Of a stretch of DNA of 58,222 nucleotides, positions 1 to 58,222 are shown in pieces. The DNA lies in IMG/VR virus record IMGVR_UViG_3300037069_001350, positions 1 through 58,222 of that record. One strand, written 5' to 3'. Within the stretch, counting starts at the first letter, position 1, and every line of letters starts with the position of its first letter. Origin of the DNA: a virus. Position numbers and translations under genes: made by a program. The notes beneath the pieces are model-generated. The model ran no database searches. It saw only the letters and a program-made list of their open reading frames with translations, and had not been told where the DNA came from.

Positions 1-1
1 A

Positions 2-1189
2 CTGCGCGACCACCTGCACCTCGACACGACGACCTTGAAGGACGCGCTGGCCGCGGTCTACGGGGACGCCTACTCGTCCGGCGTGCTGGCCGGTCTGCAG
101 CTGGACGGCAGCGCGAACCCGGTGCCCGGCGTCAACATCTCGATCCCGACGTCGGCGGAGGAGTGGGGCCAGTTCTGGTCGTCGTGGACGCCCGGCCAGG
201 CCACCACCTCGGCGCTGCTGAACTTCGGCGGGCTCGCGCGCCTGCTGGACCGGCAGAACATCACCATCCAGGGCATCACCGGAACCACCCTCGACCGGCT
301 CGGCACCGTGCTCGCCACGGGTGCTCGCACCGGCCAGTCGGTCGACTCGATCGCCCGCTCGATGCAGTCGATCGTCGCCGACCCGGCCCGCGCCCGCATG
401 ATCGCCACCACGGAGATCGCCCGCGCCATGACCGCCGGGTCCGCTGACCAGTACCGCCAGGACGGCATCACGAGGGTCGACCTGGTCACCTCGCCCGGCG
501 CGTGCCTGCACTGCCTGTCGATCGCCGCGGAGAACCCGCTGAAACTGCACGGCGACGGCATCGTCCCGGTGCACCCGAACTGCCGCTGCTCGCTGTCGCC
601 GGTGCTGAACACCCTGACCCCTGGCCCGGACCTGAACTCCGACCTGCTGACCCTGGCCGGTGCCGCCTCCCTCGGCGCTGCCGCCGCGGCGGAGGATGCC
701 GGGCTGGCCGGGCTCGAAGGCGAACACCTCGCACACGACACCGAGGGTGCCGCCGCCGAGGGCGAGGGCAAGCTGCACGAGTTCGTCGACCGCTACCGCA
801 TGACCGACTCGGGCAACGACAACGCGACCCGCGGCGACACGGGCCTGCTGTACCAGAACGACGCCCCGAACCGCGACTTCACGCAGGACCTGGAATACGG
901 CGACAACACCGGCGCGGGCATGAATCTGGACGAGGAGAACTTCGGCGGCACCGGCACGTCGATCCTCGACCGCAACACCGGCGCGGGCGGCAACGGCATG
1001 ACGTCCAACCAGGGCGGCTCGCTCGATGTCACCACGGAGAACAACGGCGAGGGCGACCCGGTCGACTACTTCGCCCCCGGCCTGATCCCGCCGTCCGAAC
1101 CGGCTGCAGTGCCTGCTGCAGCGCCTGCTGCGAAGCCGTCCACGAAGCGCACCCGCAAGCGCACCCGCCGCACCCCGTCGAAGGGCTGA
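2..1189 (+). CDS. MuF-like head morphogenesis protein (3' part; 5' part at 57980-58222)
   Basis: This is the C-terminal part of a MuF-like minor head protein. It joins in frame to 57980-58222 across the contig ends to give about 434 residues. The visible MuF-type core runs from ARMIATTEIARAMTAG through TSPGACLHCL to VHPNCRCSL, the conserved Cys/His pattern at the end of phage Mu F-like domains. A long Gly/Asn/Asp-rich stretch follows, then an Ala/Pro linker and a very basic tail (TKRTRKRTRRTPSKG). MuF proteins are capsid-internal or portal-proximal minor proteins, and some carry effector tails; no toxin domain is recognisable here. The place after portal and before protease and scaffold is the normal one. 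The first codon visible in this window is CTG at 2-4. Confidence 0.85.
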   Translation: MRDHLHLDTTTLKDALAAVYGDAYSSGVLAGLQLDGSANPVPGVNISIPTSAEEWGQFWSSWTPGQATTSALLNFGGLARLLDRQNITIQGITGTTLDRLGTVLATGARTGQSVDSIARSMQSIVADPARARMIATTEIARAMTAGSADQYRQDGITRVDLVTSPGACLHCLSIAAENPLKLHGDGIVPVHPNCRCSLSPVLNTLTPGPDLNSDLLTLAGAASLGAAAAAEDAGLAGLEGEHLAHDTEGAAAEGEGKLHEFVDRYRMTDSGNDNATRGDTGLLYQNDAPNRDFTQDLEYGDNTGAGMNLDEENFGGTGTSILDRNTGAGGNGMTSNQGGSLDVTTENNGEGDPVDYFAPGLIPPSEPAAVPAAAPAAKPSTKRTRKRTRRTPSKG

Positions 1190-1191
1190 CC

Positions 1192-1605
1192 ATGCCTCGC
1201 TCGATCACCGCTCACGTCACCGGCGCACCGGCCCCGCAGGGCTCGAAGTCCGGCTTCGTGACGAAGTCCGGCAAGGTCAACATGGTCGAGTCGTCGAAGC
1301 GGGTGAAGCCCTGGCGCAAGGCCGTGCACGAGCAGATGAAGGCCGCGGTCGCCGAGCAGGGCTGGGCGACCGCGCAGGACGCCTGCTCGGTCCGCATCAC
1401 GTTCTTCCTGCCCCGCGGCAAGTCGGTGAAGCGTGACCTGCCGACGGTGACGCCGGACCTCGACAAGCTGGTCCGCTCGACGCTGGACGCGCTCACGTCC
1501 TCGCAGGTGATCGCCGACGACAAGCTGGTCTGCTCGATCACGACCAGCAAGGTCTACGACGACGACTACGCCGCGGGCGCGCTGATCACCGTCTCGGCGG
1601 ATTGA
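1192..1605 (+). CDS. rusA: RusA-family Holliday junction resolvase
   Basis: This 137-residue protein matches RusA-type endonucleases, which cut four-way DNA junctions as Mg-dependent dimers. The diagnostic segment is TPDLDKLVRSTLDAL followed by VIADDKLVCSI, holding the catalytic aspartates. The N-terminus APAPQGSKSGF corresponds to the family's basic opening. The start ATG lies two bases after the MuF stop. Its place inside the head operon, rather than with the recombination genes near 32000-34900, is unusual. It may resolve branched DNA before or during packaging; that role is inference. Confidence 0.85.
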   Translation: MPRSITAHVTGAPAPQGSKSGFVTKSGKVNMVESSKRVKPWRKAVHEQMKAAVAEQGWATAQDACSVRITFFLPRGKSVKRDLPTVTPDLDKLVRSTLDALTSSQVIADDKLVCSITTSKVYDDDYAAGALITVSAD

Positions 1606-1666
1606 TCAGCAACCGCCAGAACCGGGTCGCCCGCATGTCGGCAGTCCCGCACGAAGCACACGTCAC

Positions 1667-1687
1667 CAGGTCAGCCTCGCTGACCTG
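1667..1687. other. Perfect 9-bp inverted repeat in the gap before the protease gene
   Basis: CAGGTCAGC, three bases, then GCTGACCTG. This is the main structure in the 170-base gap between the resolvase stop (1605) and the protease start (1776). There is no U tract, so it is not a simple terminator. It may be an mRNA processing or stability element. The frame reading into the protease is open through the gap, but no good ribosome site precedes any earlier start. Confidence 0.45.
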
Positions 1688-1775
1688 CCAGTTCGACTCG
1701 GTGCAGCAGATCGGCAGTGGCAGCAGCCGCCTGATCCGCTCCCAGTCCCAACCCTCCCCCGAGGAGTTGATCGAC

Positions 1776-2156
1776 ATGCCGCAACGGTACCTGCTCGCGG
1801 TCGCATATCAGCCCGGCGTGGACACGCGCATCGAGAAGGGCGCGGACGGCCACCGGGACTTCTTCACCGAGGCCGAGTTGGAGAAGGCCGCGTGGTCGAT
1901 GCTGCTCGGCGGTGAGCCCGAGGTCGGGCTGTACCACGCCGACGGCACCGTCGGGCACGCGAAGGTCGTCGAGAGCTACGTCTACCGCGGCCCCGACTGG
2001 ACGCTCACCGCGGTCGACGGCTCGACGCAGGTGATCAAGTCCGGCACCTGGCTGACCGGCCTGCTGTGCGACGACATCGCGTGGCGAATGTACGAACGCG
2101 GCGAGGTGCAGGGCGTGTCCCTGCAGGGTGCCGCCCGACGGCGGAGGACCGCATGA
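1776..2156 (+). CDS. XkdF-like (S78-type) prohead serine protease
   Basis: 126 residues resembling the XkdF-like putative serine protease domain found upstream of capsid genes. Family-like traits are an early stretch with an acidic helix (FFTEAELEKAAWSML), HADGTVGHAKVVESYV holding the candidate His, then SGTWLTGLLCDDIAW and the terminal GEVQGVSLQG box with the candidate Ser. It should trim scaffold and capsid inside the prohead. The start is ATG 1776, with GAGGAG nine bases upstream; the open frame runs back to 1602 without a convincing ribosome site. It overlaps the next gene by ATGA. Confidence 0.8.
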   Translation: MPQRYLLAVAYQPGVDTRIEKGADGHRDFFTEAELEKAAWSMLLGGEPEVGLYHADGTVGHAKVVESYVYRGPDWTLTAVDGSTQVIKSGTWLTGLLCDDIAWRMYERGEVQGVSLQGAARRRRTA

Positions 2157-2338
2157 CCACGACCCTGAACGACCGCCGCCGGGCCACGCAGAAGCGTGCG
2201 CCCCGGCGGACCCCGCACGCCTGCCTGGGGTGCGGCTCCCACAAGACCCGGATCGTCCGCAAGGCGATCCTGTGCCGCTCGTGCGGGACCTATTACCGGG
2301 TGCCCGCACACCTGATCCGCGAGGTGTTCCATGTCTGA
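2153..2338 (+). CDS. Small zinc-ribbon protein
   Basis: 61 residues with a basic N-terminus (NDRRRATQKRAPRRTPH) and one CxxC-x13-CxxC zinc ribbon (CLGCGSHK ... ILCRSCGTYYRV). The start ATG overlaps the protease stop and the end overlaps the scaffold start, so it is translated within the head operon between protease and scaffold. The function is unknown. Binding to DNA, RNA or scaffold is possible, but nothing in the sequence decides it. Confidence 0.65.
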   Translation: MTTTLNDRRRATQKRAPRRTPHACLGCGSHKTRIVRKAILCRSCGTYYRVPAHLIREVFHV

Positions 2339-3902
2339 CCTGACCGAGACTCCCGACGCCGTCGAGGACGACGTCGAGGGCACCTGGCTCGCCGACGCCC
2401 AGATCGGTCGCATCGACCTGGTGCACAAGGGCGCGAACGGCCTGCCGTTCCTGATCGCGAAGGGCCAGGGCGGCTTCCTGCCGCCCGAGGCCGTGCAGGA
2501 CCTGCTCGACCGCAACGCGGTGCCGGACCCGGCACCCGTCACCACGCCGCGTGACGACGTCACTCTCACCGGCTCCCCCGCCGCGATCACGAAGATGATC
2601 TTCGACGCGGCCCAGCGGGCAAAGGCCCGTCCCACCGAGGAGAACGACATGACCGACGACGTCAGCAAGGCGAAGGCCGACCTGGACATCACCGAGCCGC
2701 TGTCCGGCGCAGGCGACGCCTCGCCGATGCCGGGCACCCCCGAGTGGGAGGAGGTGGACGCCGCGACCGCCTCGAAGTGGATCGGCGTCCTGGGTCGCGC
2801 GAAGAACGCGATCTGCCTGCTCGCCGAGCGCGAGATGCAGGAGGCCGCGGTCGGCGAGGTCGACGGCGCGGAGAACGCCATGAACCTCGGCGACGCATCG
2901 AGCGCGATCGACTGCGCGATCTCGATCCTCGCCCCGTACGCAGTCGGCGAGCAGATGGACGCCGACCAGGCGCAGCTGTCCGCGGTCGGCAAGGCGCTCG
3001 CCGGTGCCGACGAACCGCTCGACGTGATCGAGCGGCTGGCCCCCGTGGTCAAGGCCGGGCGGGTCCTGTCCGGCAAGAACGAGCAGGCGATCCGTGACGC
3101 CGTCACCGCCCTGCAGGGGGTGCTGGCCTCGCTGCCCGCTCCCATCGACGAGAGCGGCCAGCCGGTCGCGAAGGAGGCCGACATGGCTGCCAGTCCCACC
3201 ACCCTCGAAGTCGAGGTCACGCCGGTCGTCAAGGCCGTCGAACTCGACGCCGCGTCGGAGTTCCCGACCTTCACCCTCGGCACCGTCACGAAGGCGAAGG
3301 GTGACCCGGTCACCGTCGTGTTCAACGCCGACGGCAAGCTGATCGGCGTCATCGACCCCGCCGACCTCATGCCGGTGTCCGACACCGCCGCGAAGTCCGA
3401 CGACTCGTCCGACGACGCCGCGCCCGCCACCGACGACGCCGCCCCGGCGGACGACGCAGCTGCCGCTGCGCCCGCCGCGGACGCCGCCGACCAGGCCGCT
3501 GCCGCGGCCCCCGATGCCACCGCTGACGCCGCCGCGGCTCCCGCCGACGACGACGCCAACGTCCAGAAGTCCACGCAGTCCGACGGGGTCGCCGCCCTGT
3601 CCGCCCTGCTCAATGAGGCCCTGACCCCGATCGCGGAGAAGCTGGCGTCCAACGACCAGCTTGCGAGCGTGGTCAAGGGCCTGCAGGAGCGGGTCGAGCA
3701 GCTGGCGAAGATGCCCGACGACCGCAAGTCCCCGCTGCTCAACGGTGCGTTCGGCACCGGCGACGGCAACGAGGGCGCGGGCGATGCCCACGCCGAACTC
3801 CGCAAGGCGGTCGAGGACGCGAAGTCCGACGCCGAGCGGCGCGACGCTCTGCAGCGTCTCGCCTACGCCGAGGTCAAGGCCCGGTTCAACCCGACCGCCT
3901 GA
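2331..3902 (+). CDS. Capsid scaffolding / assembly protein
   Basis: 523 residues between protease and major capsid, the classic scaffold position. The N-terminus contains DAQIGRIDLVHKGANGLPF, a motif seen near the start of phage protease/scaffold proteins. Residues about 340-410 are a long Ala/Asp/Pro low-complexity linker. The C-terminal 120 residues are helical and charged (KSTQSDGVAALSALL to the end), as expected for a capsid-binding scaffold domain. Two internal ATGs with strong ribosome sites (2649 and 3183) could make shorter scaffold-only forms. The scaffold would be expected to be removed by the XkdF-like protease. Confidence 0.75.
   Translation: MSDLTETPDAVEDDVEGTWLADAQIGRIDLVHKGANGLPFLIAKGQGGFLPPEAVQDLLDRNAVPDPAPVTTPRDDVTLTGSPAAITKMIFDAAQRAKARPTEENDMTDDVSKAKADLDITEPLSGAGDASPMPGTPEWEEVDAATASKWIGVLGRAKNAICLLAEREMQEAAVGEVDGAENAMNLGDASSAIDCAISILAPYAVGEQMDADQAQLSAVGKALAGADEPLDVIERLAPVVKAGRVLSGKNEQAIRDAVTALQGVLASLPAPIDESGQPVAKEADMAASPTTLEVEVTPVVKAVELDAASEFPTFTLGTVTKAKGDPVTVVFNADGKLIGVIDPADLMPVSDTAAKSDDSSDDAAPATDDAAPADDAAAAAPAADAADQAAAAAPDATADAAAAPADDDANVQKSTQSDGVAALSALLNEALTPIAEKLASNDQLASVVKGLQERVEQLAKMPDDRKSPLLNGAFGTGDGNEGAGDAHAELRKAVEDAKSDAERRDALQRLAYAEVKARFNPTA
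3171..3185 (+). promoter_or_regulatory. Internal ribosome site and start inside the scaffold gene
   Basis: AAGGAGG at 3171-3177 stands five bases before an in-frame ATG at 3183. This is one of the best Shine-Dalgarno sequences in the window. Initiation here would give a 239-residue C-terminal product. A second candidate, GAGGAG at 2637-2642 with ATG 2649, would give 417 residues. The arrangement resembles the nested scaffold of lambda (C/Nu3). Confidence 0.5.
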
Positions 3903-4009
3903 TCGGCCAGCACCACCCCGCCCCACCCAACACCCGGATCGCCCCGCAACCAGCCGCGCACGAAGCGCCGCCGGGCGATACCCCATGCACTGAAAGGCAA
4001 GTGATCCAC

Positions 4010-5461
4010 ATGATCGACGAGAAGATCACCGCCGAGACCCTGGAACTGATCAAGAAGGCGACCACCGCCGGTGTGAACAGTTCGACGGGCATCGTCGGTG
4101 TCGACCTCTCCGACCTGATCTCCCTGATCCCGGTCAACACCCCGTTCCGCGACTCGCTCGCGCGCACGAAGCCGAAGATGGGCGCGAAGTTCGCCGAGTG
4201 GCGTGCCCTCGTGAACGTCAACAACACCCAGCCGAACCCGTTCACCGCGTTCGACTTCGCCGCCCCGCTGGCGAACATCGACGAGCAGGACGTCACCGCC
4301 CTGTACGCGAAGCTCGGCATGGGCTACACCGTCACGCAGGACGCGATCGACCTCGCCGGTGGCTACGCCGACGCGAAGGCCGTCGCCGTGATGAACGCCC
4401 TGAACCAGTTCAAGATCGGCGAGGACAAGGGCTCGATCGGCGGGCAGCTGTTCGCGCTCACCACGCCCGGCACCCCGACCGTGACCCAGTCCGACACCGG
4501 CGGCTCGATCGCCGCATCGACCGCGGTCAACGTGAAGGTCGCCGCCCGCACCGGCGCGAACTACTTCTGGGGCGGCTCGACCGTCGCCAGCGCGCAGGGC
4601 ACGGTCACCACGTCCACCGTCGCCGCGGCCACGCACTCCGCGACCGCCACGGTCGCCGCGGTCCGCGGTGCCGTCGCCTACGACTGGTTCGTCGGCGGCT
4701 TCTACTACACGACCACCACGGTCAACAAGGTCGTGATCACCTCGATCCCGACCGCGAACCAGGCCGTGCCGAACCTGCCGGACCTGTACCAGACCGCCCC
4801 GGCTGGCCCGCCCACCGCGGACTCGTCCGCCGGGTCGAACCAGTTCAACGGCCTGCTGGCCTCCCTCGCCGGTGACTACGCCACCGGCGGCGCGACCGGC
4901 CTGGTCACGCCGGGCTCGGGCACCCCGTCCGGCGCGTACTTCCACTCGCTCGACGGCAGCCCGCTGTCCGTCAGCGGTGCGGCGGTCGCCGAACTGGACA
5001 ACCTGAACCAGTCGATCTACGACACGGTCCGCCTGTCGCCCGACTGCTACATGATGTCCAGCCAGGAGGGCACGAAGCTGTCCAACGTGCTGCTCGGCTC
5101 GACCGTCTCCGAGACGTTCTTCCAGCCGAACCTCGCGGGCCGCTCCGAGGCCGTCCTCGGTTCGTTCGTCGGCTGGTACGTGAACAAGGCCGCGGGCGGC
5201 ACCCCGATCCGCGTCGAGGTCCACCCGCACATGCCGCCGGGCACCCTGATCGCCCGGACGGACCGCGTGCCGTTCCCGAACAGCAACATCACCAACACCT
5301 GCGAGATTCGTACGCTCCGCGACGTGAGCGACTACGACTACGCCGCGAACCGGGCCGCGGGCTCGGGCGGCGGTCCTCGCTTCGACGGTGAGACCTACGC
5401 CAACGAGGTGTTCATCAACAAGGCACCCGTCGCGATGGGCGTGCTGCAGAACATCGGCTGA
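4010..5461 (+). CDS. Major capsid protein, HK97-like fold
   Basis: 483 residues directly after the scaffold, as expected for the major capsid protein. Support: an N-terminal helix-rich region, the segment TPFRDSLARTKPKMGAKFAEW near residue 45, and a C-terminal half with an HK97-like pattern (SPDCYMMSSQEGTKLSNVLL, FVGWYVNKAAGGTPIRVEVHP, then an R-rich loop). Residues about 160-265 form a Ser/Thr/Val/Ala-rich beta segment (ending GAVAYDWFVGGFYYTTTT) that looks like an inserted Ig-like or I-domain. GAAAGG precedes both GTG 4001 and ATG 4010; ATG 4010 has the more usual spacing. Confidence 0.88.
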   Translation: MIDEKITAETLELIKKATTAGVNSSTGIVGVDLSDLISLIPVNTPFRDSLARTKPKMGAKFAEWRALVNVNNTQPNPFTAFDFAAPLANIDEQDVTALYAKLGMGYTVTQDAIDLAGGYADAKAVAVMNALNQFKIGEDKGSIGGQLFALTTPGTPTVTQSDTGGSIAASTAVNVKVAARTGANYFWGGSTVASAQGTVTTSTVAAATHSATATVAAVRGAVAYDWFVGGFYYTTTTVNKVVITSIPTANQAVPNLPDLYQTAPAGPPTADSSAGSNQFNGLLASLAGDYATGGATGLVTPGSGTPSGAYFHSLDGSPLSVSGAAVAELDNLNQSIYDTVRLSPDCYMMSSQEGTKLSNVLLGSTVSETFFQPNLAGRSEAVLGSFVGWYVNKAAGGTPIRVEVHPHMPPGTLIARTDRVPFPNSNITNTCEIRTLRDVSDYDYAANRAAGSGGGPRFDGETYANEVFINKAPVAMGVLQNIG

Positions 5462-5486
5462 CCGCCGGTCCTGCAGTAACAGGGCT

Positions 5487-5579
5487 CGGCTGGCCCTCGC
5501 TACGGCCCCCGGCGGGGGTCTCAGCCGACATCGAGCGCGTCCCAGTCGCCCGTCGCTACCTGGCGACTGGGGCGCGCTC
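5487..5579. other. Two tandem hairpins downstream of the capsid gene
   Basis: The first is CGGCTG (5487) pairing with CAGCCG (5522), with an inner CCCCC/GGGGG. The second is an 18-bp stem (5533-5550 with 5562-5579, one G-U pair) around an 11-base loop. No U run follows. They fill most of the 154-base gap after the capsid gene and could be an attenuator or an mRNA stabiliser that sets a high capsid level. Confidence 0.6.
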
Positions 5580-5615
5580 ACCTCTCCAACAACCACGACT
5601 CATAGGGGGTCTGCC

Positions 5616-6056
5616 ATGAGGATCGCAAACACCGACGGCGCGACGACGATGCAGCACGACGGCGTCGACTACGAGGCCGACAAGCACGGCATGTTCACCG
5701 TGCCCGAGCACATCGGCCAGGCGCTGATCAAGTTCCCGCACTGGGTGCAGGAGCACGTCGCCCTGGCCCGCGGCGAGGCGTCGAAGCTGGCGCACGACGT
5801 CCAGCCCGAGCACATCATCGAGCGCGTCACGCAGCTGGAAGGCGATCTCGCCGGGCTCGCCTCGAAGGTCGAGCAGCTGCTCGGCATCGTCGCGAAGGTC
5901 GCCCCCGAGGCCGCGGCTGCGATCTCGGTCGCCGACCCGGCTGCCGCCCCGGCTGCTGCCGCCGTCGCCGGTGCTGTCGAGGCGGCGAACGCCACCGTCG
6001 ACAAGGTCGCCGCGAAGGTCACGAAGGCCACGTCCGCGAAGGCCGCGGCGAAGTGA
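5616..6056 (+). CDS. Small head protein of unknown function, coiled-coil with Ala-rich tail
   Basis: 146 residues. The N-terminus (MQHDGVDYEADKHGMFTVPEHI) resembles short head proteins found after actinophage capsid genes. A helix with heptad-like spacing follows (IIERVTQLEGDLAGLASKVEQLLGIV), then an Ala/Pro/Val/Lys-rich tail like a histone-H1 tail. The start ATG follows CATAGGGGGT. It may be a head fibre, decoration or capsid-connector accessory; the position supports a virion role but not a specific one. Confidence 0.6.
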   Translation: MRIANTDGATTMQHDGVDYEADKHGMFTVPEHIGQALIKFPHWVQEHVALARGEASKLAHDVQPEHIIERVTQLEGDLAGLASKVEQLLGIVAKVAPEAAAAISVADPAAAPAAAAVAGAVEAANATVDKVAAKVTKATSAKAAAK

Positions 6057-6568
6057 CCGCCGGACCGTCGCTGACGGTCCTGCTGCCCTACACCGACGAG
6101 AAGCTGGACCCGCGCTGCGTCGAACTGCTGCAGCGCCACGTCTGCACCGTCCGGCGCTACGCGGGCAGCTTCAAGGCCGTCCGGCTCGACCCTCGCGACA
6201 CGTCCGCCTACTTCCGGCTGGTCGAGTCCGAGTGGTCGCAGCCGGGCGACCTGGTGATCGTCGAGCACGACATCGGCATCCACCGCCACGTCATGCCCGC
6301 CTTCCTGGCCTGCCGCGAGCCCTGGTGCGGCAACGCTTACGCGATCGGCGAGCAGATGCTCGTGTGCCTCGGCTGCACCCGCTTCACCGCCGAGTTGAAG
6401 GCCGCGGAGCCGGACCTGCTCAACGAGGTCGGCCAGGTCGGCAACGACGGCCTGCAGGCCCGCGACTGGCGTCGCCTCGACGTCCGCCTGGCCGACGCCC
6501 TGCACAAGCGCGGCTACCAGCACCACGAGCACACCCCGCCCGTGACGCACTACCACGAGTACCAGTGA
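6053..6568 (+). CDS. Conserved-looking phage protein, possible glycosyltransferase-like fold
   Basis: 171 residues from a GTG that overlaps the previous stop. It has an alternating beta-alpha look: LTVLLPYTDEKLDP at the N-terminus, then GDLVIVEHDIGI around residue 65, then ACREPWCGNAY and LGCTRFTAELK. The acidic turn after a beta strand (VIVEHD) and the paired CREPWC and LGCTRF motifs recall phage proteins sometimes called glycosyltransferase-like. I cannot confirm an enzyme. It lies between head and connector genes. Confidence 0.5.
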   Translation: MTAGPSLTVLLPYTDEKLDPRCVELLQRHVCTVRRYAGSFKAVRLDPRDTSAYFRLVESEWSQPGDLVIVEHDIGIHRHVMPAFLACREPWCGNAYAIGEQMLVCLGCTRFTAELKAAEPDLLNEVGQVGNDGLQARDWRRLDVRLADALHKRGYQHHEHTPPVTHYHEYQ

Positions 6569-6578
6569 GGACCCGGCC

Positions 6579-7481
6579 ATGACCACGCCCGCCGCCGTCG
6601 CCCCGTACGTAGCCACCTACGCGAACCGCGTCCCGTACATCACGGTCGACGAGTTCCTGAACGCCCCGACCGGCGTCGACACCTCGCAGATCAAGCCCGG
6701 CTCGACGCCCACGGAGAACCGCGCCGCGCTCGCCCAGCTGATCCTGCGCGCATCGAGCGAGGCCGACAACATCGCCCGCCAGGTGCTCGCCGCCTCGACC
6801 GACATCCAGATCGGGCAGTACCGGGTCCGCTCGAACGGAACGATCCGCGTGCCCGTCGACTACACGCCACTGGTCGCCGTCACCGGCGTGAAGATCGGCA
6901 CCTCGCCGTCGAACCTGGCCGCGCTGACCGACCTGACCGGCCTGTGGCTGCAGCGCAAGGTCGCCTCGATCCCCGTCTACGGCCCGAGCTACACCCGCCA
7001 GATGGACAACCCGACGGCGACCGCCGACGTCGGCAAGGTCTACGCCCAGGTCACCTACGTCAACGGCTTCGCGAACACCTCGCTGGCCGCGGACGCCGCC
7101 CAGGGCGCGACCTCGATCACGCCGAAGGACACGACCGGCATCTGCCCCGGCCTGCAGCTGACCATCTACGACGCCACCGCGGCCTCGTGGGAGACCGTGA
7201 CGGTCGATCCGAGCTACACCTACGGCTCGGCCACCGTCCCGCTCACTTCGGCGCTGCAGTTCGCCCACACGTCCGGCACGGCGGTCTCCGCCTTCCCCGG
7301 CGACGTAAAACAGGCCGTCATCCACCTGACCACGTTCCTGATCAAGACGCGCGGCGCGGAAGCGATCGCCGTCGACGGCTACGGCTCCGAGCCCGGCCAC
7401 ACCGTCTCCGCGGAGGCGGGCGGCATCGAGGAGTACGACTGGGCCGTCGACCTGCTCGAACCGAAGCGGAGGGTCTGGTGA
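6579..7481 (+). CDS. Head-to-tail connector (adaptor) protein
   Basis: 300 residues, next after the capsid block. The N-terminal part contains the helical adaptor signature (YITVDEFLNAPTGVD, ENRAALAQLILRASSEADNIARQVLAAS). The middle is beta-rich, and the C-terminal helix (DVKQAVIHLTTFLIKTRGAEAI) is typical of HK97 gp6-like adaptors enlarged in actinophages. It should form the ring below the portal. GTGAGGA precedes the ATG. Confidence 0.7.
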   Translation: MTTPAAVAPYVATYANRVPYITVDEFLNAPTGVDTSQIKPGSTPTENRAALAQLILRASSEADNIARQVLAASTDIQIGQYRVRSNGTIRVPVDYTPLVAVTGVKIGTSPSNLAALTDLTGLWLQRKVASIPVYGPSYTRQMDNPTATADVGKVYAQVTYVNGFANTSLAADAAQGATSITPKDTTGICPGLQLTIYDATAASWETVTVDPSYTYGSATVPLTSALQFAHTSGTAVSAFPGDVKQAVIHLTTFLIKTRGAEAIAVDGYGSEPGHTVSAEAGGIEEYDWAVDLLEPKRRVW

Positions 7482-7996
7482 GTACCGCAACGGTGCGCGC
7501 CGCCGTCGCCGACTTCGTCACGACCGCCGCCGTGCCCGGTGTCGGCAAGGTGTACCGCGCGATCCCGTACTGGGCCGACGGTGCCGACTGGAAGCTGGAC
7601 TCGAAGCTGGGCAACGGCGCAGTGGTCGCCGTGCACATCGTCGAGGACGCCGAGCGGCGCAACACGCTGCCCGCGATCACCGGCCAGAAGCGCGTCGACT
7701 ACACCGTCGGCCTGGCGATCTACTACCAGTGGCTGATCCCGTCGGCCAGCCAGGCGTCGCACTCGACCGACGACTGGGTGGACGGGCTCGACCAGATCAT
7801 CGACGCCTTGAAGGCGGCGATCCGGCAGGCCCCCACGCTCAACGACTCGACGGTGATCTTCCAGGCCGGTCAGGGTCGCATCCACGAGACCATGCCGGAC
7901 CTCACCACGAAGCAGGGGATGCCCCGCCGCGGCGAGGGCAAGGTGCTCTGCTGGTCGGTCGTCGAACTCGGGGTCACCGAGATCATCGAGGGGTGA
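7478..7996 (+). CDS. Tail terminator / head-tail joining protein candidate
   Basis: 172 residues from GTG 7478 (GGAGGG four bases upstream), overlapping the adaptor stop. Composition and size fit a tail-terminator protein: an N-terminal helix (RAAVADFVTTAAVPGVGKVYRAIPYW), a strand pair ending VDYTVGLAIYYQWL, and a helix (DDWVDGLDQIIDALKAAIRQ). The position between adaptor and tail tube supports this. No catalytic motif is seen. Confidence 0.6.
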   Translation: MSTATVRAAVADFVTTAAVPGVGKVYRAIPYWADGADWKLDSKLGNGAVVAVHIVEDAERRNTLPAITGQKRVDYTVGLAIYYQWLIPSASQASHSTDDWVDGLDQIIDALKAAIRQAPTLNDSTVIFQAGQGRIHETMPDLTTKQGMPRRGEGKVLCWSVVELGVTEIIEG

Positions 7997-8000
7997 CGTC

Positions 8001-8573
8001 ATGGCGAAGCGACGCCGTCACCATCGCAAGCACTACCACTTGAAGCACAAGCGGAAGCGGTCGCGCCGTCGGCATCACCGGCGGCACTACCACTTGAAGC
8101 ACAAGCGACGCCGCGCCCACCTGAAACACCGCCGCCACCGGCGACGTCACAAGGGCAAGATCAAGCGCCACCGGCACGCCCGGCACCGGCGCAAGGTCAA
8201 ACGGCATCGCAAGCGTCACCGTCGCCGCCACCACGGCAAGCTGCGGAAGCGGCGGCACCGGCATCGGCACAGGCGGCACCGCCGCCGGGCTCGGAGGCAT
8301 CATCGCCGCCACTACCACTTGCGTCACAAGCGGCACTACCGCGGACGGCGGCACTACCACTTGAAGCACAAGCGCCGCTCGAAGCTGTCGCACACGAAGA
8401 AGCGGGTCAAGCGCGCCCGCAACGCGATCGGGCATCACCGCCACCAGCGCAACCACCTGCGGCATCTGCACCAGGGCCACATCCGGCACAAGGCCGCGGC
8501 GGTCCACACGAAGCATCACAAGCTGCGGAAGGCCCGCGTCTCGCGGTTCCGCAGCAGCCTGGGCCACCTGTAA
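8001..8573 (+). CDS. Extremely basic His/Arg/Lys-rich repeat protein
   Basis: 190 residues, about 70% of them His, Arg or Lys, with no Asp or Glu at all. The unit HYHLKHKR recurs at least three times, with a variant HYHLRHKR and a partial AHLKHR. The ATG follows GAGGGG and begins a few bases after the previous stop; the next gene has its own GAGGAG site just beyond this stop, so the frame fits the operon. A minus-strand frame here is Val/Pro/Ala-rich and without context. It could condense DNA or RNA like a protamine, bind metal through histidines, or coat an acidic virion surface. I know of no family for it. Confidence 0.7.
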   Translation: MAKRRRHHRKHYHLKHKRKRSRRRHHRRHYHLKHKRRRAHLKHRRHRRRHKGKIKRHRHARHRRKVKRHRKRHRRRHHGKLRKRRHRHRHRRHRRRARRHHRRHYHLRHKRHYRGRRHYHLKHKRRSKLSHTKKRVKRARNAIGHHRHQRNHLRHLHQGHIRHKAAAVHTKHHKLRKARVSRFRSSLGHL

Positions 8574-8587
8574 CCGAGGAGATCGAC

Positions 8588-8839
8588 ATGCCCCGCTACC
8601 AGTACACCGACGTGCACGAGCGCGTCCTGACCGGGCTCGCGCACGGCGTGAACGCCAGCGTGACCCGCGACGGTGAACCGCTCGACGAGCAGGGCACCGT
8701 CGTCGCCCGACTCGGTGACGAGATCACCACGAACGACCCCTACGAGCACGCCTTCCTGGCCCTGCTCGACAAGCCCACGCCCCGGCGTCGCCGCGGCCAG
8801 AACGACGACACGGGCAGCGGCCCGGACACCCAGGAGTAA
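8588..8839 (+). CDS. Small tail-operon protein of unknown function
   Basis: 83 residues after a clear GAGGAG site. It has no recognisable domain: a mixed N-terminus (YQYTDVHERVLTGLAHGVNASV), a short Pro/Arg-rich segment (KPTPRRRRGQ) and an acidic end. It lies between the basic protein and the tail tube gene, so a small connector or tube accessory is possible. Confidence 0.55.
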   Translation: MPRYQYTDVHERVLTGLAHGVNASVTRDGEPLDEQGTVVARLGDEITTNDPYEHAFLALLDKPTPRRRRGQNDDTGSGPDTQE

Positions 8840-8842
8840 GCC

Positions 8843-9829
8843 ATGACCACCACGTACTACCCCTCGAACCTGCAGTGGTTCGGGCTGGCGAAGGAAGCCA
8901 CGCCGGGCACCGCCGAGTCGATCCCGACCATCTGGGTGCCGGTCGACACCCCGAAGTGGTCGCCGAAGCTGACCATGCACACCGACCAGGCGATGCGCGG
9001 CTTCATGGGCGACGACTACCAGCAGGTCGCCGGGATGCGCTACGACGAGATCACCTACAAGACCTACGTCTACATGGACTCGATCTTCCCGCACCTGCTC
9101 GCCCTGCTCGGCCACGCCGACGTCGTCACCGGCACCGCCGACCCGGCCACGCACAAGACCGCGCTGAACAACGGCACCGGCACCGACAACGCCCAGCCCC
9201 CGACCTACACCGGCTTCTACTTCGACGCCGCCGGGAAGTGCTGGCAGGTGCCGGGCATGGTCATGGCCGAGTTGAAGCTGGACACGAAGGTCGACGAACT
9301 CGACACCGTCGATGTCACCTGGCACGGCCTGCCCGCCACCGCGATCGCCGCCCCGACCAACACCCCGACCACGAGCAAGCCGATGCCCGCCTGGAACTCG
9401 GTCATCTCGATCGGCGGCTCCGCGGTCTCGGCGTACTCCGAGGTGTCGCTGGACTACAAGCGCAACACGAAGCCGGTGAACACGATCAACGACTCGCAGA
9501 GCCCGCTCGGCATCTACGGCGGCGGGGTCTCGATCACCGGCACGCTCACCGCGGTCTACCAGGGCAGCACCGACTCGAACCTGGTCGACTTCCTGGCGAA
9601 CACCCAGCCGTCGCTGACGGTGAAGTGGTCGCCGGTCGGCGACGCGACCCACAACCTGACCCTGCAGCACTCGGTGGTCGCCTACGACTCCGCCGACCCG
9701 CAGGGCAGCGGCGACTGGATGGAGATTCAGTCGAACATCAAGGCGCTGATGAACGCCACCGACGCGCTCGACTCGAAGCTGTCGCCCGCGCAGGTCGTGT
9801 TCCTGACGCCCACCATCGCTCCGTTCTAA
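8843..9829 (+). CDS. Major tail (tube) protein
   Basis: 328 residues with the layout of actinophage tail tube proteins: an N-terminal KEATPGTAESIPTIWVPV segment, a central beta-rich core, and a C-terminal strand series (PMPAWNSVISIGGSAVSAYSEVS then DYKRNTKPVNTIND and GVSITGTLTAVY). It precedes the two tail chaperone frames and the tape measure, the standard order. A related but diverged copy follows the tape measure at 14064. Confidence 0.82.
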   Translation: MTTTYYPSNLQWFGLAKEATPGTAESIPTIWVPVDTPKWSPKLTMHTDQAMRGFMGDDYQQVAGMRYDEITYKTYVYMDSIFPHLLALLGHADVVTGTADPATHKTALNNGTGTDNAQPPTYTGFYFDAAGKCWQVPGMVMAELKLDTKVDELDTVDVTWHGLPATAIAAPTNTPTTSKPMPAWNSVISIGGSAVSAYSEVSLDYKRNTKPVNTINDSQSPLGIYGGGVSITGTLTAVYQGSTDSNLVDFLANTQPSLTVKWSPVGDATHNLTLQHSVVAYDSADPQGSGDWMEIQSNIKALMNATDALDSKLSPAQVVFLTPTIAPF

Positions 9830-9855
9830 CCGATCAACCCAGGGGGCCACCCACC

Positions 9856-10359
9856 ATGATCAAGATTCACATTCCCGACGGCGAAGCCAGCATCCGTACC
9901 CTCGCCAACGAGGTCAGCCCGCGCCGTCGCCGCGAGATCGAACTGATCGCCGCGCGGCTCGGGCAGGTCCTGCCCGCCGTCCAGTCCGCCGCCCGCATCC
10001 TCGTCGACGGCGACGTCATGGACGACCGCTCGAAGCAGCGGCACAAGCAGGGGCCGCGCAAGGGCAAGCCGGTGTTCACCGGCGCGGACGTCGACCTCAC
10101 CGTGAAGCAGCTGCGCCTGCTGTCCGACCTCAACGACGCGATCGTCTGGTCACTGCTCGACGGCTGGACGCTGGACCTGCCGCTGCCGCGCACGCCCGAC
10201 GACCTGCTCGACCTGCCCGGCGACGTCTACGACGCGCTGCGCGAGCAGTGCTCGGCGGTCTACCTCGGCATCGACCCGACCGGCGGCTTCGGCCCCGGCG
10301 CACTGCCCGAGCCCGGCTCCGACGAGCCGCTGGACACGACGTCCCCTACTTCGGCCTGA
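9856..10359 (+). CDS. Tail assembly chaperone, first frame (gpG-like)
   Basis: 167 residues between tail tube and tape measure, the usual place of gpG. It is mostly helical and acidic toward the end (TVKQLRLLSDLNDAIVWSLL; ALREQCSAVYLGIDPTGG). The second frame (-1) overlaps its last part and continues to 10577, the typical G/GT arrangement. The expected product mix is a short form plus a minor frameshifted form that chaperones tape measure assembly. Confidence 0.75.
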   Translation: MIKIHIPDGEASIRTLANEVSPRRRREIELIAARLGQVLPAVQSAARILVDGDVMDDRSKQRHKQGPRKGKPVFTGADVDLTVKQLRLLSDLNDAIVWSLLDGWTLDLPLPRTPDDLLDLPGDVYDALREQCSAVYLGIDPTGGFGPGALPEPGSDEPLDTTSPTSA

Positions 10360-10577
10360 GACGCCTGCGCCGGGCGTATCAGGCCAAACGGTCCGGCGGT
10401 GAGCCGGGCGACCTCGACCCGCTCACCGCGGCAATGCTCCGCGAGAAGCGGTACCGCGAACTGATCCCCATGACTCACGAGCAGTACCTGGACGAGCCGT
10501 GGGACGTCATCGAGTGGACGTTGCGGATCGACAACATCCAGAGGGAGTTCGGTCATGGCGGTCGCGAATCTCAATGA
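10248..10577 (+). CDS. Tail assembly chaperone, -1 frame extension (gpT-like)
   Basis: The open -1 frame overlaps the end of the gpG-like gene and contributes about 73 residues beyond it (YFGLRRLRRAYQAKRSGGEP to GHGGRESQ). It has no good ribosome site of its own, which supports production by frameshift. No canonical XXXYYYZ heptamer is present in phase. The best single-tRNA slip is the Pro codon CCT in TCCCCT (10342-10347), where CCT can re-pair on CCC. The next gene starts inside its end at 10555. Confidence 0.6.
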   Translation: MLGGLPRHRPDRRLRPRRTARARLRRAAGHDVPYFGLRRLRRAYQAKRSGGEPGDLDPLTAAMLREKRYRELIPMTHEQYLDEPWDVIEWTLRIDNIQREFGHGGRESQ

Positions 10578-10989
10578 GGTGATGGGGGCGATCGACCGGC
10601 TGCAGAAGAAGCAGTCGGTTATCGCCCGCATGACCGTCACCCGCGCCGCGGCCCGCGTCGAGGCGGTGGCGAAGAAGAACTTCGAGGGCGCGCACAAGCG
10701 CGGCGAGCCGCACGTCGGCGGTGCCTCGCCGAATGTCGTGAGCGGCACGCTGCGCCGCTCGATCACCCGCACCCAGGTGTTCCGCCTCGGCGAGACCGAC
10801 TGGGGCACGAAGGTCGGCCCGGCGACCGTCTACGCCCGCCGCATCGAACTGGGCTACCCCGGCGGCGGTCACGGACCGGGCCACCAGCGCACCCGAGCCT
10901 TCCCCTACTTCAAGCCAGCAGTGGACAAGGTCATCCCCGAGTTCCACGACATCGCCGCCGAGACCTGGAACCTGTACTTGCGGCACTAG
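10555..10989 (+). CDS. HK97 gp10-like tail completion protein
   Basis: 144 residues. The family-like part is SPNVVSGTLRRSITRT, VGPATVYARRIELGYPGG and RTRAFPYFKPAVDKVIPEF, close to the gp10-type pattern in which a tyrosine strand is followed by a Pro/Phe C-terminal box. Such proteins normally sit between connector and tail tube; here the gene lies after the chaperones and before the tape measure. Confidence 0.65.
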   Translation: MAVANLNEVMGAIDRLQKKQSVIARMTVTRAAARVEAVAKKNFEGAHKRGEPHVGGASPNVVSGTLRRSITRTQVFRLGETDWGTKVGPATVYARRIELGYPGGGHGPGHQRTRAFPYFKPAVDKVIPEFHDIAAETWNLYLRH

Positions 10990-11001
10990 GAGTGACCCAT
11001 C

Positions 11002-14000
11002 ATGGCCGAAGGCGGCGCGGGTCTGATCCCCCCTGTAGTGGTAACCCTCCGGGCGAAGGCCGGGGAACTGTTCAGCGAGTTCGGCAAGGTCAAGGACGAG
11101 ATCAAGCGCCTCGACCACGAGACCGAGGGCGGTCTGACCCGCGGCCAGAAGGCCATGCACGGCCTCGAAGCCGCTGGTCGCAAGCTGACCCTGGGCCTGG
11201 CCGGTGCCGCGATCGGCGGCGCTGCCGCCGCGGTGAAGCTGTCCGGCAACTTCGAGGAGGCGACGACCCAGCTGGTCACCGGCGCGGGCGAGTCCGAGGC
11301 GAAGATCGAGGACGTCCGCAAGGGCCTGCTGTCCCTCGCCCCCGCCGTCGGCCAGGGGCCGGAAGCACTCGCGAAGGGTATGTACCTGGTCGAGTCCGCG
11401 GGCTACCACGGCGCGCAGGGCCTCATGGTGATGAAGGCCGCGGCGCAGGGTGCCACGGTCGGTGCGACCGACACGGCCACCGTCGCCGACGCTCTCACCA
11501 CGGTGCTCACCGACTACGGCATCAAGGCCAACCAGGCGGGTGTCGTCACCTCGAAGCTGGTCGCCACCGTCGCGTCCGGCAAGACCACGATGGGCGACCT
11601 CGCGGGCTCCCTGCACAACGTGGTGCAGCGCGCCGCGTCCGCCGGTGTCGGGCTGAACCAGGTCCTCGGTGCTATGGCGACGATGACCTCCCAGGGCATC
11701 TCCGCCGACCAGGCGTCGCAGGACCTCGCCAACGCGATCCAGTCCCTCGAAAACCCGACCCAGGGTCAGACGAAGGAGATGCAGCAGCTGGGGTTGAAGT
11801 CCGCGGACATCTCCCACAACCTCGGCAAGCGCGGCCTGACCGGCACGCTCGGCATCCTCGAAGGCGCTCTCGCGAAGCACATGCACGCGGGCTCGGTGTG
11901 GATGTCGACCTACAACAATCTCGCCGAGGAGACCGGCAAGGTCAACACGATGTTGAAGGCGCTGCCGCCTTCGATGCAGGGCATCGCTCGCGAGTACGCG
12001 AACGGCACGGTCACCTCGAAGCAGTGGCGTCACGCCATGATGGGGATGAACGTCGAGCAGAAGCAGCTGGCCCAGCAGTTCGCCGCCGGGGTGAACCGCA
12101 CCCGCGGCTTCAACTCGACGCTGACCGCGTCCGGCCCGTCGGCCCAGACCTTCGGCGCGGCGCTGGCGAAGCTGACCGGCGGCGCGACCGGCATGAACGT
12201 GGCCCTCGCGATCGGCGGGCAGCACGCCTCGACCTTCGCCGCCAACGTGAAGAACCTGGGCAGCACCACCACCGAGGCCGGTGGCAACGTGAAGGGCTTC
12301 GGGCTCGCCTCGAAGGACTTCAACTTCCAGCTGGCGCAGCTGTCCGCGGCTGCCCAGGCGCTCGCGATCAAGGTCGGCGACAAGCTGATCCCGGTGATCA
12401 TGTCGGTGGTCAACTTCTTCAAGTCGCACCGCTCGGCCACCATCGCCCTCGCTGCTGCGATCGGCGGCATCATGGTGCTCGCGATCGGCGCGTACATCTT
12501 GAAGCTGGCCCGCGCCGCGAAGGAAACGGTCACCTCCTACGGGAAGATGATCAAGGGCGGGTACGAGTGGCTGGCTAAGCTGATCAGCGGTAAGACCCAG
12601 GCGACCGCCGCCGAGAACAAGGCGGTCGCGAGCAAGGAGACCGCGGCCAGCCGCTCGGTCGAAGCCGACAAGGCCATGAGCGACGCGCAGAAGCGCGCCG
12701 CGATGATCGCCCAGCAGACCGCCGAGCAGCAGGCTCAGGCCGCGAGCATGGTCGCCGAGTCGCAGGCCAGCATGGCGACCGCCGCCGCGGAGTCGGCAGC
12801 GGCCCAGGAGGGCTCCGCCGCTGCCGTCGTCGGCGCTGACGAGGGCATGGCTGCCGCCGCCGAGACCACCGCTCCCGCGATCGAGACCGCAATGGGTCCG
12901 ATCGGCCTCGCGATCGGTGCGATCGGCCTCGTCGCGATGCTGCTCATGTCGCACTGGAAGCAGGTCTGGGGCGCGATCAAGGACGTCACGCGCATGGCGT
13001 GGAACGACGTGTTGAAGCCGGTGTTCGGCTTCATCATGGACGTCGCGATCAAGCCGATGATGGAGCAGATCAAGGTCCTGCAGGGCATCTGGAACACCGT
13101 GTGGGACACGATCTCCTCGGTGATCAAGGCCGTGTGGGATGACGGCATCAAGCCGGTGTTCGACTTCATCAAGAACAACTGGAAGCTGCTGCTGGAAGTC
13201 CTCGGCGGTGGCCTGGTCCTGCTGATCACGCACTGGAAGCAGGTGTGGGGCGCGATCGAGCGGGTCGCCCGCATGGTCTGGAACGACGTGTTGAAGCCGG
13301 TGTTCCACTTCATCTACGAGGTGGGCATCCGACCCGTCATGTCCGCCCTGGACTGGCTCGGTCGGGGCTGGTCGAACATCTGGAACGGCATCGGCAGCGT
13401 CGCGAGCGACGTGTGGAACAACGTCGTCAAGCCGGTGTTCGACTTCATCAACAACTACGGCATCCAGCCGATCGCCTCGGTGATCCAGTGGTTCGGCAAC
13501 CTCTGGCACTCGATCTGGAACGACGTCGGCCAGGTGATTCAGGACGTCTGGAACTGGATCAAGCCGATCATCGACACCATCAAGTCGGCCTTCGACGGGG
13601 TGATGTCGGTCGTGCACTCGGTCGGCAGCTTCATCGGCGGTGTCGGGCACGCGGTCGGCAGCTTCCTGGGCCTCGACACTGGTGGCCCGGTGCCGGGCGC
13701 TGTCGGTTCGCCTGTCCCGGCGATCGTGCACGGCGGGGAGTACATGCTCTCCGCGAACATGCTGTCCGGCAAGGCCCCGATCGACCCGCACGTCGTCGGT
13801 GCAGTCATGGCGAACGCCGCGGCTGACCCGGTCGCCGCGGCGCATCTCTCGAAGTCGGCCAGCTACGGCGGCGGCTCCGCGGGTGCACTGCTCGGCGGCG
13901 GGCACGGCGGCGGCTCGGGCGGCTCCGGTGGCGGCGGTTCGACCGTCGTCGTCCAGGGCTCGGTGATCGACATGCAGGGTCTGTTCCAGGCCATGCAGAC

Positions 14001-14061
14001 CGCGGCGCTTCGCCACGGCACTCAGAACGCCCAGACCTGGGCACCGTTCAAGCGGGGGTAG
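11002..14061 (+). CDS. Tape measure protein
   Basis: 1019 residues, the longest tail gene after the tip protein, directly after the chaperones. The N-terminal part is a tape-measure core (NFEEATTQLVTGAGESEAKI through LVESAGYHGAQGL and IKANQAGVVTSKLVATVASG). Hydrophobic segments lie near residues 55-75, 475-495, 630-650 and 730-745. An Ala/Gln/Glu-rich helix is at about 535-620. A Trp-rich repeat (HWKQVWGAI ... MAWNDVLKPVFGFI, then VWNDVLKPVFHFI and VWNNVVKPVFDFI) spans about 645-860. The C-terminus is Gly/Ser-rich. Its length should set the tail length. Confidence 0.92.
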   Translation: MAEGGAGLIPPVVVTLRAKAGELFSEFGKVKDEIKRLDHETEGGLTRGQKAMHGLEAAGRKLTLGLAGAAIGGAAAAVKLSGNFEEATTQLVTGAGESEAKIEDVRKGLLSLAPAVGQGPEALAKGMYLVESAGYHGAQGLMVMKAAAQGATVGATDTATVADALTTVLTDYGIKANQAGVVTSKLVATVASGKTTMGDLAGSLHNVVQRAASAGVGLNQVLGAMATMTSQGISADQASQDLANAIQSLENPTQGQTKEMQQLGLKSADISHNLGKRGLTGTLGILEGALAKHMHAGSVWMSTYNNLAEETGKVNTMLKALPPSMQGIAREYANGTVTSKQWRHAMMGMNVEQKQLAQQFAAGVNRTRGFNSTLTASGPSAQTFGAALAKLTGGATGMNVALAIGGQHASTFAANVKNLGSTTTEAGGNVKGFGLASKDFNFQLAQLSAAAQALAIKVGDKLIPVIMSVVNFFKSHRSATIALAAAIGGIMVLAIGAYILKLARAAKETVTSYGKMIKGGYEWLAKLISGKTQATAAENKAVASKETAASRSVEADKAMSDAQKRAAMIAQQTAEQQAQAASMVAESQASMATAAAESAAAQEGSAAAVVGADEGMAAAAETTAPAIETAMGPIGLAIGAIGLVAMLLMSHWKQVWGAIKDVTRMAWNDVLKPVFGFIMDVAIKPMMEQIKVLQGIWNTVWDTISSVIKAVWDDGIKPVFDFIKNNWKLLLEVLGGGLVLLITHWKQVWGAIERVARMVWNDVLKPVFHFIYEVGIRPVMSALDWLGRGWSNIWNGIGSVASDVWNNVVKPVFDFINNYGIQPIASVIQWFGNLWHSIWNDVGQVIQDVWNWIKPIIDTIKSAFDGVMSVVHSVGSFIGGVGHAVGSFLGLDTGGPVPGAVGSPVPAIVHGGEYMLSANMLSGKAPIDPHVVGAVMANAAADPVAAAHLSKSASYGGGSAGALLGGGHGGGSGGSGGGGSTVVVQGSVIDMQGLFQAMQTAALRHGTQNAQTWAPFKRG

Positions 14062-14063
14062 CT

Positions 14064-15038
14064 ATGAGTTCCACCCTCGTGTACCCGTCGCGGCTGGTGA
14101 AGGTCGGCATCGGGAAGGAGTCGACCTTCGGCACCGCCGTCGCCCCTGCCGCGGGGCTGGCGGTGGCCGCGCCGGGCGTCAGCGACAAGCACGCGACGAT
14201 CGTCGACACCGGGTGGCGGCAGTCGACCGCAGCCAGCTACGGGCACCAGCCCGGCCCGCTGGATTCGGCTGTCTCCCTCGGTGGCCCGGCGTTCGTCGAC
14301 GCGCTCGGGTGGCCGCTGGCGGGCGTGCTCGGTGATCACACGGTCACCGGCACGACCGCCCCGTACACGCACACCCTGGCCCTGCTGAACAGCGGCTCGA
14401 TGCAGCCGTCGAGCTACACGGTGACGCTCGACGACCCGGTCGGCGCGCTCGCCTACCCCGGCTGCCGCTGGTCCGGCTTCACGCTCACCGCGAACGCCGA
14501 CGGCCTGCTCACCTGGGGCGGCACCCTCGCCGGGCTCAACCCCGGCGCAGGCAGCGTCCCCCCGGCCCCCGCAGTGGTGCTGCCGATGCCCGGCTGGTCC
14601 GGCGTCGTCACCATCGGCGGGTCGGTCGAGTCGCGCGTGCTCGACCTCAGCGTGTCGATCACCCGGCAGCTGACCGCGAAGCGCAACACGAACGGCCAGC
14701 AGACCCCGAACAACATCCAGGCTGGGGCGCTCGCCGTCAGCGGGCAGGCGACACTGCTGATCCACAACGACAACTACCGCAGCAGCCTGCTCAACGCGAG
14801 CAGCCTCGCGATCGACGCGACCTGGTCGCAGGGTGCGGGCGCTGCCTCGCAGCAGATCACCCTGCACTCGTCCGCCTGCGTGCTCGACGCGGCCAGCCGC
14901 GCCTACGTGGGCGACTGGGTCGAGGTGCAGCTGGGCTGGACGGCGGACGCGAACACGACCGACGCCGGTGCCTCCGGTGGCAAGTCCCCCATCAAGGCCA
15001 CCCTGATCAATGCGGTCGGGGCCGGTCTCTACACGTAG
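14064..15038 (+). CDS. Second tail-tube-like protein
   Basis: 324 residues, directly after the tape measure. It aligns by eye with the tail tube protein at 8843: KVGIGKESTFGTAVAP against FGLAKEATPGTAESIP; PMPGWSGVVTIGGSVES against PMPAWNSVISIGGSAVS; and KRNTNGQQTPNN against KRNTKPVNTIND. It is therefore a diverged paralogue. In this position it could replace a distal tail protein and form a different ring at the tail tip. Confidence 0.7.
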   Translation: MSSTLVYPSRLVKVGIGKESTFGTAVAPAAGLAVAAPGVSDKHATIVDTGWRQSTAASYGHQPGPLDSAVSLGGPAFVDALGWPLAGVLGDHTVTGTTAPYTHTLALLNSGSMQPSSYTVTLDDPVGALAYPGCRWSGFTLTANADGLLTWGGTLAGLNPGAGSVPPAPAVVLPMPGWSGVVTIGGSVESRVLDLSVSITRQLTAKRNTNGQQTPNNIQAGALAVSGQATLLIHNDNYRSSLLNASSLAIDATWSQGAGAASQQITLHSSACVLDAASRAYVGDWVEVQLGWTADANTTDAGASGGKSPIKATLINAVGAGLYT

Positions 15039-15051
15039 AGGAGTCACGGCG

Positions 15052-18000
15052 ATGACGTCGAACTGGCCGCTGATCGAGGAGTCCATCGGCTTCGCGATGG
15101 GTCCGGGCACCCCGACGACGGAGTGGATCACCCCCGACAACAGGGCGAACTACTACGGCGTGTCGCTCGCGACGTCCGGCCTGTTCCTGAACCTCACTCC
15201 GCGCACCGAGGGCACCTGGACGTGCACCCGCGGTCGGCAGTACGAACTCGACCAGGTGCAGGCGGGCTCCGCGTCGTCGACGATGAACAACATCGACGGC
15301 GCGCTCGACCCGACCAACACGTCCTCGCCGTTCTACCCCCAGGTCAAGATGTACCGGGCCTACCGCCGCCGGGCGCAGTACCCGGCGAGCAAGAACCTGC
15401 TGTCGCTCGACCAGGTCACCGGCGGCAACGACCCGTCGGGCGCGTTCGGCGCGAACATGGGTCGCTACGTCACCCCGTCCGCCGTGTTCCCGATCTCCTT
15501 CCTGGGCAACACCCCGTCGGGCTCGACCGGCCAGATGGTCGAGATCGGCGGCTGGGCCGTCAGCCCCGGCGTCTCGCACGCCGCGCAGATGAACTGGTAC
15601 TCGACGACCGCCTCGATCTCCTACTACCTGCAGTTCCGCTGGTATGACGTGAGCGGCAACCTGATCAGCACCACGAACGGCAGCATCGTCCCGACCGGCG
15701 CGGGCGGTGGCGGTGCCACCGCCACCGTTGTCGGCACGCCGCCTGCGGGCTGCGCCGGTGCCACGATCGCCGCGGTGATGACCTCCGGTCCGAGCGTGTC
15801 CTCGTTCGTCCAGTGGAACATCGCGCAGGTCGAACTCGGCTCGGCCCCGACCACGTACGCCACCCCCGGCACCTGGTATGACCTGTTCACCGGCTTCATC
15901 AACGGCTGGCCGCAGACCTGGGACGGGCAGGGCACGTACGGCGTCTCGAACCTCTCGGTCACCGACGCCTTCGGCTACCTCTCGCAGCACCCGATCCTCG
16001 CGCCCGGCTATCAGGAGATTCTGGCCGCGGTAAACGGTGTGCAGTTCGGGGCGACCTTGGGCTGGTTCTTCCCGCTCGACGAGGCCCAGAACTCGACCCA
16101 GTGGCTCGATCTCACCGGCAACCTGTCGCCGATGCAGCGCATCCTGCTCAGTGCTGGTGCACCCTCGCAGTGCACCGCGGGCAACCAGCTGAACACGGTG
16201 CCGATCGACAAGTTCATCTCGTCCGGATTCGGCTACACCCGCGGCTTCCAGCCCACCTCGATCGGCGGGCCGGTCACCTCGTTCAGCAATGACGGCCACA
16301 CCGGCGCGGCGGTGCTCGACCTCGGGGCGGCGAAGCAGCAGATCGGCCCCGGCGACTCCGGGGCCTGGTCGATGGTGTTCATGGTCTACATGCCCGCCAC
16401 CGCGACGCCGGGTAGCAACACCGACCTGCAGACCGTCTGGGGCTGCTACAACAACTACCCCGCGGGCGGTGTGCAGTCGATCGAGTTGTACGGCACCCCC
16501 ACGTCGTTCTACAAGTTGAAGATCATCGCCAACGGCACGACGATGATGGACACCTCGTTCCCGTCCACCGCGGGCTACCCCGCGAACGACGGGGCGTGGC
16601 ACCTGCTGATCGTCACCATGTCCAGTGACGGCAAGACCGTCACCCTCACCTCGGACACGAACGCGACCACGGTCGTCACGAACGCCTCCGACATGCACCC
16701 GCAGTTCCAGATGTACGGGTACGCCGGATGGGAGGTGCTGGGCGGGCACCAGATCGGCTACAACCAGGTCGAGCACGGCTGGACCGGCTCGCTGGCCTGC
16801 GTCGGGTACATCCCGGAAGACCTGCACGACTACTCGCCGCTGCAGTCGGGCACCGTCGTCGACCAGCCGTCGATCTCGAACCTGGTGAACACCCTGACGA
16901 GGAACACGAACGGCAACTGGCTGGGAAGCACCGGGCTGATCACCAGCGACTCGGGGCAGCGGGCGCTCGACATCCTGCGCTGGGCCGGATGGAAGGGCGA
17001 CCGCAACGTCCACCGCCTGATCCCGAACAACGGCGACACCTACGGACCGGGCACCTGCTGGGCCTACGGTGCGCCGAGCGAGTACGTGGCCGACACGTCC
17101 AGCACCGGCACCGACGTCGTCACCGCACTGCAGACCGTCACCGACACGGAGAACGGCACGCAGTACGTCGACGCTGGTGGCCGGGTCACCTTCAAGCTGC
17201 GCCGGGACCGCTACAACCAGCAGGTGTCCCTCGTGTTCGGCGAGGGCGCGACCGGCCCGTACCGGACCAACCTGTGCGTCGACCCCTCGTTCGAGGTGGA
17301 CGTCGCCGGGTGGACCGGCGGCGGGGCGACGATCGCCTTCGACAACACCCGCTCGTGGTACGGCTTCGCCTGCGCGAAGATCACCGGCGCGAACGCTGCG
17401 GCGGCTCCGGGTGTCACGGCGAAGGTGCCGGTCACCGCGGGCCAGTTCTACGCGGTGAGTGCCTACCTGAACCCGAACGTGGCCCTGGCGACCGCCGCGG
17501 CCCCGCTGTGGATCAGCTGGTTCACCAACACGGGCACGCTGATCTCGACGCAGCTGGCCCCGACGAGCAAGCTCACCGGGACGACCGGCGTTTGGACCCG
17601 CTACATCCTCATGGGGCAGGCCCCGAGCAACGCCGCCACGGCGACGTTCGGCGTGCTCAACACGACGAGCCTGCTCAACACCGAGATCGTCGGGCTCGAC
17701 TGTGTGCTGTTCGAGCAGACCGGCGTGCCCGGCGGGTACTTCGACGGCTCGGGCGACCCCGGCTTCGCGCAGGCGAACTTCACCTACGCCTGGACCGGGA
17801 CCGCGAACGAGTCGACGTCGACGATGACCGCGGTCGAGGTGCCCTACACGACGGTGCGGCCCGCGTTCGATCCGGTCAAGCTGGTTGACGATGTCAAGCT
17901 GACGCAGACGTCGTCGGGAAACTCGTTCCGGCAGATCAACCAGACCTCGGTGCAGCAGTACGGCGACGTGCAGCTGCAGCGCAACGTCAACACGCTGAAC

Positions 18001-18339
18001 ACCTACGAGATCAACGACGGCGCGACGTTCCTGCTCGACCGCTACGACAACGCCGTGCAGCGGATCGAGTCGATCACCGTCGACGTCGCCGCGACGAACT
18101 CGTGGGCAGCTGTCCTTCCGCTCGAACTGGGCTCGGTCGTGCGCGTCATGCGCCGCCCCCCGTCCCCGGCCCCGGCGATCATGTTCGACGGCTTCGTCGA
18201 GCAGATCATCTGGTCGCAGGACGACCAGGGCAACGCCACCGTCACCCTGCAGCTGTCGCCGCTCGGCAACCTGCAGTTCTGGCAGCTGGACTCCAACCAG
18301 TTCGGCGTGCTCGGCGTGACCACCATCTGCGGCTACTGA
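15052..18339 (+). CDS. Modular minor tail / tail tip protein with LamG-like and CBM-like domains
   Basis: 1095 residues from ATG 15052 (GAGGAG upstream); an earlier in-frame ATG at 15010 lies inside the previous gene. The N-terminal region has a virion-typical look (FNLTPRTEGTWTCTRG is near the start with minor changes). A first jelly-roll-like segment begins near residue 113. A ConA/LamG-like module lies at about 420-590 (DSGAWSMVFMVYMP, PANDGAWHLLIVTMSSDGK). A carbohydrate-binding-like module begins near 739 (NLCVDPSFEVDVAGW). It is the best candidate for host surface recognition. Confidence 0.8.
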   Translation: MTSNWPLIEESIGFAMGPGTPTTEWITPDNRANYYGVSLATSGLFLNLTPRTEGTWTCTRGRQYELDQVQAGSASSTMNNIDGALDPTNTSSPFYPQVKMYRAYRRRAQYPASKNLLSLDQVTGGNDPSGAFGANMGRYVTPSAVFPISFLGNTPSGSTGQMVEIGGWAVSPGVSHAAQMNWYSTTASISYYLQFRWYDVSGNLISTTNGSIVPTGAGGGGATATVVGTPPAGCAGATIAAVMTSGPSVSSFVQWNIAQVELGSAPTTYATPGTWYDLFTGFINGWPQTWDGQGTYGVSNLSVTDAFGYLSQHPILAPGYQEILAAVNGVQFGATLGWFFPLDEAQNSTQWLDLTGNLSPMQRILLSAGAPSQCTAGNQLNTVPIDKFISSGFGYTRGFQPTSIGGPVTSFSNDGHTGAAVLDLGAAKQQIGPGDSGAWSMVFMVYMPATATPGSNTDLQTVWGCYNNYPAGGVQSIELYGTPTSFYKLKIIANGTTMMDTSFPSTAGYPANDGAWHLLIVTMSSDGKTVTLTSDTNATTVVTNASDMHPQFQMYGYAGWEVLGGHQIGYNQVEHGWTGSLACVGYIPEDLHDYSPLQSGTVVDQPSISNLVNTLTRNTNGNWLGSTGLITSDSGQRALDILRWAGWKGDRNVHRLIPNNGDTYGPGTCWAYGAPSEYVADTSSTGTDVVTALQTVTDTENGTQYVDAGGRVTFKLRRDRYNQQVSLVFGEGATGPYRTNLCVDPSFEVDVAGWTGGGATIAFDNTRSWYGFACAKITGANAAAAPGVTAKVPVTAGQFYAVSAYLNPNVALATAAAPLWISWFTNTGTLISTQLAPTSKLTGTTGVWTRYILMGQAPSNAATATFGVLNTTSLLNTEIVGLDCVLFEQTGVPGGYFDGSGDPGFAQANFTYAWTGTANESTSTMTAVEVPYTTVRPAFDPVKLVDDVKLTQTSSGNSFRQINQTSVQQYGDVQLQRNVNTLNTYEINDGATFLLDRYDNAVQRIESITVDVAATNSWAAVLPLELGSVVRVMRRPPSPAPAIMFDGFVEQIIWSQDDQGNATVTLQLSPLGNLQFWQLDSNQFGVLGVTTICGY

Positions 18340-18364
18340 CCGCGTCTCCCCGAAAGGCACGATC

Positions 18365-18904
18365 ATGGTCCTCGCTGTCCCCACTCAGCGGACGTGGAAC
18401 ACCTACGACATCACCACCGCGGCGATGATGAACGCCAACGTCCGTGACGCGGTCAACTTCCTGTCGGCACCGCCGCTGTTCATCGCCCTGCAGCAGACCG
18501 CGCAGTCGATCCCGAACGCCTTCGGTGGCGGCACGCCGCTCACCTTCGGTGACCCCGGCGGCATCGTCGTCGACTCCTACAACGGGCACTCGACGTCGAC
18601 CAACCCCACGCGGTACGTGGCGCAGGTGGCGGGCTGGTATCTGGTGGAAGGCCGGTCCGGCTGGGCACCCAGCGCCACGGGCCTGCGAATCGCTGGCACG
18701 TCGGTCAACGGCGCGGTCCAGAAGTACGGCACGTCGGCCCCGGTCGGGGGGAGCAACTGGCTCGCCTCGGTCAGCGACATCCTGTACCTGAACGTGGGCG
18801 ACTACGTCGAGCTCTTGGGCTACCAGACCAGCGGCGGCGCTCTCAACACGAACTCCGGGGCCGCTTACCAGTCCTCGCTGATGGTCCTCTGGGTCCACTC
18901 GTAA
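18365..18904 (+). CDS. Minor tail protein with C1q/TNF-like jelly roll
   Basis: 179 residues. The opening RTWNTYDITTAAMMNANVRD is typical of short actinophage tail fibre proteins. The rest resembles a C1q/TNF-like jelly roll (PTRYVAQVAGWYLVEGRSGW, VNGAVQKYG, YLNVGDYVELLGYQTSGGAL, SLMVLWV). It probably forms a trimeric tip accessory that binds the host surface. GAAAGG precedes the ATG. Confidence 0.7.
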   Translation: MVLAVPTQRTWNTYDITTAAMMNANVRDAVNFLSAPPLFIALQQTAQSIPNAFGGGTPLTFGDPGGIVVDSYNGHSTSTNPTRYVAQVAGWYLVEGRSGWAPSATGLRIAGTSVNGAVQKYGTSAPVGGSNWLASVSDILYLNVGDYVELLGYQTSGGALNTNSGAAYQSSLMVLWVHS

Positions 18905-18932
18905 CCAACCACCCACGAAGGGGGCAGCCGTC

Positions 18933-19880
18933 ATGGCTCTCTACGCCTTCGACGGCGCGTCGCCGTCGTTCGACCTGGCCGCGAGCAAGGCCGCGGGCGG
19001 CATCGTCGTCTCGGTCTACGTCGTCGGCAACCCTGGCGGCATGGCCCACGCCGACGCCGCCCGTGTCGCTGCGATCCGGGCGGCTGGCATGGGCGCACTG
19101 CCGAACTGGGAGCGCGCCGCTGGCTACTTCGACACCTGCACCGTCGCCGAGGCGAAGGCTGCCGGGGTCGAGGCGCTGGCCGCGTGCAAGTCGCTCGGCT
19201 TCCCCGCCGACGGCTCGATCGCCTGCGCGTTCAGCTTCGACTTCGACTGCCCGGCGTCCCGGTTCGCCGAGATGGGCGCGAAGGTCGACGCGGTCACCGC
19301 CGGGCTCACCGGCGCGTACCTCGTCATGGTCTACGCGCAGCAGGACCTGATCGACTACCTGGTCGCGCACGGGCACCTGCACGGCAAGCAGTGGCTTATG
19401 GCCTCGACCTGGGGCAATCCCTACCACCCGTCCGACGCGAACGTCTGCGTCGTTCAGGGCCACGACGTGAACGGCAACTGGGTGAACGACCCGGTCGTCA
19501 GCACCGACATCAACACGGTCACCGACCCGCACGCGCTGCGGGCCTGGTGGCCGGATAACTCGCCCTACGGAGGCACCATCATGGACGCAGCAACCGCCGC
19601 CCGCTTCGACAAGATCGACGAGCGCCTGACCGCGCTGTTCGCGACCGACACCGACGGCAGCGGCAAGCCCGAGGTCACCGGCACCGTGCAGGGCGCGATC
19701 AAGTACACCGTGCCCGGCGAACTCGCCGCCGCACTCGCGCCGGTGCTCGCCGCGCTCGCCAGCCTGCAGTCGGCGGTCACCGACCTGCAGGCCGCGGTCG
19801 CGAGGGTGCAGACCGGCGGTGTCGACCCGGTCGCGCTGGCCGAGGCGATCGCGCAGCACATCAAGCTGGCCCCGCAGTAG
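18933..19880 (+). CDS. Endolysin, DUF1906 glycoside-hydrolase-like
   Basis: 315 residues. The first ~210 match the DUF1906 (Rv2525c-like) barrel: YAFDGASPSFDL with its early Asp, GALPNWERAAGYFDT, AFSFDFDCPASRF, YLVMVYAQQDLIDYL and MASTWGN. This family stands in for the wall-cutting module of some actinophage lysins. The last ~100 residues are helical (FDKIDERLTALFATDTDG, LAALASLQSAVTDLQAAVARV) and may be a cell-wall or oligomerisation module. The neighbouring membrane proteins support a lysis role. Confidence 0.8.
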   Translation: MALYAFDGASPSFDLAASKAAGGIVVSVYVVGNPGGMAHADAARVAAIRAAGMGALPNWERAAGYFDTCTVAEAKAAGVEALAACKSLGFPADGSIACAFSFDFDCPASRFAEMGAKVDAVTAGLTGAYLVMVYAQQDLIDYLVAHGHLHGKQWLMASTWGNPYHPSDANVCVVQGHDVNGNWVNDPVVSTDINTVTDPHALRAWWPDNSPYGGTIMDAATAARFDKIDERLTALFATDTDGSGKPEVTGTVQGAIKYTVPGELAAALAPVLAALASLQSAVTDLQAAVARVQTGGVDPVALAEAIAQHIKLAPQ

Positions 19881-19906
19881 GGCTTCATCGGAAGGGGGCG
19901 ACCGCC

Positions 19907-20413
19907 ATGAGCGACGTCGTCGAAGCCCACGACCAGGGCATCACTCACTCGTACGTGGTCCACTACCCGCCGCACCCGCCGCGGACGGACGACCCGCACT
20001 ACAAGGACTTCAACCACTACCACCGGACGAACGGGCCGACCGCGCGCTGCGCGCTCGCGGTGCACGCGACGCTCGACGGTGACGCCGACCCGGTCCGGCA
20101 GGACGCGAAGCCGCACCGGCTGATCGGTGCCGGTGAGCAGCGCGCCGGGTGCGACGTCACCTCGCCGTTGGAACTGCACCACTCGCACATCGAGTTCAGC
20201 CTGCAGAACGGCGTCGACCTGGCCCTGCTCGAACGCGACTACCCCGGCATCTCCAACGCCGAGGAGGTCGGGGCCTGGGTCGAGAGCGCGGACAACCTGA
20301 CCTGGTACTGCGTGTTCCACCACCGCGGTCCCGGCGGAGCACACACGGCTGCCGCCAGCGACTTCGAGGCGGAGAAGTACGTCCGGGGTCTGATCTCCGG
20401 GCGGGCGAAGTGA
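19907..20413 (+). CDS. HNH-like endonuclease family protein
   Basis: 168 residues with LELHHSHIEFSLQNGVDLAL and ESADNLTWYCVFHHRGPGGAH, an HH ... N ... HH pattern like HNH/treble-clef nucleases. No clear CxxC pair is seen. Related proteins stand near lysis genes in other actinophages. HNH proteins can help terminase cut DNA, but this distance from terminase makes that role uncertain. Confidence 0.6.
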   Translation: MSDVVEAHDQGITHSYVVHYPPHPPRTDDPHYKDFNHYHRTNGPTARCALAVHATLDGDADPVRQDAKPHRLIGAGEQRAGCDVTSPLELHHSHIEFSLQNGVDLALLERDYPGISNAEEVGAWVESADNLTWYCVFHHRGPGGAHTAAASDFEAEKYVRGLISGRAK

Positions 20414-20688
20414 AGCTGAACGACCGCGTCGCGTTGAAGATCACCGGCGCGGTCGGGACCATGCCCACCGCCTACCTGTTCGCCGTGCTCGCGCTCGTGT
20501 CGCTGCCCGGTGCGCTCGCCTCGGGCTCGGCGCTGATCATCGTCGGCTGGCTGGCTCAGACGTTCCTGCAGCTGGTGCTGCTGCCGATCATCATGGTCGG
20601 CCAGCGCCTGCAGCAGACCAGCCACGAGGACCTGCACGACAAGATCGACAAGATGCACGCCCACCTCGGCATCGGGGGTGAGTCGTGA
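20410..20688 (+). CDS. Holin candidate with two membrane segments
   Basis: 92 residues from a GTG overlapping the previous stop. Two hydrophobic helices are visible (MPTAYLFAVLALVSLPGALA and ALIIVGWLAQTFLQLVLLPIIMV), followed by a charged helical end (SHEDLHDKIDKMHAHLG). It resembles small DUF1003-like phage membrane proteins found beside lysins. Confidence 0.6.
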   Translation: MKLNDRVALKITGAVGTMPTAYLFAVLALVSLPGALASGSALIIVGWLAQTFLQLVLLPIIMVGQRLQQTSHEDLHDKIDKMHAHLGIGGES

Positions 20689-21074
20689 TGCACGCATTCG
20701 GCACTGACGTCATCGCCAGCATCGTCTCCGGTATCGCGGTACTGCTGATCGCCTACATCGCCCGCCAGGCATGGAAGGCGGTGCGCTCGATCGGCCAGGA
20801 CAAGGTTCAGCGCGAGAAAGACCACCTCGAAGTGATCCGTCGGCTCGACCAGCAGGACGAGAAGCTGGTCAACATCGAGCACGAGACGCACCTGAACTCG
20901 GGCACCAGCTTGAAGGACGCCACGATGCGGACCGAGGCCCGCGTGGCGAAGCTGGACACCGCCCTCGAAGAACACCTCCGCGACGCGAAGTACCAGCAGG
21001 GCAAGCTGGACGCCTACTTCGCCCAGCTGACCGGCTCGCCGACGATCTCGGTCAACGCACCGCCGCCCGCATGA
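20688..21074 (+). CDS. Second holin-like protein, one membrane segment and coiled coil
   Basis: 128 residues from ATG 20688 (GTG 20685 is an alternative). One membrane helix near the N-terminus (VIASIVSGIAVLLIAYIA) is followed by a long charged helix (KVQREKDHLEVIRRLDQQDE, TEARVAKLDTALEEHL). A single-span protein with a cytoplasmic coiled coil next to a two-span holin fits a holin/antiholin or pinholin pair. It is the last gene of the structural operon. Confidence 0.6.
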   Translation: MHAFGTDVIASIVSGIAVLLIAYIARQAWKAVRSIGQDKVQREKDHLEVIRRLDQQDEKLVNIEHETHLNSGTSLKDATMRTEARVAKLDTALEEHLRDAKYQQGKLDAYFAQLTGSPTISVNAPPPA

Positions 21075-21080
21075 CACAGA

Positions 21081-21119
21081 AGCGCCCCGCCTCCCTCACG
21101 GGAGACGGGGCGCTTTCTT
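21081..21119. terminator. Strong intrinsic terminator ending the structural operon
   Basis: AGCGCCCCG plus CTCCC pairs with GGGAG plus CGGGGCGCT (one internal mismatch), a TCAC loop, then TTTCTT. It lies between the convergent end of the plus-strand tail/lysis genes and the last minus-strand gene (stop at 21146), so it may serve both directions. Confidence 0.85.
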
Positions 21120-21145
21120 GCGTTTGCAGGGCCAGCCGTCGTCGT

Positions 21146-21307
21146 TCAACTGGCTCGGTAGTGCAGCGCCTCGGTGCGCTTCGCGACGCGGGCCTTGCGG
21201 ATCTCGCCGTTCGTCCACACCGAGATCAGGATGAACCGCTGCGGGCTCGCGGTGCGCACCTTGTCACCGGCGGGCGTCGTGATCGTGCGGGCGCTGTTGC
21301 GGCTCAT
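21146..21307 (-). CDS. Small basic protein of unknown function
   Basis: 53 residues beginning MSRNSARTITTPAGDKVRTA. Its ATG overlaps the stop of the upstream gene by ATGA, which supports it. It is mostly basic with one beta-like stretch (QRFILISVWTNG). It is the last gene of the minus-strand operon. Confidence 0.5.
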   Translation of the reverse strand: MSRNSARTITTPAGDKVRTASPQRFILISVWTNGEIRKARVAKRTEALHYRAS

Positions 21308-21519
21308 GACGCGCTCGCGCTCGGGCGCTTGACGTAGGACACACGGACGTCGAACGCCGTTCCGCCCCGACGGGTGCGGGCTACGGCCAGCGGACCGATC
21401 TTCGTCACGTCCCAGCCGTACTGACCCAGGAAGTCGGCAGCGCGCTGTGCGATCTGCTCGTCTGACGGGCGCGAGCCCATGAAGCGGATGGTCTCGGTGC
21501 GGCGTGGCTGGCGAGGCAT
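21304..21519 (-). CDS. Small protein of unknown function
   Basis: 71 residues after a good AGGGAGAA site. The middle looks like a small alpha-beta domain (SDEQIAQRAADFLGQYGWDV, IGPLAVARTRRGGTAFDVRV). A 113-base gap precedes it and holds GTTATACCTAG, a possible -10, so it may have its own promoter. Confidence 0.55.
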   Translation of the reverse strand: MPRQPRRTETIRFMGSRPSDEQIAQRAADFLGQYGWDVTKIGPLAVARTRRGGTAFDVRVSYVKRPSASAS

Positions 21520-21632
21520 GTCGTTCTCCCTGTCTGGGTGAGATTGCTTGTCCCGGCCCTTGCGAGCCGGTCACTAGGTATAACGCCCTGCGCGCCGGTT
21601 CATTCCATCGCTGGGTGACTATCAGTCGCGTC

Positions 21633-21860
21633 TCAGGCGAGACCGTCGAACGCTTCGAGCCCGTCGATGAGGCGGTCGGACGCGGCGCGCAGCATGTCCT
21701 CGCCGTCGTACAAGTTGATCAACCACTCGGGACACACGCCGATCCTCGGCGGGTTGGGGACCTTCGCTCGATCGAGCGCCCGCATCGCCCGACCGATATG
21801 CCGGACGGCCTGCACGAGTTCGCGGTGCTGCCGGTCGGTGAGGGTGAGGTCTGCGCTCAC
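21633..21860 (-). CDS. Small helical protein of unknown function
   Basis: 75 residues from a GTG that overlaps the stop of the upstream gene. It is helical (LTDRQHRELVQAVRHIGRAM) with WLINLYDGEDMLRAASDRL near the end. No family is recognised. Confidence 0.55.
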   Translation of the reverse strand: MSADLTLTDRQHRELVQAVRHIGRAMRALDRAKVPNPPRIGVCPEWLINLYDGEDMLRAASDRLIDGLEAFDGLA

Positions 21861-22300
21861 GAGTCACCCCGACCCGGCACCCGTTCGAGCGGGCCGGTGC
21901 GGTTGCGCCGGACCATGCCGTACAGGGCCTCGATCTGACTGCGGATCAGCCACTCGGGCAGCCCGTTGCGCTCGGCTGCGAACTTCGCCGCCCGGCGCAG
22001 CAGGGTGTCCCAGCGGTTGCGGCTGATCAGGTCGCCGCAGGTGTCGCACGCCGCCCAGGCCCCGACCGACATCTCGCCGACGGGGTTGATGAACGTCTCG
22101 CACGGCAGCTGCCACGACGGGAAGTCGGCGTTGCAGAAGTCGCAGCGCCCGATCGCCTCGATCTCGTCGAGGGTCACGGGCACCGCCGGGTGATCTTCGG
22201 TCAGCTGGTCGTGCGCGCCATGCTGGTATCCGTAGCCAGTCCGGTAGTCGAGCATCCGACCGCAGACCGCGCACGCCCTGAACTCGTGCGGCGCGGTCAC
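21857..22300 (-). CDS. Zinc-binding protein with three CxxC pairs
   Basis: 147 residues from GTG 22300, overlapping the upstream stop. CxxC pairs occur in CAVCGRM, CDFCNADF and CDTCGD, with a conserved-looking FPSWQLPCETFI between the second and third. It resembles phage zinc-ribbon proteins of unknown role. The C-terminal helix is basic (SQIEALYGMVRRNRTGPLER). Confidence 0.6.
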   Translation of the reverse strand: MTAPHEFRACAVCGRMLDYRTGYGYQHGAHDQLTEDHPAVPVTLDEIEAIGRCDFCNADFPSWQLPCETFINPVGEMSVGAWAACDTCGDLISRNRWDTLLRRAAKFAAERNGLPEWLIRSQIEALYGMVRRNRTGPLERVPGRGDS

Positions 22301-22524
22301 TGGCGACACCGCCGCTCGGCGGCGAGGTGGGCCTGGTCCTGCGCGAGCAGCCGCGCGGTGTTGCAGAGCGGGTCGTGCACGCCGCGGGCCACCTCGGAGA
22401 TCGGCACCCGCGGTCCGGCGATGCACGCGATGCGGTGCACCTCGCGCAGCAGCTGCGCCACGGGCATCTCCTCGCTTCCGGGCTCGCCGAGTTCGGCGTC
22501 GACGTCAGGGTAGTAGCTACTCAC
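22297..22524 (-). CDS. Small helical protein of unknown function
   Basis: 75 residues (MSSYYPDVDAELGEPGSEEM ...) with a helical core LLREVHRIACIAGPRV. Start and stop overlap both neighbours. No family recognised. Confidence 0.5.
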   Translation of the reverse strand: MSSYYPDVDAELGEPGSEEMPVAQLLREVHRIACIAGPRVPISEVARGVHDPLCNTARLLAQDQAHLAAERRCRQ

Positions 22525-22783
22525 CGTTCGCCCCCCTGATCATCGCCAGCATGGCCCGTTTCTCGGCTTCCAGCTTGTCGCGGTCGATCTCGAAGTGCTG
22601 GGCCAGCAGGTCCTGCAGGTCGCCGCCCCAGGGCACGAACGTCCGGCCCGTGCCGTAGTCCTCGAACTGGACGTGGTGCCCGAGCATGATGCCCTGGGTG
22701 CCCAGCCAGTCGACGAACTCGCCGATCGCCTGGGACTCGCGCTGGATCGCCTGCAGCTTGCCGTGCTCCGGGTAGTCGCTCAC
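22517..22783 (-). CDS. Conserved-looking small phage protein
   Basis: 88 residues. The core is helical with an aromatic middle (AIQRESQAIGEFVDWLGTQG, GRTFVPWGGDLQDLLAQHFE) and ends in a helix (DKLEAEKRAMLAMIRG). Similar short proteins recur in actinophage early operons, but I know no function. Confidence 0.55.
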   Translation of the reverse strand: MSDYPEHGKLQAIQRESQAIGEFVDWLGTQGIMLGHHVQFEDYGTGRTFVPWGGDLQDLLAQHFEIDRDKLEAEKRAMLAMIRGANGE

Positions 22784-22926
22784 CGCGGCACCCCACCCTT
22801 CCCCCAGCGTTCGAGGAAGCGGTTCACCGCGGCGGACACCGAGGTGGCCTCGCGCTCGGCGCGGTCCTGTGCCGCCTTCCAGCGGTCGTCCGGCACCCGG
22901 ATGCCGCGGATCGTGGTCTCAGCCAT
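22780..22926 (-). CDS. Ribbon-helix-helix-like regulator
   Basis: 48 residues from ATG 22926, short but coupled to both neighbours. IRGIRVPDDRWKAAQDRAER followed by SVSAAVNRFLERWG fits a ribbon-helix-helix DNA-binding fold (one strand, two helices). It could autoregulate this operon or act as an antitoxin-like protein. Confidence 0.55.
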   Translation of the reverse strand: MAETTIRGIRVPDDRWKAAQDRAEREATSVSAAVNRFLERWGKGGVPR

Positions 22927-23095
22927 GACGCGCCCCCCGGTTCTCGTAGTTCTCCGCAGGGAACGGCCCGATCTCGGAGCCCCCGAGGTCGAGGTAGATG
23001 CCGTCGGCCTCGACGCGGGTGACCTCACGCGGGTCCAGCTGGCCGGACTTGTGATCAGCCCAGTCGCCGACCTCGAAGGTGGTCTCGGTCGTCAC
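22919..23095 (-). CDS. Small beta-rich protein of unknown function
   Basis: 58 residues from GTG 23095, overlapping the sliding-clamp stop by GTGA. FEVGDWADHKSGQLDPREVT and GIYLDLGGSEIGPFP suggest a small SH3-like barrel. Confidence 0.5.
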   Translation of the reverse strand: MTTETTFEVGDWADHKSGQLDPREVTRVEADGIYLDLGGSEIGPFPAENYENRGARHG

Positions 23096-24240
23096 GCTGC
23101 CACCGCCTCGGCGTCGGGCAGCTTGATCACCATGATCAGGTAGACGCACTCGTAGCCTTCCTGCAGCCCGGCACGCTCGCCGCGGATCATGTGCGGCTTC
23201 CGCCCGGTGTGCGCGGTGATCGACACGGTGTCCGAGGTGAACGCGGCCAGGCCGTCGGCCAGGTACTTCGGATTGAACCCGGTCAGCCACTCGTCCGAGC
23301 CGCGGCGGTCGGTGTCGATCGGGCGCGAGCCCTGCACGGTGACGCTCTCGCCGAAGGTGATGCGGACCGGCTGGCCCTTGTCCACCACGCAGCCCGCGGC
23401 CTTGACGTCGGCCAGCAGGTCCTTCCGGTCGACGTCCCAGATGGTCGGGGTCTCGACCGGGATCAGCGACTGGTAGGCCGGGAAGGTCGAGTCGAGCGGG
23501 CGGATCACCAGCGCGTCGGTGCCGTTGCGGATCACGACGGTGTTCTCCGTGCGGTGCACCGAGAGCAGGCCCGTCATGGCCTTGATCGCCGGGAGGGTGT
23601 CGCCGGGCAGGTTGAACCCGAACTCGGCCTCGACGAAGCCGGGGCACTCGGTGACGGCCAGCCGGTAGCGGTCGGTGGCCGCGAACGAGAGCGTGCCGGG
23701 CGTGATGCCCTCGACCCGGATGCAGGTGAGCATCGGCAGCGTGTCGTCCTTCCCGCGGGCGGTCGCGGCGAACGCGAGCGCCTGATTCAGTGCGGGCGCG
23801 TCGACGGTGGCGATGATGCCTTCGTCGGGCAGGGTCGGGAGCGACGGGTACTCCTCCGGGTCGTTGCGCGCGTCGTCGCTGACCTGCAGGGTGCGCCCGA
23901 AGCCGAGCAGCTTGACGACGCCGCCGTACTGGCCCTCGCCGGGCTCGTAGGAGATGGTGACGACCTCGCCCGCGGCCTTGCGCGGGGTGGTTGCGCCACG
24001 GATGCCGCGCAGCGCGTCGCGCAGCGCGTGGGTCGGCAGCAGGGCGTCGGGGCCGAACACCTCGAAGCCGCCCGTGCCGAGCACGGTGTAGGTGTCGAGG
24101 TTGGTGCTGACGATCTTGCCGTCGGCCAGCTTCGCGTAGGCGAGGATCGGCAGGGACGTGCGGGTGAGCGTGGTGTGCGCGAGACGGTTGAACGTGTCGA
24201 CGAGGCCCGAGTAGGGGCCGGTCAGGGTGGTAGCGGTCAA
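23092..24240 (-). CDS. dnaN: DnaN-like DNA polymerase sliding clamp
   Basis: About 382 residues, close to the usual bacterial beta-clamp length. Recognisable parts are the repeated clamp pattern LPILAYAKLADGKIVSTNLD, TLPMLTCIRVEG ... LSFAATDRYRLAV, and the C-terminal half with SITAHTGRKPHMI and VYLIMVIKL. It would tether polymerase or repair enzymes to DNA. TTG 24240 has an AAAGGA site at proper distance; a TTG at 24249 touches that site and is less likely. The gene has its own promoter and lies away from the replication genes at 36000-39000. Confidence 0.8.
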   Translation of the reverse strand: MTATTLTGPYSGLVDTFNRLAHTTLTRTSLPILAYAKLADGKIVSTNLDTYTVLGTGGFEVFGPDALLPTHALRDALRGIRGATTPRKAAGEVVTISYEPGEGQYGGVVKLLGFGRTLQVSDDARNDPEEYPSLPTLPDEGIIATVDAPALNQALAFAATARGKDDTLPMLTCIRVEGITPGTLSFAATDRYRLAVTECPGFVEAEFGFNLPGDTLPAIKAMTGLLSVHRTENTVVIRNGTDALVIRPLDSTFPAYQSLIPVETPTIWDVDRKDLLADVKAAGCVVDKGQPVRITFGESVTVQGSRPIDTDRRGSDEWLTGFNPKYLADGLAAFTSDTVSITAHTGRKPHMIRGERAGLQEGYECVYLIMVIKLPDAEAVAA

Positions 24241-24270
24241 GATGATCAATCCTTTCGAGGTGGGATGATG

Positions 24271-24300
24271 TTCATACAGTCAAACGGCGGACGACGTCAA
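24271..24300 (-). promoter_or_regulatory. Promoter of the sliding-clamp operon
   Basis: On the minus strand TTGACG (24300-24295), an 18-base spacer, then TATGAA (24276-24271). The 16-base string GTTTGACTGTATGAAC (24270-24285, minus) is exactly repeated at 26599-26614 on the plus strand, so a shared regulator is likely. A leader of about 25 bases would precede the clamp start. Confidence 0.55.
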
Positions 24301-24301
24301 G

Positions 24302-24508
24302 TCATTCCGCACGCGATGCCGGGTAGCGGGCGAAGAACTCGGCGTTCAGCCGGGCCGCGGTGAAGTCGCGGGCCAGGTGCAGCCAGCGGGCGAACATCTC
24401 GGCGTCGAAGTCCCGAGCCGGTGCGGGCGGCTCCGGTGCCGGTGCCGGGGTGGCTACCGGGGCCGGGGTGGACCGGATGCCGGGCAGTCGGATGGTCGGT
24501 GCGCTCAC
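24302..24508 (-). CDS. Small Pro/Ala-rich protein
   Basis: 68 residues from GTG 24508, overlapping the upstream stop. The first half is Pro/Ala-rich (STPAPVATPAPAPEPPAPA) and the second a helix (FDAEMFARWLHLARDFTAA). It is the last gene before the clamp promoter. Function unknown. Confidence 0.45.
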   Translation of the reverse strand: MSAPTIRLPGIRSTPAPVATPAPAPEPPAPARDFDAEMFARWLHLARDFTAARLNAEFFARYPASRAE

Positions 24509-24774
24509 TTGATCACCCCCCTGCGGTGCACGGTGCGGACACGGTCGGGCCGGAACGAACGGAACCCGACGTGGCCGGGCTGGATGACGTCGATCCACTC
24601 GACGCCGTCGTCGCGCCGGACGTGCTGCACGAACTCGACGCGGCCACGGACGCCGGTGATCGAGAGCGGGGTGCCAGGCTCGACCCGGCGACCGTTGATC
24701 GACGTCTCGGTCGAGACCTTCCAGTCGGCGGGCAGCGGCTTCGGGGGCACCCGCTTACGAGGCTGCAGCAGCAT
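24505..24774 (-). CDS. Conserved-looking small beta-rich phage protein
   Basis: 89 residues. The pattern DWKVSTETSINGRRVEPGTP, GVRGRVEFVQHV, then EWIDVI and FRSFRPDRVRTVHR recurs in early-region proteins of many actinophages (an SH3-like single domain). No assigned function is known to me. Confidence 0.6.
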   Translation of the reverse strand: MLLQPRKRVPPKPLPADWKVSTETSINGRRVEPGTPLSITGVRGRVEFVQHVRRDDGVEWIDVIQPGHVGFRSFRPDRVRTVHRRGVIK

Positions 24775-25021
24775 CGGCGCTCACCCCCAGGGTGGCCGCG
24801 AACTGCCGGGCGTCGGCGTAGGCCAGGTCGATCGAGGTGTGCACCTCGTAGGGCTCGTGCTCGGCGTCGTTCGGGGTGAAGCGCCACTCGCTGAACCGGC
24901 GACCGTAGCTGCCGATGAAGCGACGGCCCTGCTCGATCCAGCCGACAACGGTGGACGTGCCTTCGAGGCGCAGTTCGCGCGTCTCGCCGTCCTCGTCGAA
25001 GCTGACGGAGAAATGGATCAT
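24755..25021 (-). CDS. Small protein of unknown function
   Basis: 88 residues. A beta hairpin at the N-terminus (MIHFSVSFDEDGETRELRLE) and a helix near the end (SIDLAYADARQFAATLG). It overlaps the next gene by 20 bases and ends in an Ala-rich tail. Confidence 0.5.
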   Translation of the reverse strand: MIHFSVSFDEDGETRELRLEGTSTVVGWIEQGRRFIGSYGRRFSEWRFTPNDAEHEPYEVHTSIDLAYADARQFAATLGVSADAAAAS

Positions 25022-25251
25022 GCGGTACTCCCTTCGGTGATCTTGTGGACGACGTGGTCCGCCGCGAGCGCGAGGCGGGCGGTGAACGCCTCGCCGCGCC
25101 CCTCGGGCAACGTCATGGATTCGGCGACGTCGGCGTGGACCTGGTCGCCATGCTCGGAGTAGGTGGCTTCGAGCACGAGGACGGCGAACATGCCGACGAT
25201 GTAGGTGTCGCCGGGCCGCAGTTCCGCGGCCCGGACCTCGGTGGTCGTCAC
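25018..25251 (-). CDS. Small protein of unknown function
   Basis: 77 residues from GTG 25251 in a GTGA overlap. VRAAELRPGDTYIVG followed by FAVLVLEATYSEHGDQVHAD suggests a small beta-barrel. A hint of conservation is the RPGD turn. Confidence 0.5.
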   Translation of the reverse strand: MTTTEVRAAELRPGDTYIVGMFAVLVLEATYSEHGDQVHADVAESMTLPEGRGEAFTARLALAADHVVHKITEGSTA

Positions 25252-25484
25252 GGCAGCAACGCCCGCCCCTCGCGGGTGATCCGGTAGCAGACGTGGCCGT
25301 CGATGTCGCGGCCCTTCGCGACGAGCCCGCGGCTCACCAGCGAGGCCGCGGTCTGCGTCGCACCCTGCGGAGTCCGGTGGTTCCGGTACAGGACGCGGGC
25401 CAGGTCGCCGCCGGTGAACCAGAGGCCCTGGTTCGCATCGAGTAGTAGCAGCATGTCGCGCTGCGCGGAGGTCAGCTTGTTCAC
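25248..25484 (-). CDS. Winged-helix DNA-binding protein
   Basis: 78 residues from GTG 25484. LTSAQRDMLLLLDANQGLWF, GGDLARVL, TQTAASLVSRGLVAKG and YRITREGRALL form a MarR-like winged helix with the recognition helix at about 40-52. It may regulate the minus-strand operon. Confidence 0.6.
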   Translation of the reverse strand: MNKLTSAQRDMLLLLDANQGLWFTGGDLARVLYRNHRTPQGATQTAASLVSRGLVAKGRDIDGHVCYRITREGRALLP

Positions 25485-25915
25485 GCCGCCACCTCCCGGC
25501 GCTCGGCGCGAGCAACCTCGCTGCAGGGGCGCAGGTGGGCCGGGGCGACCTCGTGCTCCCAGAGGTAGACCCACTCGGGGTCGTCGCCCCGACGGAAGCC
25601 GTCGATCAGGTGCAGGCGCAGCACCGAGGCGATCGGCTCCTCGACGACACCGATGCGGTCATGCAGCGGAGTGCCGAGCCAGGTCGCCTGCGAGGTGACC
25701 CGGACGAGGTCGCCGTGGGTCGGCTCGGTGACGAACTGGACCTCGACGACGTCGGTGTCGAGCCCGTGGGCCTCGATGCAGGCGACGGCGTCCATGAGGG
25801 TGTCGAACTTGTGCGGGACCTCCGACGAGGGCGACCAGACACACAGGCCGTCGTTGTCGAAGTCCGAGACGTACAGGTCGTCCTGGTCGTGGATCACGTA
25901 GTAGGTGGCGGTCAT
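25481..25915 (-). CDS. Protein of unknown function
   Basis: 144 residues from ATG 25915, overlapping the upstream stop by ATGA. It is acidic, with TATYYVIHDQDDLYVSDFDN at the N-terminus and VYLWEHEVAPAHLRPCSEV at the end. No family recognised. Confidence 0.5.
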   Translation of the reverse strand: MTATYYVIHDQDDLYVSDFDNDGLCVWSPSSEVPHKFDTLMDAVACIEAHGLDTDVVEVQFVTEPTHGDLVRVTSQATWLGTPLHDRIGVVEEPIASVLRLHLIDGFRRGDDPEWVYLWEHEVAPAHLRPCSEVARAERREVAA

Positions 25916-26253
25916 CCCGAGATCACCTCGTAGCGGTCCGAGAGGTTGGCCTCGTCGTTTCCGTCGGCGAAGCTGACGAACCGCCGTCCGGGGTAGCCGA
26001 AGCCGGTGATCGCCAGGACTCGTCCGCGGCCAGCGACGACGTCGCCGACCTTCAAGTTCCACACGGCGACGAGGGTGGTCTCCGCCTTGCCGACATTGCG
26101 GTGCTGGCGCGAGGTGTAGGAGAGCGCGCCGCCCTGGCGCTTGCACACCGGGGTGGTGCTGGCGAGCGCGGGCCGGTCGAACGACGGCTCGTGGTGGACC
26201 TGGGTCCGACGGGCGGAGCCCGAGTCGATGTGGGTCTGGAAGTTGTAGGTCAT
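25912..26253 (-). CDS. First gene of the minus-strand operon, unknown function
   Basis: 113 residues from ATG 26253 with an AAGGGAA site. It has a His-containing N-terminus and a central beta-like segment WNLKVGDVVAGRGRVLAITG, which suggests a Hint-like or SH3-like barrel. It is transcribed from the operator-bearing promoter at about 26330-26357 with a leader of roughly 70 bases. Confidence 0.5.
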   Translation of the reverse strand: MTYNFQTHIDSGSARRTQVHHEPSFDRPALASTTPVCKRQGGALSYTSRQHRNVGKAETTLVAVWNLKVGDVVAGRGRVLAITGFGYPGRRFVSFADGNDEANLSDRYEVISG

Positions 26254-26329
26254 GTAGATCAGTTCCCTTCGAGTGATGTGACGCCGCTGGTCCGCGGTGT
26301 TCATACGTGTCAACCGGCGCTGTATGCAC

Positions 26330-26358
26330 GCTATTCCGCTGCTTGACAATCTGTCAAT
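26330..26358 (-). promoter_or_regulatory. Operator/promoter of the minus-strand early operon
   Basis: The palindrome CTTGAC-AATCT-GTCAAT lies at 26342-26358. On the minus strand its TTGACA is a -35, and AATAGC sits 16 bases on. The same palindrome with the same 5-base centre occurs at 30920, 31020 and 45299. I infer a site for the XRE repressor, so this operon should be silent in lysogens. Confidence 0.6.
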
Positions 26359-26378
26359 CGCCGGGCAATGTCTCATAC

Positions 26379-26582
26379 GTGACCAGCCACGAGGAGACCT
26401 ACGAGGTCGAGGTCGACGTCGCCCTGGCGCGACCGCCCCGCGTGGACGCCACGGTGTTCGTCACGGTCGCCGCCAGCACCAGGACCGAGGCTGAGCTAGT
26501 CGCCTGCCAGATCGCCCAGTGCGACCGGCGGGTGGTCATGGCCGTCGGGTCGCGAGTTACTAGCGGACCAGGTACGGAATGA
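26379..26582 (+). CDS. Small protein of unknown function
   Basis: 67 residues from GTG 26379. It looks like one alpha-beta domain (EETYEVEVDVALARP, ATVFVTVAASTRTEAELVAC). There is almost no leader after the operator at 26342, so it may be a leaderless message or an under-supported start. Confidence 0.45.
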   Translation: MTSHEETYEVEVDVALARPPRVDATVFVTVAASTRTEAELVACQIAQCDRRVVMAVGSRVTSGPGTE

Positions 26583-26598
26583 AACTCGGTCAAGCGTC

Positions 26599-26614
26599 GT
26601 TTGACTGTATGAAC
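26599..26614 (+). repeat. 16-base motif shared with the clamp promoter
   Basis: GTTTGACTGTATGAAC is identical to the minus-strand string at 24270-24285. A variant, GTTGACACGTATGAAC, lies on the minus strand near 26300. A shared 16-mer in two upstream regions suggests a regulator site separate from the repressor operator. Confidence 0.55.
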
Positions 26615-26644
26615 AACCGAACACGAGAGGAAGTGCTACACCAC

Positions 26645-26764
26645 ATGTTGATCTTCACCGCAATGCTGGGGGTCGGGCTCACGCTCGCCTTCCCGCCGCT
26701 CGGCCTGGCGATCCTCGGCATCTCGCTGATCGTCGCCGGTAGCAAGTCCCGCTCAACCAACTAA
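26645..26764 (+). CDS. Tiny membrane protein
   Basis: 39 residues, nearly all a hydrophobic hairpin (MLIFTAMLGVGLTLAFPPLG, then LAILGISLIVAG) with a short basic end. GAGAGGAAG lies about a dozen bases before ATG 26645; an upstream in-frame ATG at 26609 is possible. It could be a superinfection or membrane-stress protein. Confidence 0.45.
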   Translation: MLIFTAMLGVGLTLAFPPLGLAILGISLIVAGSKSRSTN

Positions 26765-26787
26765 CCCATCACCCAGGAGGCCACACA

Positions 26788-27816
26788 ATGTCCCACGAGA
26801 TCGAGATTCACGCCGACGGCTCCGCCGCCTTCATCAGCGCCCGCGAGGACGCCTGGCACCGACTCGGCACCGTCGTCCCCAGCGAGTTCACCGCGCAGGA
26901 GGCCCTGCAGGTCGCGAAGCTGGGCGACTGGAAGGTCGAGAAGCTGCCCGTCTACACCCGCGTGCTCACCAGCACCGGCTACGTCGAGGTCGCGCTGCCC
27001 GACACCTACACGACGGGCCGGTTCAACCCGGTCACCGGCGACCAGGAGGTCATCGGTGTCCAGACCGGCAACCACGGCACGGTCGGCAAGGTCTACGACC
27101 CGTTCCAGAACGAGCAGCTGTGCGACTTCATCGACGCCCTCGTCGACGAGTCCGGCGCACACCTGCAGACCGCGGGCTCGCTGCGTAGCGGCGCGGACAT
27201 CTTCGTCACGGCGAAGCTGCCCGAGGACCTGCTGATCGGCGGGGTCGACCCGATCAACCTGAACATCGCGGTGCTGAACAACCACACCGGCAACGCGGCG
27301 ATCCGGGCTCTGATCACCCCGACCCGCATCGTCTGCGCGAACACGCAGGCCGCGGCGCTCCGCAACGCGAAGGCCACCTTCAAGATCAGGCACACGTCCA
27401 CCGCGGCGGGCCGGGTCGAGGAGGCCCGGCAGGCGCTCGGGCTGACCTGGAAGTACGTCGACCAGTTCCAGACCGAGGCGGAGAAGCTGATCGAGAAGTC
27501 GATCACCGACGCGAAGTTCAACGAGATCGTCGGCCAGCTGTGGACGCCGGTCGACGCCGACACGACGGGCCGCGCCCTGACCCTGCAGACGACTCGCAAC
27601 GACGACCTGAACCGCCTGTTCAGCGACGCCGAGACGAACGCGAACATCCGGGGCACGGCATGGGCCGGGTACCAGGCGATCACCGAGTACCTGGACCACT
27701 TCACCCCGGTCCGCGGTCGCGGTGTCGACAAGGACCTCGCTCGCGCCGAGCGCGCCGCGACGGGTGCCTACGACGACGTCAAGTCGAAGGCGTTCAGCCT
27801 GTTCGCCGCGGTCTGA
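26788..27816 (+). CDS. DUF932 (TIGR03299-like) protein
   Basis: 342 residues, full length for DUF932/TIGR03299 phage-plasmid proteins: AFISAREDAWHRLGTVV at the N-terminus, DPFQNEQLCDFIDALVDESG, LNIAVLNNHTGNAAIRALIT, RIVCANTQAAALRNA, IRHTSTAAGRVEEARQAL. The function is not known; such genes are common on phages and conjugative plasmids. CAGGAGG precedes the ATG. It ends at a strong terminator. Confidence 0.85.
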   Translation: MSHEIEIHADGSAAFISAREDAWHRLGTVVPSEFTAQEALQVAKLGDWKVEKLPVYTRVLTSTGYVEVALPDTYTTGRFNPVTGDQEVIGVQTGNHGTVGKVYDPFQNEQLCDFIDALVDESGAHLQTAGSLRSGADIFVTAKLPEDLLIGGVDPINLNIAVLNNHTGNAAIRALITPTRIVCANTQAAALRNAKATFKIRHTSTAAGRVEEARQALGLTWKYVDQFQTEAEKLIEKSITDAKFNEIVGQLWTPVDADTTGRALTLQTTRNDDLNRLFSDAETNANIRGTAWAGYQAITEYLDHFTPVRGRGVDKDLARAERAATGAYDDVKSKAFSLFAAV

Positions 27817-27832
27817 TCAACCGCACCACGGA

Positions 27833-27856
27833 GCCCCCGCCCACTCGGGCGGGGGC
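27833..27856. terminator. Intrinsic terminator after the DUF932 gene
   Basis: GCCCCCGCCC, an ACTC loop, GGGCGGGGGC, then CTTCGT. It lies between the convergent DUF932 gene and the integrase. Confidence 0.75.
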
Positions 27857-27900
27857 CTTCGTGCGTTCGAGCCCAGGAAACATCGGTGGTCGACAACGGT

Positions 27901-27918
27901 GACTCACGTTCGTGAGTC
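27901..27918. other. Perfect palindrome next to the integrase stop; attP candidate or terminator
   Basis: GACTCACG-TT-CGTGAGTC ends three bases before the integrase stop codon. Serine integrases use ~50-bp attP sites with imperfect dyad symmetry next to int, and this 65-base gap (27857-27921) is the only non-coding DNA directly beside the integrase. A minus-strand terminator is the alternative. Confidence 0.4.
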
Positions 27919-27921
27919 GGC

Positions 27922-29343
27922 CTAAACGTCCCACACGGGTACGGGCGTGATCACCGGCTCCCGACCGGCGGTCACCTCGACGTGGCGCAGCAGCTGGCGC
28001 AGCATCTCGCGCCGCCGCTCGACGTCGAGGATGTCCCAGTCGGCCAGCAGGTCAGCTGCGAGCCGCCGTGGTCGGGTGGCGACGCCGTCGGCCTCGGCCT
28101 GCTTCATGCGCCGGGCCAGGATGTCGCGCTGGCCGGTGATCTGGTCGCGGGCGGCTGCGTAGGCGGCGGGCGGCACGAGCCCGGACGTGAGGTGCATGGT
28201 GAGGTCGGCCAGCTGCCGATCGAGCGCGGTGATCTCGCGGGCTAGGTTCTCGGCGTCGATCTTGCGGCGGGCGTTGTGGCTCTCGCGGGCCAGGTCGGCG
28301 TCGGCGTTCGAGGTCACCTCCGCCGCCGCGTCGGTTCGTAGCCAGTCGAGCACGGCGGCTTCGACGGGTGCCATGCCGATGCTCGCGTCGGGGTGCCGGA
28401 CCGGCGCGCTGCAGCGCCAGCGGTTGCGCTTCGAGTCGCACTGCGCCCACATCGGCGCACCGCACCGGCAGACCACCAGGCCCGAGAGCGGGTACGGCGA
28501 CACGTCGCCCCGTCGGCGCTGCCTGCGCGAGTCGCGTGCCGCCTGGTAGCTCACCCACTCCCCTTCGGTGATCACCGGCTCGTGCGCGCCGGGCAGGTGT
28601 TCGCCTTTCACGCAGAGCAGGCCCGCGCCGAACCCGGAGTCGAGCGTGTAGCGCAGCGTCTGCTTCGACCACTGGCCGCGCCAGTCGGCGACGTAGCCGC
28701 GGACCGTCGGCCAGCCGTTCGTGTTCAGCCAGCTAACCAGGGAGTCGATCGACTCGCCCGCGGTGTAGCGGCGGTAGAGGTCGGCGAGCACCGGCCCGGT
28801 CTCCGGGTCGATGGTGAACGGGACGCCGGGCCGGTATCCGAACCGTGGCTTGCCGTGGGCGGGTAGCCCGGCCTTGATCCGGCGGGCCTGCACCTCGCGC
28901 CACACGTCGCCGATCCGGTCGGACTCGAACGCGGCTAGCTCGGCGAGCATCCCGCGGGTGAACCGCCCGGTGGAAGTGGTCGCGTCGACCGATTCGGTCG
29001 CGGATTCGAGTCGCCCCCCTACGCCTTCGATCCGGTCGACGGCGACTGCCCAGTCTTTCCGGTTGCGCGCGACACGCGACCACTTCCACGTCACGATGAC
29101 GTCCGCGCCGCCGGACTCGATCATCTGCACGGCCTGCTCGATCGAGCGGCGCGTCCAGAGACGCCCGGTCATGTCGAGGTCGGTCAGCGTGTCGACGACG
29201 ACGTAGCCGCGGCTGGCGCAGTAGTCGTTGATCGCCGTGCGCTGCAGTTCGGGCGAGATCGAGTCGTCGTGCGTGCGGGACTGTCGGATGTAGGCGACGG
29301 CGCGCAGCGGCGCGTCGGGTACGGATGCGAGGCGGCGGGCCAC
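27922..29343 (-). CDS. int: Large serine integrase
   Basis: 473 residues from GTG 29343. Resolvase domain: AVAYIRQSRTHDD with nucleophile Ser22, WKWSRVARNRKDW, and the end of the domain at GMLAELAAFESDRIGDV. Recombinase domain about 160-270 (KPRFGYRPGV, DSGFGAGLLC). Zinc ribbon at about 285-320 (CRCGAPMWAQC ... RWRCSAP). The coiled-coil part follows (AREITALDRQLADLTMHL). It should integrate the phage into a host attB; no recombination directionality factor is recognised. Confidence 0.93.
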   Translation of the reverse strand: MARRLASVPDAPLRAVAYIRQSRTHDDSISPELQRTAINDYCASRGYVVVDTLTDLDMTGRLWTRRSIEQAVQMIESGGADVIVTWKWSRVARNRKDWAVAVDRIEGVGGRLESATESVDATTSTGRFTRGMLAELAAFESDRIGDVWREVQARRIKAGLPAHGKPRFGYRPGVPFTIDPETGPVLADLYRRYTAGESIDSLVSWLNTNGWPTVRGYVADWRGQWSKQTLRYTLDSGFGAGLLCVKGEHLPGAHEPVITEGEWVSYQAARDSRRQRRRGDVSPYPLSGLVVCRCGAPMWAQCDSKRNRWRCSAPVRHPDASIGMAPVEAAVLDWLRTDAAAEVTSNADADLARESHNARRKIDAENLAREITALDRQLADLTMHLTSGLVPPAAYAAARDQITGQRDILARRMKQAEADGVATRPRRLAADLLADWDILDVERRREMLRQLLRHVEVTAGREPVITPVPVWDV

Positions 29344-29344
29344 G

Positions 29345-29866
29345 TCAGCCGATGATCCGGGCCTTCGCCGCGGTGAACTCCGCGTCCGTGAGCGCGCCTG
29401 CGGCGTGCAGACCGGCGAGGTGGGCCAGTTGGTCCCCGACGTCGGTCTGGGGCGCTACGGGCTGCGACGCGACCGGCGCGGGCCGGTCATCATGGAACAC
29501 CGCCTTGTGTTCCTGCATCCACGGACCGATCTTGCCGCGGACCCGCATGGGGTCGACGCGGTCCACCTCGAACACGACCTGCTCGGCCTTGTCGGTGTGC
29601 ACGATGACGTACGTGCGGGACTCGGTGGCCTTCGTGGCGAGCGCGCCCACCCCAAGCATCACCGCGGCCCCGGCGCGGGACTTCGCGACGTCGCCGCCGA
29701 CCACCTCGATCGACATGATCCGCTCGATGTCGACGCCGACCTTCATCTTGCGGAACCCGGTGATGCCGACGGCGTCGTCGGTGAACCGCAGGTTGCCGCC
29801 GATCTTCTTCGTCACGCCCGGCGCTCCGCCGAGGTAGGTGCCGAAGGTGAAGCTGACTTCGTTCAT
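29345..29866 (-). CDS. SHOCT-domain protein
   Basis: 173 residues from ATG 29866. The C-terminal 25-30 residues are a SHOCT domain (QLAHLAGLHAAGALTDAEF then AAKARIIG). The N-terminal 120 are beta-rich with a PH-like look (TFGTYLGGAPGVTKKIGGN, RTYVIVHTDKAEQVVFEVD). It lies between integrase and peptidase genes and overlaps the latter by ATGA. Lysogenic expression is plausible. Confidence 0.65.
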   Translation of the reverse strand: MNEVSFTFGTYLGGAPGVTKKIGGNLRFTDDAVGITGFRKMKVGVDIERIMSIEVVGGDVAKSRAGAAVMLGVGALATKATESRTYVIVHTDKAEQVVFEVDRVDPMRVRGKIGPWMQEHKAVFHDDRPAPVASQPVAPQTDVGDQLAHLAGLHAAGALTDAEFTAAKARIIG

Positions 29867-30351
29867 GCCTGTCTCCGGTGTGGAAGGGTCCGGCCTGGTG
29901 TGCAGCCTGCGCCGGACCGGGCCAGCTTGCGGTTGTGGCGCAGCGCCGCGCCGAGTTCGGCAACCTCGTCGTCGGTGAGGCAGTCGATCCTGTCTACAAG
30001 TACACCGCGCGCTACACCCAGAGTGTCGGCAGCGTCGAGGATGTCGAGGTCGTGCAGCGCGCGGCCCATCGCGGCGACGTCGGGCAGCATGAATCGGGCG
30101 GTCGCGTGCCGGACGACCAGTTCGTCGGCGGGGTTGCTCCCGAGCCGCAGGTCGATGTGCATGAGTTCGTGGGCGAGGGTGCAGCGTCGCTGCGGTCGGC
30201 CCAGGTCGTAGGCGAGGTAGATGATCGTTTCGTCGCCGTACCAGACGGTCTGTCCCCATCGGTCGTCGAGGTCGGACCGGAAGCGGACCTTGACGTTGGG
30301 GTGCCGGTCAGCCAGGAAGGCCCAGGGGTCGGCCTCGTACTTGCGGTACAC
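29863..30351 (-). CDS. immA: ImmA/IrrE-family metallopeptidase
   Basis: 162 residues from GTG 30351 with GAAGGA upstream. The zinc motif LAHELMH holds His61, Glu62 and His65 of HExxH; RRCTLAHELMHIDLRLG is typical of the family. Such peptidases cut a partner XRE repressor and so induce the element, as in ICEBs1. The gene lies just downstream of the repressor candidate, which fits that role. Confidence 0.82.
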   Translation of the reverse strand: MYRKYEADPWAFLADRHPNVKVRFRSDLDDRWGQTVWYGDETIIYLAYDLGRPQRRCTLAHELMHIDLRLGSNPADELVVRHATARFMLPDVAAMGRALHDLDILDAADTLGVARGVLVDRIDCLTDDEVAELGAALRHNRKLARSGAGCTPGRTLPHRRQA

Positions 30352-30462
30352 CCATGCCGTCCTTCGTGTGAATGTTGCGTGAGGGGTGGATGCACCCTAG
30401 TGAGCGGACGGTGTACGGGACAAGCGTCGTTTCATGGGCAATCTTCCCGAAGTCTCAGTGGA

Positions 30463-30846
30463 TCAACGACGACGTTCGGACTTCGGCGGGGCCGAGGCTG
30501 CTACGGCGAGTCGCCGGGTGGCCGAGGCGGTCAGGCCGAGGCGTCGCGCGAGTTCGGCGACCAGCACCTCGTCGCTGAGTTGATCCGGGCTCGGCGCGGT
30601 CACGTTGCCGACCGGCACGCCGAAGGCGGCAGCCGCGGCCCGGTAGATCAGCGCGTCGTCCATGCGGAATGCCCAGGCGAGCGCGCGCAGCGTGTCACGT
30701 TTCGGCATGGCGTCGATGTACTCGCGGTCATCACTGAGTAGCTGGGACACCAGCTGGGGCGAAAGGTTCGCCGCTTTCGCCAGGTCGGCGGGCCTCCACC
30801 CGCGTTGATCCATCTCGTCCGTGATCAGTCGTCGCAATGCGTGCAA
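30463..30846 (-). CDS. XRE-family immunity repressor
   Basis: 127 residues. The helix-turn-helix lies at about 15-45 (WRPADLAKAANLSPQLVSQL), with a helical C-terminal half. The best start is TTG 30846, after GGGGGAGC; the open frame runs further upstream across the operator region and is unlikely to be translated there. It is divergent from a Cro-like gene, with two operator palindromes in the gap, and upstream of an ImmA-type peptidase: a standard repressor position. Confidence 0.78.
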   Translation of the reverse strand: MHALRRLITDEMDQRGWRPADLAKAANLSPQLVSQLLSDDREYIDAMPKRDTLRALAWAFRMDDALIYRAAAAAFGVPVGNVTAPSPDQLSDEVLVAELARRLGLTASATRRLAVAASAPPKSERRR

Positions 30847-30919
30847 TGTAGCTCCCCCGAAGGCTGGTCTGCTGTTAGCCAGCCTCCCATGTAAATGCGC
30901 CGCGGCCCCACCCGCGCTG

Positions 30920-30948
30920 ATTGACGTGCTGTCAAGCGGAAGGTAACA
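30920..30948 (+). promoter_or_regulatory. Operator in the immunity switch, repressor side
   Basis: ATTGAC-GTGCT-GTCAAG at 30920-30936. On the plus strand TTGACG is followed 16 bases later by GTAACA, a weak -10. On the minus strand no convincing -10 follows, so the repressor's own promoter is not clear. Confidence 0.55.
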
Positions 30949-31019
30949 GCGCCCGTCCCAAATGTCCAAATATTCACGCCCAGTGACGAGGTGTGACTCG
31001 GCGTAGCAGTAACTACACG

Positions 31020-31048
31020 CTTGACATCTCGTCAAGTCGCATTAGAGT
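31020..31048 (+). promoter_or_regulatory. Early rightward promoter overlapped by operator
   Basis: TTGACA (31021-31026), a 16-base spacer and TAGAGT (31043-31048) form a good promoter reading into the Cro-like gene. The operator CTTGAC-ATCTC-GTCAAG (31020-31036) covers the -35 and half the spacer, so bound repressor would block it. Confidence 0.7.
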
Positions 31049-31085
31049 CGGTGTTGCCAGTCACACGAACCCCCGAGGAGTACCG

Positions 31086-31322
31086 ATGCGGTTACGCAGC
31101 CCCGAAACGCTGGCCCGGCACATGGCCGAGGCCGACTGTTCGCAGGCCCGTCTCGCACGCGGAGCGAAGTGTTCGAGGCAGTTCGTGCACCAGCTGGTGA
31201 AGGGTCACGCGGGCGGCTGCAGCGTCGAAACTGCCCGCTCGATCGAAGGACTGCTCGGCGTCGCCCCCGGCACCTTGTTCGTGCCCGGAGAGTCGCCCGC
31301 CGATGGATCGACCGTCGCATGA
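31086..31322 (+). CDS. Cro-like small XRE regulator
   Basis: 78 residues, the first rightward gene after the switch, with GAGGAG before the ATG. The helix-turn-helix is at about 18-48 (QARLARGAKCSRQFVHQL, then SVETARSIEGLLGVAP). The size and divergent position fit a Cro- or excise-type regulator. Confidence 0.72.
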   Translation: MRLRSPETLARHMAEADCSQARLARGAKCSRQFVHQLVKGHAGGCSVETARSIEGLLGVAPGTLFVPGESPADGSTVA

Positions 31323-31513
31323 CGGGCGTCGATCGGGCGTCCGCCCTCGCTGCCGCCGGTACGTGTCTCGCTGACGCGACCCGGCAGCTGTTCGACCTGC
31401 CCGTGGCCGAGGCCGCGCGGCGGGCCTACACCCCGACCGGCCCGTCGCTGGCCGAGTTGGAGGCACGCATCCGTGCGCGCCGCGCAGGCAACGGCAAGCC
31501 CGTCGCTGCCTGA
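31319..31513 (+). CDS. Small early protein of unknown function
   Basis: 64 residues, coupled by ATGA to the Cro-like gene. It is Ala- and Arg-rich and helical (ASALAAAGTCLADATRQLFD; LAELEARIRARRAG). No family recognised. Confidence 0.5.
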   Translation: MTGVDRASALAAAGTCLADATRQLFDLPVAEAARRAYTPTGPSLAELEARIRARRAGNGKPVAA

Positions 31514-31543
31514 CCAATCCCCTACCGACCACGAAAGGTCGCC

Positions 31544-31969
31544 ATGCTCGATCCGAACGAACCGCTGGACGCGGCACAGACCGCACTGCTCGCCGACGGT
31601 GTCCGTGACGCCGTCGCCCTGATCCGGGCCAGTCTGGTCCAGGACTTCGCCGCCACGAAGGCGATCATCAACGCCCAGGGCAACGAGGACGGCGAGCGGG
31701 ACGGCAAGACCTACGCCGCACTGCTGCTCGGCGTCATCAGCGTCGCCTCGTCGGCCCTGATGACCGTGGCCGCGAACCTCGAAGTGAACCCGCTGGACGT
31801 CCTCGACGCCTTCCGTGAGGGCTACGAGCAGATGATCCAGCAGCACCAGTCCGGCGCGGTGTCGACCCCGACCATCAACCTCGACCTGCCCGAAGGGGCG
31901 GACGGGGTCGAGGAGTGGCTGCGCCGCAACTTCACGCCCGACCCGGAACCGGAGGCCCCCAGTGAGTGA
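31544..31969 (+). CDS. Early protein of unknown function
   Basis: 141 residues, helical, upstream of and overlapping the ERF gene. An internal segment (TYAALLLGVISVASSALMTV) is hydrophobic but short for a confident membrane span. The end is acidic (DPEPEAPSE). It may act with the recombination genes. Confidence 0.5.
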   Translation: MLDPNEPLDAAQTALLADGVRDAVALIRASLVQDFAATKAIINAQGNEDGERDGKTYAALLLGVISVASSALMTVAANLEVNPLDVLDAFREGYEQMIQQHQSGAVSTPTINLDLPEGADGVEEWLRRNFTPDPEPEAPSE

Positions 31970-32711
31970 GCTGATCCAGACGCCGATCTTCGCGGTCGAA
32001 CTTCCGCAGTCCGGCGAGATCGACAAGATCATCCCGGCGTTGATCGCCGCGCAGGACAAGTTCACCCCGGCGGTCGCCGACGTGCTGAACCCGCACTTCA
32101 ACCACAAGTATGTCGACCTGTCCGGCGTGCTTGCCGCGGTCGGCGGCGCGCTGCGCGATCACAACATCGCGATCGTCCAGCAGCCGATCCTCGTCGACAG
32201 CAAGGTGGTCCTGCTGACCCGCCTGGTGCACGAGTCGGGCCAGTGGCTCGGCGCGCTGTACCCGGTGAACCCGGTCAAGCAGGACCCGCAGGGGCTCGGC
32301 GCTGCGCTCACCTACGCGCGGCGCTACTCCCTCATGGCGATCGTCGGCATCGCACCCGAGGACGACGACGGCAACTACGCCAGCGGGCGCAGCCAGGACG
32401 AGCGCCCGCAGGGTCGCCAGCAGCGCCAGCAGTCACAGGAGGAGCCGCCGCCCGCGCCGCCGTCCGACGGTGAGCAGGCCGCGGCCCGCGCCGCCTACGA
32501 CCAGTACGCGGCCCGGCTGCGTGACGCGAAGTCGACGGAGGAGTGCACCGCGATCGGCTCCGAGATCGCCGGTGACCGCCGCCTGCCGCGGGAGGCGTCG
32601 ACCCAGTTGAAGGGTCTGTTCGACGCGCGCATGAGGGCGCTCACGGCACCGGCGGACCCGCCCGCGGAGCCCCCGGCCAACGGCAAGGCGAACGGGAGGG
32701 CGAAGGCGTGA
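31962..32711 (+). CDS. erf: ERF-family single-strand annealing recombinase
   Basis: 249 residues from GTG 31962. ERF features: KIIPALIAAQDKFTP, HFNHKYVDLSGVLAAVGGAL, HNIAIVQQP and the GLGAALTYARRYSLMAIVGI box. The last third is a Gln/Pro/Ala linker and a basic end, typical of tails that bind SSB or DNA. With the YqaJ exonuclease it makes a lambda Red-like pair. Confidence 0.85.
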   Translation: MSELIQTPIFAVELPQSGEIDKIIPALIAAQDKFTPAVADVLNPHFNHKYVDLSGVLAAVGGALRDHNIAIVQQPILVDSKVVLLTRLVHESGQWLGALYPVNPVKQDPQGLGAALTYARRYSLMAIVGIAPEDDDGNYASGRSQDERPQGRQQRQQSQEEPPPAPPSDGEQAAARAAYDQYAARLRDAKSTEECTAIGSEIAGDRRLPREASTQLKGLFDARMRALTAPADPPAEPPANGKANGRAKA

Positions 32712-32965
32712 TCATCCCGAACACCCGCGTCTACTCGTCGCCCCGCGCAACGGTCGCGCACCTGCTGCCCGAGGACGTGTCGCCGAACAGCAACTTCCCC
32801 GCCGCGTGCGGCGGTACGCCCCGCGGCCCGTACTGGTACGGAACCGGGAACTGGGACGAGCACCAGCACGCCCAGGACCTGATCTTGTGCCTGCGCTGCG
32901 CCGCCGCGCTCGGGCTCGGGCGTGACGGCTTCCCGAAGTCCCGGCTGTCCCGGTGGGCAGCCTGA
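32708..32965 (+). CDS. Small Cys-containing protein
   Basis: 85 residues from a GTG in a GTGA overlap with erf. Cysteines in ACGGTPRGPYWYG and LCLRCAAALG could bind zinc. It is between erf and the exonuclease gene. Confidence 0.5.
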   Translation: MIIPNTRVYSSPRATVAHLLPEDVSPNSNFPAACGGTPRGPYWYGTGNWDEHQHAQDLILCLRCAAALGLGRDGFPKSRLSRWAA

Positions 32966-33081
32966 TGTGGCCGTCGTGCCCGCAGCACGGCGGGAAGCTG
33001 CGCCGGTTCTGCACCGTCCGCGGGGTGCTCTGGCACTACTGCACCGGCGCGGGCTGGCACGCCCCGAGGGGGCTCGCGTGA
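32965..33081 (+). CDS. Tiny Cys/His-rich protein
   Basis: 38 residues beginning MWPSCPQHGGKLRRFC. The stop of the previous gene and this ATG overlap as TGATG, and this stop overlaps the next GTG by GTGA. Cys and His spacing (CPQH, RFC, HYC, GWH) suggests one small zinc knuckle. The coupling on both sides supports a real gene. Confidence 0.5.
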   Translation: MWPSCPQHGGKLRRFCTVRGVLWHYCTGAGWHAPRGLA

Positions 33082-33995
33082 CGGCGCTCGACCGGGTCAC
33101 CCCCGGCGACCTGTCCCCGTGGCGCACCGGCGTCATCACCGGCTCGCGCATCGCGAAGGTGCTCGACTGCTCGACGTTCGGCGGGCCGGACGACGTGCTG
33201 CGCGAGATGGTGCGCGAGCACTTCGGTGCCGAGCCCGAGTTCACCGGCAACATGATCACCGACTTCGGCCAGGAGCACGAGCCTGCCGCGATCAAGCTGT
33301 ACGAGCGCGAGACCGGCTACTGGACCTACGCCACCGGCGAGGACCAGCGGTTCATCCCGCACCCGACGATCCACTGGCTCGGCGTCACGCCGGACGGCCT
33401 GATCGGCGGCGACGGCATGGTCGAGGTGAAGGTGCCGTGGCGGGCGAAGTACGTGCACATCTCGCAGCGGCCCGGCTACGAGGTGCAGATCAGGCTGCAG
33501 CTGGAATGCGCGCAGCGCGAGTGGTGCGACTTCGCCGTCTACCGCCCCGACCTGCCGCCCGAGAGTCAGCTGTGGCTCTCGCAGGTTCAGCATGACCCGG
33601 CCTGGCTGCCGTCGGTGATGCCGAAGCTGCAGGCGTTCATGGACCGCTACCACGCGATCATCGCCGACGAGGCGAAGGCGCAGCCGTACCTCGAACCGCT
33701 GCAGGACGTCCGCGACGATATCGAGTGGATCGAGGCCGCGGCCACCTACCAGGAAGCCCTCGCGACCCTCCGCGCCGCCGAGGCCGACCTGGTCGAGCCG
33801 AGGCAGCGGCTGATCGACCTGTCGAACGGCAAGACCTCGGTCGGCTTCGGCATCCGGGTGCAGCACTCGGAGCGCAAGGGCTCGATCGACTACAAGGCCC
33901 TCTCGGCGAAGCACGCACCCGATGCCGACCCCGAGGACTTCCGCAAGGACCCGACGCCCGTCGTGTCCGTCAACCTCACCGGAGGACGCAAGTGA
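33078..33995 (+). CDS. YqaJ-type viral exonuclease
   Basis: 305 residues from GTG 33078. YqaJ/lambda-exo signatures: GSRIAKVLDCSTFGG, DFGQEHEPAAIKLYERETG and GVTPDGLIGGDGMVEVKV, with Asp106, Glu116 and Lys118 as catalytic residues. It should resect double-strand ends for ERF annealing. The C-terminal coiled coil (QEALATLRAAEADLVEPRQR) is extra. Confidence 0.85.
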   Translation: MTALDRVTPGDLSPWRTGVITGSRIAKVLDCSTFGGPDDVLREMVREHFGAEPEFTGNMITDFGQEHEPAAIKLYERETGYWTYATGEDQRFIPHPTIHWLGVTPDGLIGGDGMVEVKVPWRAKYVHISQRPGYEVQIRLQLECAQREWCDFAVYRPDLPPESQLWLSQVQHDPAWLPSVMPKLQAFMDRYHAIIADEAKAQPYLEPLQDVRDDIEWIEAAATYQEALATLRAAEADLVEPRQRLIDLSNGKTSVGFGIRVQHSERKGSIDYKALSAKHAPDADPEDFRKDPTPVVSVNLTGGRK

Positions 33996-34363
33996 CCGAA
34001 ACGATCAACGACGAGGTGCGGGGCGGCGACGTCACCAGCGACGGCACGCCGCACCTGTTCTTCCTGCAGCAGCCGCACCCGGACGACTGCCGCCACCAGG
34101 GCCTCACCGATGCCCAGGTGACACTCGGCAAGGTGTTCGCCAACGTCCAGCCCGTCGACCGCGGCAACATGGTCTCGTGGCTGGACATCTGGTCGACCAC
34201 CGAGCGCGCGACCGGCAAGCAGACCGCCGTCGTGGTGCTGCGCCAGGCGATCAGCGACGACGACGGCTACGTCCAGTCCGAGCGCGTCCGCCCGATCGCC
34301 GTGATGCTCGACCCGGACGACAACAACGTCGACCGCTTCGACCTCGACCGCGGGCAGGGCTGA
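33992..34363 (+). CDS. Protein of unknown function between exonuclease and SSB
   Basis: 123 residues from GTG 33992. It is beta-rich and acidic ([40 protein letters not shown]). The position inside the exonuclease-SSB operon suggests a DNA metabolism role. Confidence 0.5.
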
Positions 34364-34364
34364 C

Positions 34365-34865
34365 ATGGCAGGCGAAACGATCATCACCGTCGTCGGCAAC
34401 CTGACCGCCGACCCGGAACTGCGGTTCACCCCGAACGGGGCCGCGGTCGCCAACTTCACCATCGCTGCGACGCCGCGGACCTTCGACCGCACGTCGAACG
34501 AGTGGAAGGACGGCGAGGCGCTGTTCCTGCGCTGCTCGCTCTGGAAGCAGGCCGGGGAGAACGTCGCCGAGTCGCTGACCCGCGGCACCCGCGTCATCGC
34601 GCAGGGCCGGTTGAAGCAGCGCAGCTACGAGACTCGCGAGGGCGAGAAGCGCACCGTCATCGAACTCGAAGTCGACGAGATCGGCCCGTCGTTGAAGTAC
34701 GCGACGGCGAAGGTCATGCGCGCCCAGAGGTTCGGCGCGTCCGGCGGCGGCTCGCAGCAGCAGTCGTCGTCGAGCCAGTCGAGCGGCGGCAACGACGACC
34801 CGTGGGGTACGCCCGCGCCGTCCGGCGGCTGGGGCTCCGCCCCCTCGGACGAACCGCCGTTCTAG
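34365..34865 (+). CDS. ssb: Single-stranded DNA-binding protein
   Basis: 166 residues. The OB fold covers the first ~110 ([58 protein letters not shown]). A Gly/Ser/Gln-rich linker leads to the acidic tip DEPPF, the usual SSB interaction tail. It ends at a strong hairpin. Confidence 0.92.
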
Positions 34866-34871
34866 TGAGCC

Positions 34872-34909
34872 GGGGCGACGCCGGGTAGTAGGGGGCTCGG
34901 CGTCGCCCC
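34872..34909. terminator. Terminator or attenuator after ssb
   Basis: GGGGCGACGCCG (34872) pairs with CGGCGTCGCCCC (34898); TCCCCCTTC follows. It is 6 bases past the ssb stop and could reduce read-through into the WhiB/replication genes. Confidence 0.65.
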
Positions 34910-34937
34910 TCCCCCTTCATCGAGACAGGACAGAGTG

Positions 34938-35333
34938 ATGACCGAAACGACGACCGCCGAGGGCGCGGCACCGCACACCCCGATCGAGGTGGAACGGATG
35001 CTGGCCGACGTCACGGCGAAGATGCAGCAGCTGCGCGACGATCTCGCCGCGGCCCGCATCGCCGAGCGTGACGCGAAGCGGGCGCACGAGATCGCGAAGG
35101 TGCACGCCGCCGCGGACCCGTGGTGCCCGAAGGTCGAGCGCGGCGGTGCGACCGTCGGCGAGCGGCAGGCATGGATCGACGAGCGCGTGCTCGACGAACT
35201 GCTCGCACTGCAGGACGCGACCACGCTGCGCCAGATCGCCTCCGAGGCGCTGCACTCGGTGCACAAGGAACTGGAAGCACTGCAGTCGATCGGGGCCTCT
35301 GTGCGGGCCTCGTACCGCTCGCCGTACTCGTGA
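34938..35333 (+). CDS. Coiled-coil protein of unknown function
   Basis: 131 residues from ATG 34938 (GTG 34935 is an alternative). It is helical throughout (IEVERMLADVTAKMQQLRDD; DATTLRQIASEALHSVHKEL). No enzyme motif. It lies between ssb and the HNH/WhiB pair. Confidence 0.55.
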   Translation: MTETTTAEGAAPHTPIEVERMLADVTAKMQQLRDDLAAARIAERDAKRAHEIAKVHAAADPWCPKVERGGATVGERQAWIDERVLDELLALQDATTLRQIASEALHSVHKELEALQSIGASVRASYRSPYS

Positions 35334-35351
35334 GAACTTCGTATGCACAAA

Positions 35352-35372
35352 GAGTCGCATGACATGCGACTC
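35352..35372. promoter_or_regulatory. 21-bp perfect palindrome, probable operator
   Basis: GAGTCGCATG and its exact complement CATGCGACTC flank a single A. A one-base centre cannot form a usual hairpin, so a dimeric protein is the likely reader. TTGACA follows at 35388, and the HNH and WhiB genes begin at 35414 and 35769. Confidence 0.6.
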
Positions 35373-35413
35373 CCGATCTAACATCACTTGACAGAGTGAG
35401 TGGAGTCGAGTCC

Positions 35414-35776
35414 ATGAAGCGCACCGAACTGGCGCGGCGCACGCCGCTGCCGCCCCGTCGCGCCCGGCTGACCGCGACCACCTCGCCGCACCGCACGACC
35501 CGGATCAACCCGGTGTCGGCGAAGCGGCAGGCCGCGAACCGGGTGCGGGCGAAGCGGGTGGCGGAGATGCGCGCCGAGGACCCGCGGTGCGCGATGTGCG
35601 GGCGCGATGACGTCATCACCCACGGGCACGAGCGGCTGGCCCGCTCCCAGGGTGGCGACATCACGAACCCCGACTGCCTGCTCTGCAACCGCTGCAACAC
35701 ATGGTGCGAGGACAACCCTCGCGAGGCAGCCCGACTGGGCTGGAAGATCAGCAGGAAGTGGGACCAGGGTGAGTAG
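35414..35776 (+). CDS. HNH-like endonuclease
   Basis: 120 residues from ATG 35414. A basic N-terminus leads into CAMCGRDDVITHGHERLARS and NPDCLLCNRCNTWCEDNP, a zinc-stapled HNH-like fold. It overlaps the WhiB start by eight bases. Confidence 0.7.
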   Translation: MKRTELARRTPLPPRRARLTATTSPHRTTRINPVSAKRQAANRVRAKRVAEMRAEDPRCAMCGRDDVITHGHERLARSQGGDITNPDCLLCNRCNTWCEDNPREAARLGWKISRKWDQGE

Positions 35777-36317
35777 TTGGCAGGAGCAGTCGGCGTGCAA
35801 GACCGCCGACCCGGCGCTGTTCGCGTCGCAGGGATTCTTCGAGAAGCAGACCGACCTGAGCGATCGGGTCATGTACGCCACCGCCCACTACTGCGACCGC
35901 TGCCCGGTGCAGCGCGCGTGCCGCCAGTGGGCCGAGAACAACCACGCCGAGGGCGTGTGGGGCGGTGAACTGTTCCTGCCCACGCCGAGGCCGCGTGACC
36001 GCAAGGGGCAGCCGTGCGGCACCGAGGCGGGCTACCGCCGCCACGTCCTGAACGAGAAGTCGATCCCCTGCGTCGACTGCGTGGCCGCGCACGAGGAGGC
36101 GAACCTGGTCGGCAAGGGGTTGAAGCCCTGCGGCACGCTCGCCGCCTACCGCCGCCACAACCGCCACCACGAGGAGCCGTGCGGGCCGTGCAAGCGCGCC
36201 CACGCCGACTCCGTGCGCGAGCGCATCGCCCGCAACGGGCGCAAGCCGCGCAAGTACGCCGAGGAGAAGGCTCGCCGCTTCGAGCGGCAGCGTCTCGCCG
36301 CCAGTTCGGCTGCGTGA
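35769..36317 (+). CDS. whiB: WhiB-family protein with two CGT-type zinc repeats
   Basis: 182 residues from GTG 35769. WhiB core: ACKTADP, then CDRCPVQRACRQWA and the EGVWGGEL turn, giving the four cysteines of a [4Fe-4S] cluster. The C-terminal half has two copies of a ~30-residue unit: PCGTEAGYRRHVLNEKSIPC ... VDC and PCGTLAAYRRHNRHHEEPC ... GPC. Phage WhiB proteins can rewire host transcription and block superinfection. The doubled tail is unlike ordinary WhiB proteins of 80-130 residues. Confidence 0.85.
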   Translation: MSSWQEQSACKTADPALFASQGFFEKQTDLSDRVMYATAHYCDRCPVQRACRQWAENNHAEGVWGGELFLPTPRPRDRKGQPCGTEAGYRRHVLNEKSIPCVDCVAAHEEANLVGKGLKPCGTLAAYRRHNRHHEEPCGPCKRAHADSVRERIARNGRKPRKYAEEKARRFERQRLAASSAA

Positions 36318-36321
36318 CCTC

Positions 36322-37305
36322 ATGCCTCGTGGGGAACTGACGATCAGTCTGTCGGTGCACTACGCCGACGACCCGAAGCTGGCCGGGCTCGCCGAGTGGC
36401 CGGACGACGCCTGCGCCGCCCGCGACCTGTACCTGCAGATGATCTGCTACTGCAAGATCAACATGACCGACGGTATGGTGCCCCGCGCCCTGCTGGCGAA
36501 GCTGGGCTACCCGTCCGCGCCCGCCGACACCGCCCGCCGCGCTGTGATGCTCACCGAGGTCGGCTCGATCCAGCAGACCGCCGACGGCTGGTACGTGCCC
36601 GCGTTCTTGAAGCGCAACAAGTCCCGCGAGGAGGTCACCGGCACCGGCGAGATCGCCAGCGTCGCAGGCAGCCGCGGCAATCACCTGCGTTGGCACGTTC
36701 GTCGTAACACTGTCGACCCGACGTGCTCGTTCTGCTGGGGTCTCGACGGAGAAGAAAGTCCTGAGAGCGTCGGTGCGCCGCGCCCGTCGGGTAACCCGAT
36801 GAAAGCGATCGGGTCACCCGATAGAACGGCCCCGGATTCAGCATCCACTCAGGAAGTGTCCGATTCGCCCTGGTCTGGTATCGGGTCGTCGGGTGTCATC
36901 GGGTCACCCGATCGGGTACCGATCGGGGTAGGTGTCGCTGACTTAGACTTAGACTTAGACCTTGACACTGGACCCGATCGACCCGATCGGGCTCCGAGTA
37001 GCCGCAAGCGCGACGCGCTCTGGGACTCGGTGATCAACGCCTGCGGTATCGAGCAGAACGAGATCACGAAGTCGATGCGCGGTTCGATCAATGCCGCGCT
37101 GCGCGATCTCCGCGAGGTCGGTGCCACCGCCCCCGAGGTCGGTGTCCGCGCCCGGCGCTACCGCCGCCGCTGGCCCAACGTCTCGCTGACCCCGACCGCT
37201 CTCGCGAAGCAGTGGGCCACGCTCACCGCCGACACCGAGCCGACCTCTCGCGAGGAGCCGCGGATCAAGCCGCGCCGCGGTAACACCCTGGCAGCTGCCC
37301 GGTGA
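36322..37305 (+). CDS. Replication organizer-like DNA-binding protein with an internal repeat array
   Basis: 327 residues. The N-terminal ~110 resemble a winged-helix replisome organizer (DDPKLAGLAEWPDDACAARD, PRALLAKLGYPSAP, DGWYVPAFLKRNKSREEV), followed by GSRGNHLRWHVRR and a Cys pair. Residues about 150-225 are a low-complexity linker that is the translation of the ATCGGGT/ACCCGAT array (IGSPDR repeats) and of tandem GACTTA (DLDLDLDLD). The C-terminal ~100 form a helical domain. An initiator whose own gene holds iterons and an AT-richer stretch matches lambda O. Confidence 0.6.
   Translation: MPRGELTISLSVHYADDPKLAGLAEWPDDACAARDLYLQMICYCKINMTDGMVPRALLAKLGYPSAPADTARRAVMLTEVGSIQQTADGWYVPAFLKRNKSREEVTGTGEIASVAGSRGNHLRWHVRRNTVDPTCSFCWGLDGEESPESVGAPRPSGNPMKAIGSPDRTAPDSASTQEVSDSPWSGIGSSGVIGSPDRVPIGVGVADLDLDLDLDTGPDRPDRAPSSRKRDALWDSVINACGIEQNEITKSMRGSINAALRDLREVGATAPEVGVRARRYRRRWPNVSLTPTALAKQWATLTADTEPTSREEPRIKPRRGNTLAAAR
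36787..36987. repeat. Iteron-like array inside the organizer gene; origin candidate (cluster A)
   Basis: Eleven half-sites ATCGGGT/ACCCGAT or TCGGGT/ACCCGA in about 200 bases. Palindromes ATCGGGT-C-ACCCGAT are at 36808-36822 and 36898-36912, and a TCGGGT-A-ACCCGA form at 36787-36799. Two direct half-sites close the array at 36972 and 36981. Between them lies (GACTTA)3GAC at 36940-36960, AT-richer than the surrounding DNA. The plan resembles lambda ori. Confidence 0.7.
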
Positions 37306-37616
37306 GCGCCCGCGGCACGACGAACCGCAACGACCGCGGCTCGACCGAGTCCCGCCGCCGTCGGCGCGAGTGGCTGGTCGAGACCTACCGGGCCGACGAG
37401 GACGTGGTGATCAGCCTGGACACGATGGAGCAGGTGCCTGCCTGCCGCTGCTACCGCTGCGGTCGCCTGCTGACCGTCGACACGGTGACCGTCGACCGGA
37501 TCAGGCCCGGCTGCAAGGGCGGCACCTACCGGCGCGACAACATCCGGCCCGCCTGCGGTCGCTGCAACTCGATCACCGGCGTGCAGGTCCGCGAGGCCAT
37601 GCGGAGGTCCGCATGA
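37302..37616 (+). CDS. HNH endonuclease
   Basis: 104 residues from GTG 37302. CRCYRCGRLLTVDTVTVDRI, PGCKGGTYRRDNIRPACGRC and NSITG form a classical zinc-stabilised HNH motif. It may be a homing nuclease or a replication/packaging accessory; it is coupled to the organizer gene by GTGA. Confidence 0.8.
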   Translation: MSARGTTNRNDRGSTESRRRRREWLVETYRADEDVVISLDTMEQVPACRCYRCGRLLTVDTVTVDRIRPGCKGGTYRRDNIRPACGRCNSITGVQVREAMRRSA

Positions 37617-37813
37617 TCAACGGCAGCACGCTGCACCAGGTGTTCACCGCGGTACGCGGGCACGGCGTCACCTCGCTCGACGAGATCGCCGAGCGCACCG
37701 GCAACCATGCGCACCAGATCGCCCCGGTCGCCTGGTGGCTGGCCCAGCGCGGGTGGCTGGCCGAGGTCGGCGACCGCTACGTCGAGCCGCGGCTGGCGAG
37801 GTGGGCGCAGTGA
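37613..37813 (+). CDS. Small winged-helix protein
   Basis: 66 residues from ATG 37613 in an ATGA overlap. TLHQVFTAVRGHGVTSLDEI, NHAHQIAPVAWWLAQRGWLA is a short winged helix. It is just upstream of the helicase, so it could be a helicase loader or regulator. Confidence 0.55.
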   Translation: MINGSTLHQVFTAVRGHGVTSLDEIAERTGNHAHQIAPVAWWLAQRGWLAEVGDRYVEPRLARWAQ

Positions 37814-39039
37814 GCGACGGCGAGTTCACGATCCCGCGCGACGAGCAGGCCGAACGCGCCGTGCTCGGCATCTGCCTGGTCAACCCGAACGCCTACCGCG
37901 AGGCGGCGAAGATCGTCGGCCACGCCGACTTCTACTACCCGCGCAACGCCCGCATCTGGGAGCACATCGGTCGCTGCATCGAGGCGCAGGGCGTCGCCGA
38001 CCCGGTCGTCGTGCACGACTCGATCCGCTCCGCCGGTGACCTGCACCTGGTCCCGCAGGCAGGCCCGTACCTGGCGACCCTGTACGGCACCGCGTCGCCG
38101 TTCGGTGTCGCACCCTACGCCCGCATCGTCGCCGAACTCGCTGTCCGCCGCCGCCTGATCATGGCCGGGCAGCGCATGATCCAGCGCGCCGAGTCCGGCG
38201 AGGGCGAGATCGCCGACCTGCTCGACGGCGCGGCCACCGACGTCCGCGACGCCCGCGACTCGCACGCCGGGGTCGAGGTGCTGTCGGTGCCGATCGCCGA
38301 GTTCATGGCGACCCGCGCCGAGGAGCCGACCTGGGTGATCCCCGGCTTGCTGGCCCGGCAGGACCGCCTGGTGCTCACCGGCAACGGCGGGCTCGGCAAG
38401 TCGACCCTGCTGCAGCAGATCGCCGTCTGCGCCGCGTCCGGCATCCAGCCCTTCGACTGGCACAAGGGCCGCTGCTACGACCCGGCGAAGGTGCTGATCA
38501 TCGACTGCGAGAACCCCGACCACGACCTGCAGACGCGCCTCTGGAAGTTGATGCACCTGGCCGAGCAGCGCAGTGACGGCGACGGCGTCGCCGACCGGCT
38601 GACCGTCGCGGGTCACGGCAACCCGATCGACCTGTTCGACGGCCCGTCGGCCATGTCGATCCTCGCCACCGTCGAACACGATCAGCCCGACCTGGTCTAC
38701 ATCGGCCCGTACTACAAGCTGCACAACGACGACCCGGACAAGGAAACGACGGTCAAGAAGGTGACCGGCGTGATCGACCAGATTCGCGCGATGGGCTGCT
38801 CCGTGATCATGGAGGCGCACATCAACAAGGAGGGCAAGCGCGGCGGCTCGATGGAACCGTCCGGCTCGAATATGTGGAACTGGTGGCCCGAGTTCGGTAT
38901 CGGCCTGCGGCTCGACGACGACGCCCCCGAGGCGATGCGTCTGTGCGTGCTCGAACGCTGGCGCATCGACCGCGTCCAGCGCGACTGGCCCGACGCGATC
39001 GAGCAGGGCGGCAGCTGGCCGTGGCGGAGGTCCGCGTGA
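37810..39039 (+). CDS. dnaB: DnaB/RepA-type replicative helicase
   Basis: 409 residues from GTG 37810. A DnaB-like N-terminal domain (RDEQAERAVLGICLVNPNAY, FYYPRNARIWEHI) precedes an AAA/RecA-type core with Walker A GNGGLGKST (191-199), a Walker B-like VLIIDCEN, and EHDQPDLVYIGPYYKL and SVIMEAHINKEG. The core is of the RepA/AAA_25 kind more than standard DnaB. It follows the organizer gene, as expected for replication. Confidence 0.85.
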   Translation: MSDGEFTIPRDEQAERAVLGICLVNPNAYREAAKIVGHADFYYPRNARIWEHIGRCIEAQGVADPVVVHDSIRSAGDLHLVPQAGPYLATLYGTASPFGVAPYARIVAELAVRRRLIMAGQRMIQRAESGEGEIADLLDGAATDVRDARDSHAGVEVLSVPIAEFMATRAEEPTWVIPGLLARQDRLVLTGNGGLGKSTLLQQIAVCAASGIQPFDWHKGRCYDPAKVLIIDCENPDHDLQTRLWKLMHLAEQRSDGDGVADRLTVAGHGNPIDLFDGPSAMSILATVEHDQPDLVYIGPYYKLHNDDPDKETTVKKVTGVIDQIRAMGCSVIMEAHINKEGKRGGSMEPSGSNMWNWWPEFGIGLRLDDDAPEAMRLCVLERWRIDRVQRDWPDAIEQGGSWPWRRSA

Positions 39040-39209
39040 TCATCTACACCGTCACGCTCCGCCTGCCGTGCCCCGCCTGCAAGCGCGAGGTCACCTGGCA
39101 CGGCTCCCGTGTCGCGCTCGGGCGCGAGGCTGGCACCACGTACCGAATCCCCTGCGAGAACTGCGACTCGGGCAAGCAACTGATCCCCGCGAGTGAGGCG
39201 ACGAAGTGA
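39036..39209 (+). CDS. Small zinc-ribbon protein
   Basis: 57 residues from GTG 39036, overlapping the helicase stop. CPACKREVTW and CENCDSGKQL give two CxxC pairs. Confidence 0.55.
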   Translation: MIIYTVTLRLPCPACKREVTWHGSRVALGREAGTTYRIPCENCDSGKQLIPASEATK

Positions 39210-39985
39210 CCCAGGCAATCTGCCAGTGCTACTGCCACGTCAACGACGGGGCCAGCTGCACGATCGACACCGGCTACGGCGCACCCGGCACCCCGTACTG
39301 CGGCCCGCACCTGTCCGGCCCGCTGTGCCTGCTCGCGCACGGCTGGCAGCCCGACGGTCACCCCCGCTACAAGCAGGCCGAGGTCGGGCACCTGTGCGGC
39401 CAGCACCGGCACTGGCTCGACAACGTGCTGTTGGAGATCGAGATGCTGCTGATCGACCTGGGTCGCTGCATCGAGTCCGGGGTGACGCCGCGCGAGATCA
39501 ACGAGGGCCGTACCGAGCACCGCAAGCTGGCCGACGAGAAGCCGGTGCCGATCAACCTCGACTACCTCGTGCTGACCGACCCGCGGTCCGGCGGGGCTCG
39601 CGACCACGGCATCACCGCCGAGGACCCGATCGGCCTGGTGAAGCTGTTCAACTACTGGCTGGCTCGGCACGACGGCAGGCGTTGCCGCACGATCTACGGC
39701 GCGCTCGACGAGTTGCGCCTGCTGCACGACACGATCGCCATGACGCCCGGCGTCGTCGAGTACATCGACGAGATGGTCAACGTCCGCACCATCCTGCGTC
39801 GCACGGTGAACGACAGGAAGTTCCGCCGCATCGGAATCTGCCGCGAGATCAACGAGTTGAACCGGGCATGTGGCGGAGCACTGCTGGCAGAGAACGGCAC
39901 CGGCGTCGTGCACTGCCAGGTGTGCGGCGGTCGCTGGTCGACACCCGAAGAACTGGCCCGCCTCTCGCTGCGGGTGACGGAGTGA
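39206..39985 (+). CDS. Conserved-looking phage protein with N- and C-terminal Cys motifs
   Basis: 259 residues from GTG 39206. The N-terminus has several cysteines (CQCYCHVNDGASC, YCGPH). The middle is helical, and the C-terminus carries ACGGALLAENG and CQVCGGRWSTPEEL, a zinc-ribbon end. Similar proteins are common next to helicase and MerR-like genes in actinophages. A DNA-binding or primase-accessory role is possible. Confidence 0.55.
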   Translation: MTQAICQCYCHVNDGASCTIDTGYGAPGTPYCGPHLSGPLCLLAHGWQPDGHPRYKQAEVGHLCGQHRHWLDNVLLEIEMLLIDLGRCIESGVTPREINEGRTEHRKLADEKPVPINLDYLVLTDPRSGGARDHGITAEDPIGLVKLFNYWLARHDGRRCRTIYGALDELRLLHDTIAMTPGVVEYIDEMVNVRTILRRTVNDRKFRRIGICREINELNRACGGALLAENGTGVVHCQVCGGRWSTPEELARLSLRVTE

Positions 39986-40170
39986 ATCGCCGCGTCCCGA
40001 TCGACGTCGCCGCGAAGATCGCCGGGGTCTCCCAGGCCACGATCCGGTCCTGGGTGCACCGCAAGCTGATCACTCGCCACTGGGACGGCTTCGACGTGAA
40101 GGACCTGATCGACCGGGTCGACACCCGCGATCCGAAGATGACCGAGTTACGCCAGAGGAGGCGGACATGA
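39982..40170 (+). CDS. MerR/excisionase-like DNA-binding protein
   Basis: 62 residues from GTG 39982. VPIDVAAKIAGVSQATIRSW and RKLITRHWDGFDVKDLIDRV form a helix-turn-helix of the MerR/excisionase kind. It could be the recombination directionality factor, but it is far from int. Confidence 0.65.
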   Translation: MNRRVPIDVAAKIAGVSQATIRSWVHRKLITRHWDGFDVKDLIDRVDTRDPKMTELRQRRRT

Positions 40171-40418
40171 ACAAGCGAACTGACTGGACGACATGCCTGA
40201 CCCAGCTATCGCGCAACCGCGAGGTGCGCGGCCTGCTGGCCGAGTTGAAAGGCTTCGGCTTCGAGGGTCGGATCAGCGGCGGGTCCCACATCCAGCTGCG
40301 GCACCCGAGGATGACCGGGCTGATCACGGTCGCCTCGACGCCGTCGGAGTACCGCAGCACGAAGAACTCGCGAGCACAGATCAAACGGGCGATGCGTGCT
40401 GCCCACATCATCGCGTAG
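40167..40418 (+). CDS. HicA-like fold protein
   Basis: 83 residues. The core LLAELKGFGFEGRISGGSHI, QLRHPRMTGLITVAS and STKNSRAQIKRAM matches the HicA/YcfA double-stranded-RNA-binding-like fold, with the conserved Gly-Gly-Ser-His. No HicB partner is visible nearby, so it need not be a toxin. Confidence 0.65.
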   Translation: MNKRTDWTTCLTQLSRNREVRGLLAELKGFGFEGRISGGSHIQLRHPRMTGLITVASTPSEYRSTKNSRAQIKRAMRAAHIIA

Positions 40419-40466
40419 CGCGCGACAAGGATTCGTGCAACACTTGACCTCGCACCACTCTGTCCA

Positions 40467-40508
40467 ACGGACCCGCCCTGCTGACTCGACTCCGGGGCGG
40501 GTCCGTTT
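40467..40508. terminator. Intrinsic terminator after the HicA-like gene
   Basis: ACGGACCCGCCC (40467-40478) pairs with GGGCGGGTCCGT (40495-40506), then TTT. CTTGAC at 40443 is a lone half-operator. Confidence 0.7.
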
Positions 40509-40529
40509 CGCATTCCCACGGAGGTCGTT

Positions 40530-40784
40530 GTGTCGCTCGCTGAACGCTTCGCCGAGCCGCCCGAGGCGCGCTTGCAGTGCAAGGTCCGTGACATCCTCGA
40601 CGGGCTCACCGAGAGCGAGCGCAAGGTTCTGACCGGCGTGCTCGACTCGCCCCGCCCGTCCGAGGGTGGCGTCTGGTCGGACTCGAAGATCGTCGAGGCC
40701 CTGCGCGCCGAAGGCTGGACCGTCGGCCCGTCCGTGATCGAGCGGCACCGCAAACACACCTGCCGCTGCCCGGTGAAGTCGTGA
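40530..40784 (+). CDS. Small DNA-binding-like protein
   Basis: 84 residues from GTG 40530 with GAGG upstream. It is helical, with a winged-helix-like end (WSDSKIVEALRAEGWTVGPS, VIERHRKHTC). Confidence 0.5.
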   Translation: MSLAERFAEPPEARLQCKVRDILDGLTESERKVLTGVLDSPRPSEGGVWSDSKIVEALRAEGWTVGPSVIERHRKHTCRCPVKS

Positions 40785-41812
40785 GCATCGAGGAGCGGTT
40801 CTCCGAGGAGGGCCGCGTGAAGGACGAGGAGATCGCCGAACTGCGCCGGGCGCTCCGCACCTCGCAGCGCCAGCTGATCAAGGCGAAGGACCGCGGCGAC
40901 CAGCTGCGTACCGCCCTGGCCGAAGCCGCCCGCGACGCGATCCTCACCCTCGGCCCGCTGCCCCCGGTCAACGCCCCGAAGATCGAGTCGAAGCGCGGCA
41001 AGCCCGAGGTGGCCCTGCTGCACACGACCGACTGGCAGGCCGCGAAGATCACCCCGAGCTATAACTCTGGCGTTCTGGTCGACCGCCTCGACCTGCTGCG
41101 TGCGAAGGTCGCGAAGCTGGTGAAGATTCACCGCTCCGACCGCCCGGTGAACGAGTGCGTGATCGCCTTCGGCGGCGACATCATCGAGGGCCTGTTCAAC
41201 TACCCGGCGCAGCTGGCGCAGATCGACGCGACGCTGTTCGAGCAGTGGACCTTCGCCTCGACCGAGTGCGCGAAGCTGGTGCGCTGGGCGCTGTCGGTGT
41301 TCGACCACGTCACCGTCGTGCCCGAGTGGGGCAACCACGGGCGCATCGGCTCGAAGCGTGCCGAGGTCCCGAAGTCCGACAACTTCGACCGGATGGTTTA
41401 CGAGCACGCCCGCCTCATGCTGGCCGGTGAGAAGCGTCTGACGTGGCTCGACTGCCCCGAGGGCATCCAGCGCATCGAGATCGGCGCGTACCGCGCGCTG
41501 CTGATCCACGGCGACGAGATCGGGCGCAACGGCTTCGCCTCCCCCATGACGATCGTCCGGCACGCGAACCAGTGGCGCTCCGGTGCGTACCCGTGGGAGT
41601 TCCGCGACGTCTACGTCGGGCACTACCACACGCACAACGAGTGGGCTATGGCGAACGGCGAGGGCACGGTCTACCAGACCGGCTCGACCGAGTCGGACAA
41701 CCTGTACGCCCGCGAGGGCATGGCGTCCTCGGCGATCCCGTCGCAGCGCCTGCACTTCATTGACCCGGTCAAGGGTCTGGTCACCGCGCAGTACAAGGTG
41801 ATCTTGGGATGA
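40781..41812 (+). CDS. Mre11-like metallophosphoesterase
   Basis: 343 residues. The metal motifs appear in order: HTTDWQ, FGGDIIEG, EWGNHGR, LLIHGDEIG and VGHYHTH. An N-terminal helix (IAELRRALRTSQRQLIKAKD) precedes the domain. It is probably a DNA nuclease of the SbcD/Mre11 type. Confidence 0.8.
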   Translation: MSIEERFSEEGRVKDEEIAELRRALRTSQRQLIKAKDRGDQLRTALAEAARDAILTLGPLPPVNAPKIESKRGKPEVALLHTTDWQAAKITPSYNSGVLVDRLDLLRAKVAKLVKIHRSDRPVNECVIAFGGDIIEGLFNYPAQLAQIDATLFEQWTFASTECAKLVRWALSVFDHVTVVPEWGNHGRIGSKRAEVPKSDNFDRMVYEHARLMLAGEKRLTWLDCPEGIQRIEIGAYRALLIHGDEIGRNGFASPMTIVRHANQWRSGAYPWEFRDVYVGHYHTHNEWAMANGEGTVYQTGSTESDNLYAREGMASSAIPSQRLHFIDPVKGLVTAQYKVILG

Positions 41813-42126
41813 AGGGCTGGCCCGATCTCCCTCGCCGCCTGCGTATCGGCGGTGGCCGCTGGGACGTCAGGGTCCGCCGCCTGCGCGGCAAGTACGGCGA
41901 GACGCAGCTGAACCAGTCCGTCGTCACGCTCGACCCTGACCAGTCGACGGTCGTCGCCCGCGACACCCTGCTGCACGAGGTGCTGCACGCGGTGATCGCC
42001 AACACCTCGCTCGGGCTCGGTCGCAAGGCCGAGGAGCGCCTGATCCGAACCCTCTCCCCGCAGCTGCTGGCTGTCCTCCGGGACAACCCGCAGCTGGTCC
42101 TGTTCCTGACCCGCTACGACGACTAG
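41809..42126 (+). CDS. Putative zinc metallopeptidase (HExxH)
   Basis: 105 residues with LLHEVLHAVI (His56, Glu57, His60). The size and N-terminal beta hairpins resemble short ImmA/SprT-like phage peptidases. The partner is unknown. Confidence 0.6.
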   Translation: MKGWPDLPRRLRIGGGRWDVRVRRLRGKYGETQLNQSVVTLDPDQSTVVARDTLLHEVLHAVIANTSLGLGRKAEERLIRTLSPQLLAVLRDNPQLVLFLTRYDD

Positions 42127-42138
42127 GAAGTCACCCGC

Positions 42139-42339
42139 ATGGACCTGCTCGCTGGCATCACCTCCCCGGTGTCGACCCTTCCGGTCGGCGACTCGATGTA
42201 CCAGATGCATGTGCTGCACGCGATGCAGCGCAGCCGTCACATCTACGCGGGCACGGTGCCCGAGCATGTGATCGCCACCCGCCGCCGCCGCAACCGCGCG
42301 GCCCGCGTGTCTCGTCGCATCAACCGGGGGCAGCGGTGA
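42139..42339 (+). CDS. Small basic protein
   Basis: 66 residues with a very basic end (ATRRRRNRAARVSRRINRGQ). It is coupled to the nucleotidase gene (GTG 42336). Confidence 0.5.
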   Translation: MDLLAGITSPVSTLPVGDSMYQMHVLHAMQRSRHIYAGTVPEHVIATRRRRNRAARVSRRINRGQR

Positions 42340-42884
42340 AGGTCGGCTTCGACTGCGACGGCGTGCTGTACGACTTCGCCGACTCCGTGCGCCAGTACCT
42401 GATCGAGCGGTACGGCTGGCCGCTCACCGCGTTCACCCCGCCGGTGCGCTGGGGGTTCTACGAGGACTGGGGTCTGAGCCTCGACGACTTCCTGGCGATC
42501 TGCAACGACGGCGTGAACTACGGGGTGATCTTCAACTACGGCGAGCCGCACTTCGGCTCGTTCGAGGCGATCCGCGAGGTCCGCGAGGCCGGGCACTCGA
42601 CGCACCTGATCACCGACCGTTCGTTCGGCTGGCCCGGTCAGGCCGCGAAGCAGACCTACGGCTGGCTGCACCGCCACGGGCTCGTGTTCGACTCGGTCAC
42701 CTTCACCTCGGACAAGACGATCGCCGCCGTCGACATGATGATCGACGACAAGATCGAGAACTACGACGTGCTGGACAACTCGTGCGACGTCTACCTGCTC
42801 GACCGTCCCTGGAACCAGGACGACGGCAGCCGCCGCCGGATCACCTCGCTCGACCAGTACGTCCGGCTGGTGCTCGGTGAGTAG
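42336..42884 (+). CDS. HAD-type 5'(3')-deoxyribonucleotidase
   Basis: 182 residues from GTG 42336. The HAD nucleophile motif DCDGVLYDF (Asp6, Asp8) is at the start; THLITDRSF is motif II and MMIDDKIENY the acidic motif. It would dephosphorylate deoxyribonucleotides next to a dNMP kinase, giving control of the dNTP pool. Confidence 0.8.
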   Translation: MKVGFDCDGVLYDFADSVRQYLIERYGWPLTAFTPPVRWGFYEDWGLSLDDFLAICNDGVNYGVIFNYGEPHFGSFEAIREVREAGHSTHLITDRSFGWPGQAAKQTYGWLHRHGLVFDSVTFTSDKTIAAVDMMIDDKIENYDVLDNSCDVYLLDRPWNQDDGSRRRITSLDQYVRLVLGE

Positions 42885-43419
42885 GCCGCACCTGATCGGC
42901 CTGTCCGGCTACGCCCGCAGCGGCAAGGACACCGTCGCCTCGTTCCTCTGCACCGAGGCTGGCTACCAGCGGGTCGCCTTCGCCGACGCACTGCGTGAGG
43001 TCGCGCTCGATCTCGACCCGACCATCGACGCCCCGTCCGCGGGTCGCCCGATTGCGCTCCGCCGCCTGATCGACGTCTACGGCTGGGAGTACGCGAAGGA
43101 CGCCTGGCCGGACGTGCGCCGCCTGCTGCAGCGCCTCGGCACCGAGGTCGGTCGCAGGCACTTCGGCACGAACGTCTGGGTCGACCTCGCCATGCGGAAG
43201 GTCGACGGCCCGACCGTGTTCACCGACTGCCGCTTCCCGAACGAGGCCGACGCGATCCGGGCGAGCGGCGGTGCCGTGTGGCGCATCGAGCGGCCCGGCT
43301 TCGGCCCGGTCAACGACCACCCGTCCGAGCACGCGCTCGACGACTACCCGTTCACCCGCGTGATCCACAACGACTCGACGCCCGACGAACTCCGCCGGGC
43401 CGTGCTGCTGGGAGGCTGA
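42877..43419 (+). CDS. Deoxynucleoside monophosphate kinase
   Basis: 180 residues from GTG 42877. The P-loop is GYARSGKDT (11-19). The rest matches phage dNMP kinases: YQRVAFADALREVALDLDP, LLQRLGTEVGRRHFG, NVWVDLAMRKV and FTDCRFPNEADAIRASGG. It phosphorylates dNMPs for replication. Confidence 0.88.
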   Translation: MSRPHLIGLSGYARSGKDTVASFLCTEAGYQRVAFADALREVALDLDPTIDAPSAGRPIALRRLIDVYGWEYAKDAWPDVRRLLQRLGTEVGRRHFGTNVWVDLAMRKVDGPTVFTDCRFPNEADAIRASGGAVWRIERPGFGPVNDHPSEHALDDYPFTRVIHNDSTPDELRRAVLLGG

Positions 43420-43420
43420 C

Positions 43421-43927
43421 ATGCCCACGGTTCCCCGCATGGGCGAGATCGGCGTGACGCCGTCGCACGGCTTCCCGGCCTGGGTGATCCGCAAGGTGAC
43501 CCGCTCGCCCTACGCTCACGCCTTCATCGCCACCGGCAACGGCGACGAGATCATCGAGGCCGAGCCGAACGGTGCCCGCATCGGCCACGCATCGGAGTAC
43601 CGCACCGTCGTGTGGCTCCGCGGCCTGACCGACGGCCTGAACGGCGCGCAGCGCGTGCTGATCGTCGCCTGGGCTCGGCGGCACCTCGGCACCCCGTACT
43701 CGTGGATCGACGACGCCATGATCGGCTTCGCCGACCTGTTCCACTGGGCACCGCGCTGGATGCGCCCGCGGCTCGCCAGCGACTCGACCCTCATGTGCAG
43801 TCAGCTGTGCGTCGCCGCGGTCGAGGCGGGCGGTCGCGACCTGTTCCCGAACAGCCCGGACGGCGCAGTGTCGCCCGGCGACCTGGCCCGCGCCAACGAG
43901 GCGCTGACGAAGGGCGCGAAGCCGTGA
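43421..43927 (+). CDS. YiiX/NlpC-P60-like cysteine protease
   Basis: 168 residues. GDIG-like opening (GEIGVTPSHGFPAWVIRKV), SPYAHAFIATGNGDEIIEA with His33, and LMCSQLCVAAVEAGG with Cys126 fit the permuted papain fold of YiiX. A lysis or capsid role is possible; it lies in the nucleotide-metabolism block. Confidence 0.7.
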   Translation: MPTVPRMGEIGVTPSHGFPAWVIRKVTRSPYAHAFIATGNGDEIIEAEPNGARIGHASEYRTVVWLRGLTDGLNGAQRVLIVAWARRHLGTPYSWIDDAMIGFADLFHWAPRWMRPRLASDSTLMCSQLCVAAVEAGGRDLFPNSPDGAVSPGDLARANEALTKGAKP

Positions 43928-44445
43928 CCACCTGCAGCACCCCGAACTGCGGACAGGACGCCGTGCTGCAGTGGCAGCGCGCCGGGGGCGACTCCGAGCA
44001 CGACGCCTACATGACCCACCTGGGTGACAGCATGGCGAGCGCCCGCGACGCCCGCCTGGTCAACATGACCGCCACCGTCGCGCAGCTGCAGGCGGCGCAC
44101 GCCGCGTTCCCGAACACTCTCGACGGCAACCGGCTACGGGCTCGCACGCAGCGCCAGATCGACGCCGTGACCGCCGACATCGCCGCGGTCATGGCCGAGC
44201 CCGGCCCGGACCTGTCCGCACTGCCCGCGACCACGGTCGCCGTGTTCGGCTGCGCCACCCATGCGCCGAGCCCCGACGCCGCGGCGCAGCTGCACGACAC
44301 TCACTGCAGCACCACCCCGACCGGCTGCGGCTGCGCGCTGCCGGTCATCCCCCCCTCGGCGATGGAGCCGTCGCTGTCTCCGCCTCCGCCCCCGACGACG
44401 ACGCCCACCCCGCCGCCGCCTCCCACCCACGCCATGATCAAGTAA
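43924..44445 (+). CDS. Cys-containing protein with Pro-rich tail
   Basis: 173 residues from GTG 43924. CSTPNCGQDAVLQW at the start and HCSTTPTGCGCALP later carry cysteines; the end is a run of Pro and Thr. No family recognised. Confidence 0.5.
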   Translation: MTTCSTPNCGQDAVLQWQRAGGDSEHDAYMTHLGDSMASARDARLVNMTATVAQLQAAHAAFPNTLDGNRLRARTQRQIDAVTADIAAVMAEPGPDLSALPATTVAVFGCATHAPSPDAAAQLHDTHCSTTPTGCGCALPVIPPSAMEPSLSPPPPPTTTPTPPPPPTHAMIK

Positions 44446-44456
44446 GGGGCCACACC

Positions 44457-45176
44457 ATGAGCAACGCAGTGCAGGAAGAACTGGTCGACGTCACCCGCGC
44501 GAAGCTGGTCGCCGAGGCACGCAAGCTGGACGCCGAGGCACGCAAGGCCGAGGCCGAGGCAGAGAACGCCCGGCTGGGCTCGGAGTTCCAGCAGGTGAGC
44601 CTCGACATGTCGAAGCTGCAGCTGGCCGAGATGGAGTACACCGCGAAGGCGGAGCAGGCCCGCGACGAGCGGCATCACGTCTACTGGTTCACCGGCGTGG
44701 TCACCGACACCGCGGTGAAGGCGTGCATCGCCCGGCTCACCCAGTGGGACCGGCTCGACCCGACCTGCGACATCAAGATCGTGTTCAACTCGCCCGGCGG
44801 CTCGGTGGTCGACGGCATGGCGCTGTTCGACTTCATCGTCGCCCTCCGCGAGCGGCACCACGTCACGACCGAGGTCCGCGGCTACGCCGCGAGCATTGCC
44901 GGGATTCTGCTGCAGGCGGGCACGAAGCGCGTCATCGGCCCCGAGTCCTACCTGATGATCCACGAGATCAGCGCCGGGACGATGGGCAAGATCGGCGAAA
45001 TCAAGGACTCGGTGAAGTTCTACGACATGGTCTGCGCCCGCGTCGTCGACATCTTCGTCAACCGCTCCGGTGGCCGGTGCTCGAAGGAGCACTTCAAGGC
45101 CAACTGGGAGCGCATCGACTGGTGGCTGACCAGCGAGGAGGCCGTGGCCCTCGGCTTCGCCGACGAGGTCGGGTGA
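44457..45176 (+). CDS. clpP: ClpP-like serine protease with N-terminal coiled coil
   Basis: 239 residues. A charged helix (1-70) precedes a ClpP/crotonase fold: IVFNSPGGSVVDGMALFDFI, GYAASIAGILLQAG with Ser146, and YLMIHEISAG with His169. It is not in the head operon, so a prohead-protease role is unlikely. It could degrade a host or early phage protein, or associate with a host Clp ATPase. Confidence 0.78.
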   Translation: MSNAVQEELVDVTRAKLVAEARKLDAEARKAEAEAENARLGSEFQQVSLDMSKLQLAEMEYTAKAEQARDERHHVYWFTGVVTDTAVKACIARLTQWDRLDPTCDIKIVFNSPGGSVVDGMALFDFIVALRERHHVTTEVRGYAASIAGILLQAGTKRVIGPESYLMIHEISAGTMGKIGEIKDSVKFYDMVCARVVDIFVNRSGGRCSKEHFKANWERIDWWLTSEEAVALGFADEVG

Positions 45177-45385
45177 ACGAAGCGCAGGTCAAGCAGCACG
45201 CGAAGCCGTGGGCACAGGTGCATGACGAGGCCGTGTCCACGCTTCGCGGGCTCGATGCGTGGCTGGCGAAGGTGGACGCGCTGCTGACTGAAACGACACT
45301 TGACACAGAGTCAAGTGACGCTAGACTCGGCATCACATCACACCCGACCCAGGAGGCCACATGCTCGACCCCGTCAGCCAGCTGA
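45173..45385 (+). CDS. Small protein overlapping the MazG promoter
   Basis: 70 residues from GTG 45173, coupled to the ClpP-like stop. It is helical at first (HDEAVSTLRGLDAWLAKVDA). Its 3' part lies over the promoter/operator at 45299 and 25 bases of the MazG gene, so that part may have little coding constraint. Confidence 0.4.
   Translation: MNEAQVKQHAKPWAQVHDEAVSTLRGLDAWLAKVDALLTETTLDTESSDARLGITSHPTQEATCSTPSAS
45299..45327 (+). promoter_or_regulatory. Repressor-type operator over an internal promoter
   Basis: CTTGAC-ACAGA-GTCAAG at 45299-45315 overlaps TTGACA (45300-45305), with a 16-base spacer to TAGACT. The geometry is identical to the early promoter at 31020. It reads into MazG, with AGGAGG at 45351. 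Confidence 0.7.
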
Positions 45386-45783
45386 CCAGCCCCAGCGACC
45401 GTCGCTACGAGCACGGCTACGCGACCGGCTTCGAGACCGGCAAGGTGGAAGGCACCCGCACCGCGCTGCTCACGATGGGCGCGCAGGTGGAGGAGAACAA
45501 CCGCCTGCACGGCTGGTACGACGACGAGCGCAGCTTCGCCGAGGACATCGCCCTGCTGCACTCCGAGGTCAGCGAGGCGCTGGACGCCTGGCGCGAGATC
45601 GGCTTCGACGAGCGGACCAGCGAGGGCGGCAAGCCCGACGACGTCGCCTCGGAACTGGCCGACGTCCTGATCCGCCTGCTCGACATCTGCCAGCGCCGCG
45701 GCATCGACCTGCGGGCCGAGTACGAGCGCAAGATGCGCTTCAACCTCTCGCGCCCGTACCGGCACGGAGGCAAGCGCCTGTGA
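45361..45783 (+). CDS. mazG: MazG-like NTP pyrophosphohydrolase
   Basis: 140 residues, SD AGGAGG. MazG features: FAEDIALLHSEVSEALDAWR and KPDDVASELADVLIRLLDIC, the Glu/Asp metal-binding helices. It may clear abnormal or alarmone nucleotides. Confidence 0.8.
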   Translation: MLDPVSQLTSPSDRRYEHGYATGFETGKVEGTRTALLTMGAQVEENNRLHGWYDDERSFAEDIALLHSEVSEALDAWREIGFDERTSEGGKPDDVASELADVLIRLLDICQRRGIDLRAEYERKMRFNLSRPYRHGGKRL

Positions 45784-45971
45784 CCATCGCCCCCACCACG
45801 ATCTCGCAGGACCTGTGCCGGTGCGGCCACCCTGCGAACGAGCACGCCGACGGCGAGGGCGCGTGCGCGCCCTGCGCCGCGGTCGCTCGCGGTCGCGTGT
45901 GGGGTCAGCTGGCCGCGTGCCGCCGCTTCACCTGGTCCTTCCAGTGGGCAGGCGGTGCACCGTGCCGCTGA
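45780..45971 (+). CDS. Small Cys-rich protein
   Basis: 63 residues from GTG 45780. CRCGHPANEH and ACAPCAA are a zinc-ribbon-like pair. Coupled to MazG by GTGA. Confidence 0.5.
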   Translation: MTIAPTTISQDLCRCGHPANEHADGEGACAPCAAVARGRVWGQLAACRRFTWSFQWAGGAPCR

Positions 45972-46153
45972 CCGCCACCTGCCACCACTGCGGCCATGAC
46001 CGCCTCAACCCGACGGCCATGACCCTCGACGACACCACGCAACGCTGCCCGCACGGCTGCTGCTTCCTCGACTGCTGCGCCGCTTGTGGCCGCGGCCTGT
46101 CGTCGTGGGGTCCGGTCGCCTGCAAGTGCGACGACTTCGAGGCGATCAAGTGA
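45962..46153 (+). CDS. Small Cys-rich protein
   Basis: 63 residues from GTG 45962. CHHCGHDRL, CPHGCCFLDCCAACG and CKCDD give four Cys clusters. It overlaps its neighbour by ten bases. Confidence 0.5.
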   Translation: MPLTATCHHCGHDRLNPTAMTLDDTTQRCPHGCCFLDCCAACGRGLSSWGPVACKCDDFEAIK

Positions 46154-46359
46154 AGCGCCCGCCCGCCTACCTCTGCGACCACCCGAACTGGGTTCACCGC
46201 CGCCAGCCGAACTGCAAGCGCCGGACCACGAAGGTCTGCGAAGCGTGCGGTGTGCCGACCTGCGGGGTGCACCTGCGCCTGCCGAACCGCGACGGCAAGC
46301 TGTACTGCCAGCGGTGGCGCTGCCGGGACCGGCGCGTAAAGGCGGTGCTGTCGGCATGA
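46150..46359 (+). CDS. Small zinc-binding protein
   Basis: 69 residues from GTG 46150. CDHPNWVHRR, CEACGVPTCGVHLR and YCQRWRC are the Cys/His groups. Confidence 0.5.
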   Translation: MKRPPAYLCDHPNWVHRRQPNCKRRTTKVCEACGVPTCGVHLRLPNRDGKLYCQRWRCRDRRVKAVLSA

Positions 46360-46550
46360 TGAAGGCGAAGCACCACACCGTCTGCTCGAACTGCGACGAC
46401 AACATCGAGCCCGGCGACCCGATCCACCAGACGGTCTCGGGCTGGGTGCACGTCACCTGCCCGGACGACGATCTCGCGGTGCTGGCCGAGGTCATCCCGA
46501 TGCACCAGGTCTGCGGTCGCTGCTTCTGCCGTCACGCAGGTGACTGCTGA
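46356..46550 (+). CDS. Small zinc-binding protein
   Basis: 64 residues. CSNCDDNIEPGDPIHQTVSG, WVHVTCPDD resembles a LIM-like or PARP-finger-like knuckle; the end is CGRCFCRHAGDC. Confidence 0.55.
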   Translation: MMKAKHHTVCSNCDDNIEPGDPIHQTVSGWVHVTCPDDDLAVLAEVIPMHQVCGRCFCRHAGDC

Positions 46551-46699
46551 TGACCCGTAGCCAGTTCGCGTTCCAGGTGATGCTGACCATGCTGCTCTCG
46601 CTGCTCGTGGTGCTGCTGATCCTGGCGAGCCCGGAGCACGTCGCCGCACCGCCGCCGCCGATCCCGTTCAACATCCACTTCGGGCCGGTGCACCCGTGA
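46550..46699 (+). CDS. Tiny membrane protein
   Basis: 49 residues. One membrane span (VMLTMLLSLLVVLLILASP) and a Pro-rich end. ATG 46550 shares its A with the previous stop (TGATG), and the next GTG overlaps its stop. Confidence 0.5.
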   Translation: MTRSQFAFQVMLTMLLSLLVVLLILASPEHVAAPPPPIPFNIHFGPVHP

Positions 46700-46995
46700 C
46701 CGAGGCCCTGTCGCTGTTCCCCGAGATCGTCGAGCCCGACGGCAAGGCGAAGCTGACCGCGGGCGACCGCCTGCGCCGTCGCCACGACGCGAAGATCGCC
46801 CAGGGGATGCACCCGATCACCGGGCTACGCCTGCGCGGCGACGACGAGACCTGTGGCAGTTGCGCGCACCGCGTGCTCGTGCACGGCGGCAGCCGCGGCT
46901 GGCCGAAGTGCGAACTGTCCGTGATGACCCACGGCCCGGCAACCGACTGCCTGGCCCGCTTTCCTGCCTGCTCGGGATGGGAGCCCGCCGCATGA
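46696..46995 (+). CDS. Small Cys-containing protein
   Basis: 99 residues from GTG 46696. CGSCAHRVLVHGGSRGWPKC followed by a later DCLARFPACSGW resembles a widespread phage motif of unknown role. Confidence 0.55.
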   Translation: MTEALSLFPEIVEPDGKAKLTAGDRLRRRHDAKIAQGMHPITGLRLRGDDETCGSCAHRVLVHGGSRGWPKCELSVMTHGPATDCLARFPACSGWEPAA

Positions 46996-47192
46996 CTCAC
47001 GACCTCTGCTACCACGGCGACCTGCCCTGGTGGCGTCGCCGCTACCACCTCGGTCGCACCCGCGGCTTCACCGCTCGCGGGACGCACCGCATGGCCGACC
47101 GCGCTGCCCGCTGGGAGCAGCAGCTGAAGGCGCTGCCTAGCCGCTGGCATCTGCCCACTGAGGACGACTACGACGAGCAGGTGCAGCGGTGA
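46992..47192 (+). CDS. Small basic protein
   Basis: 66 residues, rich in Arg/Trp/His (LPWWRRRYHLGRTRGFTARG). ATGA overlap with its neighbour. Confidence 0.45.
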   Translation: MTHDLCYHGDLPWWRRRYHLGRTRGFTARGTHRMADRAARWEQQLKALPSRWHLPTEDDYDEQVQR

Positions 47193-47656
47193 AGATGTGG
47201 GCCGTGGACCCCGGCATCACCCGCCGCGACGTCATCTGGTGCGCGGTCTGGTCCCTGGTGCTGGTGATCATGTCGGCGTCGATGTCGCCGTTGATCGTGC
47301 CGCTGTCGATCATCTGGCTGTCGCTCTGGTGGGCGACCCTGGCCTACGGCGAGCGCCTGCAGCGCCGGGCCGACGCCGAGGAGGACTGGCTGCGCGGGCG
47401 CATGGCCGACATCCTGACCCGCACCGCGAACGCCTTGAAGGGCGAGCCGGACGGCATCTACTCCCACGACTGGTCGGACCTCCCCGACGTCGCCGCCCGG
47501 CTTCGTAGCGAACTGGCTGACCGTCGCCGCGGCCTCGCGGTCTCCTCGGTACCGCCGGTGAACGTCCACGCCTCGTGCGCGCCTGGCGAGTGCGGGGTCT
47601 GCTCGCCGCCGGTCTCGCTCTGCCCTGGCTGCGACTACTGCGGGACACCCGCATGA
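47189..47656 (+). CDS. Membrane protein with C-terminal Cys cluster
   Basis: 155 residues from GTG 47189. Two hydrophobic segments (VIWCAVWSLVLVIMSAS; LIVPLSIIWLSLWWATL), a helical middle, and a Cys-rich end (CAPGECGVC ... LCPGCDYCG). Confidence 0.5.
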   Translation: MKMWAVDPGITRRDVIWCAVWSLVLVIMSASMSPLIVPLSIIWLSLWWATLAYGERLQRRADAEEDWLRGRMADILTRTANALKGEPDGIYSHDWSDLPDVAARLRSELADRRRGLAVSSVPPVNVHASCAPGECGVCSPPVSLCPGCDYCGTPA

Positions 47657-47853
47657 CCGCCCCGCTGCCCGCGTCCGAGGTCGAGCACGTCGCGACCGCG
47701 TTCGAGCACCCGGACGGCGGCTGGGCCTACGCCTGCCTCTGCGGCTACGAGTCGCACCCGCACCTGACGCAGCGGCTGGCCGAGCGGTTCGCCGCGAACC
47801 ACGACGGGCGCTCCGTAAGCGCACCGCTGAACTCTGACGAAGTGAAGGGCTGA
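47653..47853 (+). CDS. Small protein of unknown function
   Basis: 66 residues from an ATG overlapping the previous stop. GGWAYACLCGYESHPHLTQR contains a CxC and His pair. No family. Confidence 0.45.
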   Translation: MTAPLPASEVEHVATAFEHPDGGWAYACLCGYESHPHLTQRLAERFAANHDGRSVSAPLNSDEVKG

Positions 47854-47854
47854 C

Positions 47855-48547
47855 ATGAAGCGTGGCATCCTCTGCTCGATGCGGTTCAGCCACTTCGCGG
47901 GCTCGTTCCGCGTGTGGCGCTGCGACGGCTGCGGTCGCGAGCACACCCGCGTGAAGCCGCTGCCCCATCACCCCGACCACGCCTGCTTCAAGGCGAGCGA
48001 CGGGACGGTGGTCACGTTCAACGGCGAGTCGGCTCGGGACGTGCGCGACGCCTTCGCCTGCTCGTACGCAGCTGGCGTCGGGATGGTCGACGAGTACCTG
48101 ACCCTCCGCGAGCGCGAGTCCGAGTGGGCGGCTGACTGGGGCGAGCGCGAGCACGCCGGACCCTCGGCCCCGAACCCCTGGGACCTGGCCGAGCGGTACG
48201 AAGCCGAGATCGGCAAGCTGCACGAGGACGCCGCCGCCACCGACGACCAGGTCGATGCCATGCGCCAGGCGATCCTCTCGATCGCCGAGCCCGGAGGGGC
48301 GGACAACGAGATCGAGCCCAGGGCGGACGCCACTGTCGACACCTACCGGGTGGTCATCAACCACCACTCGGAGCAGATGCGTCTCCTCGGTGTACCGCGG
48401 GACCTGACGAACATCCGGCTGGCCGCAACCGCCGCGGGTCACCGCCCGGATCACCTGGCCCACGATCTCCGCCTGGCCGTCGCCGCCTTCAACCGCAGGC
48501 AGCGCCTGGCCTCCCTGCTGTCCATGTCCCCCCTCGGTCGCTTCTGA
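47855..48547 (+). CDS. Protein of unknown function, N-terminal zinc knuckle
   Basis: 230 residues. WRCDGCGREHTRVKP and HACFK may bind zinc. The rest is helical and acidic. The gene ends four bases before repeat cluster B. Confidence 0.5.
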   Translation: MKRGILCSMRFSHFAGSFRVWRCDGCGREHTRVKPLPHHPDHACFKASDGTVVTFNGESARDVRDAFACSYAAGVGMVDEYLTLRERESEWAADWGEREHAGPSAPNPWDLAERYEAEIGKLHEDAAATDDQVDAMRQAILSIAEPGGADNEIEPRADATVDTYRVVINHHSEQMRLLGVPRDLTNIRLAATAAGHRPDHLAHDLRLAVAAFNRRQRLASLLSMSPLGRF

Positions 48548-48550
48548 CCC

Positions 48551-48649
48551 ATCGGGTCATCGGGTCGTCATCGGGTACCCGATCGCCACCCGATACCCGA
48601 CCCGATACCCGATCCGTCGGGTCATCGCCCCTCGATCGGGTCACCCGAT
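48551..48649. repeat. Repeat cluster B, intergenic
   Basis: Eleven half-sites ATCGGGT/ACCCGAT in 99 bases, including ATCGGGT-ACCCGAT at 48570 and ATCGGGT-C-ACCCGAT at 48635-48649. This is the only intergenic cluster and fills the 143-base gap before the small terminase candidate. Its density exceeds cluster A. Confidence 0.75.
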
Positions 48650-48690
48650 CTCGCCCCGATGCCAGAATCTCGCGCGTGTAGGAGCACCCC

Positions 48691-49323
48691 ATGAATCCCG
48701 GTTCGCTCTGCGACCGCTGCCTGCAGGTTCACCTGCGGTGCGGCGCGCACAACCGCGAGGGCGGACCCTGCAACCGCTGGCCGAAGAAGGGTGCGCCGGT
48801 CTGCTGGAAGCATGGCGGCGCGACCCCGCAGGTGCGGGCTGCCGCGGAGGCCCGCGTGGTCGAGGCGCAGCTGGCTGCCGCGGCGCAGACGTTCGGTGTG
48901 CGCCGCGACATCTCGCCGGGCGAGGCGCTGATCGAGGACGTGCAGTGGACGGCGGGTCACGTCGAGTGGCTGCGCGCCCAGGTGCAGGCCCTCGAAGCGG
49001 AGCAGCTGACCTGGGGCACCTCGAAGGAAACTGACCAGCAGTCCGGTCAGGGTCGGCAGGGCACGGACACGGTGCGCGAGGCCCGCCTGAACGGCCTGGT
49101 CGACCTGTACCAGCGGGAGCGCAAGCACCTGGTGGACGTGTCGGCTGCGACGCTGCGCGCCGGTGTCGAGGTGAAGCGTCTGGAACTGGCGCAGCAGGCC
49201 GGTCAGACGTACGCGGCGATGATGCGCGCCGTCCTGTCCGATAGCCAGCTGGCCTTGACCCCGGAGCAGCTGCAGGTGGCGCACGAGGTCGTGGTCCGCC
49301 ACATGAAGGGCCTGAACCCGTGA
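48691..49323 (+). CDS. terS: Small terminase subunit candidate
   Basis: 210 residues with TAGGAG upstream. The N-terminus has Cys/His pairs and CWKHGGATPQVRAAAEARV, a motif seen in actinophage small terminase or terminase-associated proteins. The rest is helical (VEWLRAQVQALEAEQL; RERKHLVDVSAATLRAG; EQLQVAHEVVVRHMKGL). About 3.4 kb of small genes separate it from the large subunit. Binding to the adjacent cluster B would fit a packaging-site role, but is not shown. Confidence 0.5.
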   Translation: MNPGSLCDRCLQVHLRCGAHNREGGPCNRWPKKGAPVCWKHGGATPQVRAAAEARVVEAQLAAAAQTFGVRRDISPGEALIEDVQWTAGHVEWLRAQVQALEAEQLTWGTSKETDQQSGQGRQGTDTVREARLNGLVDLYQRERKHLVDVSAATLRAGVEVKRLELAQQAGQTYAAMMRAVLSDSQLALTPEQLQVAHEVVVRHMKGLNP

Positions 49324-49378
49324 GCACGGGAGGAGTGATCGACATGCCTGACAAGAGACTGGACTGGTGGTGGTAGCG

Positions 49379-49585
49379 ATGGAGTGGCACTGCACCACGG
49401 ACGGCGTCACCTGGCCCGGTTGTGGCCGGTGCGGTCCGTGCCGCGACGCCGCCCCGGACGTGTTCGCCGAGGCTGCCCGCCTGCGCCGTGAACTGAGCGA
49501 GACACGGCTGGCGCTTCACCACGAGCGCCGCCGTCGCCAGCAGGCCGAGCGCGCCACCCTGCACCTGCGGCTGGCATCCCGGTGA
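49379..49585 (+). CDS. Small Cys-containing protein
   Basis: 68 residues from ATG 49379 (GTG 49367 possible). WPGCGRCGPCRDA has three close cysteines; the rest is a basic helix (ETRLALHHERRRRQQAERAT). Confidence 0.45.
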   Translation: MEWHCTTDGVTWPGCGRCGPCRDAAPDVFAEAARLRRELSETRLALHHERRRRQQAERATLHLRLASR

Positions 49586-49902
49586 GCACCCGCGCCGAAC
49601 GCAAGGCCCGCCGCAACGCCGCCCGCTGCCGGAACTGCGGCGAGTTCGGCAGGCACTACGCCCCGCCCACCGCCGGGTCGCCCGGCGTCTACATCTGCGA
49701 GCCGCCCCGGTGCGGCTTCACTGGCACCTTCGCCGAGCATCGAGCGATGGGCTGCTGCACCGCCCCGAGGCGAGCCGTCTACCAGTGCGTCTGTGTCCAC
49801 GACGACGCGGTCCGCCTCTGCCACGGCGACCGCCCGGTCTGCTGGGACAACGGGAACGGCACCCCGCCAGTGTCGGCAACCAGTAGGAGCATGAAGGCAT
49901 GA
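49582..49902 (+). CDS. Small Cys-rich protein
   Basis: 106 residues from GTG 49582. CRNCGEFGRH, ICEPPRCGF, MGCCTAP and CVCVHD give many Cys groups; probably several zinc sites. Confidence 0.5.
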   Translation: MSTRAERKARRNAARCRNCGEFGRHYAPPTAGSPGVYICEPPRCGFTGTFAEHRAMGCCTAPRRAVYQCVCVHDDAVRLCHGDRPVCWDNGNGTPPVSATSRSMKA

Positions 49903-50237
49903 CGCAGACCGATCTCCCCCGGTGCCACGACCGCATGTGCAGGAACCGCGCCCGGTACCAGGTCGCCCCCGGCATCGACTCGGACACCGGCAAGCCGCTG
50001 CCCGAGGTGCCGATGTGCGGGACGCACCGGAACGTCCAGGCCCCGGAGACCGCCCGCGCGCTGCAGCGGTTCGAGTACCGCCAGCGCGCCGCCGCCGCCG
50101 ACGTCCTCCGCGAGCAGCTGCACGACGCCTTCCAGCGCGAGGCCGGGCTCGACATCGACTTCACCCACGGCCCCGGCGCTCGGTACGTGCAGCTGCCGAT
50201 CGCCGACGCCCGTCGCCTGTTGGAGTGGCTGTCGTGA
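49899..50237 (+). CDS. Small protein with N-terminal Cys and helical domain
   Basis: 112 residues. CHDRMCRNRARYQV and MCGTHRNVQ then a long helix (YRQRAAAADVLREQLHDAFQ) and an end VQLPIADARRLLEWL. Confidence 0.5.
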   Translation: MTQTDLPRCHDRMCRNRARYQVAPGIDSDTGKPLPEVPMCGTHRNVQAPETARALQRFEYRQRAAAADVLREQLHDAFQREAGLDIDFTHGPGARYVQLPIADARRLLEWLS

Positions 50238-50491
50238 CCCAGACGATCGAGCGCGAGCAGACCTTCGTCATCGACGCCCCCGAGACCGACCTGGCCGACC
50301 GCGGCGCGAACCCGGACGACCTGGCGCACTACGTCGACCAGCGGCTCGACCAGGACGTCACCGCCGCCATGATCGAGGGCACCGAGGTGGTCGCGCTCTG
50401 CGGCTACCGCTGGGTGCCGTACCGCGACCCGAACCGCTGCAAGGTCTGTCCCCCGTGCGTGGCTGCGTTGGAGGCGATCGTCAGTGGGTGA
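50234..50491 (+). CDS. DUF3039-like protein
   Basis: 85 residues from GTG 50234. ALCGYRWVPYRDPNRCKVC followed by PPCV matches the C-terminal zinc signature of DUF3039, an actinobacterial small-protein family of unknown function. Confidence 0.65.
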   Translation: MTQTIEREQTFVIDAPETDLADRGANPDDLAHYVDQRLDQDVTAAMIEGTEVVALCGYRWVPYRDPNRCKVCPPCVAALEAIVSG

Positions 50492-50852
50492 CGCCCCGAT
50501 CCCCAGCTGGGACAACCCGCCGTACGGCAAGGTCGTCTGCCCGGTGCACGGTCAGTGGCCCGCGGTCGACCGCGACCAGTACGCGGTCCTCGCCGCCGCG
50601 CACGCCGACTGCCGGGTCATCGAGTCGACAGGTGAACGGCTCGCCCGCCTGGGACGCGAGCCCCTGACCACGCTGGACGTCGCCCCGCCGCTGCGCTACA
50701 TCGACCCGACGTCGCCGAGCATGTACGCCGCGACCCACGACTTCCCGCAGTACGCCGTCGCCCCGCGGCCCCTCGCGCACCAGTGCTCGATCGACAAGCC
50801 CTGCGGTGAGCAGCGCCGTCGCCCGGCCCGGAAGTCGAGGCGGCGCTGGTGA
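50484..50852 (+). CDS. Protein of unknown function
   Basis: 122 residues from GTG 50484. No strong domain; a basic end (EQRRRPARKSRRRW) and PPYGKVVCPVHGQWPAVD near the start. Confidence 0.45.
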   Translation: MGDAPIPSWDNPPYGKVVCPVHGQWPAVDRDQYAVLAAAHADCRVIESTGERLARLGREPLTTLDVAPPLRYIDPTSPSMYAATHDFPQYAVAPRPLAHQCSIDKPCGEQRRRPARKSRRRW

Positions 50853-50977
50853 CCTGCCGGTACGCGATCCCCGACCACTGCCAGCCGCACTACTGCGGCC
50901 CGTGCGGCTGGCCGCTCGACGAGCACCGCCGCCTCTGGCGCGCGCTGTCCTGGGTACGGAGGCGGGCATGGCGCTGA
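50849..50977 (+). CDS. Tiny Cys-rich protein
   Basis: 42 residues from GTG 50849, coupled by GTGA. CRYAIPDHCQPHYCGPCGW gives Cys/His ligands; the end is a basic helix (LWRALSWVRRRAWR). Confidence 0.5.
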   Translation: MTCRYAIPDHCQPHYCGPCGWPLDEHRRLWRALSWVRRRAWR

Positions 50978-51174
50978 TCAAGCCCGAGCGCCCGGCCTCG
51001 CTCGCCGAGCCGGTCGCCTGCTGGCACTGCGGCGGCATCTGCTGGTTCGAGACCGGCGTGCACCCCTGCTGCGAGTTCTGGGCCGCGACGATCGCTGCCA
51101 CCGGCAAGTGCCCGTCCTGCTCCGCCTCCCGTGGGGCTGCCTTCCAGCAGGCCGAGCGCCGCAAGCGCCACTGA
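50968..51174 (+). CDS. Small zinc-binding protein
   Basis: 68 residues. ACWHCGGICWFETG, HPCCEFW and CPSCSASRG. It is followed by the longest non-coding gap of the rightward block. Confidence 0.5.
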   Translation: MALIKPERPASLAEPVACWHCGGICWFETGVHPCCEFWAATIAATGKCPSCSASRGAAFQQAERRKRH

Positions 51175-51363
51175 CTTCCGGGCCGGTCGACCGCCGACCG
51201 TGACCTCAACCGATCCAGACATCTCGCCCCGGCCCTGCGCCCGCTGATCACGGGCCACGCTCCGCGGGTCACAACCCCTGGATATGCGTCGCCTGCGTCC
51301 CAGGCGACCGGCCCGGATCACAACCGTTCCGCCCTCGGAACCATTGTTCGCAGGGAGCCCGCT
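51175..51363. other. Gap with direct repeats and hairpins
   Basis: In this 189-base gap GGGTCACAACC (51266-51276) and GGATCACAACC (51315-51325) are near-direct repeats. TCGCCT/AGGCGA (51289-51307) and GTTCC/GGAAC (about 51326-51340) are short hairpins. No open frame looks coding. It could hold the late promoter or a packaging signal for the terminase block. Confidence 0.4.
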
Positions 51364-51570
51364 ATGACCTGGCCTCCCGAGGAGCGGATCGTGCCGCGCC
51401 CCGACCCCTGCATCTGGTGCAGCTGCCGCTGGTTCCGCCGCTGCGACTGGTGCGCCTCCGGGCGCATCGCCCTGGGCCACAAGGCCCGCTTCCACCGCAT
51501 CACCTGGCGCTACCGCGTGCACTTCCGCGAGGTCGAGCGCCAGGCCGTCACCCACCGCTTCGACGACTGA
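51364..51570 (+). CDS. Small Cys-rich basic protein
   Basis: 68 residues. CIWCSCRWFRRCDWCASG carries four cysteines; the rest is basic and His-rich. Confidence 0.5.
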   Translation: MTWPPEERIVPRPDPCIWCSCRWFRRCDWCASGRIALGHKARFHRITWRYRVHFREVERQAVTHRFDD

Positions 51571-51583
51571 AAGGGCCACGCCC

Positions 51584-51874
51584 GTGTCCGACACGAACGG
51601 CCTGACCACCGACCCGCCGGACTTCGACTCCCTGGGCATCTCGGCGCGGAGGGCGGTCGAGCAGATGCGCGACGGCTTCGCCCGGATCGCCGCGGCGCTG
51701 GCTGACTCGCTGCGCCCCGGCCTGACCGCGGTCGCGCACGAACTGGGCTTCCGGGCACGCGCTCGGGTGTCCGGCGAGCGGCTGTGCCCGGCGAACCGGA
51801 TGCACGCCGACGTGGCGGACCAGCCGCACTTCGCCCTCACCGGCAAGTGCCCGACCTGCGGGGCCGAGGTATGA
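51584..51874 (+). CDS. Small protein with C-terminal Cys pair
   Basis: 96 residues from GTG 51584. A helix (RRAVEQMRDGFARIAAALAD) and a Cys-end FALTGKCPTCGAEV. Confidence 0.5.
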   Translation: MSDTNGLTTDPPDFDSLGISARRAVEQMRDGFARIAAALADSLRPGLTAVAHELGFRARARVSGERLCPANRMHADVADQPHFALTGKCPTCGAEV

Positions 51875-52134
51875 GCCCGGCCCGGCAGCCCGCTGCCCGC
51901 CCGGATCACCGCATCTACGTCGTCGCTCGTACGCGGGCACAGTTCAACGCCTGGTGCTTCGAGCAGGGCTGGAATGCCCGCGACCCGCGGCTGCGTCAGG
52001 TGATCGAGCCGGACACGCTGCGCGGCCTGAACAGCGCCGACGTCCGGGTGCTCGACTTCCCCCGCGGCACCACGACCTCGGTCGACGACTGGTCGAAGCT
52101 GATCGCCGAGGCCCGGAAGGACTGGACGTCGTGA
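51871..52134 (+). CDS. Small alpha-beta protein of unknown function
   Basis: 87 residues from ATG 51871. HRIYVVARTRAQFNAWCFEQ and LRQVIEPDTLRGLNSADVRV look like a small Rossmann-like phage protein that recurs in actinophages. Confidence 0.55.
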   Translation: MSPARQPAARPDHRIYVVARTRAQFNAWCFEQGWNARDPRLRQVIEPDTLRGLNSADVRVLDFPRGTTTSVDDWSKLIAEARKDWTS

Positions 52135-52305
52135 CCGCCCGCCGCACCCCTGGCTGGGTCACGGTCGCCCACGACCTGGCGTCGCCCCGCGATCCTCTGC
52201 CGCGGCTGCCTGCGCCTCCGCTGGCGCTACGCCCGCGTCCCTCTCGGCTGCCCGCCCTACTGGGTCGGGTGGCGCATCCTCACGAGCCCTCGGAGGCATG
52301 GATGA
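52131..52305 (+). pseudogene. Small Cys protein with a frame shift (possible +1 slip or indel)
   Basis: GTG 52131 overlaps the previous stop and reads TARRTPGWVTVAHDLASP; the protein-like continuation ILCRGCLRLRWRYARVPLGC then lies in the +1 frame and stops at 52305, overlapping ATG 52302 by ATGA. The change would fall at CCCC (52185-52189 region). Either an assembly or real indel, or a +1 slip on CCC-C. The original frame instead runs on into 52302-52739. Confidence 0.4.
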
Positions 52306-52739
52306 CCGACAAGCTGATCCTGACCGTCGCCGACGGCGGGCGCTTCCGCACGATGCTCGACCTCGGCGCGGTCGTCCGCCTCGCACCTGGTCGGGTATCG
52401 GGTCCTGATCGGGTACCCGAATCGGGTCGCATCGGGTCACCCGATACGCACCCGATACCCGATGCCGACGTCACGCCGGAACTGGTCGACCTGATCGACT
52501 CCGCCCACCCCGGCTGCGAGGTGATCGAGACGAAGCACAACCTGCAGGGCCTCGTCAGCCGCCGCCGCTGCGACCTGCCCGCCGTGTGGGCGATCCGCAC
52601 CCAGTGCGTCTGCCAGGTGGTCGCGATCGACCTGCTCTGCGCCGACCACTACGAGCGGCTGTTCAACCACCTGATCTACACCTGCCCGTCGTGCGGCAAG
52701 CGCGACGACGTGATCTCCCGCGTCCCGTCGCGGCTGTAA
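52302..52739 (+). CDS. Protein with repeat-encoded linker and C-terminal zinc ribbon
   Basis: 145 residues from ATG 52302 with GGAGG five bases upstream. Residues about 30-55 (VSGPDRVPESGRIGSPD and neighbours) are the translation of repeat cluster C and share IGSPD with the organizer protein at 36322. CEVIETKHNLQG, CDLPAVWAIRTQC and CPSCGKRDD are likely zinc ligands. Start GTG 52131 in the same frame is an alternative. Confidence 0.55.
   Translation: MTDKLILTVADGGRFRTMLDLGAVVRLAPGRVSGPDRVPESGRIGSPDTHPIPDADVTPELVDLIDSAHPGCEVIETKHNLQGLVSRRRCDLPAVWAIRTQCVCQVVAIDLLCADHYERLFNHLIYTCPSCGKRDDVISRVPSRL
52391..52463. repeat. Repeat cluster C inside a gene before the large terminase
   Basis: Nine half-sites ATCGGGT/ACCCGAT (some TCGGGT or ACCCGA) in 73 bases, including ATCGGGT-C-ACCCGAT at 52431-52445. 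It lies 290 bases before the large terminase start. Confidence 0.75.
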
Positions 52740-52755
52740 CCGACCGGAGCCTGCC

Positions 52756-54207
52756 GTGGCCGAGCCTTACGACGCCCGGCACATGCGCGACATTCACGAC
52801 GCCGCCCTGGCCGCGCTGATCCCGGCCCGCCTCGTCCGACCGTGGAAGCTGCTGGCCCGCCCGGAGCAGGTCGCCCCGGACGGCGAGTGGCTGGTCTGGA
52901 TATTCCTGGCCGGACGCGGCGCGGGTAAGACACGCTCCGCCGCGGAGCAGGTGTGCGAGTGGGCCGAGGATCACCCCGGCTGCCGCATCGCCCTGGTGGG
53001 CCGCACACCCGCCGACGTCCGTGACGTGATGATCGAGGGCGAGTCCGGCATCCTCGCCTGCTCCGACGACGAGCACCGGCCCGTCTACGAGCCGACGAAG
53101 CGCCGCCTGACCTGGCCGAACGGCTCGACCGCCACCGCCTACTCCGCCGAGGTGCCGTCGGCGCTGCGCGGCCCGCAGCACCACTTCGCCTGGGCCGACG
53201 AGAACGCCGCCTGGTCGGAGGCCCCGAAGGGCGACGTCGTCGACACGGCGTGGAACAACCTCATGCTGGGCCTGCGCCTCGGCCAGTCTCCGCGGTGCAT
53301 CGTCACCACGACCCCGAAGCCGAACCGGCTGATCCGCGACATCCTCGGTCGACGGTCCACCGTCGTCTCGCGCGGGACCACCTACGACAACCTGTCGAAC
53401 CTGGCCCCCGCCTTCCGCGAGCAGGTGCTCGCCACCTACGAAGGCACCCGCATCGGGCGGCAGGAACTGCAGGGCGAACTGCTCGACGACGTCGAGGGTG
53501 CCCTCTGGGGGTCGGCCATGATCGAGGACCACCGCATCCTGCACGGCGACCCGGTACCGGACATGCGCCGCATCGTCGTCGGTGTGGACCCGTCCGGCGG
53601 CTCCGGTCCCGAGAACGACGAGCAGGGCATCGTCGTGGCAGGCATCGGGGTGGACGGCGAGTTCTACGTGCTCGACGACAAGTCCTGCAAGCTGTCGCCG
53701 CACGGCTGGGGCTCACGCGCTGTCGGTGCCTTCGAGCAGTGGGGCGGCGACCGGATCGTGGCCGAGAAGAACTACGGCGGCGAGATGGTGCTGTCGACGA
53801 TCAAGCAGGTCGACTCGAAGGTGCCGGTGAAGCTGGTGTCGGCGAGCCGCGGCAAGGCGGTCCGCGCCGAGCCGATCGCCGCCCTGTACGAGCAGGGCAA
53901 GGTGCACCACGTCGGGTCGTTCCCGCAGTTGGAGGACGAACTGACCACCTGGGCTCCGTTCGACGCGGCCCAGAAGGACTCACCGAACCGGCTGGACGCG
54001 CTCGTGTGGGCGCTGACCGACCTCGCCTTCAACGGCGGGCAGGGCCGGGCGTTCATCGAGCACTGGAAGCGGCAGACCGCGCCCGACCCGGCTGACACCT
54101 CGGCCACCCCCGTGCGTAGCTCGGCACGGAACTGGCGCGAGATCGCCGACCAGATCAAGAAGGAACGCGGCGGTCAGCCGCGCACACGGGAGGACGGACA
54201 TGGCTAA
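52756..54207 (+). CDS. terL: Terminase large subunit
   Basis: 483 residues from GTG 52756. The ATPase has Walker A AGRGAGKT (52-59), then SALRGPQHHFAWADEN with Walker B acidic residues near 148-149, and a coupling motif CIVTTTPKPN. The nuclease has GVDPSGGSGPENDEQG (Asp278) and DSPNRLDALVWAL. It motors DNA into the prohead and cuts concatemers. It overlaps the portal start by eight bases. Confidence 0.92.
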   Translation: MAEPYDARHMRDIHDAALAALIPARLVRPWKLLARPEQVAPDGEWLVWIFLAGRGAGKTRSAAEQVCEWAEDHPGCRIALVGRTPADVRDVMIEGESGILACSDDEHRPVYEPTKRRLTWPNGSTATAYSAEVPSALRGPQHHFAWADENAAWSEAPKGDVVDTAWNNLMLGLRLGQSPRCIVTTTPKPNRLIRDILGRRSTVVSRGTTYDNLSNLAPAFREQVLATYEGTRIGRQELQGELLDDVEGALWGSAMIEDHRILHGDPVPDMRRIVVGVDPSGGSGPENDEQGIVVAGIGVDGEFYVLDDKSCKLSPHGWGSRAVGAFEQWGGDRIVAEKNYGGEMVLSTIKQVDSKVPVKLVSASRGKAVRAEPIAALYEQGKVHHVGSFPQLEDELTTWAPFDAAQKDSPNRLDALVWALTDLAFNGGQGRAFIEHWKRQTAPDPADTSATPVRSSARNWREIADQIKKERGGQPRTREDGHG

Positions 54208-56032
54208 GAACCGCAACCGCCGCCCTGCCGCTCGGGCGCAGGTCGTGAAGAACACCGCGGTCGTGTCGAGCCCGCAGACGCCGCCGGACGTCGAGCAGGC
54301 GCTCGTGGCGCAGGGCATGACCTCGACGTCGCCGTTCGGGCCGGGTACGCCGCTGCGCCCCTACATCGGCATCTCGGTGCCGCCGCGGGTCAACGACTAC
54401 CCGGTCGGCGTGAACATCGCCGTCCGCACCCGCCAGTCGTGGAACCTGATGTCGTTCGACACGATCAAGGCCCTGATCGACGGCTATGACGTGGCCCGCA
54501 TGTGCATCAACCACAAGATCGACGAACTGCGCTCGATGGAACCGATGTTCGTCCCCGCCGACGGGCACTCCGGTGCCGCCGTCGACGCAGCCTGCGACAC
54601 CGCCCGCGCCGCGATGGAGTTCCCTGATAGGGAACTGCCGTTCGACGGGTGGCTGAACAAGCTGATGGAGAACGCGCTGCGCTACGACACCCCGACGCTG
54701 TATCGCCGCCGCAACCTCAACGGCGACGTGATCGGGCTCGACGTCATCGACGGCACCACGATCTACCCCTACATCGACGAGCGTGGCCGCAAGCCCCGGC
54801 CCCCGGCCCCCGCCTACTACCAGCTGATCCACGGCACCGTCTGGGACCACTTCACCTCGAACGACCTGATCTACCAGCCGTTCCGCCCGCAGTCGAACCA
54901 CCCGTACGGCCTCGCGCCGATGGAGTCGCTGCTGCTCACCGCCAACACCGACATCCGGTTCCAGTGGCACTTCATGCAGATGTTCACCGACGGCTCGATC
55001 CCCGGTGGCTTCGTCGAGGTGCCGCCGGACATCTCCTCCCCGGACCAGGTCGCGGAGTGGCAGGACTACTGGGACGCGATGGTCCTCGGCGACCAGGCGA
55101 AGATGCACCAGCTGCTCGCCGTCCCGAACGGCACGAAGGTGACCGGCACGAAGCCGGACGCCTTCGACTCGTCCTTCCCCGAATACCTCATGGCCCGCAC
55201 CTGCGCCGCGTTCGGCGTGGTCCCGCAGGACCTGGGTCTGGTGAAGGACGTGAACCGGGCGAACGGCGAGACGCAGGTCGACATCCAGTTCCGCGTCAAC
55301 ACCCTGCCCTGGGTCCGTTGGATCGAGGGAATCGCCACCCGCTACCTCCGGTATGACCTGGGTCTGCCGGTGAAGATGCAGCTGGACACGGGCCGCGACA
55401 AGGAAGATCGACTGTCCGAGGCGCAGGCGTGGCAGATTTACGTGCAGTCCGGCTTCGCCTCCGCTGACGAGGCCCGGCAGGAACTGCTCGGCTTGGAGAT
55501 CGACTCCGAGCGCCCGGTGCCCCGCTTCGTGCTCGACCCCCGCACGGGTCCGATCCCGCTGGCGAACATCGAGGCGATCGCCGGTCGCATCGACCCGGAG
55601 ACTGCCGCGCCGGTCGACGACCAGCCGCTGCCCACGGAGCCGTTCAACGGTGCCGAGGGTGTGCTGCCGGACAAGGCCCCCGGCGGGACGCAGTTCAAGC
55701 GCGCCCCGATCAACCCGGACGAGCCCCGCTTCCCCGAGATGGAGAAGCCGATCCCCGGCACCGACGTCGTCGGCACCCGGCCCGGCACCCCTGTCATCGG
55801 CGACCCCGGCGTCACGGAGGACTCGAAGCTGACCGAGCCGGTCGGCAAGGCCCTCGACCCGGCTGCCGCGGAGATGCAGGCGTTCAGCCGGTTCTGCAAG
55901 GCGCGCGCCCGTGCTGGCCGCTGGCGCGACTTCGAGTTCGAGCACGTCCCCGCGGGGATCGCTCGGGCGCTGAACGAGCACCACCGCGAGAGGATCACGA
56001 AGGCGGCTGATGCCGCCCCTTTCGCCCGGTAG
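54200..56032 (+). CDS. Portal protein
   Basis: 610 residues. Portal features: RTRQSWNLMSFDTIKALIDG, WLNKLMENALRYDTPTLYRR, LIYQPFRPQSNHPYGLAPME, GSIPGGFVEVPPDISSPDQV and EYLMARTCAAFGVVPQDLGL. The C-terminal ~150 residues are Pro-rich and probably disordered. The last codons, GCC-CCT-TTC-GCC-CGG-TAG, contain a -1 slippery heptamer that would extend some molecules into the NUDIX frame. Confidence 0.9.
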   Translation: MAKNRNRRPAARAQVVKNTAVVSSPQTPPDVEQALVAQGMTSTSPFGPGTPLRPYIGISVPPRVNDYPVGVNIAVRTRQSWNLMSFDTIKALIDGYDVARMCINHKIDELRSMEPMFVPADGHSGAAVDAACDTARAAMEFPDRELPFDGWLNKLMENALRYDTPTLYRRRNLNGDVIGLDVIDGTTIYPYIDERGRKPRPPAPAYYQLIHGTVWDHFTSNDLIYQPFRPQSNHPYGLAPMESLLLTANTDIRFQWHFMQMFTDGSIPGGFVEVPPDISSPDQVAEWQDYWDAMVLGDQAKMHQLLAVPNGTKVTGTKPDAFDSSFPEYLMARTCAAFGVVPQDLGLVKDVNRANGETQVDIQFRVNTLPWVRWIEGIATRYLRYDLGLPVKMQLDTGRDKEDRLSEAQAWQIYVQSGFASADEARQELLGLEIDSERPVPRFVLDPRTGPIPLANIEAIAGRIDPETAAPVDDQPLPTEPFNGAEGVLPDKAPGGTQFKRAPINPDEPRFPEMEKPIPGTDVVGTRPGTPVIGDPGVTEDSKLTEPVGKALDPAAAEMQAFSRFCKARARAGRWRDFEFEHVPAGIARALNEHHRERITKAADAAPFAR

Positions 56033-56041
56033 CCGCCGGGC
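56017..56041 (+). promoter_or_regulatory. Programmed -1 frameshift site, portal to NUDIX
   Basis: C-CCT-TTC at 56017-56023 is XXXYYYZ in exact portal phase (P-site CCT, A-site TTC). GCCCGG (56024-56029) pairs with CCGGGC (56036-56041) around the stop codon. After a -1 slip the frame reads FRPVAAGLAVQAADTGRVLM and joins the NUDIX gene without a stop. Confidence 0.6.
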
Positions 56042-56046
56042 TCGCC

Positions 56047-57321
56047 GTGCAGGCCGCGGACACGGGTCGTGTCCTCATGCTGCAGCGGTCGATGAACGAC
56101 CCGTCGACCGCTACGGCAGGCATGTGGGAGTTCCCCGGCGGCTGCCTCGAAGCGGGTGAGTCCACCCGCGTCGGGGCGATGCGCGAATGGTGCGAGGAGG
56201 TCGGCCAGCTGCTGCCTCGTGGCGAACTGGCTGGCAGCTGGCGCACGCAGGTCTACGAGGGCCACGTCTGGTCGATCCCGTCCGAGGACGACATCGACCT
56301 GCTGGACCGGGACACGGTGAGCAACCCGGACGACCCGGACGGCGACGACATCGAGTCGATCGCCTGGTGGTCCCCGGAGCACCTGATCGGCAACCCCGCG
56401 GTCCGCACCGAACTGGCTGCGAGCCTCGACGTGGTGCTGCCCACCCTCGGTGTCGACCCGGTCGAGAAGTCGACCGACGACGACTGGCACGCCCACCCTG
56501 ACCGGCACGTCGAGCAGGCCCTCACCGGCTTCCACTCGCAGAACGTGCACGCCGCGATGGGCGACATGGTCACGCTCGACCAGCTGCGCGAGGTGGCTCG
56601 TAGCTACCTGGCGATCCACCGCCAGCCGGTCGTGAAGTTCGACGGGCAGGCCCGCGACGCCAACGGCAGGTTCGCCGCTGGCGGCATGGGTGGCAACGAC
56701 TCGGGCTCGAAGTCGTCGGGCTCGGGCTCGGCAGGCTCGGGCTCGGCAGGCGGCTACGCGGAGATCACCGCCGCTGACCTGCAGGCTGGCGACGGGTCGG
56801 CGAACAGCCGGGCCGTGTCGTCGAGCGAGTTCCAGGCGCTCGCCGCCGAGGGTCACGCCTCGATGGACGCCCGGATCGCCGCCTCGTCCCCGCCCACGGG
56901 GATCAGCAGCAACCTGGACGCGGTGAAGGCCAGCAGCTACGCCTCGGTGCAGGAGTCGTGGGGCGGCACCACGATCGACGCCCACACCGGCGCGCCGGTC
57001 GCGAGCAACGGGGCGAACGCCTACGCGCTCTCGATCAAGCCCGCCGGGGTGGCCTCGGTCAGCATCCCCGAGAACGCCACCGCGGCCCAGTTCGGGTCGG
57101 CGATGGACTCGGCGATGTCGCAGTTCCATGACCAGCTGTCGATCGCTGGCGCTCACCTCGGCGTGTTCCACAACGACGCAGGCGGCACCATCGAGATCGA
57201 CCCGACCCTGGTGGTCGGATCGCTGCACGAGGTCGAGACGATCGGCGCGTACACGCACGCCGTCGGCGGCGCGTACAACTTCGCCGACGGCAACGGCTAC
57301 TGGCCCCCGCACGTCGCCTGA
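56047..57321 (+). CDS. NUDIX hydrolase fused to a phage structural-type C-terminal domain
   Basis: 424 residues if GTG 56047 is used. The NUDIX box is complete: GCLEAGE ... REWCEEVGQ, after AGMWEFPGG. The usual first strand (AAGLAV) lies upstream of GTG in the same open frame, which has no other start, so the N-terminus is short unless made by frameshift from the portal. A linker DANGRFAAGGMGG and Gly/Ser repeats (~220-240) lead to a C-terminal domain (FHNDAGGTIEIDPTLVVGSL, GAYTHAVGGAYNFADGNGYW) of a kind seen in phage head-region proteins. Confidence 0.75.
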   Translation: MQAADTGRVLMLQRSMNDPSTATAGMWEFPGGCLEAGESTRVGAMREWCEEVGQLLPRGELAGSWRTQVYEGHVWSIPSEDDIDLLDRDTVSNPDDPDGDDIESIAWWSPEHLIGNPAVRTELAASLDVVLPTLGVDPVEKSTDDDWHAHPDRHVEQALTGFHSQNVHAAMGDMVTLDQLREVARSYLAIHRQPVVKFDGQARDANGRFAAGGMGGNDSGSKSSGSGSAGSGSAGGYAEITAADLQAGDGSANSRAVSSSEFQALAAEGHASMDARIAASSPPTGISSNLDAVKASSYASVQESWGGTTIDAHTGAPVASNGANAYALSIKPAGVASVSIPENATAAQFGSAMDSAMSQFHDQLSIAGAHLGVFHNDAGGTIEIDPTLVVGSLHEVETIGAYTHAVGGAYNFADGNGYWPPHVA

Positions 57322-57353
57322 CCGTAGTGTCATAACCGCTGGAAGGATCGACC

Positions 57354-57527
57354 ATGAGCGAGCGCATCGTCACGCACTTCAAGGGACCGGGGCAGTGGTA
57401 CGCCCAGGCCCGGAAGCTGCAGGAGGAGCACGCGCGCACCCACCCGGACGAGCGGCCCGCGCCGCGGATCGAGCACCAGCCCGAGCCGAGCGAGCCCCGC
57501 ACCTCGGAGGTCGACAGTGGCGACTGA
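57354..57527 (+). CDS. Small protein of unknown function
   Basis: 57 residues after GGAAGGA. HFKGPGQWYAQARKLQEEHA is helical; the end is Pro/Glu-rich. It lies between the NUDIX and MuF genes. Confidence 0.55.
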   Translation: MSERIVTHFKGPGQWYAQARKLQEEHARTHPDERPAPRIEHQPEPSEPRTSEVDSGD

Positions 57528-57681
57528 TACGGAACTGGCTGTCGATCGCTGCCCCGTCTGCGGGCATCGGTCGACGACCCTGGCGACCAGGCTGATCGGC
57601 GGGCTGATCGTGGCGCTGATCGCGGCGCTGGTCGTGCTCGGGCTCGGCGACCTGGTCGTCCTGGCAGCCAGCCACCTGTGA
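57517..57681 (+). CDS. Small membrane protein with zinc-knuckle N-terminus
   Basis: 54 residues from GTG 57517. CPVCGHRSTT is followed by one membrane span (LIGGLIVALIAALVVLGLG). It overlaps the previous gene by eleven bases and the next by GTGA. Confidence 0.5.
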   Translation: MATDTELAVDRCPVCGHRSTTLATRLIGGLIVALIAALVVLGLGDLVVLAASHL

Positions 57682-57866
57682 GCAGGCCGCTGCCGCTCGT
57701 GATCGAGCGCGACCCGAGCCCCTGCACCTGGTGCGAGGGCTCGGGCACCTTCCCGGTGCTAGTCGACGGCGAACGCCGCGGTCAGCTGCGCTGGGCCGAC
57801 ACCCGGTGCCCGAACTGCTCGGGCACCGGCACGAAAGACGCGGGTGTGAGTACACCCGATCAGTGA
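57678..57866 (+). CDS. Small DnaJ-type zinc-finger protein
   Basis: 62 residues from GTG 57678. CTWCEGSGTFPV and CPNCSGTGTKD match the CxxCxGxG zinc units of DnaJ. No J domain. A terminator follows. Confidence 0.6.
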   Translation: MSRPLPLVIERDPSPCTWCEGSGTFPVLVDGERRGQLRWADTRCPNCSGTGTKDAGVSTPDQ

Positions 57867-57915
57867 CGCGCGTGATGCCGTCACCCGCAGTGCGCGCGAC
57901 GCCGCTGCAGCACCG

Positions 57916-57950
57916 ACGCCCCCCCGGCGGCTGAAACGCCGGGGGGGCGT
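57916..57950. terminator. Strong hairpin before the MuF-like gene
   Basis: ACGCCCCCCCGGCG pairs perfectly with CGCCGGGGGGGCGT around GCTGAAA, then TTGC. A 14-bp stem inside the head operon, 30 bases before the MuF start; it may lower MuF expression relative to portal. Confidence 0.65.
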
Positions 57951-57979
57951 TGCACTGTCCGCCTGGGGAGGGCTGCCGC

Positions 57980-58222
57980 ATGTCCGCACCGCAGCCGAAG
58001 CCCGACGCCGTACTGGAACAGCTGCCCGCCCCGCACGAGGCGAAGCCGCAGCCCGACGTCTCCGAGCCCGCCGAGGTCACCCGCGCCCGCGAGTTCCTGC
58101 GCGACCACCTGCACCTCGACACGACGACCTTGAAGGACGCGCTGGCCGCGGTCTACGGGGACGCCTACTCGTCCGGCGTGCTGGCCGGTCTGCAGCTGGA
58201 CGGCAGCGCGAACCCGGTGCCC
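57980..58222 (+). CDS. MuF-like head protein, 5' part (continues at base 2)
   Basis: 81 codons from ATG 57980: a Pro/Ala-rich start (SAPQPKPDAVLEQLPAPHEA), then EVTRAREFLRDHLHLDTTTL. The last 42 codons equal those at 2-127, so the gene continues at the beginning of the window to 1189. CTGGGGAGGG is just upstream. Confidence 0.85.
   Translation, partial: MSAPQPKPDAVLEQLPAPHEAKPQPDVSEPAEVTRAREFLRDHLHLDTTTLKDALAAVYGDAYSSGVLAGLQLDGSANPVP
58097..58222 (+). repeat. Terminal overlap: identical to bases 2-127
   Basis: All 126 bases match 2-127; the base before differs (a at 1, c at 58096). The length is close to a common assembly k-mer, so this is best read as the overlap of a circular or circularly permuted assembly rather than a physical repeat. 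Map length is 58,095 bases. Confidence 0.85.

Follow-up and report, generated by a model that had tools for sequence, protein, structure and literature searches.

A likely programmed -1 frameshift site between the portal and NUDIX reading frames of a viral genome, and a conserved probable slip site at the cargo junctions of related portal genes

Introduction

In the window analysed here, i.e. the whole stretch of 58,222 nucleotides of the virus record IMGVR_UViG_3300037069_001350, a portal gene overlaps by 22 nt a reading frame that encodes a NUDIX domain and lies in the -1 frame. How is this NUDIX domain translated? According to an earlier note based on sequence alone, a -1 frameshift at the heptamer CCCTTTC connects portal and NUDIX. 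This reading has held as the best explanation, with strong comparative support and without protein data. In our view CCCTTTC is likely to act as a programmed -1 frameshift site in the portal gene, by which the NUDIX frame is joined; slippage in vivo is inferred.

The window has a terminal overlap of 126 bp (positions 2-127 and 58097-58222), and the contig therefore represents a complete genome of ~58.1 kb that is circular or circularly permuted.

Results

Anatomy of the portal-NUDIX junction

The portal ORF (54200-56032, + strand) yields a zero-frame product of 610 aa with matches to PF04860 (E 8.6e-20) and phrog_2662 (E 4e-43). The match to the PF04860 portal domain identifies the product as a tailed-phage portal. 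The codons at the 3' end of the gene are ...GAT GCC GCC CCT TTC GCC CGG TAG, with the slippery heptamer C-CCT-TTC at 56017-56023 (+ strand) and the portal stop TAG at 56030-56032 (+ strand). The claim that the heptamer lies in the exact phase of the portal gene was confirmed by the sequence; the distance of nine bases to the stop, given at the same time, counts from the TTC codon, and only 6 bases separate heptamer and TAG.

The -1 frame is closed upstream by a TGA (56008-56010, + strand) and stays open from 56011 until it meets a stop codon at 57319-57321; it reads PFRPVAAGLAVQAADTGRVLM. It thus enters the NUDIX region without a stop, as had been claimed. With the in-phase background of these ORFs (16 heptamers per 64,306 codons), the probability of finding an in-phase heptamer by chance in the 7-codon overlap is ~0.002. 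The portal stop is the sole ORF end on the + strand of the window that combines an in-phase heptamer with a -1 extension of >=60 aa. A scan of the + strand ORF ends revealed no tail-chaperone frameshift or other frameshift-type heptamer that could serve as an internal comparator. A plain portal-NUDIX fusion was ruled out for the window, as the frames differ.

The -1 frame extension (56023-57321, + strand) comprises the NUDIX domain and a C-terminal part of 291 aa (56446-57318), which has no Pfam match and ends with HAVGGAYNFADGNGYWPPHVA. The resulting fusion product would have 1040 aa. After the slip the -1 frame stays open for 432 codons, and an early stop of the dnaX type is therefore not found here. 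The portal polypeptide lacks a MuF domain. MuF is encoded by a gene of its own (57980-58222, continuing across the circular join to 2-1189, + strand; 434 aa) with a good ribosome site; it matches PF04233 with an E-value of 0.00039, which is under the curated cut-off, as well as phrog_115 and phrog_2662. A search of the window against Rfam gave no match to a conserved RNA family.

The NUDIX domain and its possible start codon

The NUDIX domain (56026-56403, + strand) was assigned by PF00293 (E 6.1e-18; Pfam E 1.9e-15 in another search). The domain was modelled with AlphaFold on the basis of 12 homologues (pLDDT 86.7). Its best PDB matches, NUDT15, RppH and ADP-ribose pyrophosphatase, do not fix the substrate.

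The only candidate start codon is a GTG at 56047-56049 (+ strand), for which an anti-SD duplex of -2.3 kcal/mol was calculated. For comparison, the duplex is -10.3 kcal/mol at the portal ATG and -5 to -11 kcal/mol at most starts checked in the genome. Between the upstream TGA and this GTG the -1 frame contains no ATG, GTG or TTG, and an ATG at 56010 was discarded because it is in the wrong frame. In the AlphaFold model strand 1 of the domain spans residues 4-11 as counted in the -1 frame; residue 9, within this strand, is the one encoded by the GTG, so that a start at GTG drops five of the eight strand residues. The strand 1 residues AAGLAVQA encoded 5' of GTG 56047 match the in-frame relatives. 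The NUDIX fold is complete only when the -1 frame is read from upstream of the GTG. Two further claims of the earlier note have thus held, namely the loss of the first strand upon a start at GTG 56047 and the absence of any other start codon between the upstream stop and the GTG.

Possible stimulatory elements

An SD-like element (AAGGCGG, 56000-56006, + strand) is located ~13 nt 5' of the heptamer. Its anti-SD duplex amounts to -7.3 kcal/mol, compared to a mean of -2.2 kcal/mol for control positions within this gene. The sites of the family as a whole likewise show stronger upstream SD-like pairing than control codons (-5.5 vs. -2.9 kcal/mol, p 1e-19). The 50 nt downstream of the family sites are more structured than those at controls (-20.1 vs. 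-14.8, p 5e-20), also when judged against dinucleotide shuffles (mean z of -1.32 vs. -0.19 at controls, p 7e-11).

For the window itself, the downstream structure is the weakest part of the frameshift case. A 6-bp hairpin (GCCCGG-TAGCCG-CCGGGC, 56024-56041, + strand; arms 56024-56029 and 56036-56041) carries the portal stop in its loop. The arms are real, as claimed; a stimulator role is not shown. The hairpin begins at spacer 0 from the heptamer, whereas a spacing of 5-9 nt is expected of a downstream stimulator, and hairpin and downstream structure are no better than shuffled sequence (z -0.84 and -0.34). We therefore rejected it as a clear stimulator.

The motif C_CC.U_UU.C belongs to the H_HH.U_UU.Y class, which is among the most efficient shifters measured in E. 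coli (PMC4066793). The same holds for the V_VV.A_AA.R class, to which CCCAAAA, GGGAAAA and AAAAAAA belong (PMC4066793). These efficiencies were determined in E. coli and not in the host of the window.

Portal-NUDIX fusions among the relatives

Portal and NUDIX searches yielded 245 portal-bearing loci, 139 of which were distinct once exact duplicates had been removed. Portal and NUDIX are found in one uninterrupted ORF in 107 of the 119 loci with both domains (redundant set), and the cultured Arthrobacter phages Sonali and Mufasa8 are among these plain fusions. Prophage-type loci in genomes of Subtercola, Arthrobacter and Pseudarthrobacter are portal-MuF fusions, two of them with NUDIX. Nudix domains fused to portal and MuF proteins have already been described as plain fusions (PMC9503650).

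Since most NUDIX-bearing relatives are plain ORFs, the exact CCCTTTC at the portal-NUDIX junction is not conserved. In the nearest relatives of the window portal and NUDIX are fused in frame, and the slip site is placed after NUDIX. No homologue with the same heptamer, junction and split was found apart from the near-identical L002/L256. The junction of L002, a second assembly (IMGVR_UViG_3300036652_000273), is identical to that of the window; being a near-identical genome, it was not accepted as independent evolutionary evidence. The comparison of homologous junctions that the earlier note had called for thus gives a divided answer: plain fusion is usual and the exact CCCTTTC is not conserved, while a slip cassette is conserved at the cargo junctions.

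Several loci deviate in other ways. A stretch of 20 bp between GCCCCG repeats (window 55703-55722) is absent in L002, the portal tail of which is broken; this deletion in the portal linker indicates that indels, real or from assembly, do occur in the portal gene. The portal core of L062 is frame-broken (L062:2500-2760), and its CCCAAAA before MuF seems to be in phase with the frame 3' of the break. In L013 the NUDIX of a portal-NUDIX gene is broken by ~520 nt (L013:2515-3042) and resumes in another frame; this interruption had no match in Rfam. The slot between portal and MuF appears as a cargo site in L016, L017-L020, L021, L025 and L029, where NUDIX is replaced or preceded. The slot holds a 2H phosphoesterase in L016 (by Pfam) and a similar sequence in L021, L025 and L029, and in L017-L020 a ParB-like domain, judged by eye.

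A conserved probable slip site before MuF

For 99 distinct loci anchored at MuF we analyzed the linker preceding this domain. It contains 76 in-phase -1 heptamers as compared to 0 and 3 in the other phases (2.1 expected; p 1e-32 for the phase bias), most of them CCCAAAA. Elsewhere in the same ORFs the phases are equally populated, with 16, 15 and 14 heptamers in 64,306 codons. Because the loci were gathered by protein similarity and not by heptamer, the enrichment is not circular. As related loci are not fully independent, we also counted clusters: the site is present in 70 of the 94 clusters formed at 95% identity, and at 75% in 41 of 61. The Pro-Lys of the linker is encoded by CCA-AAA in 57 of 67 cases, compared to 2 of 94 elsewhere (p 2e-30). 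In fused loci a -1 stop follows the heptamer after a median of 4 codons (91% within 9), whereas the background value is 45 codons (15%). The fused relatives therefore fulfill the early -1 stop criterion known from dnaX. Taken at family level, the conserved site is very likely a -1 frameshift site, with the reservation that neither expression nor protein data exist.

Two cultured phages carry this site without annotation. Gene 3 of Sonali (L003:4354-4360, MK411746) and gene 3 of Mufasa8 (L004:4347-4353, NC_049478) have an in-phase CCCAAAA at the NUDIX-MuF junction and a -1 stop 9 codons past it, from which a second product of ~748 aa (Sonali) or ~749 aa (Mufasa8) is predicted, next to full-length products of 995 and 1000 aa, respectively.

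The heptamer before MuF is absent in 25 of the 99 anchored loci. Six of these 25 have one before NUDIX, L218 has AAAAAAA before NUDIX, and 18 loci remain without a recognised heptamer. In five of the 18 (L012, L128, L145, L149 and L159) MuF occupies the +1 frame when counted from the portal ORF that precedes it, possibly because of separate starts or another type of shift. The +1-frame MuF overlaps the portal ORF by 53-107 nt in L012, L128, L145 and L159; L149 has no overlap.

Split relatives with swapped frames

Twelve further relatives are split like the window, all of them with in-phase heptamers. In L164 (= L165), L170, L174 and L181 portal and NUDIX are in a -1 relation, and an in-phase GGGAAAA precedes the last base of the portal stop by 21-30 nt. 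The heptamer lies between portal-NUDIX and MuF in L008/L030, L047, L058 and L115 (CCCAAAA) as well as in L155 (CCCTTTC), and between portal and MuF in L160, L163 and L182. CCCTTTC is present at the junctions of L155, L148 and L186. None of the 12 split relatives has a credible start codon from which the downstream domain, in the -1 frame, could be reached; the TTG/GTG codons of L170 and L174 are distant (93-180 nt upstream) and lie within the portal. With the frames swapped in this manner, the fusion would be made only by a -1 shift.

In a set of 76 loci anchored at NUDIX, a heptamer precedes the domain in phase in 7 cases and out of phase in 1 (p 0.003). The seven are the window and L148 (both CCCTTTC), L164, L170, L174, L181 and L171; none of those that could also be anchored at MuF shows a second site before that domain. 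Heptamers directly before NUDIX that were missed by the anchor occur in L188, L031 and L218, and L188 has a second one before MuF. The window thus belongs to the split type with the slip before NUDIX, as do L164 and L181. In the portal tree it groups with the split loci L008/L030/L047 (SH-aLRT 87), and the fused or split state has changed at least 8 times. The tree was calculated by a quick method and its deep branches are weak.

Discussion

Alternative explanations

Sequence anatomy, conservation, phase, stop placement and swapped frames are all shown and support the frameshift reading. The alternative that survives best, though we regard it as unlikely, is a one-base indel (an assembly error or a real mutation) which split an ordinary portal-NUDIX fusion, C and T runs being prone to indels. 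In its favor, nearly all relatives are plain in-frame fusions, the window junction exceeds that of the relatives by a net 11 nt (KA..AAGLAV spacing), the portal of L062 is broken by an indel without a heptamer, and L002 has the frame-breaking 20-bp deletion nearby. On the other hand, the junction is identical in the second assembly of a near-identical genome, and an error need not yield an in-phase heptamer of an efficient class together with an SD-like element 13 nt upstream. Furthermore, the nearest clade (L008, L047) is likewise split and has the slip cassette, and all 12 further split relatives have their heptamer in phase.

A second alternative, a separate NUDIX gene that starts at GTG 56047 (or ATG 56077) and is coupled to the portal stop, is very unlikely. 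Coupled starts are common in phages, and the in-frame GTG is situated 15 nt past the portal stop. The anti-SD pairing of this codon is, however, weak next to that of most genome starts checked. Most of strand 1 would be lost although its residues are encoded just 5' and match the relatives, in whose terms the GTG is a plain valine codon of AAGLAV.

That the heptamers merely reflect a conserved Pro-Lys linker, which most sites do encode, can be all but excluded given the skewed CCA-AAA codon choice, the other heptamers (GGGAAAA, AAAAAAA, CCCTTTA/C) at the equivalent place, the -1 stops a median of 4 codons on and the swapped frames of the split loci.

Proposed mechanism

For the preferred reading, -1 frameshifting at CCCTTTC, we propose the following mechanism. 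Ribosomes on the portal mRNA would reach C-CCU-UUC while the SD-like element upstream is in contact. tRNA-Pro and tRNA-Phe would then move back by one base and pair with CCC and UUU. The fraction of ribosomes that shifts would bypass the stop 6 nt on and produce the 1040-aa portal-NUDIX protein; the remainder would yield the 610-aa portal. If both forms are able to enter the ring, a fixed share of the subunits would carry the enzyme, which would sit on the C-terminal side of the portal and face the interior of the head. The slippage in vivo, the ratio, the mixed rings, the location inside the head and the delivery or action of NUDIX are all inferred. Published proposals for NUDIX are that it is packaged in the head and that it acts on nucleotide signals (PMC9503650).

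Across the family, a slip site where portal (or portal-NUDIX) meets its cargo would set the ratio of cargo-bearing to cargo-free portals. Fused relatives would make the long form in the zero frame and the short one by the shift; split relatives, including the window, would make the short form in the zero frame and the long one by the shift. Since the frame for the long product is swapped among relatives, the more abundant form could be either of the two, and the suggestion that the fusion is minor is not shown. That lineages freely swap this frame suggests that selection acts on having both forms together in a ratio. Whether mixed portal rings are the purpose of the slip, we cannot decide either way. 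A bolder reading, likely in our view but without protein data, is that a large, mostly metagenomic phage family, including cultured Arthrobacter phages and actinobacterial prophages, fixes the number of cargo-bearing portal subunits by a conserved -1 slip, the cargo being MuF, NUDIX or 2H enzymes.

Relation to known systems

The family site resembles that of E. coli dnaX in its heptamer, the SD-like element upstream and the structure enriched downstream, and in the fused relatives the shift likewise leads to a shorter protein that ends soon past the site. dnaX, however, encodes a polymerase clamp loader and not a phage portal, and the frames are reversed in the window and the 12 split relatives, where the shift gives the longer protein. 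A -1 slip in a phage structural gene that produces a short and a C-terminally extended form is also found in the lambda tail assembly chaperone gpG/gpGT and in the capsid frameshifts of T7 gene 10 and Lactobacillus phage A2; here the gene is that of the portal, and the extension is an enzyme or a MuF domain.

Plain portal-Nudix, portal-2H and portal-MuF fusions (PMC9503650, PMC5512222) share the domains and their order, and packaging of the enzyme in the head has been proposed. They were described as ordinary fusions, however, and no frameshift was noted; gene 3 of Sonali is annotated as 'portal and MuF-like fusion protein'. By analogy, few copies of the SPP1 MuF protein gp7 reach the head via the portal gp6 (PMC6316719). 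The two SPP1 proteins are separate and bound non-covalently, whereas the portal studied here would be linked to its cargo covalently, and the ribosome would determine how often. The PRFect study (PMC10885494) remarked on VIP2 ART/MuF-like gene pairs that genes fused in some phages may frameshift when split, but mentions neither portal genes nor a conserved site or evidence.

In the open-access literature searched, no description of frameshifting in portal genes came to light, which is not proof of absence. A major recoding review (PMC5009743) does not mention portal or MuF in the part searched. The earlier note knew of no described example; for a portal frameshift this holds as far as we could find, while plain portal-Nudix fusions are already described (PMC9503650). 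Portal fusions as such are already known; what is probably new is the conserved slip site in portal genes.

If this interpretation is true, the portal gene has to be added to the few phage structural genes under frameshift control, and genes annotated as 'portal-MuF fusion', like the ones in Sonali and Mufasa8, would make two proteins. The supposedly uniform 12-subunit ring would hold two kinds of subunits in a ratio set by translation, which would provide a mechanism by which enzymes or MuF domains are loaded in limited number at the vertex of the head.
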